Part shown: one piece after another, positions 1-40,620 of the stretch
Layout of the letters: each line of letters starts with the position of its first letter
Position numbering within the stretch: the first letter of the stretch is position 1
Assembly: GCA_028819435.1 (NCBI GenBank)
Contig: JAPPLK010000009.1
Span: forward strand, 1 to 40,620
Direction: 5' to 3'
Source of the DNA: Nitrospira sp.
GTDB lineage: Bacteria; Nitrospirota; Nitrospiria; Nitrospirales; UBA8639
Length of the DNA: 40,620 nucleotides
Notes under the pieces: generated by a model
Databases searched by the model: none
What the model was told of the DNA's origin: nothing
What the model saw: only the letters and a program-made list of their open reading frames with translations
Program-made: the position numbers and the translations under genes

Positions 1-194
1 ATGTCCCGGACGTTGATCCGGGATGGCGCGGCGACACCGGCAAACGAAAAGCCCCTCACCCCGGCCCCCTCCCCCATCAGGCTGACCATGCTGGCTATGC
101 CTGTCCTGGGCGTAGACCCGCAGGCGCGAGGAAGCAGGCCCGGAACGAGCCTGCCTTGCAACTACTGGTGGCTTCCCCTACTGTACGGTCTTAT
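1..194. other. Intergenic stretch with short repeats, no gene
   Basis: I see no convincing gene here; the reading frame running from base 1 has no recognisable product and crosses the 142-bp repeat. Bases 3-23 form a hairpin with arms TCCCGGA/TCCGGGA, similar in design to the stem-loops at 18614 and 25511. Bases 53-76 resemble the reverse complement of the G-rich intergenic repeat seen near 3062 and 34238. Confidence 0.5.
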
Positions 195-336
195 GGAACC
201 TCTGGTTTATTGTGATAGCGGGATGCAGGGCAAGGCGTCCCGGAGCGAAACCCGAGGCTTATCATGGAGATAGGTGAGGGTTGAGCGAGGACACAACGCA
301 GCCATGCGCCCGATAGTGCAATAAAGCAGGGGTTCC
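195..336 (+). mobile_element. 142-bp MITE-like repeat, copy 1
   Basis: First of five copies of exactly the same length. The left end is GGAACCTCTGGTTTATTG; the right end, reverse-complemented, is GGAACCCCTGCTTTATTG, so this copy's terminal inverted repeats have drifted slightly. The 4 bases outside each end are TTAT and TTAT, a perfect target-site duplication. The right end stops 2 bases before the lnt start codon, so the AGGGG used as ribosome-binding site of lnt lies inside the element. It has no coding capacity of its own. Confidence 0.85.
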
Positions 337-338
337 TT

Positions 339-1925
339 ATGTCAAAAACGCGCGTGTGGTGCTATTGTTTACTCGCGGGTACGGCGTATTCCCTTTCCGT
401 TTCCAACCTGGTTGACGGGATTCCCTGGGGCCTGTTCGCCTGGATTGCCCTCCTGCCCCTTCACCGTGTACTGGTCGGCGTCACAACGGGTCAAGCTTTC
501 CGGCGTGGCTGGCTGGCCGGCTTTCTGACGTTTACCGGCACGATGTATTGGGTGGTGACCGCCATGCACCTCTATGGCAAAGTCCCCCTGCCCGTCAGCA
601 TCGTCCTCATGCTTCTCTTGGCGGGGTACCTGGGACTCTACGTCGGCCTGTATGCCTGGGGCTTTGTCCGGCTTGAACAACGATGGCCTGCCGCAACCTG
701 GATCGCAGCCCCCTGCTTGTGGGTCTCCCTGGAGTACACGCGCACCCACGCGTTCAGCGGATTGCCCTGGGGCCTGTTGGGTTACTCCCAATTTCAATGG
801 TTGTCGCTCATCCAGGTCGCCAATGTTACCGCCGTCTACGGCGTGTCATTTCTCATCGTGCTGGTGAACGTCTCCGTGTTTTTGCTCACCAGGTGGGTGT
901 TGACCGACAATCCGCAACGCACGTTTCGGCCCTGGCTTCCGCTCGCCGTAACCGTTGCAGCCCTCCTCGGGGCCTGGCTCTATGGGATGAGTCAACTGCA
1001 CGTGTCTCCCGTGGACAGGCTCACCGTCGGGATCGTGCAAGCGAATATCGACCAGGCGCACAAATGGGATCAAGCCTATCGCGTGGAAACATTGGAACGA
1101 TACCGCCGGCTCACGGAAACCGTCAGTCCCCGGTCCGAGCTGATCCTGTGGCCTGAAGCCGCCACGCCTTTTCTGTTCGAACAAGAACCAGGCTATCGAT
1201 CGCTCGTGACCGAAATGACGAAAAACGCCGAAGTGCCGCTCGTGTTCGGAAGTCCGGCCCTCCGGCGTCAAAGCGACGGGACTCCGTACCTGCTCAACAG
1301 CGCGTATCTTTTAAACCCCTCAGGGGAAATCTCCGGCCGGTACGACAAGCAACATCTCGTTCCCTTCGGCGAATACATTCCGCTGCAACGGATCCTTTTT
1401 TTCCTGGACAAGTTGGTCGTCGGCATCGGCGATTTTGAGCCGGGACCGGGTCCGACCCTGCTGGACTTTGAACGGGGACCCGACGGGCGACACACCCGGT
1501 TTGGGGTCGCGATCTGCTTCGAAGTCATTTTTCCTGATCTTGTGCGTCGACTCGCCCTTGAAGGTGCGAATTTCCTCGTAACGATCACCAATGACGCCTG
1601 GTTCGGAAACACCGTGGCCCCGCATCAACATTTTGGCATGGTCGTCTTCCGCGCCGTGGAAAACCACATGGCGTTCGCCCGCGCCGCCAATACCGGCGTG
1701 TCGGGATTAATCGATCCGACCGGACGCATTCTCACGGCGACGCCCATTTTTGTCGAACGTGCCGTCATCGGCTCGGTCCCCCTGGGCGCGCCCTCGACGG
1801 TGTATACGCGATTTGGCGACGTGTTTGCGTGGACCTGTGTTATAATGACCTTGATTTTGTTATCGTTTACTCGTTTTATCGATTCCCGCTTTTCAACGCG
1901 ACGCAAAGGAGCCAGGCATGCTTGA
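339..1925 (+). CDS. lnt: Apolipoprotein N-acyltransferase
   Basis: Inner-membrane enzyme that transfers the third acyl chain from phospholipid to the N-terminal cysteine of lipoproteins, the last step of lipoprotein maturation. The 528 residues match the usual family length: about 220 residues of hydrophobic segments, then a nitrilase-type domain. The expected catalytic Glu-Lys-Cys triad is visible as E273 (in LWPEAATP), K337 (in [12 protein letters not shown]) and C393 (in [11 protein letters not shown]), followed by a C-terminal membrane segment. The ATG at 339 is preceded by AGGGG at a spacing of about 8 bases; that site belongs to the right end of the mobile repeat. The 3' end overlaps the prfB start by 8 bases. 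It pairs functionally with lolC/lolD downstream. Confidence 0.96.
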
Positions 1926-3022
1926 GGACATTCGAACCCGTCTGCAAACCACCGGAACCCACGTCAAAGATTTACGGAGGCGTCTTTGACCTGCCTCGAC
2001 TACAACGTGAACTCGAGGAACTCGAGCAGGAAAGCGCCCAACCCGGTTTCTGGAAACACGCGCACGTCGCCGCCAAGGTGGGACGGCGCAAAGCCGCGAT
2101 TGAACGGGACCTTGCCCGTCTCACTGACTTCGAGCAAAGGCAGGCCGACCTGGAGGCCACGCTCGAACTCATCGGGGCGGAGGATGACGCCGAACTCCAC
2201 GCTGAATTGACCCAGGGCATTGAAACGCTGGAAACGCTCCTGGAGCACCTGCGCACGGAGCAGTTGCTGGCCGGCGAACATGACGGGCGATCCGCCATCC
2301 TGGGGATCAACCCCGGCGCCGGCGGCACGGAATCACAGGATTGGGCCCAAATGTTGATGCGGATGTTCGTCCGGTGGGCCGAGGATAAAAAATTCAAGGT
2401 CGGCAGCATCGACATCCAACCCGGTGACGAAGCCGGCATCAAAAGCGCCACGTTGAGTATCGAGGGCCCGTATGCTTACGGTTACCTGAAATCGGAAACC
2501 GGGGTGCATCGTTTGGTGCGGATTTCTCCGTTCGACGCCAACAAACGGCGTCATACGTCGTTTGTCGCCGTGTCGGTCTATCCTGAACTGGATGACGACG
2601 TCGAAGTCGAGATCGACGACGGGGACCTGAAAATCGACACGTTTCGCGCGGGCGGGGCGGGCGGGCAAAACGTCAATAAAGTCGAAACCGCCGTTCGCGT
2701 GACGCACGTCCCCAGCGGGATCGTCGTGCAATGTCAGAACGAGCGCTCGCAATTACAAAACCGCATGGGCGCCATGCGCGTCCTGAAAGCGAAGTTATAT
2801 GAGTTGGAACAACGCAAAAAGGAATCCGAGTTTCAAGCCATCGTCGGCGAAAAAAAAGACATCGCCTGGGGCAGCCAGATCCGGTCGTACGTGTTCCAAC
2901 CGTATCAAATGGTCAAGGATCACAGGACGAATCACGAGTCCGGAAACATCGCGTCGGTCATGGATGGGGACCTCGACTCCTTCATCGACGCCTACCTGAA
3001 GCAAGCCGCCGCGAATTCATGA
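1918..3022 (+). CDS. prfB: Peptide chain release factor 2, programmed +1 frameshift
   Basis: RF2 reads UAA and UGA stop codons and triggers peptide release. The true product is a join of 1918-1986 and 1988-3022 (about 367 residues). The first 23 codons from the ATG at 1918 end at CTT followed by an in-frame TGA (1987-1989); skipping one base continues as DLPRLQREL in the next frame. A Shine-Dalgarno-like GGAGG (1976-1980) lies three bases before CTT, the same spacing as in the classical RF2 autoregulatory frameshift. The GGQ peptidyl-transferase motif ([12 protein letters not shown]) and the SPF stop-recognition motif (VRISPFD) are present. AAGGAG lies upstream of the ATG. Taking the upstream part of the second frame as the N-terminus would be wrong. 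Confidence 0.96.
1976..1990 (+). promoter_or_regulatory. prfB: RF2 programmed +1 frameshift site
   Basis: GGAGG, three bases, then CTT TGA C: an internal Shine-Dalgarno, a slippery CUU codon and a poor-context UGA stop. In the known mechanism low RF2 makes ribosomes pause at UGA and slip forward by one base, so RF2 controls its own synthesis. All three parts are visible and correctly spaced. Confidence 0.93.
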
Positions 3023-3047
3023 CAACCCCGGTAGGGGAAGAAAAAAA

Positions 3048-3087
3048 CTCCCTCTCCCCTGGAGGGAGAGGGCTGGGGTGAGGGGGA
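3048..3087. repeat. G-rich intergenic stem-loop repeat
   Basis: Between prfB and lysS. Arms CTCCCTC and GAGGGAG form a 7-bp stem, followed by GGCTGGGGTGAGGGGG. The same hairpin plus tail recurs at 34224-34260, so it is a dispersed repeat; an A-run precedes it, but no T-run follows, so it is not a standard terminator for prfB. Confidence 0.7.
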
Positions 3088-3121
3088 AATGCTCAACGAA
3101 TGAGTATATGGGAACGACCTG

Positions 3122-4609
3122 GTGGATGAATCGAACGAACAGCGCGCACAGCGCATTCAAAAACTCGACGCGCTGAAATCCATGGGGGTGCAACCCTACG
3201 GCGCTCGCTTCGAGACGACGCACCGCGTCGTGCGCCTCCTGGAAGCGCATGGGACAACGGGCAAAGACGAACTCGAGCAACGGGCAATCGACTGCCGGGT
3301 CGCGGGACGCATCGTGGCGCTTCGCCGGTTCGGCAAGGCTGCGTTCGCCTCGCTCCAGGACGGTGCGCACCGGCTCCAGGTCTATTTGAAAAAAGACGCG
3401 TTGGGCGACGACGCCTATCGCCTGTCGCAGGAATTGGACCTGGGCGATTGGATCGGGGTGGACGGCCGGCTGTTCCGCACGAAAACCGACGAGTTGACCG
3501 TCGAAGTGCGCACGTTGACGTTTCTCTCGAAAGGACTTCGTCCTCTTCCGGAAAAGTGGCACGGCCTGACGGACGTTGAAACCCGGTACCGCCAACGCTA
3601 CGTGGACTTGATCGCCAACCCGAACGTCCACGCCGTCTTTGAAGCGCGCAGCAGGATCATGTCGGGCATCCGCGCCTACTTGACCGAACACGGGTTCCTC
3701 GAAGTAGAAACGCCGATGATGCAGCCCATCCCCGGGGGCGCCACGGCCCGCCCGTTCGTGACGCACCACAACGCACTCGACCGGGATCTCTACCTGCGCG
3801 TCGCACCGGAACTCTACCTCAAACGATTGATTGTGGGCGGATTCCAGCGCGTGTTTGAAATCAACCGGAACTTTCGCAATGAAGGCATCTCGACCATCCA
3901 CAATCCGGAATTCACCATGCTGGAGTTCTACCGGGCCTATGCCGATTACCGAGACCTCATGGCGTTGACCGAAGACCTGTTCGGCACGCTCGCGCGTGAT
4001 CTCCTCGGCGCCACGACGTTGGAGTATCAGGAGCATGCGATTGACCTGACTCCCCCGTGGCGCCGGCTTCCCTATTTCGAAGCCATCGTCGAATACAATG
4101 CCCTCGATCGCGACGTGCTCGACGACCAGGACGCGGCAACGGCGGCGGCCCGTCAACTCGGGTTGGACGTTCCGAAGGACGCTTCTTTGGTCGGAATCCT
4201 GAACCTGATTTTTGAGGAAACCGTAGAACGCCGGCTGGTCCAACCCACGTTTATCACGGATTACCCCACGGAAATTTCGCCCCTCTCGCGCAGGAAGGAC
4301 GCGGACCCGCGCCTCACCGACCGGTTCGAATTGTTTATCGCCGGACGCGAACTGGCGAACGGGTTTTCCGAGTTGAACGACCCGCTGGATCAACGCCAAC
4401 GCTTCGAAGCCCAGGTCGCCCAACGGGAAGCCGGCGACGATGAAGCGCATTACTTTGATGAAGATTTCCTGCGCGCCCTGGAATACGGGATGCCGCCGAC
4501 GGCGGGGGAAGGAATCGGCATCGACCGGCTCGTGATGTTGTTTACGAACCAAGCCTCGATCCGCGACGTGATTCTCTTTCCGCAACTTCGACCGGAGAAA
4601 CCATCGTGA
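3122..4609 (+). CDS. lysS: Lysine--tRNA ligase, class II
   Basis: Charges tRNA-Lys with lysine using ATP. The 495 residues contain an N-terminal OB-fold anticodon-binding domain (about 58-140) and a class II catalytic core: motif 1 region near [13 protein letters not shown] (194-206), motif 2 as [12 protein letters not shown] (243-254) and motif 3 as [13 protein letters not shown] near the C-terminus. The start is a GTG at 3122; the nearby ATG at 3108 is in another frame, and the ribosome-binding site is weak. It ends in a GTGA overlap with lolC/E, so translation of the two genes is probably coupled. Confidence 0.96.
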
Positions 4610-5850
4610 CCTTGCCGTATGAAATGTTCGTGGGGCTTCGATACCTCCGGGCCAAACGGCGAACCCGGACCATATCGCTCAATACCTTCATTTCGATCAC
4701 CGGCATTACGTTGGGTGTCGCCGCGCTCATCGGGACCCTCGGGATCATGACGGGTTTCAAGGAAGACATGCAGGCGAAGATCCTGGGAACGACTTCGCAC
4801 GTCGTGGTCCAGCCCCGGGGGAAGCAAACCATGGCGGGCTATTCGGAGGTGATGCGGCAGGTGGAGGAAGTGCCGGGAGTGATAGCGGCCACGCCGTACA
4901 TTTTTCAACAGGTGCTGCTGACCTCAAAAACCGGCGTGCGCGGGGTTGTCCTGCGCGGTATCGATCCGGATAAAGAGCCTGAGGTCACGGAAATCACCAA
5001 GAACGTGAAATCCGGCACCGTGCAGGACCTGGTCGTTTCCGGCGCCTCCACCCAAACCGGCCCGAAACCCGGAATTATCCTCGGCAAGGAATTGGCCAGG
5101 CGACTTGGGGTCGTCGTCGGCAGCCGGATCAACGTCGTCTCCCCGGTCGGCCCGATCAGCGCGTTGGGGATGACGCCGAAAATTCGCCCGTTTCAGGTCG
5201 TCGGCCTGTTCGAGTCGGGCATGTATGAATATGACGCCTCACTGGCCTTTATCTCGTTGGAGGAGGCTCAACGATTTTTCAGTCTCGGGAAGACCACGAC
5301 GGGCATCGAAGTCAAAGTGGAAGACGTGTTCACCGCCGACGCCGTGGCTAAACGGATCGAGGCACAACTCGGAAAGGGATACATGGCGAGAGACTGGATG
5401 CTGTTGAATCGAAATCTCTTTTCGGCCCTGCGCCTCGAAAAAACCATGATGTTTTTGTTGTTGGTCCTGATCACGCTCGTCGCCTCCTTCAACATCGTGG
5501 GGACACTCACCATGATCGTCAACGAGAAGCAACGCGAGATCGCCATCCTGAAAGCCATGGGCGCCACCCCCCAAGCGATCATGCGGATCTTCATGTTGAA
5601 CGGCGTGGTCATCGGCCTCACCGGCACGGCGATCGGCATCCCCCTGGGATACACCTTTCTTTACCTCATCGAAAATTATTTCACCTTCGATCAGACCGTG
5701 TATTTCCTTTCACGCATTCCGGTCCACGTAAAGGCCCTGGACGTCTTCCTTGTGTCGTTTTCCGCCATCCTGATCAGTTTCGCCGCCACGCTGTATCCTT
5801 CGTGGCAGGCTGCCAAGTTGGCGCCGGTCAGCGCCCTTCGATACGAGTAA
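4606..5850 (+). CDS. lolC: Lipoprotein-releasing system permease, LolC/LolE family
   Basis: Transmembrane subunit of the ABC complex that extracts mature lipoproteins from the inner membrane and passes them to LolA. The 414 residues show the family plan: one N-terminal membrane helix (about 25-50, [21 protein letters not shown]), a large periplasmic domain, and three C-terminal helices carrying the FtsX-type permease domain ([34 protein letters not shown]). The start is a GTG overlapping the lysS stop (GTGA). lolD follows after 5 bases. Only one such permease gene is present, so it probably forms a homodimer; whether to call it LolC, LolE or LolF is a matter of convention. Confidence 0.92.
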
Positions 5851-5855
5851 CGTCC

Positions 5856-6563
5856 ATGAGTCCTTCTTCCGGTTCAGCGCCACCCCTTCTTCAAGTGAAC
5901 GATTTGTCCAAATCGTTCGTCCTGGGCAATCAAACCGTCGAGGTCCTGAAAGGCGTCAATCTCGAAGTCCGGCAAGGCGAACTCCTGGCCATGCTTGGGG
6001 CATCGGGAGCCGGGAAAAGCACCTTGCTCCACATCCTGGGAACTCTTGATCGCCCGACGCGAGGCACCGTGTGCTATGAATCTCAGGATATCTTCCGTTT
6101 GTCGGAACAGGAACTTGCCCGGTTTCGAAACCGGCGCATCGGGTTCGTGTTTCAATTTCATCACCTCCTGCCTGAATTCACGGCACTCGAAAACACCTAC
6201 CTGCCCAGCCTGATGCAAAAACGGCCAATCGCACAGTGTATCGAAAAAGCCAGCACGCTGCTGTCGCAAGTCGGGCTGGAACACCGCTTGCACCACAAAC
6301 CCGGTGAACTGTCCGGGGGGGAACAACAACGGGTAGCCGTGGCACGCGCACTCATTCACAACCCGGACCTGGTTCTGGCAGACGAGCCGACGGGAAATTT
6401 GGATACGCATACCGGAGAAGCCCTGTTCGCCCTGTTGAGAGAATTGAACCAGAAACGCAAGACCGCATTCGTGATCGTCACCCATAACGAACGCCTCTCT
6501 GCGCAAGCCGATCGTTCGATCCACATGGTGGACGGACGGATCGTGAACGGCCGCGGGAGATAG
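5856..6563 (+). CDS. lolD: Lipoprotein-releasing system ATP-binding protein
   Basis: ATPase that powers lipoprotein release with the permease encoded just upstream. The 235 residues carry Walker A GASGAGKST (48-56), the Q-loop near FVFQFHHL (98-105), ABC signature LSGGEQQRVAVARAL (152-166), Walker B LVLADEPTG (172-180) and the switch His in VIVTHNE. I chose the ATG at 5856, 5 bases after the lolC stop; the frame is open further upstream, but that part lies inside lolC and does not resemble the family. Confidence 0.95.
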   Translation: MSPSSGSAPPLLQVNDLSKSFVLGNQTVEVLKGVNLEVRQGELLAMLGASGAGKSTLLHILGTLDRPTRGTVCYESQDIFRLSEQELARFRNRRIGFVFQFHHLLPEFTALENTYLPSLMQKRPIAQCIEKASTLLSQVGLEHRLHHKPGELSGGEQQRVAVARALIHNPDLVLADEPTGNLDTHTGEALFALLRELNQKRKTAFVIVTHNERLSAQADRSIHMVDGRIVNGRGR

Positions 6564-6589
6564 CGTGGATACGTGGATTCGACTTACTG

Positions 6590-6744
6590 ATGCGCGATTT
6601 TACGTCAAAAATGTTCATATATGAGTCATAGTCGCTTCAATTATTCATCTAAATACGACTAAAATGCATCAAAAATGAGCATTGCTGAGCATCCAAGCAT
6701 ATATGGTTAACCGAAGGCGTAACCGGAAAAAGGAGACAACACCC
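6590..6744. promoter_or_regulatory. AT-rich leader with repeated octamers before the OMP gene
   Basis: This stretch is much richer in A+T than its surroundings and carries two copies of the palindrome CATATATG (6616-6623, 6698-6705) and two direct copies of TCAAAAATG (6605-6613, 6669-6677). A strong ribosome-binding site AAAAAGGAG (6727-6735) follows. I could not fix a -35/-10 pair with good spacing, so the promoter position is open. The layout suggests a regulated promoter for the barrel gene. Confidence 0.4.
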
Positions 6745-7575
6745 ATGCGAAACGATCAATACCGGATGCCCAGTCTATTGACCATTGTCGCGCTGGCCGT
6801 GCTCCTGTCGCTTCCGGTCATATCGGCCCAGACAAGTACGGCATCTGCCAATGACGGACGCTTCTACGTCGGCGTGACGGTCCCCGTGGAACGGGTCAAT
6901 GCCTCCTACGACAAAACCGTCGACAATACCCAGGCGCGCAACCCGCGAAGAGGCCAAGTGCTTCAGGATCATGATTCCGACGATACCTTCGCCTATGGAA
7001 TCGGTCTCCTGGCCGGCTATCGACTACCGCTTGCTGAAAGCGGTTTTTACCTGGGCGGAGAAGTTGACTTGGCGTTTCACGGCGGCCAGGTCAAGGGACA
7101 GCTTCCGGGAAGGGGAGAATCACCGGGACGCAATCAACCCGGCGAAAGCTGGCCGGACCGCTGGTCCTTTGAAAAAAACAGGAGCTACGGTTTCACGATC
7201 AAGTTGGGCGGAAGCCCCGGGGTGCTGCGGTCATGGGACACGAGTATCTACGTCCTCGGAGGCATCCGCCTCATCCAGGCGCAGTTTGCGAACCACTATC
7301 GAGGCTGCCTGCACGTCGTGAACTGTACCTCGACCACCCAGCCCGAGTTTGTCTCGGGAATGGACAGCCGGGACCTGGATTATACGGCCTGGACGTACGG
7401 CGCCGGCGTGGAAAAGATGCTGAGCGAACAACTCGGGCTACGCATCGAAACGCGCTACACCCAGTACAACAGCAAACGCTGGGTCGAATTGTTCAGCGAC
7501 CTGGGAGTCAGGGTCCCGACGAATATTGACGCGGATGAGGTAGGGGTGTTGCTGAGCCTGGCGTGGTATTTTTAA
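6745..7575 (+). CDS. Predicted outer-membrane beta-barrel protein
   Basis: A 276-residue exported protein. Residues 1 to about 35 form a signal peptide (basic start, hydrophobic LTIVALAVLLSLPVISA, then SANDG). The rest alternates short beta-type segments typical of OmpA/opacity-like barrels (FYVGVTVPVERV, FAYGIGLLAGYRLP, YLGGEVDLAFHG, LGLRIETRYTQY) and ends LLSLAWYF, with the terminal aromatic residue that the BAM complex recognises. I chose the ATG at 6745 because AAAAAGGAG precedes it and the signal peptide begins there. The ligand or role is unknown. It stands alone after lolD and converges with the lipoprotein gene on the other strand. Confidence 0.8.
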   Translation: MRNDQYRMPSLLTIVALAVLLSLPVISAQTSTASANDGRFYVGVTVPVERVNASYDKTVDNTQARNPRRGQVLQDHDSDDTFAYGIGLLAGYRLPLAESGFYLGGEVDLAFHGGQVKGQLPGRGESPGRNQPGESWPDRWSFEKNRSYGFTIKLGGSPGVLRSWDTSIYVLGGIRLIQAQFANHYRGCLHVVNCTSTTQPEFVSGMDSRDLDYTAWTYGAGVEKMLSEQLGLRIETRYTQYNSKRWVELFSDLGVRVPTNIDADEVGVLLSLAWYF

Positions 7576-7648
7576 AGGACCAATCCGGCCGACCCCGGTC
7601 GACCTCAATGCCGGAGTCGATTCCTCATGATGGCCAGACGGAATGGAC

Positions 7649-8440
7649 TTATTGGGGGGCTGCCGTGATTCTGTCTTTGATCACGTCGAAGGTGGCTTTG
7701 GGCACTACTTTTTTGGAGATCAATTCTCCGCGAAGCCGATAGGGACGGTTTGAAACAACCTTGTCGGCCACTTCCTTGGTTAATCCCAGAAACAACTCCA
7801 GGTCATTCGCGGAAGCCGTATTGATGTTGACGGGTGTCGCTGTCTCATTTAACGGTACGGCAACAGGAGGTGGGGCTGGCTTGGACGTAGACGTCTTGGA
7901 TGCCAGAGGTGGGCTCTCCGTGCCGGTCTTTTTCGAGGCCCTGGAAACCTGTGCCGCGCTTCGCGCTACGGCTGCACGGGCTTCTTTAAGCTCTTGTTCG
8001 TAACGGCGCACCGTATCCCGCAAGGCGCGGTTCTGGCTTTTCAATTGTTGATGCACGTGCTGAACCGCCCGAAGTTTACTGGTCATCGCTTCACGGTCCC
8101 TCTGCAACTCCGCCTCACGAGTGACGAGCAGGTCCCGTTCGCTTTGTTGCTCTTCCTTGATCTGGTGAATTTCAGCACCCAGCATTTCCAAATCAAGAGC
8201 CGCCTGCTGATGATCGTCTCGTAATTTGTCATTTTCCTGTTCCAGGGACGCATACCACGTCCGGCTTTTTTCCAGTTCCGTTTTGGCGGCTTCCATTTCT
8301 GCCACGGCCGTTTCGTATTTGCTCTTGGTAACCATACACCCGCCCAGGAACAGGGCGGCACTGCACAGGAGGCTCGCTCCCCACGTCCCGTACCGGCAAA
8401 CCCGGTCACGCCCGGCATTCTCGTTCGTTCGTTTCGGCAT
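7649..8440 (-). CDS. Lipoprotein with coiled coil and C-terminal ComEA-type helix-hairpin-helix
   Basis: A 263-residue protein with a lipoprotein signal (LLCSAALFLGGC; lipidated Cys about residue 35). A long charged heptad-like region follows (about 40-150, AVAEMEAAKTELEKS... RRYEQELKEARAAVA), then a Ser/Pro/Lys-rich linker, then about 60 residues starting VNINTASANDLELFLGLTKEVADKVVSNRPYR, which match the helix-hairpin-helix repeats of ComEA. The domain combination suggests an envelope-anchored scaffold with a C-terminal HhH. ComEA binds DNA, but short HhH domains of this type also occur without proven DNA binding. I chose the ATG at 8440; the open frame upstream runs into the 142-bp repeat and is not part of the gene. 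Confidence 0.75.
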   Translation of the reverse strand: MPKRTNENAGRDRVCRYGTWGASLLCSAALFLGGCMVTKSKYETAVAEMEAAKTELEKSRTWYASLEQENDKLRDDHQQAALDLEMLGAEIHQIKEEQQSERDLLVTREAELQRDREAMTSKLRAVQHVHQQLKSQNRALRDTVRRYEQELKEARAAVARSAAQVSRASKKTGTESPPLASKTSTSKPAPPPVAVPLNETATPVNINTASANDLELFLGLTKEVADKVVSNRPYRLRGELISKKVVPKATFDVIKDRITAAPQ

Positions 8441-8494
8441 CAACACCGCCCTTTCGTCAGGCTGAAAACGTGATAGCTTCGCCCTGAATCCATA

Positions 8495-8636
8495 GGAACC
8501 TCTGATTAAGTGTGATAGCGGGATGCAGGGCAAGGCGTCCCGCAGCGAAACCCGAAGCTTATCATAGAGATAGGTGAGGGTTGAGCGAGGACACAACGCA
8601 GCCATGCGCCCGATAGTGCACTTAATCAGAGGTTCC
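8495..8636 (+). mobile_element. 142-bp MITE-like repeat, copy 2
   Basis: Ends GGAACCTCTGATTAAGTG and CACTTAATCAGAGGTTCC: a perfect 18-bp terminal inverted repeat. Relative to copy 4, TTATTG on the left has become TAAGTG and the right end has changed to match. The flanking 4-mers are CATA and CATG (3 of 4 identical). It lies between the divergent lipoprotein and uppP genes, in the same orientation as the other copies. The remainder of 8441-8752 shows no gene. Confidence 0.87.
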
Positions 8637-8752
8637 CATGGTAATTACTATGAAATCCCTGATATGTTTTGTCAACAGGTCACGCGATAAGACTTCGATC
8701 GGCATCATCGCACCGTTCCCTGCAACGCACGCACGAACCGCCGGCGTCACCC

Positions 8753-9622
8753 ATGGAACAATTCGGACCAGGCTTAGCCGTTCTGCTCGGCATGTTGGAG
8801 GGGCTCACCGAGTATCTTCCTATCTCATCGACCGGCCATCTCATTCTTGCCGGGCACTGGTTGGGATTCACCGGCCGCGTGGCGGTCAGCGTCGAAATCT
8901 GCATCCAGTTGGGGGCCGTGCTGGCCGTCGTGGCCTACGAACGCGCCAAAATCCGTTCCTTGCTGAGTCACGCCAACCGGGAACGGCGCGACTTGCAACG
9001 CCACCTGCACCTCCCTGACTCTTCCTTCATACGCACGATCAGAACGTCCGCTGGCGCCCATCACCATCTCTGGTTTTTCATTGGCTTGGGCGCGGCGTTC
9101 CTGCCGGCGGCATTGGTGGGATTATTGGCTCATGAATGGATTGAGGAGCACCTCTTCTCCCCTCGGACCGTGGCCCTGAGTCTCATCATAGGCGGGGTCG
9201 TGATTCTCATCGTGGAAACCTGGCCCAAACCCGTTCGTTGCAGGTCATTGGAAGACATCGGCCTATCGAAGGCCGTGGGAGTCGGGCTCGCACAGTGCAT
9301 GGCGTTGATCCCGGGCATGTCGCGCTCGGGCTCGACTATTGTGGGAGGACTGCTCCTGGGGTTGGACCGAAAAGTTGCCACGGAATTTTCCTTTTTCCTG
9401 GCGCTTCCAACCATGTTCGCTGCTACCGGCTACAAATTTGTACAATCGTACCACCTCTTCAATACCCAGGATCTCCTGGCGCTGTTCATAGGTATGGTGG
9501 TGTCCTTTCTGGTGGCCTGGTCCGTGATCGCGGCGTTTCTCTCCTACGTCAAACGACACACGTTCAAGGTATTCGGCTATTACCGCGTGGTCCTCGGGAC
9601 GATCATCCTGATCGTGGTTTAG
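8753..9622 (+). CDS. uppP: Undecaprenyl-diphosphate phosphatase (BacA/UppP)
   Basis: Integral membrane enzyme that dephosphorylates undecaprenyl diphosphate, recycling the lipid carrier for peptidoglycan and O-antigen; also linked to bacitracin resistance. The 289 residues contain both signature motifs: EGLTEYLPISSTGH (16-29) and PGMSRSGST (187-195), with the catalytic Glu and Arg in place, and several hydrophobic helices. Residues about 65-105 form a polar loop (ERAKIRSLLSHANRERRDLQRH...) that makes it slightly longer than the E. coli protein (273). The ATG at 8753 gives the standard N-terminus; the frame is open upstream, but those residues do not look like the family. Confidence 0.94.
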   Translation: MEQFGPGLAVLLGMLEGLTEYLPISSTGHLILAGHWLGFTGRVAVSVEICIQLGAVLAVVAYERAKIRSLLSHANRERRDLQRHLHLPDSSFIRTIRTSAGAHHHLWFFIGLGAAFLPAALVGLLAHEWIEEHLFSPRTVALSLIIGGVVILIVETWPKPVRCRSLEDIGLSKAVGVGLAQCMALIPGMSRSGSTIVGGLLLGLDRKVATEFSFFLALPTMFAATGYKFVQSYHLFNTQDLLALFIGMVVSFLVAWSVIAAFLSYVKRHTFKVFGYYRVVLGTIILIVV

Positions 9623-9712
9623 GAGCCCAATCATCTGTACGGAGTAAGCGGAACAGGGTATAAGGAAGATGAACGCTTGACACTTGACGTCTGGACGTCT
9701 ACCCTGTTTCTT

Positions 9713-10894
9713 ATGGAACGGCAAGAGTCTCGAAATTACCCCGGGCAAGTACGAGACGCCATCCTGCAAGTGTTGGCGTTGACATCGAAACCGTTACCCA
9801 TCAAGGAAATCGAAAACCGGGTGGAAAGAATTGCCGGCCCCACGCCCCCGTCGTCCATCCGGTCCTACTTGCGACTCAATACGCCTGATATCTTCGTTCG
9901 CGAGGAACGTGGCGTCTACAGTCTCCGGACGAACAGTTCTGGAGGCATTCAGCGGGAACTCGCTTATCCCCAACAATGGGAAGAACCGTTCGATTACGGA
10001 AAAACGACCTTGATAAACGCTGATTGTTTTGATTGGCTAGAAAGCCGGGAACCTAACAGTTTTCATGCGGTGGTCACCGATCCGCCTTACGGTCTATACG
10101 AATATACGCCGGCGCAGCAGCAAAAGCTGCGTAAAGGTAAAGGCGGCGTTTGGCGAATACCCCCGTCTTTCGACGGCAACAAGCGTTCACCCGTTCCCCG
10201 TTTTACGACCTTGACGCAACAACAATTGGAACAGTTGAGTTCGTTCTTCTTTGTATGGGGCAGGTTGCTGCTTCCGAAGCTTGTTCCCGGCGCACACGTC
10301 GTCGTTGCCTCCAATCCACTTGTTTCCTACATCGTGTCGAACGCCTTGGTGGACGCCGGTTTGGAAAGGAGGGGAGAAATCGTACGCCTGACCATGACCA
10401 TGCGCGGCGGCGACCGCCCCAAGGGCGCTCACCAAAGATTCGACGAAATCAGCGTCATGCCGCGCTCGATGTGGGAACCATGGATCGTTTGTAGAAAGCC
10501 CGTCGACGGCCGCGTGCAGGACAACCTGATGAAATGGAAAACCGGGGGATTTCGGCGACCCGTGCCGGATAAACCTTTTGGCGACGTGATCGCTTCAACG
10601 CCTACGAGAAAGAGTGAAAAATTACTTGCCTCTCATCCGAGCCTGAAACCACAGGCTTTCATGAGACAGGTTGTTCATGCCGCATTACCCCTGGGGGAAG
10701 GTGTGATTCTCGATCCATTCGCAGGTGCCGGTTCCACGCTGGCTGCGGCGGAGGCAGTAGGCTATGCGAGCGTCGGCGTGGAGAAGGACCCTGAATTTTT
10801 CGCTTTGGCCTGTGAGTCGATACCGAAACTTGCGGCACTCAAAACGAACGGCGGGGCTAGAGCCTGTATATCCAGCTATCCCGAAGTTTCCTGA
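9713..10894 (+). CDS. Orphan beta-class DNA amino-methyltransferase with N-terminal HTH
   Basis: S-adenosylmethionine-dependent N6-adenine or N4-cytosine DNA methyltransferase. Motif IV (DPPYG, 123-127) comes before a roughly 190-residue target-recognition region, then HPSLKPQ (308-314) and motif I (DPFAGAGST, 334-342); the order IV-TRD-I defines the beta class. Residues 10-72 look like a winged-helix domain of the HARE-HTH type (RDAILQVLALTSKPLPIKEIENRV... GVYSL). No restriction endonuclease gene lies on either side. The ATG at 9713 has no Shine-Dalgarno; a TTG at 9677 has AAGGA upstream. The TTGACA at 9677 with TACCCT at 9700 could instead be a promoter for a nearly leaderless mRNA. The target sequence cannot be read from the protein. 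Confidence 0.85.
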   Translation: MERQESRNYPGQVRDAILQVLALTSKPLPIKEIENRVERIAGPTPPSSIRSYLRLNTPDIFVREERGVYSLRTNSSGGIQRELAYPQQWEEPFDYGKTTLINADCFDWLESREPNSFHAVVTDPPYGLYEYTPAQQQKLRKGKGGVWRIPPSFDGNKRSPVPRFTTLTQQQLEQLSSFFFVWGRLLLPKLVPGAHVVVASNPLVSYIVSNALVDAGLERRGEIVRLTMTMRGGDRPKGAHQRFDEISVMPRSMWEPWIVCRKPVDGRVQDNLMKWKTGGFRRPVPDKPFGDVIASTPTRKSEKLLASHPSLKPQAFMRQVVHAALPLGEGVILDPFAGAGSTLAAAEAVGYASVGVEKDPEFFALACESIPKLAALKTNGGARACISSYPEVS

Positions 10895-11034
10895 TGCCCT
10901 CCTTGTGAAGCGTCGCCGTACGTGTTCCCAGTTCGCCTCTCGGATTCTTCCTGAAGTCATTCATTGTGACCTTTCCCAAATAGACTGCTCTCGCGCGCCG
11001 TGGGTATCGACTGCACCCCCGGCTTTTCTGGAAC

Positions 11035-11826
11035 TCAGGAGCAATAATGCCCGGGGCGGCGGTCTTTCAATAACTCGTTGTAGGGATTGATTGACTTGTT
11101 GCGGGCTTCGTTGACGTCGATCTCGACCACCGTGAGTTCGGGCGTATCGGCGGAAGCCCGGGAAAGAATGCGGCCTGCCGGTGAAACGACTTCACTTTTC
11201 CCGATGAAGGTCAGGGGCAGTTTGCCTCCCCTGGCTTCCAGGCCGATCCGGTTGGCCGTGATGCTGAAGACCCGGTTTTCCAGGGACCGCGTCACCATGG
11301 CATCGGGACAATGCGGCAGGACCAGGTTCGACGGATGGCACAGGATCTCCGCCCCCTGCAAGGCGAGGGTACGGGCGGATTCTGGGTAGTACCAGTCAAA
11401 GCAGATCATCACCCCGATGCGGGCCGGGCCGATGTCCCACACCCGAAACCCCGAGTCGCCCGGGCTGAAGAACAACGTTTCCTCACAAAATAAATGCGTC
11501 TTGCGGTAACTGCCCAGGAACCCCGAAGGCCCCACCACAATCGCCGAATTGTAGCACTGTCCCCCGGCCTGCTCAGGCAGCCCTACGACCAGATGCATCC
11601 GATGCCGGCGGGCCAGTTCCAGACAGGCCTGGGTGGTGGGGCCGTCCGGAACCCGTTCCGATAACTCGAAGACTTCCTCCCGGCTGACGAATTGATACCC
11701 GGAAAAGGCAAATTCCGGTAGGACGAGCAGTTCGCACTCTACCGAACCCAGGCGAGCCGCCACCTGCCCGATGTTGCGGTCCACTTGCCCGAATTCAGGC
11801 CGGGTCTGAAAATAGCCGACTTTCAC
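11035..11826 (-). CDS. Carbon-nitrogen hydrolase (nitrilase superfamily)
   Basis: Cytosolic hydrolase of amide or nitrile C-N bonds. The 263 residues form a single nitrilase domain with the complete catalytic triad E38 (LPEFAFSGY), K109 (YRKTHLF) and C142 (ICFDWYYPE). The sequence resembles amidases and omega-amidase or N-carbamoylputrescine amidase types, but I cannot decide the substrate. It lies downstream of the SmbP gene on the same strand, yet a strong terminator at 11858-11882 separates them, so it is probably its own transcription unit. Confidence 0.88.
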   Translation of the reverse strand: MKVGYFQTRPEFGQVDRNIGQVAARLGSVECELLVLPEFAFSGYQFVSREEVFELSERVPDGPTTQACLELARRHRMHLVVGLPEQAGGQCYNSAIVVGPSGFLGSYRKTHLFCEETLFFSPGDSGFRVWDIGPARIGVMICFDWYYPESARTLALQGAEILCHPSNLVLPHCPDAMVTRSLENRVFSITANRIGLEARGGKLPLTFIGKSEVVSPAGRILSRASADTPELTVVEIDVNEARNKSINPYNELLKDRRPGHYCS

Positions 11827-11844
11827 AATTGTCCTTTTGACCTA

Positions 11845-11887
11845 TCCTCAAAACAAAAACGGGCAGGAACTCCCTGCCCGTTTTTTT
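11845..11887 (-). terminator. Rho-independent terminator after the SmbP gene
   Basis: Perfect 10-bp stem AACGGGCAGG / CCTGCCCGTT (11858-11867, 11873-11882) with a 5-base loop. A run of T follows on the plus strand (to 11887), and on the minus strand a T-rich run (complement of 11848-11857) follows the stem, so it could work in both directions. It ends the leftward operon of 11914-15829. Confidence 0.9.
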
Positions 11888-11913
11888 AAACCGCCTTGAC
11901 CTGTTCAACACAA

Positions 11914-12255
11914 TCAATGGACTTCCTTCAGATGCATGACGGCACTCTTCGCATGTTTGGTCGCCACTTCGGCATGACCCTGGCCACCATGCGCGATGGC
12001 TTCCTTCAATTCGCCGACGCCCTCATCAAGATGAGGGTTCTTGACTTCCTTCTGAGCCATTTCTGCATGGCTGAGCGCTTCCTGCGCATGGCTGACCACG
12101 GCATCGGCATGCCCCATGCCACCATGTTTGGCCGCTTCTTCCGCGTGCGTAATCGCTTCAGCCACGTGCGGATTCCCATCGGCAAACGCCGGTGCCGCCA
12201 TCAATACAAACAGCGCCGCCATCGCCAATACGGCAATGAAAAATTTCTTCGCCAT
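11914..12255 (-). CDS. smbP: Small His-rich periplasmic metal-binding protein, SmbP-like
   Basis: A 113-residue protein with a signal peptide (residues 1-25, cleavage after AFA) and a mature helical part with twelve His spaced along repeats such as HAEEAAKHGGMGHAD and HAQEALSHAEMA. This is the pattern of SmbP of Nitrosomonas europaea, a periplasmic four-helix protein that binds Cu and other divalent metals. A near-ideal ribosome-binding site AAGGAGG precedes the ATG. It is the last gene of a leftward run with the cytochrome c and sulfurtransferase genes, and a terminator follows. A role in storing or buffering copper or iron for the redox proteins of the operon is inference. Confidence 0.88.
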   Translation of the reverse strand: MAKKFFIAVLAMAALFVLMAAPAFADGNPHVAEAITHAEEAAKHGGMGHADAVVSHAQEALSHAEMAQKEVKNPHLDEGVGELKEAIAHGGQGHAEVATKHAKSAVMHLKEVH

Positions 12256-12269
12256 TCTACACCTCCTTG

Positions 12270-12584
12270 TTAATCTGACTTCCCTTCTACTGCCTCTTCA
12301 GGCGCTGCCTCCGCAGGTGCTGCCCCTGCAGGTGCCGCCTCTGCAGGCGCTGCCTCCGCAGGTGCTGCCCCTGCAGGTGCCGCCTCTGCAGGCGCTGCCT
12401 CCGCAGGTGCCGCCTCTGCAGGTGCTGCCTCTGCAGGCGCTGCCTCCGCAGGTGCTGCCTCCGCAGGTGCTGCCTTCTCAGGCGCTGCTTTCTCAGGCGC
12501 TTTCTCTTCGGAGCACCCCAACGTGGCTACCAATGCAACCACTGCCAAAATCAGTACGCCGCCAAAAAGAAAATTTTTCACCAT
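12270..12584 (-). CDS. Small Ala/Pro/Glu-repeat lipoprotein
   Basis: A 104-residue protein starting MVKNFLFGG, with a hydrophobic signal ending at LGC (a slightly weak lipobox; candidate lipidated Cys about residue 24). Almost all of the mature part is a tandem pentapeptide of the form PAEAA, about 13 units, ending EEAVEGKSD. It is probably an extended or helical spacer on the periplasmic face of a membrane. GAGGAG lies 7 bases before the ATG at 12584. It sits between the sulfurtransferase (71 bases upstream) and smbP (14 bases downstream), so it is part of the same transcription unit. Function unknown. Confidence 0.75.
   Translation of the reverse strand: MVKNFLFGGVLILAVVALVATLGCSEEKAPEKAAPEKAAPAEAAPAEAAPAEAAPAEAAPAEAAPAEAAPAGAAPAEAAPAEAAPAGAAPAEAAPEEAVEGKSD
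12296..12500 (-). repeat. 15-bp tandem repeat array inside the lipoprotein gene
   Basis: Degenerate 15-bp units built from GCAGGTGCTGCC/TCT-like blocks on the plus strand encode the PAEAA pentapeptides. Several stretches are identical over more than one unit, which suggests recent expansion by slippage. Every unit keeps the frame. Confidence 0.85.
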
Positions 12585-12655
12585 GTCAGATCTCCTCTCT
12601 AAAGGATTAGAGAAACCAATCTTTCCTCTGATTCTCTCATGCCTCCATGGTTTCT

Positions 12656-13522
12656 TCAAGACGCCTCTTCTTCTTTACCCGTGACCTGGTAGAGCAATTT
12701 CATGTCTTTTTCCGCGGGGGCCGCAAAATCCCGGCTCCACTCCCACCAGGATCCCGGATAATTTCGTACCCGCTCATAACCCGCCAACTTCAGTAAAAAA
12801 TACACCCACGCCGACCGAAGACCGCCCAAACAATAGGTAATCACTTCCTGTTGTTCGTTCATGCCGAACGCATGAAACATTTCCCGAAGCGCGGACACGG
12901 GCTTGACCGTGGCGTCCTGACGAAGAAACCCGTTCCAGGGGATATTGACCGAGGATGGGATATGCCCTGGTCTCGGCAACCCGTCGATTTCCTTGCCCGC
13001 GTATTCCTCCACGCTCCGGGCATCCACGATCACCGTGTCCCGATGGGGACTTTTGACCAATTTCTTCAATTCCTGTTTGTCGATCATCACGTCCGGCTGA
13101 ACTGAAGCCGTAAAATTGCCCGGCTTGAGACGAACCGGGTCATGTTCATAGCGTCGATGTTCGGACGTCCATTTGGGCCAGCCTCCGTCCAGGATCTTGA
13201 CACTTTTGTGTCCAAGATACTGCAACATCCAAAACATCCGGCCTTCGTCGCCCCAATTATCAAAGGGATTGGAATACACCACGACGTCGCTCGAATTATT
13301 GATACCCAAGGACTGCAACCGCTTCTCCAACCGGGCGACGTCGGGATCCAACAGGCCCTTGGCCGTGGCCTGGGGATCACTGTATTCGTGCCAGGTACTA
13401 TGCACGGCCCCGGGGACGTGCGAGGTGTACGCACCCTGGCCGCGCACGTCAATGATGACCAAATCCTCCCGGCCAAGATTAAGGGCCAGGGTTTCCGTAT
13501 CGATGAGGTACGTGCTCCACAT
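12656..13522 (-). CDS. Thiosulfate/3-mercaptopyruvate-type sulfurtransferase (two rhodanese domains)
   Basis: Transfers sulfane sulfur from a donor to a thiol or cyanide acceptor through a persulfide on cysteine. The 288 residues form two rhodanese domains: an inactive N-terminal one (about 5-125, with IIDVRGQGAYTSHVPGAVH and LDGGWPKW) and a catalytic C-terminal one (about 145-275) with VIVDARSVEEY and the active-site loop CLGGLRS, Cys231. That loop differs from the CRKGVT and CGSGVT loops of classical thiosulfate and mercaptopyruvate enzymes, so the donor is uncertain. There is no signal peptide, so it is probably cytoplasmic. It starts 3 bases after the cytochrome gene ends. Confidence 0.88.
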   Translation of the reverse strand: MWSTYLIDTETLALNLGREDLVIIDVRGQGAYTSHVPGAVHSTWHEYSDPQATAKGLLDPDVARLEKRLQSLGINNSSDVVVYSNPFDNWGDEGRMFWMLQYLGHKSVKILDGGWPKWTSEHRRYEHDPVRLKPGNFTASVQPDVMIDKQELKKLVKSPHRDTVIVDARSVEEYAGKEIDGLPRPGHIPSSVNIPWNGFLRQDATVKPVSALREMFHAFGMNEQQEVITYCLGGLRSAWVYFLLKLAGYERVRNYPGSWWEWSRDFAAPAEKDMKLLYQVTGKEEEAS

Positions 13523-13525
13523 AAA

Positions 13526-14881
13526 TCAACCTATCGTTAAAAGCTCCTGATGACCCCGCGCGGGGGCGGATTCCCCGGGATGAACCCTATCCTCCGGAGC
13601 GACACATCCCAACCGTGTCTCGACCGGCGTTTCCGCATGCAACGCCGTTTGCAATGTATCATTCAGCGGAAATTGCCGCGTATAGATCGTATACCGGTAC
13701 GGGTCATCTGACTGCAACCCATAGGTTTCCCGCAACATGGCATGCTGGCCATCGGTTAAAATATGATACCGGACCCGGGCTTCCACCACCAGGTCAGACC
13801 GATCTTCCGGCACGTCATAGAAAAACTCATAGTCACGGCTGGCCAACGGCAGCAAGCGGTTGTCATACACTTCCAGGATGACGGGTTGCCAGAGAATCCA
13901 GCGCCCCATCGTGTCGGTTTGCTCCGTGAGAATCCGGCCCGTCGAATCCTTGACGTAGAATTCCACGGTAAAGTGACGATCGGGATCGCCCGTGGGAATC
14001 TTGTGCCCGGCCCCGGCATTGATCAGGGTCAAGGTCATCCTGACGGTTTCGCCTTGCTTGGGGTTGGGAGGATCGGCCTTGACCTGGATCGCGACGGCCC
14101 GTTTAATCATGTCAGGATCATGCCCGCCTCGCCAGAGATGGCGGCGGCCCTGCCGAATCGGCCCGCCTTCGGCCACCGGACGGGAAACTTCCGGCATGTG
14201 ACAATGCTGGCACGTGAACCCTTGCTCCTTCATAAAAAACTCGCCTTCATATTCCGCGTAGGTGCCGCAGGGGCCTACGTTATAAAATTGAAAGGGCCCG
14301 GAGACCACGTTGTGACATCGGTAACAAATTGCCGTCGTGCGAAAGGCGGGATCATATTCCGTGGGGTGGGGAGCCGCCGAATCGTCAAACGGTCCCAGGA
14401 TCTTGCCGTCGCGCACGTGACACGCCGCGCAGGTGACGCCTTCCGCCTGATAGTCCACGTCGTAACGCGGGTTATCGACCTCGACCGCCTTTTCGACCCT
14501 GTTGTTCGGGATCTCTTTGATCAGCGTGGGTTGCTGATTTTCCAACGGCGTATGGCAGTTGAGGCAGACCCAGACGTACCCGTCTTTTTTCCAATAGGCC
14601 TGGAAAAACGGATCTCGATAGGCATGGGCATGAATACTGGTTTTCCATTCTTCATAAATCGCCTGGTGGCATTGCCCGCATGACTCCGCGCTCAACGAGT
14701 CCAACCCCGCCGGAACGTCCTGGAACGGAATGGCATGGGCATAGTCGTCGCGTAATCCAAAAATAACGGTGGGCCGAATCTCCGTATAAAAATAATAGAG
14801 CAGACCGGGAACGGCCACCAACAGACCCAGCAGTACAAGCCCCCGGCGTCTGCCTCGTCGTCTTCGTCGCGTGCTTGCCAT
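13526..14881 (-). CDS. Membrane-anchored pentaheme cytochrome c (c554-like)
   Basis: A 451-residue multiheme electron carrier. An Arg-rich start and one membrane helix (about 14-32) anchor it with the bulk in the periplasm. Five CXXCH heme sites are visible at C68-H72, C106-H110, C151-H155, C186-H190 and C224-H228, a spacing reminiscent of the cytochrome c554/c' family. The second half (about 245-450) has no heme and looks beta-rich, with GAGHKIPTGDPDRHFTVEFYV. It is flanked with 3-base gaps by the deacetylase-like gene and the sulfurtransferase gene, so cotranscription is nearly certain. In ammonia oxidisers c554 carries electrons from hydroxylamine; here the donor and acceptor are unknown. 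Confidence 0.88.
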   Translation of the reverse strand: MASTRRRRRGRRRGLVLLGLLVAVPGLLYYFYTEIRPTVIFGLRDDYAHAIPFQDVPAGLDSLSAESCGQCHQAIYEEWKTSIHAHAYRDPFFQAYWKKDGYVWVCLNCHTPLENQQPTLIKEIPNNRVEKAVEVDNPRYDVDYQAEGVTCAACHVRDGKILGPFDDSAAPHPTEYDPAFRTTAICYRCHNVVSGPFQFYNVGPCGTYAEYEGEFFMKEQGFTCQHCHMPEVSRPVAEGGPIRQGRRHLWRGGHDPDMIKRAVAIQVKADPPNPKQGETVRMTLTLINAGAGHKIPTGDPDRHFTVEFYVKDSTGRILTEQTDTMGRWILWQPVILEVYDNRLLPLASRDYEFFYDVPEDRSDLVVEARVRYHILTDGQHAMLRETYGLQSDDPYRYTIYTRQFPLNDTLQTALHAETPVETRLGCVAPEDRVHPGESAPARGHQELLTIG

Positions 14882-14884
14882 GAG

Positions 14885-15829
14885 TTACGCGTCCATCAAC
14901 GCCAGAATGTGCCGTTCAACCGAAGCGGCAAGCGCCCTCAGGTCGTAGCCGCCTTCCAGGCAAGCCACGATGCGACCCTGACAATGGGTGTGAGCAATGG
15001 ACCCCACAATGCGAGTCAGTTCGCCGTACCCTTCATCCGTGATCGCCATGCTTGCCAGGGGATCATCCCGGTGGGCATCGAATCCGGCCGAAATCAGCAC
15101 GAACTCGGGCTGAAACGCGGCCGCGGCCGGCACCAACACCCGATGGAAAATTTCCCGGTACTCATCCGTCCCCTGCCCGCCATACAGGGGCACGTTGATA
15201 GTCGCCCCTTCTCCCTTGCCCCGTCCGCGCTCCGTTTCCGCGCCGGTCCCGGGATAATGGGGATACTGGTGCGTGCTGAAAAACAGAACCGACGGATCGT
15301 CTTCAAACGCGTGTTGCGTGCCGTTGCCGTGATGCACGTCCCAATCCACGATCAGCACGCGCCGGAGACCATAACGTTCCTGGATATACCGGGCCGCAAC
15401 CGCCACGTTATTATACAGGCAAAACCCCATGGCGCGATTAGCCTCGGCATGGTGCCCCGGTGGACGAACCGCACAGAAGACCTGATCGACCTGGTTCGCC
15501 ATAATGGCATCAACGGCCGCCAGTGCTCCACCCGCGGCAAGATGCGCGGCAGGCAACGAGCCGGGCGAGAGCGAAGTGTCGAGATCGAGCGAGGCATAGC
15601 CCGTCCCCGGGGCCTTGTCTTCCAGCCGCTGCACGTAGACCGGATCATGAATGCGGGTAATCCACTCCGTCTCGGCGTTCCGCGGAGCGATCCGGGTCAA
15701 CTTGGACATCGTGCCGGTGGATTCGAGTCGAGACAGGATGGCTCGCAGCCGCTCCGGCGACTCCGGGTGCGACCGGCCCATATCATGTTCCAGATACGCC
15801 GGATGCGTTATAATTCCCACGCGGCCCAT
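14885..15829 (-). CDS. Histone-deacetylase-family zinc hydrolase (AcuC/HdaH-like)
   Basis: Zn-dependent amidohydrolase of the arginase/deacetylase fold; bacterial members remove acyl groups from lysines, polyamines or small metabolites. The 314 residues show the complete active site: H126-H127 (PPGHHAE), Zn ligands D164 and H166 (DWDVHHGNG) and D251 (SAGFDAHRDDP), and the transition-state Tyr295 (EGGYDL). I chose the ATG at 15829, which gives the standard MGRVGIITHP start and has GAAGGA upstream. It is the first gene of the leftward run with the pentaheme cytochrome, 3 bases before it. The substrate is unknown. Confidence 0.92.
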   Translation of the reverse strand: MGRVGIITHPAYLEHDMGRSHPESPERLRAILSRLESTGTMSKLTRIAPRNAETEWITRIHDPVYVQRLEDKAPGTGYASLDLDTSLSPGSLPAAHLAAGGALAAVDAIMANQVDQVFCAVRPPGHHAEANRAMGFCLYNNVAVAARYIQERYGLRRVLIVDWDVHHGNGTQHAFEDDPSVLFFSTHQYPHYPGTGAETERGRGKGEGATINVPLYGGQGTDEYREIFHRVLVPAAAAFQPEFVLISAGFDAHRDDPLASMAITDEGYGELTRIVGSIAHTHCQGRIVACLEGGYDLRALAASVERHILALMDA

Positions 15830-16291
15830 TAAACAGTCCTTCGGCCAGATGTTCTTATACGCTCTTGCTTTCAGGAAAGAGAATTTACCCTTACAGGCAT
15901 CCCGCCCGCGCGCCATGCCATGAAAACAAGAACACTCCAGATCTTTTCCTCCTCTTTGTAAGGGGAGGATAGGTGAGGTAGAGGCACAATCTTTGTAGCC
16001 GCGCCATCTTATGGCGCTTCTTCTTGGCCGCATGAGACGCGGCAGCTACAATAGTTTCTACCTCCCCTCGCCCCTTCTTACAAAGGAGGGGAACGGGATG
16101 GACAGTTTGAGTGAGGTTTTGTTCACACATGTGACAAACTCGTGGCCTCATCGGTTCATTTTCATGCCAGGATATCAGAGGTAAAAACGGGAACCTGATC
16201 GTAGCACAGGGTCCGTGGTTAGACAACGCGAAGACCGCTCTGCTACAGTCCGCGAACAAGAAGCACTCCAAGACCATTTACACACGTTCAA
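15830..16291. other. Intergenic region with a REPIN-like inverted repeat pair
   Basis: There is no gene in this 460-base stretch. It holds two G-rich hairpins facing each other (15947-15983 and 16057-16092). Between them lie a second, imperfect inverted repeat beginning TGTAGC on each strand (about 15992 and 16050) and a short palindrome GCGCCATCTTATGGCGC. The promoter of the leftward operon should lie at the left end; TATAAG (on the minus strand, near 15857) is a possible -10, but no good -35 is visible. Confidence 0.6.
15947..16092. repeat. Head-to-head pair of G-rich hairpins (REPIN-like)
   Basis: The left unit is CCTCCTCTT-TGT-AAGGGGAGG followed by the tail ATAGGTGAGGTAGAGG. The right unit is the mirror image, tail CTACCTCCCCTCG then CCCCTTCTT-ACA-AAGGAGGGG. 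Tails point inward. A comparable pair occurs at 36057-36160, and single units at 32800 and 38391. Confidence 0.7.
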
Positions 16292-16433
16292 GGAACCTCT
16301 GATTTATTGTGATAGCGGGATGCAGGGCAAGGCGTCCCGGAGCGAAACCCGAAGCTTATCAGAGAGATAGGTGAGGGTTGGGCGAGGACACAACGCAGCC
16401 CTGCGCCCGATAGTGCAGTAAAGCAGAGGTTCC
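16292..16433 (+). mobile_element. 142-bp MITE-like repeat, copy 3
   Basis: Left end GGAACCTCTGATTTATTG; right end CAGTAAAGCAGAGGTTCC. The flanking 4-mers are TCAA and TCAA, a perfect target duplication. The right end lies 15 bases before the TPR gene start, with the same orientation as the other copies. Confidence 0.9.
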
Positions 16434-16448
16434 TCAACAGGAAACACC

Positions 16449-16778
16449 ATGGCAGATCCCAAGATCGAGAAGTTCAAGAAAGTCCTGCAAATGGATCCCA
16501 ATGACGAGACCCTCTGGTTCGGACTGGGCAAGGCCTACATGGGGGATGAAAATTGGGAAGAAGCCGTTTCCGCCCTGGAAAGCTGCCTCAAGGTGAAACC
16601 CACCTACTCCGCGGCCATCCTGGCGTTGGCGCAATCACTCAAACACGCCAACCAACCGGAGAAATGCCGCACGGTCTGCGCACAAGGCATCGACGTCGCC
16701 ACGGCCAACGGCGACCTGCTCGTGATCAAAAACCTCGAAGAACTCCGGGATTCGCTCCCTCAAGCCTCTTCTGACTAA
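16449..16778 (+). CDS. Small TPR-repeat protein
   Basis: A 109-residue cytosolic protein with two to three tetratricopeptide helix pairs: KVLQMDPNDETLWFGLGKAYMGDENWEEAVSALE, then CLKVKPTYSAAILALAQSLKHANQPEKCRTVCAQGIDVA. TPRs mediate protein-protein contacts; the partner is unknown. AGGAAA lies upstream of the ATG, just outside the mobile repeat. It stands alone and converges with vapC. A 9-bp inverted repeat CCCGGCAGC/GCTGCCGGG (16791-16799, 16829-16837; 29-base loop, no T-run) lies between the two and might be a weak terminator. Confidence 0.85.
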   Translation: MADPKIEKFKKVLQMDPNDETLWFGLGKAYMGDENWEEAVSALESCLKVKPTYSAAILALAQSLKHANQPEKCRTVCAQGIDVATANGDLLVIKNLEELRDSLPQASSD

Positions 16779-16872
16779 AAGTCTCAGGAACCCGGCAGCC
16801 CATCGAAGTAGAGCGATAAATCCACGTTGCTGCCGGGAAGTCCGGATGACTGTGCCTGTAAGGTCGTGGGGT

Positions 16873-17295
16873 TCAAGGATCGCGCGGCATCCAATTTTCA
16901 ACCTTCAGGCGCGGGGCCTTGCTGAAATGTTTGACGTTGTTCGTGACGACAATGGCGCCCCGACTCAACGCGTGCCCGGCAATCATGGTGTCGTTCAGCC
17001 CAATAGGCGAGCCTTTCTTATATAAATACGCCTGCAACGTGGCGAAAGTCTCCGCGGCCCCGGCATCCCATGGCAAGACGTCATCCAGGCGTTCAACGAA
17101 CTCGGATACCAGTTTCCGGTGTTTCCGTTTATTGTCGGAACGTTCCGCCCCAAGCAGCAATTCGGCATACGTAATGGACGAAATCGTCAGGCTGTGTCCT
17201 TCCCCTGCCGTTACCTGCATGGACGCCAATAGCGACTCGGGACGTCTTCTGATCACGTAACTGCACGTATCCGTGTCCAACACGTACAAATTCAA
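16873..17295 (-). CDS. vapC: PIN-domain ribonuclease toxin VapC
   Basis: Toxin of a type II toxin-antitoxin pair; a Mg-dependent RNase that in known cases cuts tRNA or rRNA. The 140 residues have the PIN acidic residues D7 (VLDTDT), E45 (TYAELLLG) and D102 (GLNDTMIAGHAL), and the C-terminal TNNVKHF motif. The ATG overlaps the antitoxin stop by 4 bases (ATGA), the standard arrangement. It looks intact. Confidence 0.93.
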   Translation of the reverse strand: MNLYVLDTDTCSYVIRRRPESLLASMQVTAGEGHSLTISSITYAELLLGAERSDNKRKHRKLVSEFVERLDDVLPWDAGAAETFATLQAYLYKKGSPIGLNDTMIAGHALSRGAIVVTNNVKHFSKAPRLKVENWMPRDP

Positions 17296-17519
17296 AAATT
17301 CACTCTCTTGTCATCCAGCAGTGAAGGGCGCACCGGCATGAAATCATCATCGGCGGCGGGCAGGGCGGCATACGAAACCCAGCTTTTTCTGAGGGGAAGC
17401 AACACAACGGCGTTGCCTTCCTTGCGGATGCTGATTTCGCTGACGCCTTCAAACGCGAATTGTTTGGGCAGCCTGACCGCCTGGTTTTTCCCGTTCCTGA
17501 ACAATTTGGCCGTTCTCAT
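17292..17519 (-). CDS. vapB: VapB antitoxin, AbrB/SpoVT type
   Basis: A 75-residue antitoxin. The N-terminal swapped-hairpin DNA-binding domain is visible as MRTAKLFRNGKNQAVRLPKQFAFEGVSEISIRKEGNAVVL-type sequence (about 1-45); the C-terminal tail (SYAALPAADDDFMPVRPSLLDDKRVNF) would wrap around and neutralise VapC. I chose the ATG at 17519 because it has GAGGTGAG upstream and starts the conserved domain; the open frame continues upstream through the promoter. It is expected to repress its own promoter together with VapC. Confidence 0.92.
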   Translation of the reverse strand: MRTAKLFRNGKNQAVRLPKQFAFEGVSEISIRKEGNAVVLLPLRKSWVSYAALPAADDDFMPVRPSLLDDKRVNF

Positions 17520-17543
17520 CGCACTCACCTCTATCGGAATGAT

Positions 17544-17584
17544 TGGACTTGGTCCAGTGTAAGTTCCATTGAGGCATATGTCAA
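17544..17584 (-). promoter_or_regulatory. vapBC promoter and operator
   Basis: On the minus strand TTGACA (17584-17579), a 17-base spacer and TACACT (17561-17556) form a good sigma-70 promoter. Immediately downstream and touching the -10 is the inverted repeat TGGAC-CAA-GTCCA (17556-17544), in the position expected for a VapBC operator. The -35 matches consensus at all six bases. Confidence 0.8.
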
Positions 17585-17623
17585 GCCTATGCCTTGACGC
17601 CAAGTGCGCCGCGCAGGCCGGGG

Positions 17624-18319
17624 TTATTCGGATGGCACCGAACGTTTCCGGTCGGGAGTCAGTTCTTCCAGGCGGAATTGTTTGGGGAGCAGGACGGGGA
17701 CGATCAGGGCCACGGGGTCGCCGCGTTTCAGCGTCGTAGGTTTTTCCAATTGCAGGAGCACGTTGGCCACGAACGCGTCATAGTCCGGAAGGAAGTCATA
17801 TAGGTTGGGCGTGAGTTTGTATTCCTGCGACTTGATCCCTTCCCACACGGAAAACGTGCGTTCCGGGTAGTGGTAAAAATGGTTGGGGACATCCTTCAGC
17901 ATGATGCCGACCTGCTTGGGATAATAAAACCGGATGCCGCAACAGAGCTTGGCGTAGCCGCTGTTCAGAATCGTGTCCACGTACATCCCAGAAAAGGACT
18001 TGTAGCCCAGCAGCCGTTCTTCAGGAAGAATTTCGGGCGCCTGCCATTTCAAACCGTCTTTCGTCCGGCGAATCTTGCAATCCACCGGACACCGGACCAG
18101 CCACCCGTACTGGCCCACCATGCGCACCGGCCCACAATCATCAGGAAGCACTTTGTACCCGCCGGCGGCCAGTTCCCGCTGCTCGCGTAGCGGCATGTTG
18201 GTCATCAACGGCCGGTGGGGATGAAAATCGAGTTTTAACCGTTCCGGCGCAATAGCCGTCGTGTACTCACGCTCCCAATACACGGTCCACTGAAAGTGAT
18301 CAGGCTGTTCGGTCGTCAC
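17624..18319 (-). CDS. Hypothetical protein of unknown family
   Basis: A 231-residue soluble protein that I do not recognise. There is no signal peptide or membrane segment. It is rich in aromatic residues and has conserved-looking blocks GQYGWLVRCPVDCKI (69-83), GYAKLCCGIRFYYPKQVGIMLKDVPNHFYHYPERTFSVWEG and YDFLPDYDAFVANVLLQL. Four Cys are present, but not as a clear metal site. It overlaps the upstream zinc-ribbon gene by 4 bases (ATGA), so the two are cotranslated. The two genes lie between vapBC and the left edge of the G+C-rich block. Confidence 0.75.
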   Translation of the reverse strand: MTTEQPDHFQWTVYWEREYTTAIAPERLKLDFHPHRPLMTNMPLREQRELAAGGYKVLPDDCGPVRMVGQYGWLVRCPVDCKIRRTKDGLKWQAPEILPEERLLGYKSFSGMYVDTILNSGYAKLCCGIRFYYPKQVGIMLKDVPNHFYHYPERTFSVWEGIKSQEYKLTPNLYDFLPDYDAFVANVLLQLEKPTTLKRGDPVALIVPVLLPKQFRLEELTPDRKRSVPSE

Positions 18320-18501
18320 ATGCGCTCGGTTTCTTCTTCCATGTGTTCTTCCACGGAAACATGGGTCAGGGTACCGCGATAGTCACAGCGATGACAGCGC
18401 ACGCGCCATTCTTCGATCCAGCGTTCCTGCACAAAAGATTGATTGCACTTGGGACAGATAAAGACCCCTTTGACGTAATGGACTTGCCGTTTAAACTTCA
18501 T
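18316..18501 (-). CDS. Small zinc-ribbon protein
   Basis: A 61-residue protein with two CxxC knuckles, CPKC (about 16-19) and CHRC (about 36-39), the pattern of a single zinc ribbon, and an acidic tail EEHMEEETERM. A strong ribosome-binding site AAGGAGG precedes the ATG. It overlaps the unknown gene downstream by 4 bases, which suggests that the two products act together. Nucleic-acid or protein binding is possible; function unknown. Confidence 0.75.
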   Translation of the reverse strand: MKFKRQVHYVKGVFICPKCNQSFVQERWIEEWRVRCHRCDYRGTLTHVSVEEHMEEETERM

Positions 18502-18912
18502 GCTTTTCCTCCTTCGGCAATCAACGAATGCGACCGGCGATCAAGCCTGCCACAGGGGATTTCTCTTTTGCAACGTAGACCGTATTCTCCTTTCCCGACC
18601 TTCCCCCTCTGTCATCCTCGACATTTTTAATCGAGGATCCAGAGTTTTTGCAGTTTTCCTTTGCCCCATCCAGGGGCTTGACAAACGCTAGAAAAATCAG
18701 GCGTTTTACATACATGAATTACTCTAGTGGTTGTCTTTGCTAAGCAAACGGGGTAGGCTAGCTCCTTATTCTATCTCGCGCGACGAGAGGAATCCTGACG
18801 TTTGAGGCCGCCCGGGGGCTCAGATAGGAGGGCATGATGACAAGCAGCACGCCGCGGATGGGAGACAGAAAATTTTCCTTGACATTTGGCACTAAGGGGC
18901 ACGGGATAATAG
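18502..18912. other. Intergenic border region at the left of the G+C-rich block
   Basis: No gene is visible. It contains the stem-loop repeat at 18614-18638, a 13-base palindrome TTTGCTAAGCAAA (18736-18748), and a TTGACA (18879-18884) followed by GATAAT (18905-18910) with a 20-base gap, too long for a good promoter. Composition changes from A+T-rich to G+C-rich near 18770-18850, where the transferred segment probably begins. Confidence 0.5.
18605..18638. repeat. Stem-loop repeat, left direct copy
   Basis: TCTGTC followed by ATCCTCGA-CATTTTTAA-TCGAGGAT (perfect 8-bp stem, 9-base loop). A direct copy with the same left flank lies at 25575-25608 and an inverted relative at 25510-25533, so the G+C-rich block lies between members of this family. 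Confidence 0.75.
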
Positions 18913-19125
18913 CCGAGCCGCCGCGGCGACTTGGAGAAGATACTGACGCTCACCGATTATCGCCAGTATCTTGATCGTTACTGGCGCGCGGGACGAATGG
19001 TGATGGAGAACAAGCAGACGGGCAAGTCAACGGAGATGCCCTGGACCAACTACAAGTTCCGCGTGGGTCTGGCCCCGAAGGACTTCACGAAACAGCGGCT
19101 GAAATCGAAGTCGATCGCGCGCTGA
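18913..19125 (+). pseudogene. C-terminal remnant of an outer-membrane lipoprotein-sorting (LolA-like) protein
   Basis: The frame is open from 18913 to a stop at 19123-19125, and translates from about 18931 as LEKILTLTDYRQYLDRYWRA... MVMENKQTGKSTEMPWTNYKFRVGLAPKDFTKQRLKS. This closely resembles the last 60 residues or so of LolA-like outer-membrane lipoprotein-sorting proteins (normally about 250 residues, often beside RND/MMPL exporters). No upstream part and no normal start codon are present; only a TTG at 18931 could serve. I read it as a gene cut at the left edge of the transferred block rather than a real small gene. Confidence 0.65.
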
Positions 19126-19165
19126 CCCGCATGCTGACCCGGTTTGGTGAAAGAGGAGGCATGAC

Positions 19166-20569
19166 ATGGAAACCAGTCCTCATCCATCCAACGGCAATCC
19201 GCAGGAGGCGCAGCCCAAGCGGTCCGGACACGGCAAGCTGCCGCCCGGGCCGGGCGGTGGCTTCGGCCTGAACCGGCTGATTCACCGGCTGCGAGACCAT
19301 GCAGGCTTCTTCGAGCAACTCTTCGCCCAGTATGGCGATATCGCGTACTTCTCCATGGCTGGGCAAAAGTTCTGCATCGTGTTCGGCTCCGAAGTCATCG
19401 ATCAGGTCCTGGTATCGGAACGGAGAGCGTTCGAGAAGGGACCGCTCTACCACAACAACCGGATCCTGAAGAACCCTACGACCATGACGACGGTGGGAAA
19501 GGAGCACCGCCGGCTGCGGCGGCTGGTTCAGCCGTCCTTTCACACCAAGGCGATGCAGGGCTATTCGGAGATCATGATCGACGAGGCCATCAAGTTGCGC
19601 GACGGATGGGCCGAAGGCAGCGTCGTCAACGTGGACCAACCCATGCACCAGTTGGCCCTGGATATCGTGGGCCGCGCCTTTTTCGGGCCCGACTCAAGAG
19701 TCGAGTCGAGTCTCCTCAAGGGAGTCCTGAACGCGCTCACCTGGGACGCCATCCTCAATGTCGTTCCCTTGGGCTGGTGGATCGCAGGACTGCCTTTGCC
19801 CCGGAACCGGAGGTCACGCCGCGCCATCGAAAGCATGGACGAGGTGGTCTATGAGGTCGTTGGAAAGGCCCGGGCCGACGATCAAATGCAGCGGACCGAC
19901 CTGGTATCGTACCTGGTACACGCCGTGGACGATGAGGAAGGGGAACCGGCGCTGAGCAACGAGGAGGTCCGGGACGAGTCCTACGTCATGTTCATTGCCG
20001 GACACGAGACCTCGGCCAATACGCTCGTGTGGTGCATGTACCATCTCAGCGCCAATCCGGAGACCCGTGCGCGCGTGGAAGCCGAAGTCGATGAAGTGCT
20101 GGAGGGACGCAGGCCGACGTTCGAAGATTTTTCCCGCCTGACGTACACGGGCGCGGTTTTCGACGAAGTGCTGCGGATCACGCCGCCGGCCATGGTGATC
20201 GGGCGAAGGGCGGTGCGTGACTGCGAGGTGGGGGGCTACCACATCCCCAAGGGCACGATTGTGCAGGTGTTCGTGAGGGCGCCGCACCGGAACGAAAAGT
20301 ACTGGCCCAACGCCACGGAATTCCGGCCGCAACGATGGCTGGAAGAACACGGGCGGCAACCCAAGCAGTCGTATCTCCCGTTCGGGGCGGGCGAAAGCAA
20401 GTGCATGGGCGCCATGTTCGCCAAAATGGAAGTCGTGTTCACCTTGGCGGCGATCACGCAACGGTGGCGGCTCGACGCCGTGTCGAAGGAATTTCCCGCG
20501 GTGGATTCCCTGGCCGGTTTCTACCGCTGCAAGCACGGCATGCCGTGCCGGGTAGAGAGCCGCACATGA
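19166..20569 (+). CDS. Cytochrome P450
   Basis: Heme-thiolate monooxygenase; it uses O2 and two electrons from a redox partner to hydroxylate or epoxidise an organic substrate. The 467 residues have no membrane anchor. Visible motifs are the I-helix AGHETS (278-283), the K-helix E334-VL-R337, FRPQRW (386-391) and the heme loop FGAGESKCMG with Cys413. The loop normally reads FxxGxRxCxG; here the Arg that contacts a heme propionate is Ser411, a notable deviation. Overall it resembles the CYP102/CYP4-like open-fold group of bacterial P450s, without a fused reductase. GGAGG lies 6 bases before the ATG. No ferredoxin or reductase gene is adjacent. It is tail-to-tail with the MATE gene. Confidence 0.93.
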   Translation: METSPHPSNGNPQEAQPKRSGHGKLPPGPGGGFGLNRLIHRLRDHAGFFEQLFAQYGDIAYFSMAGQKFCIVFGSEVIDQVLVSERRAFEKGPLYHNNRILKNPTTMTTVGKEHRRLRRLVQPSFHTKAMQGYSEIMIDEAIKLRDGWAEGSVVNVDQPMHQLALDIVGRAFFGPDSRVESSLLKGVLNALTWDAILNVVPLGWWIAGLPLPRNRRSRRAIESMDEVVYEVVGKARADDQMQRTDLVSYLVHAVDDEEGEPALSNEEVRDESYVMFIAGHETSANTLVWCMYHLSANPETRARVEAEVDEVLEGRRPTFEDFSRLTYTGAVFDEVLRITPPAMVIGRRAVRDCEVGGYHIPKGTIVQVFVRAPHRNEKYWPNATEFRPQRWLEEHGRQPKQSYLPFGAGESKCMGAMFAKMEVVFTLAAITQRWRLDAVSKEFPAVDSLAGFYRCKHGMPCRVESRT

Positions 20570-20584
20570 GGCGCGGCTCATGGC

Positions 20585-21958
20585 TCAGGACGATGGGGCA
20601 AACAGGCCGCCGATCTCCCGGCGGGCGACGGCCGCGGCGATGGCCAGCGCGAGCAGGCAGCCGCTGACCACGCTGGTGGCGATACCCAGCCACACGGCCC
20701 ACACGGACATGGGCCAAAGGATCAGCAACAGGGTCGCGAACAGGGCGATGCCAACTCCGCGTTCGTAGATGATGATCCACAACACCCATGCCGGGTGCTT
20801 CAGGCCCTGAAGCAGGCTGTTGACGGTGAAGACGAGGAACGTGAACGGCATTAGGAAACCGAGCACAGCCAGGATCTCGCCGCCGCGCTCAATGACTTCG
20901 GCATCGTCCGCGAACAGGGCGATGGCATAGCGGCACCCGAGCCACAGCAAGACCGCGCCCGCGGCCATCAGCAGCACGCCGGACTTGCAGCAGCAGGAGA
21001 AGGATTCTCGCACCCGTCCCGGCTCGCCGGCGCCGAAGTTCTGGGCCACCAGGGGGCGCAACGAAAAAGCCAGCGCGATGCCCGGCAGCAGCAACAGTTG
21101 CTCCACCCGCACGGCGATGCCGAAACCGGCGATGGCCCCGGCGCCGAACTCCTTGAGATAGAGCTGGACGATGTAGCCGCTGAAGATGATCAGCCCCATG
21201 CCGATGGCGGTGGGAAGGGCTTGCGCCGTGAGGTTCCAGGAGTCATCTCCTTGAAGCCGGTAAGCGGACGGCGCGTCGGTCCTCATGGTCTCCGAGCGCA
21301 GCACGACCCGCACGGTGTAGAGCATCGCGCCCGTCTGCGACACCAGGGTGGACAAGGCGATGCCGTTAAACCCGATGCCGTCCACCAGTCCGGGAATGCC
21401 GAACACCATCAGCGGCGTCAGAACGATGTTGGCGAGAAGGTTCCCGATCTGGGCCTTCATGATCGCCACCGCGGAACCCTGAGCCAACAACGCGCCGTTG
21501 GCCGAGTAGAACAGGAAAAAGGACGGGGTGGCGATGAGGAGGACATTCAGATAACCCAGGGTCAGCCCGCGCACGGCGCCCGCCTCCGCGGTGACGCCCT
21601 CCACCAGCCACGGCAGGACCAGAAAACCCGCCAGCGCCAGCACCACCGAGATGAGGGCCGCGTAGCTGAGACTCTGGCAGATCAGTCGCTTGGCGTACGC
21701 GCGGTCGCCGCCGCCCAGCGCGTTCCCCACCAGCGCCACAACCGCGGCGTTGATTCCCAGGGCCAGCGACACGGGGGCGAAAAACAATGGGAAGGCAATG
21801 GCCAGCGCAGCCAGCGCTTCGGTGGACAGCAGGCCGGCAAAAAACGTGTCCACCAGGTTGTAGAGGATGGCGAACACCATACCGATGGAATACGGAACCG
21901 CCAACCGCCGAAGATGAGCGGAGACCGGCCCCGCGGTCAGGTCCGTACTTTCCATCAT
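20585..21958 (-). CDS. MATE-family multidrug/toxin exporter
   Basis: Inner-membrane antiporter that exports small organic molecules using H+ or Na+ gradients. The 457 residues show about 12 hydrophobic helices in two MatE repeats (first repeat LAVPYSIGMVFAILYNLVDTFFAGLLSTEALAALAIAFP; second beginning near ALPTAIGMGLIIFSGYIVQLYLKEFGAGAIAGFG). It follows the sulfotransferase gene on the same strand after 59 bases, so it may export the product of the MpaB-SDR-sulfotransferase-P450 genes. GAGGGA is upstream; the start has two ATGs in tandem. Confidence 0.92.
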   Translation of the reverse strand: MMESTDLTAGPVSAHLRRLAVPYSIGMVFAILYNLVDTFFAGLLSTEALAALAIAFPLFFAPVSLALGINAAVVALVGNALGGGDRAYAKRLICQSLSYAALISVVLALAGFLVLPWLVEGVTAEAGAVRGLTLGYLNVLLIATPSFFLFYSANGALLAQGSAVAIMKAQIGNLLANIVLTPLMVFGIPGLVDGIGFNGIALSTLVSQTGAMLYTVRVVLRSETMRTDAPSAYRLQGDDSWNLTAQALPTAIGMGLIIFSGYIVQLYLKEFGAGAIAGFGIAVRVEQLLLLPGIALAFSLRPLVAQNFGAGEPGRVRESFSCCCKSGVLLMAAGAVLLWLGCRYAIALFADDAEVIERGGEILAVLGFLMPFTFLVFTVNSLLQGLKHPAWVLWIIIYERGVGIALFATLLLILWPMSVWAVWLGIATSVVSGCLLALAIAAAVARREIGGLFAPSS

Positions 21959-21966
21959 CGCCGTGG

Positions 21967-22035
21967 TCCCTCACGCGTCATCGTATCCGAGCTTCCCTCA
22001 CTGTATTCGATGTTCCCTCACGCGTTATCGTATCC
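21967..22035. repeat. Imperfect triple repeat at the sulfotransferase 3' end
   Basis: A 22-base segment at 22014-22035, which includes the last codons of the sulfotransferase, recurs at 21967-21988 with one mismatch; a shorter third version lies between (TTCCCTCACTGTATTCGATG, 21994-22013). It looks like a local duplication of the gene's 3' end. Confidence 0.65.
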
Positions 22036-23052
22036 CAGCCGCCGCTGGCCCGGACCACAGGCCTCGGCCAGCCGCGCCTGTTCGTCGGCGGGCAGGCGTT
22101 GCCACGCCTGCGGCCTGGCTTTGGGCAGGGCGCTCACCGTCTCCAGCCAATCCGGGTCCTCGAACTCATGGCCGACGAAACGGATGAAGCGGCGCAACTC
22201 CTGCTCGGGGGAGGCCACCACGGCTTCATACCGCATGGACAGCACCCGGTCGGAAGGTAGGGTTTCCAGGAAGTCGACGCCCTGCTCGATGGCGCAACTC
22301 CAGAACCATCCGAAGGACGGCGGGTCGATGGCCATGCGCCGGTAGCGTTCGCCGGAGAAGAACTGGAACCGCAACCATTCGAACCAGGGCATCCACGGAC
22401 TCGTGCCGGGAACGTTGAACGGCGTGAAGGGGTTCATCCCCATCCGCCGCAGCAACTGCGCCGCCTGCACGCGCAGCCGGAAGAAGGGATGACGGTACAT
22501 GGACATGGCCGTGTCCCGCCCGTCCCGGTAGATGTGCACGAAACGAGCGTCGGGAAACAGCCGCGCCAGCGCCGGCACATACAGCAGGGACCCGCCGGAC
22601 CGTTCGATCCAGGTCTTCTTGCCGAAGCGATGCGCCAGCCACTCGAAGACGAACCGGTAATGGTCCGCCAGCGCACCCCCGGGCCGCGACCGGATCACCG
22701 AGGCCAGTTCATCCCAAAGTTCTTCGTGGGAGTCGGCGCTCAAATGCGGCAGGGTCGCGCACAGAATGGGGGGCACCTCTTCCGGCCGGTAGCGCCCGCC
22801 GGACTCCCGCGTGTAGAGGAACTCGTCGGGGTACAGGCCGTTCTTCAGGAGCGCCCTTCCGCCCGGGGAGAGCCGGTTCAGCCGCTGGTAGACGGCTTCT
22901 CCGCTCCATTCCGCCCGGCTGTGCACGAACGCTTTGCTGGAAAGCGAGGTGAAGAACTCCGAGACGCTCAACAGATCAGGATGCCGCCGGATCATGTCCG
23001 ACAGCATAGTCGAACCGCATCGTCCCGTGCTCACGACGAAGATCGGTGTCAT
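22018..23052 (-). CDS. PAPS-dependent sulfotransferase family protein
   Basis: Transfers a sulfuryl group from PAPS to a hydroxyl or amine of an acceptor. The 344 residues contain the 5'-phosphosulfate loop STGRCGST (8-15) and the 3'-phosphate-binding segment FVHIYRDGRDTAMSMYRHPF (171-190, R176 and S184). I chose the ATG at 23052 because AGGAGG lies 5 bases upstream and the loop begins at once; the open frame upstream is a shadow of the SDR gene. The start overlaps the SDR stop (ATGA). The acceptor is unknown; the pairing with an oxygenase and a dehydrogenase suggests a hydroxylated lipid, terpenoid or polyketide-like molecule. Confidence 0.9.
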   Translation of the reverse strand: MTPIFVVSTGRCGSTMLSDMIRRHPDLLSVSEFFTSLSSKAFVHSRAEWSGEAVYQRLNRLSPGGRALLKNGLYPDEFLYTRESGGRYRPEEVPPILCATLPHLSADSHEELWDELASVIRSRPGGALADHYRFVFEWLAHRFGKKTWIERSGGSLLYVPALARLFPDARFVHIYRDGRDTAMSMYRHPFFRLRVQAAQLLRRMGMNPFTPFNVPGTSPWMPWFEWLRFQFFSGERYRRMAIDPPSFGWFWSCAIEQGVDFLETLPSDRVLSMRYEAVVASPEQELRRFIRFVGHEFEDPDWLETVSALPKARPQAWQRLPADEQARLAEACGPGQRRLGYDNA

Positions 23053-24161
23053 GGAGCCCTCCTGTCGCCGCTGTCGCGGGACGACAGCAGCCCGTCGTCC
23101 AGAAGCTGCTGGAAGTGGTCGATCACCGAGTCGGCGCCGCGACGAAAGGTCATGCCGAGGCTCTGCCGGGCGCGCTGATTGTCGAAGCGCACAGGGTAAC
23201 CGACATTTCGGGACACGAACTTCAGGGTGGTGCCCAGGAAGGGAGCCACCAGGGCGCAGACAGGCTTCGGCACCGTGATACGCGGAAAGGGATAGCGGTT
23301 GCCGAAACGCGCCCGAAGCGACCGGCCCATCTCCAGCAGGCTCAACGTCTCGGCCACCAGGATGTGCCGCGCCCCGGCACCGCCCCCCCCCGCGGCCCGG
23401 ACATGCCCTTCGGCGACGTCGCGAACGTCGACCACGCCAACGTCCAGCGCCGGCACGCCCATGCGATAGCGTCCGGAACCGAAGTCGCGGACCAGCGCGA
23501 CGCTTTCCGAGGTGGCGTGGGGGCTGAGCGCCGGCCCGGTGACGAACCCCGGGTTGACCACCGCAAGAGTCCAGCGGTCTTGACGCTCCGCGATCTCCCA
23601 GGCCGTGCGTTCGGCGAGCGTCTTGGAATAAAAATAGGGCTGGTGGCGGGCACTGCTGGTGTGGTTCCAATGGCTCTCGTCGAAACGGCCGGCCGCGGTG
23701 TCGCGCAAGTCGGCGGCGTCTCCGTAGACCGCCGCGACGCTGGAGGTCAGCACTACGCGCGTGACCGAACCCGCGCGGCCGGCGGCTTCGAGCACGTTGC
23801 GGGTGCCGTCCCGCGCCGGCGCGATCAGCTCCCGCATAGGGTCCGAAACGCCACGCACGACAAACGGCGAAGCGGTGTGAAACACCGCCGTGCATCCGGA
23901 TAGGGCGGCATCGAAGGATGCGCCGTCCATGAGTTCGGCCTCGAAAAGCCGCAGCCGGCCAGGCGCGCGGTCCGCCAGCCGCCGGAGATGCCCGGTGCGC
24001 CGCGGGTCGCCGGCGTCCCGGACGGTGGCATGAACGGTAGTGCCACGGTCGAGAAGCGTCTTGACGAGCCACGATGCGACATAGCCGTTCCCCCCGGTGA
24101 CCAGGACCGGACCCTCGGCTTCTTCGGAAACGGGGTCAGTCCGGTTTGACGAATTCGTCAT
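23049..24161 (-). CDS. Extended SDR / NAD-dependent epimerase-dehydratase (DFR-like)
   Basis: A 370-residue NAD(P)-dependent oxidoreductase of the extended short-chain dehydrogenase family, close in pattern to dihydroflavonol-4-reductase and 3-beta-hydroxysteroid dehydrogenase types. The Rossmann motif VTGGNGYVAS (21-30), the catalytic Ser in LTSSVAAVYG (138-147) and Y176-xxx-K180 are present. The 5' end overlaps the MpaB gene by 26 bases and the 3' end overlaps the sulfotransferase by 4, so the three are translationally linked. A C-terminal run of G (near 23388-23396) encodes AGGGGAGA and could be prone to slippage. Substrate unknown. Confidence 0.9.
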   Translation of the reverse strand: MTNSSNRTDPVSEEAEGPVLVTGGNGYVASWLVKTLLDRGTTVHATVRDAGDPRRTGHLRRLADRAPGRLRLFEAELMDGASFDAALSGCTAVFHTASPFVVRGVSDPMRELIAPARDGTRNVLEAAGRAGSVTRVVLTSSVAAVYGDAADLRDTAAGRFDESHWNHTSSARHQPYFYSKTLAERTAWEIAERQDRWTLAVVNPGFVTGPALSPHATSESVALVRDFGSGRYRMGVPALDVGVVDVRDVAEGHVRAAGGGGAGARHILVAETLSLLEMGRSLRARFGNRYPFPRITVPKPVCALVAPFLGTTLKFVSRNVGYPVRFDNQRARQSLGMTFRRGADSVIDHFQQLLDDGLLSSRDSGDRRAP

Positions 24162-25296
24162 AGTCGCTACGCATGAGCCAGAATTCCACGCCGACGAAAT
24201 TGCGGACGGCGCGGGGGAAGAGCCAGGGAGCCCGATCCAGGCAGGCGACGGCGACGGGAAGAGCCCGCACCCCCAACCGGTAGGGCAGTGTCTGGCATGG
24301 CACGTCGAAGGCGTCCGCCAACGTGTCGCCGAGCATCCGCCGCGCCAACTGCCAAACGAAATGAATCAACGGCTTCGCCACGCGCTGCTGTTCGATGCCA
24401 AGGAACCGGGGTCCGGACTCGATGGTCGACCGCAGCAGGCGCCGGGACAAGTCGTCGGCGTCCAGTTCGAGACTGCGGGAGATTGCCACCAGCCTTTCCG
24501 CGTCCTGTTCCGAGGTTACGATCAACTCGGAATCGACCCCCAGGAGATAGCTCACGTAGCGCCAGGTCAGGATGACGCTCTCCATCTCCTGTGCCGAGAA
24601 CCGCACCCCCAGGCGTTGAAGCCCGTGGACCACGAAAAGCGAGAAGAAAACCGCGCAGACCGCGACGTGGACCTGGTTGATGGGGGTCTCGTAGTGCTCC
24701 GGACCCCAGTCACCGCGAGTCAGCAGCGCGTACCGCATCTGGGCATGTGCATAACGCACCAGCACCGCTAGCCGGAAACCGTCGGCGTGGCGTCTCAGGC
24801 CGTCCGGCAGGAACACATCCGTCACGAACCGGGAGGTGCGGGCATACCGTTGCGCCACCTCGTCAAACAGGTGCCGGTTGATCCCGAGCGGTTTGTTGGC
24901 GGTGGCGAGATAGACGTGCGGCAGTGCGTAGGTGGCGAACGACAGGGAGGTCAACAGCCCGTTACGGACGATTTTCCGGCTGGCGATGCGCAGCCGGTCC
25001 CAGTCCACCCAGAAGGGGACGTGATCCAGTTCCTCGAACAACCTTGTCAGCGGGGGGGGGGCGTCCACCGACTCGATGCCGCGGTCGATGGCCTGACACA
25101 ATTCCATGTAACCGCGATCGGATGACTGCGCGGTGTAGTGCGCCACCAAGGAGTCCATGAGTGGGTCACCGACTTGCAGGTAGGCGAGATAACCATCGAC
25201 GGTGCTTCCGTAGCGTTCCCGGGCGGCTTCGATGCGACGCGCGGAAAGCGGCCCGAGCGCTGAATCATCTGGGTGCCGGGGGAGGGGAGGTTTCAG
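24136..25296 (-). CDS. MpaB-like (DUF2236) oxygenase, non-canonical start
   Basis: Member of the family of MpaB/rubber oxygenase-like heme oxygenases. Visible family features are RYAHAQMRYALLTRGDW, INQVHVAV and the very typical WRYVSYLLGVDSELIV. The first ATG is at 25158 and would give 340 residues. However, the frame is open for 46 more codons, encoding RRIEAARERYGSTVDGYLAYLQVGDPLMDS, which matches the family's N-terminal helix and GDPLxD motif. That part holds no ATG, GTG or TTG; a CTG at 25296 has AGGAGA 5 bases upstream. Either CTG is the start or the gene lost its beginning at the block edge. The substrate is unknown. Confidence 0.85.
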   Translation of the reverse strand: MKPPLPRHPDDSALGPLSARRIEAARERYGSTVDGYLAYLQVGDPLMDSLVAHYTAQSSDRGYMELCQAIDRGIESVDAPPPLTRLFEELDHVPFWVDWDRLRIASRKIVRNGLLTSLSFATYALPHVYLATANKPLGINRHLFDEVAQRYARTSRFVTDVFLPDGLRRHADGFRLAVLVRYAHAQMRYALLTRGDWGPEHYETPINQVHVAVCAVFFSLFVVHGLQRLGVRFSAQEMESVILTWRYVSYLLGVDSELIVTSEQDAERLVAISRSLELDADDLSRRLLRSTIESGPRFLGIEQQRVAKPLIHFVWQLARRMLGDTLADAFDVPCQTLPYRLGVRALPVAVACLDRAPWLFPRAVRNFVGVEFWLMRSDYDEFVKPD

Positions 25297-25565
25297 AACA
25301 GTCTCCTGTCAACGCTGCTTCACGAACGAACTCTGATTAAATATCATAGTGACCGCTTTGCGTGCAATGCTGCCTGTTGGATGGTCGCGTTTGGATTTCT
25401 CTTCTCCTTCACGCTCGCCTGTCATTGGAAAGCGGTGCTTTCGTTCTTTTCGCCGATAAGGCGTATACTTCTCCCGATTTCCGCGGCCGGGGCGCGTCCC
25501 GGCGCGGACGCCCCGATTAAAAACGTCGGGGATTGTGTGTGCGTTCAGTAATTCGTTGACACTTG
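25297..25565. other. Intergenic right border of the G+C-rich block
   Basis: No gene is visible. It holds a sequence resembling the left end of the 142-bp element (25331-25349, CTCTGATTAAATATCATAG), the stem-loop CCCCGA-TTAAAAACG-TCGGGG (25511-25531), and composition returning to that of the core genome. This is the likely right edge of the transferred segment. Confidence 0.5.
25510..25533. repeat. Stem-loop repeat, inverted copy
   Basis: Read on the minus strand this is ATCCCCGAC-GTTTTTAATCGGGG, the same design as the element at 18614-18638 (ATCC-CGAC-TTTTTAATCG-GG). Confidence 0.7.
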
Positions 25566-26555
25566 TCACTGTCTCCTTCTGTCATCCTTGACATCTTTAA
25601 TCGAGGAGGAGGCCGATGGCCCGTGCGAACCGCGACGGCGTTTCCTGGGGAACCGCTCGTCATGGACTTGCTTCAGCCGCTTGTGTTCCACGTGCGTGTA
25701 AATTTGGGTGGTGGCGATGTTGACGTGGCCCAGCATCATCTGAACGGCGCGCAGGTCGGCGCCGTGTTCCAGCAGGTGCGTGGCAAACGAATGACGCAAC
25801 ACGTGCGGAGAGATCGGCTTGTGAATGCCGGCTCGCACGGCCCGCCGCCGGAGAATGGTCCAAAAGCTCTGCCGCGTCATGGCCCCCCCCCGCCTCGTCA
25901 CGAACAACGCCGGCGCGGATCGACCTTTCAACAGGACCGGCCGTACCTCCCGGCAATAGGCCACCAGCTTTTGGCGAGCCACTTCGCCGATGGGCACCAG
26001 GCGTTGTTTGTCGCGTTTGCCGGTGGCCTGCACGTACCCCACTTCCACGTTCACCGCCGAGAGGGGAAGCAAGATCAGCTCCGAGACTCGAAGGCCGGCC
26101 GCGTACATCAACTCCACCATGGCGGAATCCCGAATTTCCTCCAATCCTTGCCCGACCGGCAACTCCAACAGGGCCGTCACCTCGGATTCGGATAACGTCT
26201 TGGGCAATTTCGCCCATTGTTTGGGCGCCCCGGGTAGTTGGGACAGGACTTCCGGGGCTCCGTGCTCCGTGCTGAGAAACCGGTAAAACCCGCGGATGGC
26301 CGCCAGGCACCGGGACACCGAGGCAGGCGACAAGTCTTGCGCGCGCAGGTGATTCAGAAATCCGGTCAAATGCGGTGGGACGTCCAGCGGATTGGTCATG
26401 CCCTCCAACGCCAGGTACGCGCGCAACTTTTCGAGATCGCGTCGATAGGCCTGGACGGTATTGTTGGCGACGCCGCCCTCAACTCTCAAATTGGTCAGGT
26501 ACTGGTCGACCAGGGCTTCGATACGCAACGGTTGCAACGTCGGCCGGTCATTCAT
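25566..26555 (-). CDS. xerD: Tyrosine recombinase, XerD-like
   Basis: Site-specific recombinase; XerC/XerD resolve chromosome dimers at dif before division. The 329 residues have an N-terminal SAM-like core-binding domain (about 10-95) and the catalytic domain with [12 protein letters not shown] (Arg), [27 protein letters not shown] (HxxR and H/W) and the nucleophile Tyr in [12 protein letters not shown]. Normal XerD ends soon after this; here about 20 extra residues ([21 protein letters not shown]) are encoded by the stem-loop repeat at 25575-25608, so the gene's end has been rewritten. It could be the housekeeping XerD or the integrase of the neighbouring block; the sequence favours the former. 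Confidence 0.88.
25575..25608. repeat. Stem-loop repeat, right direct copy, inside xerD 3' end
   Basis: TCTGTC-ATCCTTGA-CATCTTTAA-TCGAGGAG, in direct orientation relative to 18605-18638 with only a few differences. It supplies the last codons and stop of the xerD-like gene. Confidence 0.75.
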
Positions 26556-26571
26556 GGGTGTCTTGCCTTTC

Positions 26572-26713
26572 GGAACCTCTGATTTATTGTGATAGCGGGA
26601 TGCAGGGCAAGGCGTCCCGGAGCGAAACCCGAAGCTTATCAGAGAGATAGGTGAGGGTTGAGCGAGGACACAACGCAGCCATGCGCCCGATAGTGCAATA
26701 AATCAGAGGTTCC
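26572..26713 (+). mobile_element. 142-bp MITE-like repeat, copy 4 (closest to consensus)
   Basis: Ends GGAACCTCTGATTTATTG and CAATAAATCAGAGGTTCC are a perfect 18-bp inverted repeat. The flanking 4-mers are TTTC and TTTC, a perfect target duplication. It sits between the divergent xerD and LpoA-like genes; a -35 box begins 5 bases beyond its right end. Confidence 0.93.
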
Positions 26714-26717
26714 TTTC

Positions 26718-26746
26718 TTGACAGTCAGCGACCCTGGCTTTATATA
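26718..26746 (+). promoter_or_regulatory. Sigma-70-type promoter of the LpoA-like gene
   Basis: TTGACA (26718-26723), a 17-base spacer and TATATA (26741-26746). It lies just outside the target duplication of copy 4, so insertion placed the element directly upstream of the core promoter. The -35 is a full consensus match. Confidence 0.65.
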
Positions 26747-26768
26747 CCATATTGCGCAACAATGTCTC

Positions 26769-28709
26769 ATGATCATCGCCAAGTTCTCTTTTTCTTCCAC
26801 CCTTCTTTGGTTGCTTCTCATCAGTTTCGGTTTCTGGCCGGGAGCGACGCTTGGTAGGGACACCCCCCCGTGGTTGTCCTCGCCCGGGGAACTGACCGAA
26901 GAACAGGGTCTCGCCCAAATCAAGGCTCAACTCGAACGGGAACGCACCGGAGAGGCGATCCGATTGATCAAACGGTTTCTCGATCAATCCGACGTGCCCG
27001 CGTTCATCGAGCAATTCTCTTTTTTGCACGCTATAGCCCTGGAAGCCGAGGGACAATCCAACCAGGCCATTCCCGCCCTCGAACAATTCCTCGAAGAATT
27101 TCCGGGCTCAACGCTGGCCCACGATGCCCGGTTGAGGCTGGGCACCCTTTATACCGAAGTGCAACAACCCAAACGGGCCGTTTCCATCCTGTCCCGGGTC
27201 CTGGACTTGAGTGCGGACGAAACCTTACGCGCCGAGGCCCTCTATCGGTTATGCCTCGCATACGAGTCAACAAGTGAGTACCTTCGGGCGATTGAAACCG
27301 CATTGCATCATGCCGAACAATCGGGGGCGGACAAACGACGGGATCTCCTGGACTATGTTCAGCATCTCATCCTGGAAAAGATGAATGAATCGTCCCTCGG
27401 TGAGGTCATCGATGCCTTTCCGGACACGTCTCCCGGTGACCTGGCCTTAATCCGCCTCATTGAATTCCGCAACTCGCGAGATGACGATACATTGGCCGAA
27501 CGGGACATCCGCGCCTTTCTTCAACGCTTTCCCGGTCATCCCTATGCCCGGACCGCGACCGCGCTTCTGCAGACCGTCACTGCCGGAATCAAAGCCCATC
27601 GCCACGTGATTGCGGCGACGTTGCCTTTCTCGGGAACAATGAAATCCTTTGGAACCGATACGTTCAACGGCATCCGATTGGCCCTGGAAGAAGATGAGGC
27701 CTTTGGGGGTTCCGACGACGTCGGTCTGGTGGTCAAAGACAGCGCCCTTCCGACGGCCCAACTCCGCCGCGATGTTTCACAACTGCTCGACGAATTTGCC
27801 CCCATCGCCCTGATTGGTCCTTTGTTGACCCGGGAGGTTCAACTCCTGGCCGATGTCCCGGATTTCGCGTCCGTGCCCTTTATTTCACCCACCGTGACAC
27901 TGCCCAACGTCAAGCAATTCGGACGGTATTGGTTCAGCAGCGCCATGACGCCCTCCCTCCAGATCAACCGGCTGGTGGACTATGCCATGCAGCATTTCGG
28001 GTATACGCGTTTTTGCATCCTGGCCCCGCAGACGCCCCATGGGAAAAAGTTGCTTCACATTTTTCAACGGGCCGCGGTTCAAAATGGAGGAGAGGTGATT
28101 GCCGCGGAGTGGTATCAGCCGGGAACGACCGATGCGTCACGTCAAATCATTCGCATGAAAGAGACGGACTTGAGCCTCTATGGAGAAATGCTGCCGCTGG
28201 TGCCCGATGACGGGAATGAAGAAGATGTGCCGTTAGTGTATACTCCCGGATTCGATGCCCTGTTTCTGCCGGGCCATCCGACCGACGTGGCGTTTCTGGC
28301 CGCGCAACTGGCCTTTTTCGACGTGAACGTCCCCCTGTTGGGAACAAATGCCTGGAACCACCCCAATCTCCTGACGTGGGGACGCAGTTCAATTGATGGA
28401 GGGCTGTTCGGCGACGCCCTGTTCCTTGAGACCACCGATCCGAAAACCCGACGTTTTATCACCGCCTATCGTGAACGGTTTCAGTCTGATCCATCCATTT
28501 TTGCGGTCCAGGCTTACGATGCCATGCACGTGGTCCTTGATACGATCCACCGCGGGGCCACGACCGGGCCTGACGTCCGCATCCAACTCTTTGTCCGGCA
28601 TGATCTTCCCACCTTGGGCGGTTTGGAAAAATTCGATGAGGGTGGCATCCTCACTCGTAAAGTGTATATGATCCAAATTCAGAATGGCCGGTTCGTTCAA
28701 TTGAATTAA
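26769..28709 (+). CDS. TPR plus periplasmic-binding-domain protein (LpoA/PBP-activator-like)
   Basis: A 646-residue exported protein with a signal peptide (1 to about 28, STLLWLLLISFGFWPGATLG). TPR-like repeats cover about 45-260 (e.g. HAIALEAEGQSNQAIPALEQFLEEFPGSTLAHDARLRLGTLY). A type 1 periplasmic-binding fold follows from about 277 (VIAATLPFSGTMKSFGTDTFNGIRLALEE) to the end. This two-part plan is that of LpoA-type penicillin-binding-protein activators and of branched-chain amino acid binding proteins. No ABC permease is adjacent, which favours an envelope role. No lipobox is seen, unlike E. coli LpoA. I chose the ATG at 26769; the open frame begins at 26718, but that TTG is the promoter -35. 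Confidence 0.82.
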   Translation: MIIAKFSFSSTLLWLLLISFGFWPGATLGRDTPPWLSSPGELTEEQGLAQIKAQLERERTGEAIRLIKRFLDQSDVPAFIEQFSFLHAIALEAEGQSNQAIPALEQFLEEFPGSTLAHDARLRLGTLYTEVQQPKRAVSILSRVLDLSADETLRAEALYRLCLAYESTSEYLRAIETALHHAEQSGADKRRDLLDYVQHLILEKMNESSLGEVIDAFPDTSPGDLALIRLIEFRNSRDDDTLAERDIRAFLQRFPGHPYARTATALLQTVTAGIKAHRHVIAATLPFSGTMKSFGTDTFNGIRLALEEDEAFGGSDDVGLVVKDSALPTAQLRRDVSQLLDEFAPIALIGPLLTREVQLLADVPDFASVPFISPTVTLPNVKQFGRYWFSSAMTPSLQINRLVDYAMQHFGYTRFCILAPQTPHGKKLLHIFQRAAVQNGGEVIAAEWYQPGTTDASRQIIRMKETDLSLYGEMLPLVPDDGNEEDVPLVYTPGFDALFLPGHPTDVAFLAAQLAFFDVNVPLLGTNAWNHPNLLTWGRSSIDGGLFGDALFLETTDPKTRRFITAYRERFQSDPSIFAVQAYDAMHVVLDTIHRGATTGPDVRIQLFVRHDLPTLGGLEKFDEGGILTRKVYMIQIQNGRFVQLN

Positions 28710-28725
28710 GTACAATTAATTATTC

Positions 28726-29439
28726 ATGGCTCAATTTTTTCATACCCTGTCCTATGTGATTCTTCCGCTCATGCTGGCCGTGGTCCTGCATGAGTATGCG
28801 CACGGTTGGGTCGCCAATTATTACGGAGACGCCACGGCTCGCGAACATGGCCGGTTGACGCTCAATCCACTCGTCCACGTCGACCGGTTCGGCACGATTA
28901 TCGTTCCCCTGCTCTGCCTGTTGATGCCCGGAGGCTTCCTGTTCGGTTGGGCGAAACCCGTTCCCGTGACGCCGGGACGATTGCGCAACCCTCGACGTGA
29001 CATGGCCCTCGTGGCGGCAGCCGGTCCGGCCATGAACTTCGTACTGGCCGTTCTGAGTGGCATCCTGTTGAACGTCCTGCTCACCATCGATCCCACGCTG
29101 CAGGAGAATTGGCCCCCACAGCCGGGCGTGCCCCCCAGAAGCGACCTGTTGGGGATGCTCCTGTTGCCGTTGACCGCCATGGCCCTGTTTTCGATCATCA
29201 TCAATACCCTGCTCTTTGCGTTTAATCTGCTTCCGATTCCCCCGCTCGACGGAGGCCGGATCCTGACGAGCAGCTTGCCGCTCAAACCAGCCGTCCTGCT
29301 CAGCCGCCTGGAGCCCTACGGCATGCTGATTATCCTCGGCCTGATTTTTTTTGATTCACGGATTCACGTGGTGAGTGGCTTTATCGGGACAATCTTCCAA
29401 TTCATGACCGGCAGTATTCTCTCGAGGTTGGTATGGTAA
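28726..29439 (+). CDS. Site-2 protease family membrane metallopeptidase (M50)
   Basis: Zinc protease that cuts within the membrane. The 237 residues contain HEYAH (22-26, Zn ligands and catalytic Glu) in the first helix and NLLPIPPLDGGR (about 168-179), whose Asp is the third Zn ligand, with several further hydrophobic helices. It lacks a PDZ domain, so it belongs to the small SREBP/YwhC-like subgroup, not RseP. It follows the LpoA-like gene after 16 bases, and trpS follows after 35. Its substrate is unknown. Confidence 0.92.
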   Translation: MAQFFHTLSYVILPLMLAVVLHEYAHGWVANYYGDATAREHGRLTLNPLVHVDRFGTIIVPLLCLLMPGGFLFGWAKPVPVTPGRLRNPRRDMALVAAAGPAMNFVLAVLSGILLNVLLTIDPTLQENWPPQPGVPPRSDLLGMLLLPLTAMALFSIIINTLLFAFNLLPIPPLDGGRILTSSLPLKPAVLLSRLEPYGMLIILGLIFFDSRIHVVSGFIGTIFQFMTGSILSRLVW

Positions 29440-29474
29440 CTACTTGTGGAGAATTGCTTGTGAAGGAGTGAACG

Positions 29475-30449
29475 ATGCGCGTGTTAAGCGGCATGCAGCC
29501 CAGTGGGCGCCTGCACCTGGGAAATTATTTGGGAGCCCTCACAAATTGGAAAACGCTTCAGGACACCCATACGTGTTTCTTCTTCGTGGCGGATTGGCAC
29601 GCGCTTTCCACCAATTACGAAGACACCGGTCACGTCACGACCTATGTCCGGGAATTGCTGATCGACTGGCTCGCGGCGGGAATCGACCCCGAACGGTCCA
29701 CGGTCTTCATTCAATCCCACGTGCCGGAACACGCGGTCTTGCAGTTACTCCTCTCGATGCTGACCCCGGTCTCGTGGCTGGAACGCAATCCCACGTATAA
29801 GGAAAAACAGGAACAACTCGAGGGACGCGACCTTTCCACGCACGGGTTCTTGGGGTATCCCGTCCTGCAAGCCGCGGACATCCTGCTTTACAAAGCCAAT
29901 GCCGTACCTGTCGGCAAGGACCAACTCCCCCACCTGGAACTGACCCGCGAAATCGCCCGCCGGTTCAACAGTCTCTATGCTCCCGTGCTGGTGGAACCGC
30001 AGGAACTGCTCACGGAATTTCCCAAGGTCGTGGGCACCGACGGTCGCAAAATGAGCAAGAGTTACCGGAACACGATCAACCTGTCGGACACCGAACCCAC
30101 GGTCCGGCAAACCCTCAAGACCATGGTCACCGATCCGGCCCGGGTGAGACGAACCGACCCGGGGAACCCCGAGATTTGTCCGGTATTCGAATTCCACAAG
30201 ATGTATTCCGAACCCGCGATCATTGAGCAGGTCAACCAGGAATGCCGCACGGCAAAAATCGGCTGCATCGACTGCAAGAAATTCGTGGCGGACCGCGTCG
30301 TGGCGCAACTGTCGCCCATCTGGGAAGCTCGCGGCTCGCTCGAAGCCAACCCCGCACGACTCGACGAAGTGGTCCGGGACGGGTGCGAACGCGCGTCCGG
30401 GATCTCCCGTCAAACGCTCGGAGAAGTCAAGGAAGCCATGAAGATTTGA
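29475..30449 (+). CDS. trpS: Tryptophan--tRNA ligase
   Basis: Class I aminoacyl-tRNA synthetase that charges tRNA-Trp. The 324 residues contain the HIGH-type motif (PSGRLHLGN, about 9-17) and KMSKS (in GRKMSKSYRN, about 190-199). AAGGAG is well placed before the ATG. The length is typical for bacterial TrpRS. Confidence 0.96.
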   Translation: MRVLSGMQPSGRLHLGNYLGALTNWKTLQDTHTCFFFVADWHALSTNYEDTGHVTTYVRELLIDWLAAGIDPERSTVFIQSHVPEHAVLQLLLSMLTPVSWLERNPTYKEKQEQLEGRDLSTHGFLGYPVLQAADILLYKANAVPVGKDQLPHLELTREIARRFNSLYAPVLVEPQELLTEFPKVVGTDGRKMSKSYRNTINLSDTEPTVRQTLKTMVTDPARVRRTDPGNPEICPVFEFHKMYSEPAIIEQVNQECRTAKIGCIDCKKFVADRVVAQLSPIWEARGSLEANPARLDEVVRDGCERASGISRQTLGEVKEAMKI

Positions 30450-30495
30450 CTTCCATTCACTCCCGAACGTATTATGTAGTTTCCCCATCTCCTGA

Positions 30496-31533
<1,038 letters not shown>

Positions 31534-31580
31534 GCGCCCGGGCTTCGTCCTCCTGCAACCCCGGGAGGAAAGGAAGTATC

Positions 31581-32774
31581 GTGCATATCACCAAACAAAC
31601 CATTGATCAGGTCGACCTGCAAGGGAAACGGGTCATTATCCGCGTGGACTTCAACGTTCCGCTCGATGAGGACCGAAAAATTACGGACGATTCCCGGATT
31701 CGCGCGGCGATTCCCACCATCAACCACGTGGTTGACGAAGGTGGGAGCGTGATTCTGTGTTCCCACCTGGGACGTCCCAACGGAAAGGTCTGCCCGGAAC
31801 TCAGCCTCGCGCCGGTGGCCAAACGCCTGAAACGCCTTTTGGGGAAGGACGTGACGTTCGCCCCGGACTGCGCCGGCCCGCTCGTGAAAAACCTCGCAAG
31901 CCAACTGCAACCCGGCGACGTCCTCTTGCTGGAAAACGTCCGGTTTCATCCCGGAGAGGAAGCCAATGACAAAGAGTTCGCATCAGAACTGGCTTCGTTG
32001 GGTAACGTCTTCATCAATGATGCGTTCGGTACTGCACACCGGTCCCACGCCTCCACCTCGGGTATTCCCTTATTCATCAAAGCCTCCGCAGCCGGATATT
32101 TGATGAAACGTGAAGTGGAGTATCTCGAAGGGGCCGTGGAAAGTCCCGTCCGCCCGTTTGTCGCCCTCTTGGGAGGCGCGAAGGTCTCGGGAAAAATCGG
32201 AGTCATCAAAAACCTCGAAAGCAAAGTTGACAAGGTCGTGATCGGCGGCGGCATGGCGTTTACGTTCCTGAAAGCCATGAAACTCGAAATTGGCCGGTCC
32301 CTGGTCGAAGACGAGATGCTGGATTTCGCCAAAGGCGTGTATGAACGATCCGTCGAGCAAGGTATCAAATTTTATCTGCCGGTAGACTGCGTGGTGGCGG
32401 CCAGCCTGGACCCCGGCGCCGAAACAAAAAACGTTCCCATTCAAGAGATTCCCGAAGGATGGTATGGACTGGATATCGGGCCAGCCTCCGTCAAACTCTT
32501 TACCGAGGCGGTGGAAAATGCCAAAACCATCCTCTGGAACGGGCCGATGGGTCTGTTTGAACGAGACGCCTTTGCCCGTGGCACCCAAGCCATGGCCCAT
32601 GCCGTCGCCAATGCCTATGCCTTGACTATCGTCGGAGGCGGCTCGACGGCCTTGGCCATCCACCGCGCCGGCGAAACCGACAGCATGTCGTTTATTTCAA
32701 CGGGGGGTGGTGCGGCCCTCACCTTGTTGGAGGGAGGAAACATGCCGGGGCTGGCGGCCCTGCCTGCCCGCTAA
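31581..32774 (+). CDS. pgk: Phosphoglycerate kinase
   Basis: Transfers phosphate between 1,3-bisphosphoglycerate and ADP. The 397 residues contain the N-terminal signature RVIIRVDFNVPLD (about 17-29), the substrate region SHLGRPNG and the C-terminal nucleotide part TIVGGGSTALAI. I chose the GTG at 31581, since it starts the conserved HITKQTIDQVDLQGKRV and has GAGGAAAGGAAG just upstream; the open frame begins inside gap. Confidence 0.96.
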   Translation: MHITKQTIDQVDLQGKRVIIRVDFNVPLDEDRKITDDSRIRAAIPTINHVVDEGGSVILCSHLGRPNGKVCPELSLAPVAKRLKRLLGKDVTFAPDCAGPLVKNLASQLQPGDVLLLENVRFHPGEEANDKEFASELASLGNVFINDAFGTAHRSHASTSGIPLFIKASAAGYLMKREVEYLEGAVESPVRPFVALLGGAKVSGKIGVIKNLESKVDKVVIGGGMAFTFLKAMKLEIGRSLVEDEMLDFAKGVYERSVEQGIKFYLPVDCVVAASLDPGAETKNVPIQEIPEGWYGLDIGPASVKLFTEAVENAKTILWNGPMGLFERDAFARGTQAMAHAVANAYALTIVGGGSTALAIHRAGETDSMSFISTGGGAALTLLEGGNMPGLAALPAR

Positions 32775-32799
32775 TGGGTCCTGCTTCTTCGGCTCAGGC

Positions 32800-32834
32800 T
32801 CTACCTCCCCTACCCCCTCCTTACAAAGGAGGGG
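32800..32834. repeat. G-rich hairpin repeat, single unit
   Basis: Tail CTACCTCCCCTAC then CCCCTCCTT-ACA-AAGGAGGGG, a perfect 9-bp stem. It lies in the pgk-tpiA gap and belongs to the family at 15947, 36057 and 38391. Confidence 0.75.
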
Positions 32835-32900
32835 AACGAAAGAATGGAAATTGTCAACGAATGACCGAACACATAGAATCCTGATGCGGTCACCGCGTTC

Positions 32901-33656
32901 GTGAACTCCCGACTCATCGCAGGCAATTGGAAGATGCACAAGACGACGGCCGAGGCCGTCGAATTTGTCCATCGATTCCGGCAAGCCCTGGAGCAGGACG
33001 TCCGTGCGGAAATCCTGCTCATGCCCCCGTTTACCGCTCTGGACGGCATCCGGCAAATCCTCCGCGCCGGCGACCCGTTCAAACTGGGCGCGCAAGACCT
33101 GTCCTGGGAAGAAGAAGGAGCCTATACGGGTGAAGTTTCCGGTCGCATGCTGAAAGACGTGGGCTGCCAATCGGTCATCGTCGGGCATTCGGAACGCCGG
33201 CGACTCCTGGGAGAAACCGATGCCCAAGTCAATAAAAAATTGAAGGCCGCGTTGCAGCACGACCTCGCTCCCATTCTCTGCGTGGGAGAAACATTGGAGG
33301 AACGACAAGCCGGTCATACGCAAGACGTGGTCAAAGAACAAATGCTGAGAGCGTTAGTCGACGTGCCGGACGAACGTATAACCGGACTCGCCATAGCCTA
33401 TGAACCGGTTTGGGCCATCGGTACCGGGTACGCCGCTACCGTCCCACACATTGAAGAAGTGCATGCCTTTCTTCGCGCCATCCTGCAGAAGGAACGGCCG
33501 CAAATTGCAGACGCCACGAGGATTCTCTATGGCGGAAGCGTTGCCCCTGAAAATGCCCCTGAACTTTTTGAATCGGGTGAGGTGAATGGGGCCCTGGTCG
33601 GAAAAGCTTGTCTTGATCCTGAAGGCTTTGCTAAGATCTGCCGGATAGCCTCGTAA
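32901..33656 (+). CDS. tpiA: Triosephosphate isomerase
   Basis: Interconverts dihydroxyacetone phosphate and glyceraldehyde-3-phosphate. The 251 residues have the active-site Lys11 (GNWKMHK), His about 95 (GHSERR) and Glu about 167 (AYEPVWAIGTG), plus the phosphate loop YGGSV. The start is a GTG at 32901 with no clear ribosome-binding site. The gap from pgk (126 bases) holds a G-rich hairpin. Confidence 0.96.
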   Translation: MNSRLIAGNWKMHKTTAEAVEFVHRFRQALEQDVRAEILLMPPFTALDGIRQILRAGDPFKLGAQDLSWEEEGAYTGEVSGRMLKDVGCQSVIVGHSERRRLLGETDAQVNKKLKAALQHDLAPILCVGETLEERQAGHTQDVVKEQMLRALVDVPDERITGLAIAYEPVWAIGTGYAATVPHIEEVHAFLRAILQKERPQIADATRILYGGSVAPENAPELFESGEVNGALVGKACLDPEGFAKICRIAS

Positions 33657-33798
33657 GGGACTTCTGATTTATTGTGATAGCGGGATGCAGGGCAAGGCGT
33701 CCCGGAGCGAAACCCGAGGCTTATCAGAGAGATAGGTGAGGGTTGAGCGAGGACACAACGCAGCCCTGCGCCCGATAGTGCGGTAAATCAGAGGTCCC
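33657..33798 (+). mobile_element. 142-bp MITE-like repeat, copy 5
   Basis: Left end GGGACTTCTGATTTATTG, right end CGGTAAATCAGAGGTCCC. The outermost GGAAC/GTTCC pair of the other copies is changed to GGGAC/GTCCC at both ends together. The flanking 4-mers are GTAA and TTAA (3 of 4 identical). It lies between tpiA and secG, its left end directly after the tpiA stop. Confidence 0.87.
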
Positions 33799-33834
33799 TT
33801 AAATCCGTTACGAAATAACAATCCTAAAACGTCC

Positions 33835-34218
33835 ATGTATACTGCCACCGTCATTCTCCACCTCATCGTCTGTTTTTTGATGATCGCCGCGATCCTGCTT
33901 CAAGCAGGGAAGGGAGCCGAAATCGGTGCGGCGTTCGGCGGGTCCAGTCAAACGGTATTCGGCAGTCGCGGTCCCGGAACGTTTCTCAGCAAAGTCACGG
34001 TAGCTGCGGCCGTTATTTTCATGCTGACTTCACTCGGACTGGCGTTACTGTCCAAACAGGAAAACGCCGCGTCGGTGATTGACGTTCCCGCCACGTCCGG
34101 CGAAGCCACCTCCTCCGCTCCGGACGGCACGGAGGCAGTTCCTGAAACCGAGTCTCCCGACGCATCAGGTGCCCCCGCCGAATCCTCCGACGCGCACCCT
34201 GAACACACACCGCAGTAA
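33835..34218 (+). CDS. secG: Protein-export translocase subunit SecG
   Basis: Small inner-membrane subunit of SecYEG that assists SecA-driven export. The 127 residues have two membrane helices (about 4-24 and 55-75) joined by the conserved loop LLQAGKGAEIGAAFGGSSQTVFGSRGPGTFLSKVT, followed by a polar Ser/Glu/Pro-rich tail. The tail is longer than in E. coli but common in this family. The tpiA-secG order is widespread. Confidence 0.95.
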   Translation: MYTATVILHLIVCFLMIAAILLQAGKGAEIGAAFGGSSQTVFGSRGPGTFLSKVTVAAAVIFMLTSLGLALLSKQENAASVIDVPATSGEATSSAPDGTEAVPETESPDASGAPAESSDAHPEHTPQ

Positions 34219-34223
34219 TTTGA

Positions 34224-34260
34224 CTCCCTCGCCCTTGAGGGAGAGGGCTGGGGTGAGGGG
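34224..34260. repeat. G-rich intergenic stem-loop repeat
   Basis: CTCCCTC-GCCCTT-GAGGGAG (7-bp stem) followed by AGGGCTGGGGTGAGGGG; same family as 3048-3087. It lies between the convergent secG and ilvE genes and could help termination, but it has no T-run. Confidence 0.65.
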
Positions 34261-34311
34261 TCTCCAGCGTTTTTTATCGGATTACGCTACGCTGAGCCGA
34301 CCTGCAACTAC

Positions 34312-35226
34312 TTACACCGGCGTCAGCCATTGGGCGTGGGAATCGTCTTCGCCCTTTACGATGTCAAAGAAGGTTTTCTGCAGAAGATCCGTGACGGGGC
34401 CCCGTTTTCCGGTTCCGATCTGACGGTCGTCGATTTCCCGAACAGGTGCCACTTCGGCGGCTGTTCCCGTGAGGAATACTTCTTCGGCCACGTATAATGC
34501 ATCACGGGTAAACCGTTCCTCCACCACTGGAATGTTTTTCTCCTTGGCCAACTCCAGGATGGAATGACGGGTGATCCCTTCCAGGATAGAGGTCAAGGGG
34601 GTGGTCTTGAGCACGCCCTTTGACACGATGAACACGTTTTCTCCGGTACCCTCGGCCACGTAGCCCGCCGTGTCCAGGAGAATGGCCTCGTCGTACCCCG
34701 CGCTTTTCGCCTCACACTTGGCCAGGATGGAATTCACGTAGTATCCGGAGACTTTTGCGCGGGTCATGGAGACGTTTACGTGGTGGCGGGTAAAGGACGA
34801 CACCTTGGCCCGGATTCCATGCACCAGGGCGTCCTCTCCCAAATAGGTGCCCCACGGCCAGGCGGCAATCGCCAGCTTGACGGGATTGTTCCAGGGATAC
34901 AGCCCCATTTCCCCATACCCCACGTACAACAAGGGACGGATATAGCAGGAGTCCAGTTTATTGATCCGAACCGTCTCCACGATGGCCTCGAACACGTCCT
35001 TGCGGCTGTACGGGACGTTCATCATCACGATATGCGCCGACTCAAACAGCCGGTCTACGTGTTCACGCAAGCGAAAAATCATCGACCCGGTTTTCCCCCG
35101 ATAGCAACGAATGCCTTCGAAGGCTCCCAGGCCGTAGTGCAAGGAATGCGTCAACACGTGGACGGAGGCTTCGTCCCAATTCACGAACGTTCCGTCCATC
35201 CAGATTTTTTCACTCGGCGTCACCAT
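34312..35226 (-). CDS. ilvE: Branched-chain amino acid aminotransferase
   Basis: PLP-dependent enzyme that makes Leu, Ile and Val from their 2-oxo acids with glutamate. The 304 residues are of fold type IV: LHYGLGAFEGIRCY (29-42), the PLP Lys158 (TRAKVSGYYVNS) and the phosphate and substrate loops GYVAEGTGENVFIV and FLTGTAAEVAPV. The ATG at 35226 is preceded by AAAGGTGG. It is transcribed against secG and away from rplU. Confidence 0.95.
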   Translation of the reverse strand: MVTPSEKIWMDGTFVNWDEASVHVLTHSLHYGLGAFEGIRCYRGKTGSMIFRLREHVDRLFESAHIVMMNVPYSRKDVFEAIVETVRINKLDSCYIRPLLYVGYGEMGLYPWNNPVKLAIAAWPWGTYLGEDALVHGIRAKVSSFTRHHVNVSMTRAKVSGYYVNSILAKCEAKSAGYDEAILLDTAGYVAEGTGENVFIVSKGVLKTTPLTSILEGITRHSILELAKEKNIPVVEERFTRDALYVAEEVFLTGTAAEVAPVREIDDRQIGTGKRGPVTDLLQKTFFDIVKGEDDSHAQWLTPV

Positions 35227-35395
35227 GCCCCACCTTTCTGCTCCCGACTATCTTCTCGGAAACGTGTCCTCATACTCTTAGCTTATAACGAGGTGGTCCC
35301 AGCCTGTCAATCCGGCCGCTTCGACATCCCGCCACGCCTTGACACCTCTTTCTGGTGCATGATACACGTGCAGTCAATGAAAGGATGACGCTTTT

Positions 35396-35710
35396 ATGTA
35401 CGCGATCTTGGAAACCGGCGGAAAACAATACCGGGTCGAACGCGGTTCGATCCTTCAGGTCGAAACCCTGCACGCCGAAGTCGGTCAAACCTTGGAGCTG
35501 AAGCCCGTTCGGTTCATTTCAACGGGCGAGGAACTCCTTCGCGGACAACCGGTGATCGAAGGGGCGCACGTCCAAGCCACGGTGATTCGGAACGGCCGAA
35601 CCCGATCGATCACGGTGTTCAAGAAAAAACGCCGGAAGAATTACCGAAAAACCCGCGGACATCGTCAATCATTCACCCAACTCCGCGTCGATGACATCGT
35701 CACGGGCTAG
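35396..35710 (+). CDS. rplU: 50S ribosomal protein L21
   Basis: Ribosomal protein that binds 23S rRNA near L20. The 104 residues show the family start [20 protein letters not shown] and the basic end [34 protein letters not shown] precedes the ATG. A TTGACA at 35339-35344 is a possible -35, with only a poor -10 (GATACA at 35361). rpmA follows after 14 bases. Confidence 0.97.
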
Positions 35711-35724
35711 CAAAAGGACCGGGC

Positions 35725-35982
35725 ATGGCACATAAAAAAGGTGGCGGCTCATCTCGAAACGGACGCGACAGCAATCCTCAATATCTGGGCGTCAAACGGT
35801 ACGCCGATGAACGGGTGCAACCAGGCAACATTCTCGTTCGCCAACGAGGCACCAAGTTTTATCCCGGCTATAACGTCGGGATGGGCAGGGATCATACCCT
35901 CTTTGCCAAAGTGGCCGGAATCGTGAAAATCGAAGGAGGCGAAGCGCGCCGTAAGATCAGCGTGTATCCCTCCTCAACATAA
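35725..35982 (+). CDS. rpmA: 50S ribosomal protein L27
   Basis: Ribosomal protein at the peptidyl-transferase centre. The 85 residues begin [26 protein letters not shown], the expected N-terminus without the cleaved leader found in Firmicutes. It pairs with rplU; obgE follows after a 271-base gap filled with repeats. Confidence 0.97.
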
Positions 35983-36056
35983 ACAACCCATCTTCCCTCC
36001 GGTCCTTTCTTCCCAGTCTTGGTACGAAGATGAACCCCATAGATCGTCTTTTCTAT

Positions 36057-36160
36057 TCCCCTCCTTTGTAAGGAGGGGCGAGGGGAGGTAGAGGCCAGTG
36101 CCCCTTGCTCTCTGGACAGGTGGCTCTACCCCACCTATCCTCCCCTTACAAAGGGGAGGA
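36057..36160. repeat. Head-to-head pair of G-rich hairpins (REPIN-like)
   Basis: Left unit CCCCTCCTT-TGT-AAGGAGGGG (36058-36078) with tail CGAGGGGAGGTAGAGG. Right unit, inverted, tail CTCTACCCCACCTA then TCCTCCCCTT-ACA-AAGGGGAGGA. The tails face each other over a spacer of about 30 bases. It lies between rpmA and obgE; the rest of 35983-36253 shows no gene. Confidence 0.72.
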
Positions 36161-36253
36161 AAAGCGACCCTGAGCCACATGGTTCCCTTTTCATCCCTTG
36201 GTGTGCAGACAGCGAGTCTGCATGAAGGATTCCTATGACAATCATGGTGCCGT

Positions 36254-37261
36254 ATGTTCATAGACCACGCAAAAATTTTTGTACGGTCGGGCAACGGCGG
36301 GAACGGCGGTTGTAGTTTCCGGCGGGAAAAATTCGTGCCCCATGGCGGCCCGGACGGCGGTGACGGCGGAAACGGCGGAAGCGTTGTGGCTACGGCGTCG
36401 ACCCGCGTCACCACGTTACTCGACTTGAAATATCAGCGCCACTATGAGGCCAAATCCGGAGCGCCGGGGCAAAAAGCCAATCGTCATGGCCGTACCGGTG
36501 CCGACGTCACGATCACCGTGCCGGTCGGGACCATCATCAGGTGCGCGGAAACCCGTGAACTCCTGGCAGACCTGGTGACACCCGAACAGCGCGTGATCGT
36601 GGCCAAGGGAGGAAAGGGCGGCAAAGGCAACGCCCGCTTTGCCACCTCCACGAACCGGGCGCCCCGGACGTTCGAAGAGGGGACACCCGGTGAAGAATGG
36701 CACCTCGACCTGGAACTGAAACTCCTGGCCGACGTCGGACTCGTGGGATTTCCCAACGCCGGAAAGTCCACGTTGATTTCCACGCTCTCGGCCGCTCGAC
36801 CGGAAATTGCCGACTATCCCTTCACAACCCTGAAGCCGCACTTGGGAGTCGTTCCCGTGGGCGAATACGACAGTTTCGTCATGGCCGACGTTCCCGGCCT
36901 CATCGAAGGCGCCCACCGGGGCAAAGGCCTGGGCCATCAATTTCTCAAACATATTCAACGGACGCGTTTCCTGTTGTATCTTATTGATGTCTCCGACTGG
37001 ACCACGGATGATCCCGTGAACACGTTACGCGTGTTGCAGGAAGAGTTGTCCGCCTTCGATCTCACCCTGGGGAAGCGCGCCTTCGCCGTCGTCGGAACCA
37101 AAATCGACGCCCAAGGCAACGGGCAACGTCGCCTGGAGATCGAGCGCTATTGCCGTGACCAACAGGTGCCCTTCTTTTCCATCTCCTCGGCCACGCGTGA
37201 GGGGCTCGACACCCTGCGTACGTTCATGGCTCAACGTCTTCAGGAAATCGAGGCGGCATGA
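36254..37261 (+). CDS. obgE: GTPase Obg/CgtA
   Basis: Essential GTPase for 50S ribosome maturation and stress control. The 335 residues have the Gly-rich Obg domain (1 to about 158; FVRSGNGGNGGCSFRREKFVPHGGPDGGDGGNGG) and a G domain with G1 GFPNAGKST (about 164-172), DVPGLIEGAH and TKID as the G4 motif (Thr in place of the usual Asn, an accepted variant). There is no C-terminal OCT domain. It overlaps proB by ATGA. Confidence 0.96.
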   Translation: MFIDHAKIFVRSGNGGNGGCSFRREKFVPHGGPDGGDGGNGGSVVATASTRVTTLLDLKYQRHYEAKSGAPGQKANRHGRTGADVTITVPVGTIIRCAETRELLADLVTPEQRVIVAKGGKGGKGNARFATSTNRAPRTFEEGTPGEEWHLDLELKLLADVGLVGFPNAGKSTLISTLSAARPEIADYPFTTLKPHLGVVPVGEYDSFVMADVPGLIEGAHRGKGLGHQFLKHIQRTRFLLYLIDVSDWTTDDPVNTLRVLQEELSAFDLTLGKRAFAVVGTKIDAQGNGQRRLEIERYCRDQQVPFFSISSATREGLDTLRTFMAQRLQEIEAA

Positions 37262-38379
37262 GAGATCTCATCGTCTCATACGCCAAACGGCTCGTCATAA
37301 AAATTGGCAGCAGCATTCTCGCTGCCCCGGCGGGCTTGCGGCTCGACCACATTCAACGCCTCTCCGGTGAAATCGCCCGTCTCAAGCAGGAACAACGGGA
37401 AATCGTCCTGGTGTCATCGGGGGCTATCCTGGCCGGCATCGGGAAACTTGGCCTCAAGTCCTATCCGCAAACCCTGCCTTTGCAACAAGCTGCGGCTTCG
37501 GCCGGACAGAGCCATCTCATTCACGCCTATGAAACCTGTTTTCAGGAAGCCGGACAACATATCGCCCAAGTCTTGCTCACCCATGAAGACCTGGCCGATC
37601 GCAAGCGTTTTCTCAATGCACGGCACACGCTGACGACGTTGCTCAAGCTGGAGAGCATTCCGATTATCAATGAAAACGACGCCGTCTCGGTGGACGAAAT
37701 TCGTTTCGGTGACAACGACACCCTTGCGGCACAGGTCGCCCACTTGGTCGATGCGGACCTGTTCATTATTCTCTCTGACGTCGACGGGCTGTTCACCCGG
37801 GACCCTCGACGCGACCCGGAAGCCACGTTGATCTCACACGTGACGGACATCACTCCGGAGATCGAACAAGGAGCGGAAACCTCACAGAGCCAGGAAAGCC
37901 GCGGGGGCATGGTCACGAAAATCCAGGCGGCCAAACTGGCCCGGCAATTCGGAGTCCCCACGTTGTTGCTCAACGGTGAAACCCCGGACCTGTTGTCAAG
38001 CGTCCTGGCCGGCTCAGGCCACGGCACCCTGTTCTTTTCCCAAGGCCGGAAACTCCCCAGCCGGAAGCATTGGATCGCCTATACGCTCCGGTCAAAGGGA
38101 AAACTCGTGCTGGATGCCGGTGCCGTCGCGGCACTGACCACACGGGGGAAAAGCCTCTTGCCTTCTGGGATCGTCGACGTGAAAGGGACGTTCGCTGCGG
38201 GTGATCCCGTCTCTTGCGTAGACGTGGACGGCAAAGAATTTGCCAAAGGATTGGTGAATTTTTCATCGGACGTCATCACCGGCATCAAGGGGCGCCGGAC
38301 CAACGAAATTTCCCATGGGGCAGGCACTCACGAATATGAAGAAGTCATCCACCGGGACAACCTTGCTCTCTTGAGCTGA
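37258..38379 (+). CDS. proB: Glutamate 5-kinase
   Basis: Phosphorylates glutamate in the first step of proline synthesis. The 373 residues form an amino-acid-kinase domain (about 8-260; VIKIGSSIL, NENDAVSVDEIRFGDNDTLAAQVA) and a C-terminal PUA domain (about 280-370). It overlaps obgE by 4 bases. No proA is visible in the window. Confidence 0.96.
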   Translation: MRDLIVSYAKRLVIKIGSSILAAPAGLRLDHIQRLSGEIARLKQEQREIVLVSSGAILAGIGKLGLKSYPQTLPLQQAAASAGQSHLIHAYETCFQEAGQHIAQVLLTHEDLADRKRFLNARHTLTTLLKLESIPIINENDAVSVDEIRFGDNDTLAAQVAHLVDADLFIILSDVDGLFTRDPRRDPEATLISHVTDITPEIEQGAETSQSQESRGGMVTKIQAAKLARQFGVPTLLLNGETPDLLSSVLAGSGHGTLFFSQGRKLPSRKHWIAYTLRSKGKLVLDAGAVAALTTRGKSLLPSGIVDVKGTFAAGDPVSCVDVDGKEFAKGLVNFSSDVITGIKGRRTNEISHGAGTHEYEEVIHRDNLALLS

Positions 38380-38390
38380 CCGCCTCCTAT

Positions 38391-38446
38391 ACCCCTCCTT
38401 TGTAAGGAGGGGTGAGGGGAGGTAGAGGTAGAGGTAGAGGTAGAGG
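38391..38446. repeat. G-rich hairpin with expanded GAGGTA tail
   Basis: A perfect 10-bp stem ACCCCTCCTT-TGT-AAGGAGGGGT (38391-38413), then GAGGGGAGGTAGAGG; here the last six bases are repeated in tandem (GAGGTA about four times). This is the only unit of the family with such an expansion. It lies in the 124-base proB-nadD gap. Confidence 0.75.
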
Positions 38447-38503
38447 AGAGGCAAAGAACGCGGTCATCCCCGGTCAGGATAACCGTGTGGTAATGAATGC
38501 CGG

Positions 38504-39184
38504 ATGAGCGATTCCCCTTTTACGCGCATTGGTTTGCTGGGCGGCACGTTCAACCCCGTTCACAACTGCCACCTTTCGATTGCCGGACAGGCGCAACGAG
38601 CATTAGCGCTCGACCGGGTGATCTTCATTCCTTCGGGAACTCCCCCCCACAAGTCGGGTGAATCATTGGTCCCGGCGCACCATCGATTGAGCATGGTGCA
38701 ACGCGCCGTCACGGATTTGCCGGACTTTGCGGTTTCCGACGTGGAAGCCAACGCGCCGGGTCCATCCTACACCATCGATACAGTCCGAACGCTTCGGGCA
38801 ACCGTGAAAGGAGAACTCTGGTTTATCATCGGTCTCGATGCGTTTCTCGAGATTGCAGAATGGAAATCGGCCGAGGCCTTATTGGCCTCGATGAACTTTC
38901 TGGTGTTGTCGCGGCCCCACGTTCCCTTTTCCCTGGTGGCCTCGCTGACGCTGTTCCCTCCCCTGTCACTCTCGCAACTTGAGCGTTTGGATGAGGGACA
39001 ACAACAGCGCCTGGATCACCCCATCGGCCCGCGGGCCATGATCACGTTCCTGCGAATTGACCCGTGTAACATATCCTCATCCGCGGTACGGGAACGCATC
39101 CGGAAGGGCGAGGACGTCGCCGGCTGGTTGCCACTCCCGGTGCATTCTTATATAATCGAACACAACTTGTACGTCCCGCGTTAA
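38504..39184 (+). CDS. nadD: Nicotinate-nucleotide adenylyltransferase
   Basis: Adds AMP to nicotinate mononucleotide in NAD synthesis. The 226 residues contain GLLGGTFNPVHNCHL (about 9-23) and the second nucleotide motif ISSSAVRERIRKG near the C-terminus. In the HxGH motif the Gly is Cys (HNCH), a small deviation. It belongs to the obgE-proB-nadD-rsfS cluster; rsfS follows. Confidence 0.94.
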   Translation: MSDSPFTRIGLLGGTFNPVHNCHLSIAGQAQRALALDRVIFIPSGTPPHKSGESLVPAHHRLSMVQRAVTDLPDFAVSDVEANAPGPSYTIDTVRTLRATVKGELWFIIGLDAFLEIAEWKSAEALLASMNFLVLSRPHVPFSLVASLTLFPPLSLSQLERLDEGQQQRLDHPIGPRAMITFLRIDPCNISSSAVRERIRKGEDVAGWLPLPVHSYIIEHNLYVPR

Positions 39185-39219
39185 GGAGCCGCCCTATTTC
39201 AGACGTCAAACACAAAGCC

Positions 39220-39615
39220 TTGGTTATCGGAGGTATCGCCCTCGACAAAAAAGCCTCCGACGTCATGGTCCTGCAAATAGGACATCTCACCTCAATTGCC
39301 GATTATTTTGTCATTTGCTCCGGAAATTCAGGACGACAGGTCAAAGCCATTGCCGAAGCCATCCGGCAGGAAATGGCTCATCGCTTCGGAGACCACGGCG
39401 CAATAGAGGGAGAAACCGCGGCGAACTGGGTCCTTCTCGATTATCAAGACGTCATCGTGCATATTTTTCGTGAAGAGAGTCGTACGTATTACGGTATCGA
39501 GAACATGTGGAGAGACGCCCCGCAAATCCCGTCAACGGAATATGATTCGCAAGCCCTGGGAACCCTGTTGTCACAGCCCCCCGAATCGCCGAAGATGTTG
39601 CATCAAGCAAGCTGA
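39220..39615 (+). CDS. rsfS: Ribosomal silencing factor RsfS
   Basis: Binds L14 and blocks subunit joining when nutrients are short. From the TTG at 39220 it has 131 residues; IALDKKASDVMVLQIGHLTSIADYFVICSGNSGRQVKAIAEAI and NWVLLDYQDVIVHIFREESRTYYGIENMW are typical. The start is doubtful: AAGGAG (39183-39188) lies much too far from the TTG, but 7 bases before an in-frame ATT (39196) that would add ISDVKHKA and give the family's usual N-terminal helix. Confidence 0.92.
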   Translation: MVIGGIALDKKASDVMVLQIGHLTSIADYFVICSGNSGRQVKAIAEAIRQEMAHRFGDHGAIEGETAANWVLLDYQDVIVHIFREESRTYYGIENMWRDAPQIPSTEYDSQALGTLLSQPPESPKMLHQAS

Positions 39616-39648
39616 CACCGTAGTTTTGATTGCCGAGGGAGTAAGCGC

Positions 39649-40620
39649 ATGACTCGATTCGACGTGCTCGCGGAACAGGTGCTGGGAGGCCATCCGGTCA
39701 CCCGTGCAGAAGGGTTGGAGCTCCTCCAAACCGACGACGCCCAACTCTTACCCCTCGTCAACGCCGCGTATACGATTCGCCACGCCTATTTCGGTCGAAA
39801 AGTGACCATCCAAATGCTGTTCAACGCGAAGAGCGGCGCCTGTCAGGAAGATTGTCATTATTGCTCGCAGTCCAGCATCTCCACGGCTCCCATCGACCGC
39901 TATGCGTTGGTGTCACCGGAGGAAATGCTCAAGGCCGCCCGCCGGGCTCATGAAGCCAAAGCGGAACGGTATTGCGTGGTGATCAGCGGACGAAGCCCAC
40001 TCGAAAAAGAAGTGGACGACATCGCCTCCGCGGTGCAGCGGATCAAACAGGAACTGCCGATGCAAGTCTGCTGCTCCCTGGGACTGCTCACCGAACCCCA
40101 GGCCAGACGACTCAAGGCCGCCGGGGTGGACCGCATCAACCACAACCTGAACACGAGCGAGGCCTATCACTCCTCCATCTGCACGACCCACACGTATCAG
40201 GACCGGATGACCACCTTACGCAACGCGCGAGCCGCGGGGCTGGAATTGTGTTCGGGCGGGATCGTCGGCATGGGTGAGTCCGACGAGGATCTTGTGGACT
40301 TGGCCCTTGCCCTGAAAGACCTCAACCCCGACTCGATCCCGTTGAACATGCTTCATCCGATTCCGGGCACCCCCTTGGCCGACGCCAGACACCTGACCCC
40401 GCAACGGTGCCTGAAGATCCTCTGCCTGTTCCGCTTTATCCATCCACGACGAGAACTGCGCGCGGCGGGAGGACGAGAATTCAATCTCCGATCCCTGCAA
40501 CCCATGGCCCTGTACGTGGCGGACTCGCTCTTCGTCAACGGCTACCTCACAACCCCCGGCGACCCCGCCCATGAAGTCGAACAGATGCTCACAGACCTGG
40601 GCTTCGAAGTGGCGGGGAAA
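39649..40620 (+). CDS. bioB: Biotin synthase, cut by window end
   Basis: Radical SAM enzyme that inserts sulfur into dethiobiotin. The 324 visible codons start MTRFDVLAEQVLGG and remain open at the last base, so only a short C-terminal part is missing. The [4Fe-4S]/SAM motif CQEDCHYC is present (about 65-72), as are later Cys in RYCVVISGR, MQVCCSLG and GLELCSGGIVGMGE that match the [2Fe-2S] ligands, and AAGGREFNLR with the fourth ligand Arg. GAGGGAGTAA precedes the ATG. It is transcribed with rsfS, 33 bases upstream. Confidence 0.94.
   Translation, partial: MTRFDVLAEQVLGGHPVTRAEGLELLQTDDAQLLPLVNAAYTIRHAYFGRKVTIQMLFNAKSGACQEDCHYCSQSSISTAPIDRYALVSPEEMLKAARRAHEAKAERYCVVISGRSPLEKEVDDIASAVQRIKQELPMQVCCSLGLLTEPQARRLKAAGVDRINHNLNTSEAYHSSICTTHTYQDRMTTLRNARAAGLELCSGGIVGMGESDEDLVDLALALKDLNPDSIPLNMLHPIPGTPLADARHLTPQRCLKILCLFRFIHPRRELRAAGGREFNLRSLQPMALYVADSLFVNGYLTTPGDPAHEVEQMLTDLGFEVAGK

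Follow-up and report, generated by a model that had tools for sequence, protein, structure and literature searches.

Organization of the locus

The window is the whole analysed stretch of 40,620 nucleotides from Nitrospira sp. Five genes are found on its minus strand at positions 11914–15829, with gaps of 3, 3, 71 and 14 bases between them. Translation of the minus strand reproduces the open reading frames, the strand and all four gaps of the five-gene layout proposed in a first-pass annotation. The first gene, hdac (14885–15829), encodes a 314 aa Zn deacylase of the HDAC superfamily. It is followed after 3 bases by cyt (13526–14881), which encodes a 451 aa pentaheme c-type cytochrome, and after another 3 bases by the gene of a 288 aa tandem-domain rhodanese/sulfurtransferase (12656–13522). 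A 104 aa lipoprotein with a PAEAA repeat (12270–12584, start at 12584) lies 71 bases beyond the rhodanese gene, and smbP (11914–12255, 113 aa) is found 14 bases further on. Downstream of smbP and on the same strand are a putative hairpin terminator (11855–11885) and an open reading frame for a 263 aa nitrilase-superfamily hydrolase (11035–11826), assigned by Pfam and by synteny. On the other side a TPR protein gene (16449–16778, plus strand), also assigned by Pfam and synteny, is the constant, divergent upstream neighbour of hdac.

Comparison with related genomes alters the membership of the block. The hdac, cyt, rhodanese and smbP genes all belong to a conserved block, but the lipoprotein is an accessory gene and the nitrilase gene, left out of the earlier layout, is a sixth conserved member. 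The proposed five-gene module does not hold as such, as the lipoprotein is patchy within the genus and the cytochrome has been lost or relocated in some Nitrospira.

Other elements are present around the block. An inverted pair with 37-base arms is situated upstream of hdac at 15946–16093; about 60 copies akin to these arms, often paired and resembling REPIN/MITE families, are found in this genome. A lone N6/N4 DNA methyltransferase gene (9677–10894) adjoins the block only in the genus of the window. A VapC-like toxin gene with a small antitoxin-like gene (16873–17603) is shared with only some of the sister genomes. Scanning the window for Rfam families and tRNA genes gave no matches.

The pentaheme cytochrome

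The cytochrome carries five CXXCH motifs, as stated in the first-pass annotation, and all five are invariant in 51 sequences. By inspection and from a model helix at positions 2–35 it has an N-terminal anchor, apparently uncleaved, and the protein is predicted to be anchored in the inner membrane. A first model, made from 35 close sequences, gave a pLDDT of 45; addition of divergent relatives improved it, and the AlphaFold2 model from 51 diverse sequences has a pLDDT of 79.5. The model shows a C-terminal Ig-like domain. Among the fold matches listed, the best and the sole near-full-length match is pentaheme cytochrome c552 of Thermochromatium tepidum (PDB 5ze8; Foldseek E-value = 7.1e-14), and VIA-align superposes 298 residues of the two at 3.4 Å with Z = 19.1. 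The sequence profile also matches MccSep (E-value = 4e-9); the absence of MccSep from the listed fold matches carries no weight either way.

Histidines 84, 172, 248, 254 and 293 lie outside the heme motifs and are invariant in the 51 sequences. These five would suffice for bis-His ligation at all five hemes, with individual assignments not possible; bis-His ligation throughout would favour electron transfer over catalysis. A non-heme cysteine, Cys205, is also invariant and by alignment is common to MccSep and c552.

All 51 members match the ExtKL family model NF040886 (best E-value = 4.9e-21). However, the window cytochrome scores 65.2 bits against a curated cut-off of 250, and assignment as ExtKL was rejected on this score. 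NrfA, the ammonia-forming nitrite reductase, was also rejected, as the CXXCK motif is absent and all five motifs are CXXCH. The Sec325 site of MccSep aligns with Asp299 of the window cytochrome, and those flagged TGA codons of relatives that were inspected simply end the reading frame. The modelled fold places the cytochrome among the relatives of the c552/ExtKL/MccSep pentaheme family, here as a protein with a membrane anchor and without selenocysteine. Elsewhere in this genome (contig C95, 3346–5235; locus L070) there are two adjacent multiheme cytochromes with about 26% identity to that of the window, and this pair is found in most relatives.

Similarities to characterized members of the family are partial. 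As in c552, a heme-rich N-terminal part and a C-terminal beta domain are combined in one fold, and His 84, 248, 254 and 293 and Cys205 are conserved in the alignment. The two proteins share only 25% identity, however, and the window cytochrome has an apparently uncleaved anchor and a fixed neighbourhood of its own. The PHC proteins of cable bacteria also combine a pentaheme domain with an Ig-like domain; ExtKL and c552 have been grouped with the PHC family, a role in sulfur metabolism has been suggested for c552 and an open heme has been proposed for the PHCs of cable bacteria (PMC11976967). Unlike PHC, the window cytochrome is apparently membrane-anchored, has a fixed Nitrospirales neighbourhood and possesses enough invariant histidines for bis-His ligation at all hemes.

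The other gene products

The deacetylase-like, rhodanese and SmbP identities given in the earlier reading are borne out by Pfam matches. The hdac product matches PF00850 (E-value = 5.9e-106, 354.6 bits), which places it in the HDAC superfamily, and the motifs PPGHHA, D-x-D-x-H, GFD and EGGY are kept in 130–131 of 131 loci. With its Zn-site and catalytic motifs kept, the deacylase is predicted to be active, and cytosolic. The nearest solved structures are HDAC6 domains and the bacterial HDAC 5ji5.

The rhodanese matches PF00581 in two stretches (E-value = 8.6e-33) and has the two domains of its superfamily, with the catalytic cysteine (C231, invariant) in the second. The atypical CLGGLRS loop reported at this cysteine is real, and takes the form C[LT]GG[VLI]R[SA] in the family (133 loci). 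We take this loop to be neither of the usual thiosulfate:cyanide nor of the mercaptopyruvate rhodanese type. The score of 110.9 bits against the 3-mercaptopyruvate sulfurtransferase model NF008557 is below the cut-off of 250. The ExtH model NF040901 matches all members, but the window protein gives only 43.8 bits against a cut-off of 200. Thus cytochrome and rhodanese appear to resemble ExtKL and ExtH distantly, and both fall short of the curated scores. No signal peptide is seen in the rhodanese by inspection, and a cytosolic location is predicted.

SmbP matches PF16785 (E-value = 4e-28, 98.1 bits, gathering score 29) and its gene is the sole copy found in this genome. SmbP of Nitrosomonas europaea, a periplasmic, His-rich protein of the same Pfam SMBP family, binds Ni, Cu, Zn and Fe(III) (PMC7137794), and by analogy the window protein would be a periplasmic His-rich small metal-binding protein. 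It differs from the N. europaea case in that its gene is situated behind a rhodanese gene and has a promoter-like site of its own. The nitrilase-superfamily protein matches PF00795 (E-value = 2.1e-47). The PAEAA repeat of the lipoprotein was correctly noticed and is encoded by a 15-bp tandem array of 13.3 copies. The lipoprotein is found in only part of the genus of the window, with a varying number of repeats and almost none in one relative.

Probable transcription units

Over about 115 loci the median gap is 3 bases between hdac and cyt and 20 bases between cyt and the rhodanese gene, and gaps within this trio are mostly below 30 bases, a packing consistent with one transcription unit. A search upstream of hdac revealed no conserved promoter.

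At the end of the rhodanese gene a sigma70-like site is found (12631–12659, minus strand), with a −35 box TTGAAG at 12659–12654, a 17-bp spacer and a −10 box GAGAAT at 12636–12631. The −35 box and the stop codon of the rhodanese gene overlap. Among 102 distinct rhodanese genes, 97 terminate in T-TGA, the full TTGACA is present in 56 and a 17-bp spacer to a −10-like hexamer is the best in 80, although, with related loci, these figures do not count independent events. No T-TGA/−10-like pattern of this sort is seen where the other four genes end. Judged from sequence, smbP thus probably has its own sigma70-like promoter, located where the rhodanese gene ends. The last rhodanese residue before the stop is a near-invariant serine among relatives, and overlap with the promoter-like site could account for this.

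A strong hairpin at 11855–11885 (stem AAAAACGGGCAGG/CCTGCCCGTTTTT) lies 3′ of smbP and before the nitrilase gene. A consensus scan did not list it. The hairpin folds in relatives too, is present between smbP and the nitrilase gene in nearly all loci and displays compensating base changes; N. moscoviensis has an unrelated hairpin at the same position. The single terminator noted after the last gene is thus present, with its position kept in relatives. Behind this putative terminator the window has hardly any space for a promoter of the nitrilase gene alone.

The proposal of a single transcript stands in part: hdac, cyt and rhodanese follow one another closely in almost every locus, but smbP has a conserved promoter-like site of its own. 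The layout is probably one of an hdac-cyt-rhodanese unit and a separate smbP unit, which in the window includes the lipoprotein gene.

Conservation across Nitrospirales

The order TPR (divergent), hdac, cyt, rhodanese, smbP, nitrilase recurs across Nitrospirales. In the family of the window (ten genera), the cytochrome is present in all genomes of at least 95% completeness, with the same block around it. The same order is found in the best 80 loci of named Nitrospirota genomes, except for pieces missing at contig ends, and these include Candidatus N. defluvii, N. moscoviensis and the Rifle clade A and B comammox genomes. Of 161 near-complete Nitrospirales genomes, 155 contain the rhodanese and 147 the cytochrome. 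The order is retained even where protein identity has fallen to about 60%, and the nitrilase gene is a constant member in the compared loci. Methyltransferase, vapC and P450 genes that neighbour the block in the window are not retained beside it in relatives. The co-occurrence that the first-pass annotation proposed to look for across Nitrospirota is thus strongly in evidence, with the order shared across genera, and a chance arrangement is ruled out by this conservation. Among open-licence papers, no description of a Nitrospira locus of this kind was found.

The cytochrome is the variable member of the block in Nitrospiraceae. In 119 near-complete genomes of this family it adjoins the rhodanese gene in 80, is elsewhere or on another contig in 26 (some of which may be contig breaks) and is not found in nine; in the remaining four it is within 6 kb, or the rhodanese is not found. 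Where the cytochrome is absent or has moved, the rhodanese gene and mostly hdac, smbP and the nitrilase gene are still together, and in loci without it these four are closed up around the gap. Four relocated copies were tested; they group as a single clade that arises from within the in-cluster copies. Among the relocated copies (L181–L184, L187 and L188), that of L181 is situated beside two small membrane proteins, which are not its usual neighbours. In one divergent family (f4) only the hdac-cyt-rhodanese trio remains together, and outside Nitrospirales the cytochrome is found alone, without these neighbours.

Adjacency of cytochrome and rhodanese genes is rarer in AMO-positive Nitrospiraceae (22 of 42 genomes) than in the others (58 of 77), and AMO-positive (comammox) genomes of genus g11 have more often lost or moved the cytochrome, a pattern confounded by descent. 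No link with AMO is claimed, as the effect lies nearly all in one genus and the tested relocated copies are one clade.

Several Nitrospira have thus lost or moved the cytochrome and kept the rest, which makes it separable. A single obligate pathway of all the genes is unlikely, since the cytochrome can go without disturbing the others.

Possible function of the neighbourhood

From its anatomy, fold family, conservation and promoter-like and terminator-like sites, we infer substrates, electron partners and a coordinated function of the block as follows. The first unit would supply two cytosolic proteins, the Zn deacylase and the tandem rhodanese, together with the pentaheme cytochrome, which has the c552/ExtKL/MccSep fold and would be fixed to the inner membrane on its outer side. 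The second, read from the promoter in the rhodanese end to the terminator, would supply SmbP and, in the window, the inserted lipoprotein; the nitrilase gene lies just beyond. The cytochrome may connect electron carriers of the membrane or periplasm with a sulfur or chalcogen species of the periplasm or with a redox partner, and the rhodanese may handle the matching sulfane sulfur in the cytosol. Direct exchange between the two is unlikely, as one is predicted to face the periplasm and the other the cytosol. SmbP would buffer periplasmic copper, nickel, zinc or iron, and the deacylase and nitrilase could act on small amides or acylated proteins. The earlier reading left a choice between sulfur and nitrogen compounds; the relatives of the cytochrome (ExtKL and c552) and the adjoining rhodanese weakly favour sulfur or chalcogen. 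A periplasmic electron-transfer cytochrome linked to sulfur or chalcogen via the rhodanese, with SmbP as a nearby, separately driven metal buffer, is proposed with moderate confidence.

The genes may instead be neighbours without a joint function, which we regard as possible but short of an even chance. Here deacylation, electron transfer, sulfur transfer, metal buffering and amide hydrolysis would be separate housekeeping jobs, their order inherited in a slowly rearranging lineage. Loss or relocation of the cytochrome without breaking the rest, the promoter-like site of smbP and the harmless insertion of the lipoprotein all fit this. But the order survives at about 60% protein identity while the methyltransferase, vapC and P450 neighbours do not stay, and the trio with gaps mostly below 30 bases is exactly what remains in family f4.

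Two more specific chemistries can be considered. In Geobacter, extKL and extH are found in one cluster (extHIJKLMNOPQS) tied to selenite/tellurite reduction (PMC5877670), and an ExtKL-type cytochrome adjoining a rhodanese, as well as membership of the pentaheme family, is common to that cluster and the Nitrospira block. A selenocysteine-free, Ext-like module for reduction or detoxification of chalcogen oxyanions is nevertheless improbable: scores are far under the curated cut-offs (65 versus 250; 44 versus 200), the ExtH match is mostly generic rhodanese and the selenocysteine of MccSep is replaced by Asp299. Furthermore, the Nitrospira rhodanese is a cytosolic tandem protein, and no Ext porin, Rieske protein, partner cytochromes or other Ext genes are found alongside the block. 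Cyanide or nitrile and thiocyanate handling would have the rhodanese convert cyanide to thiocyanate, the nitrilase hydrolyse nitriles and the cytochrome support respiration under stress. The constancy of both enzymes in the neighbourhood and the established chemistry of their families agree with this, but nitrilase-superfamily proteins are mostly amidases, the rhodanese loop appears to be of neither usual type with a score below the mercaptopyruvate cut-off, and SmbP and the deacylase are left without explanation; we consider it very improbable.

The reading preferred here, of a core Nitrospirales neighbourhood with two transcription units, a downstream gene and a redox, sulfur-or-chalcogen and metal mechanism, stands about an even chance of being right. 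A narrower version seems rather unlikely in all its details: a Nitrospirales-specific sulfane-sulfur/chalcogen redox module of a selenocysteine-free, anchored ExtKL-kind cytochrome, a cytosolic C[LT]GG[VLI]R rhodanese and the deacylase, with a metal buffer adjacent under a separate promoter and the cytochrome dispensable in part of Nitrospira. In either version the genes need not form one pathway, because where the cytochrome is absent or moved the rhodanese and mostly its other neighbours stay together.

Nitrospira are widespread nitrite oxidisers and include the comammox organisms. Many conserved electron-transfer components of their envelope still have no assigned role. A pentaheme cytochrome found in 147 of 161 near-complete genomes, mostly fixed beside a sulfurtransferase and a metal-binding protein, offers experiments a concrete target in the cultured species N. 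moscoviensis and N. defluvii, and natural strains that lack the cytochrome alone offer a ready comparison. The neighbourhood looks like a core, unstudied part of electron, sulfur and metal handling in these nitrifiers.
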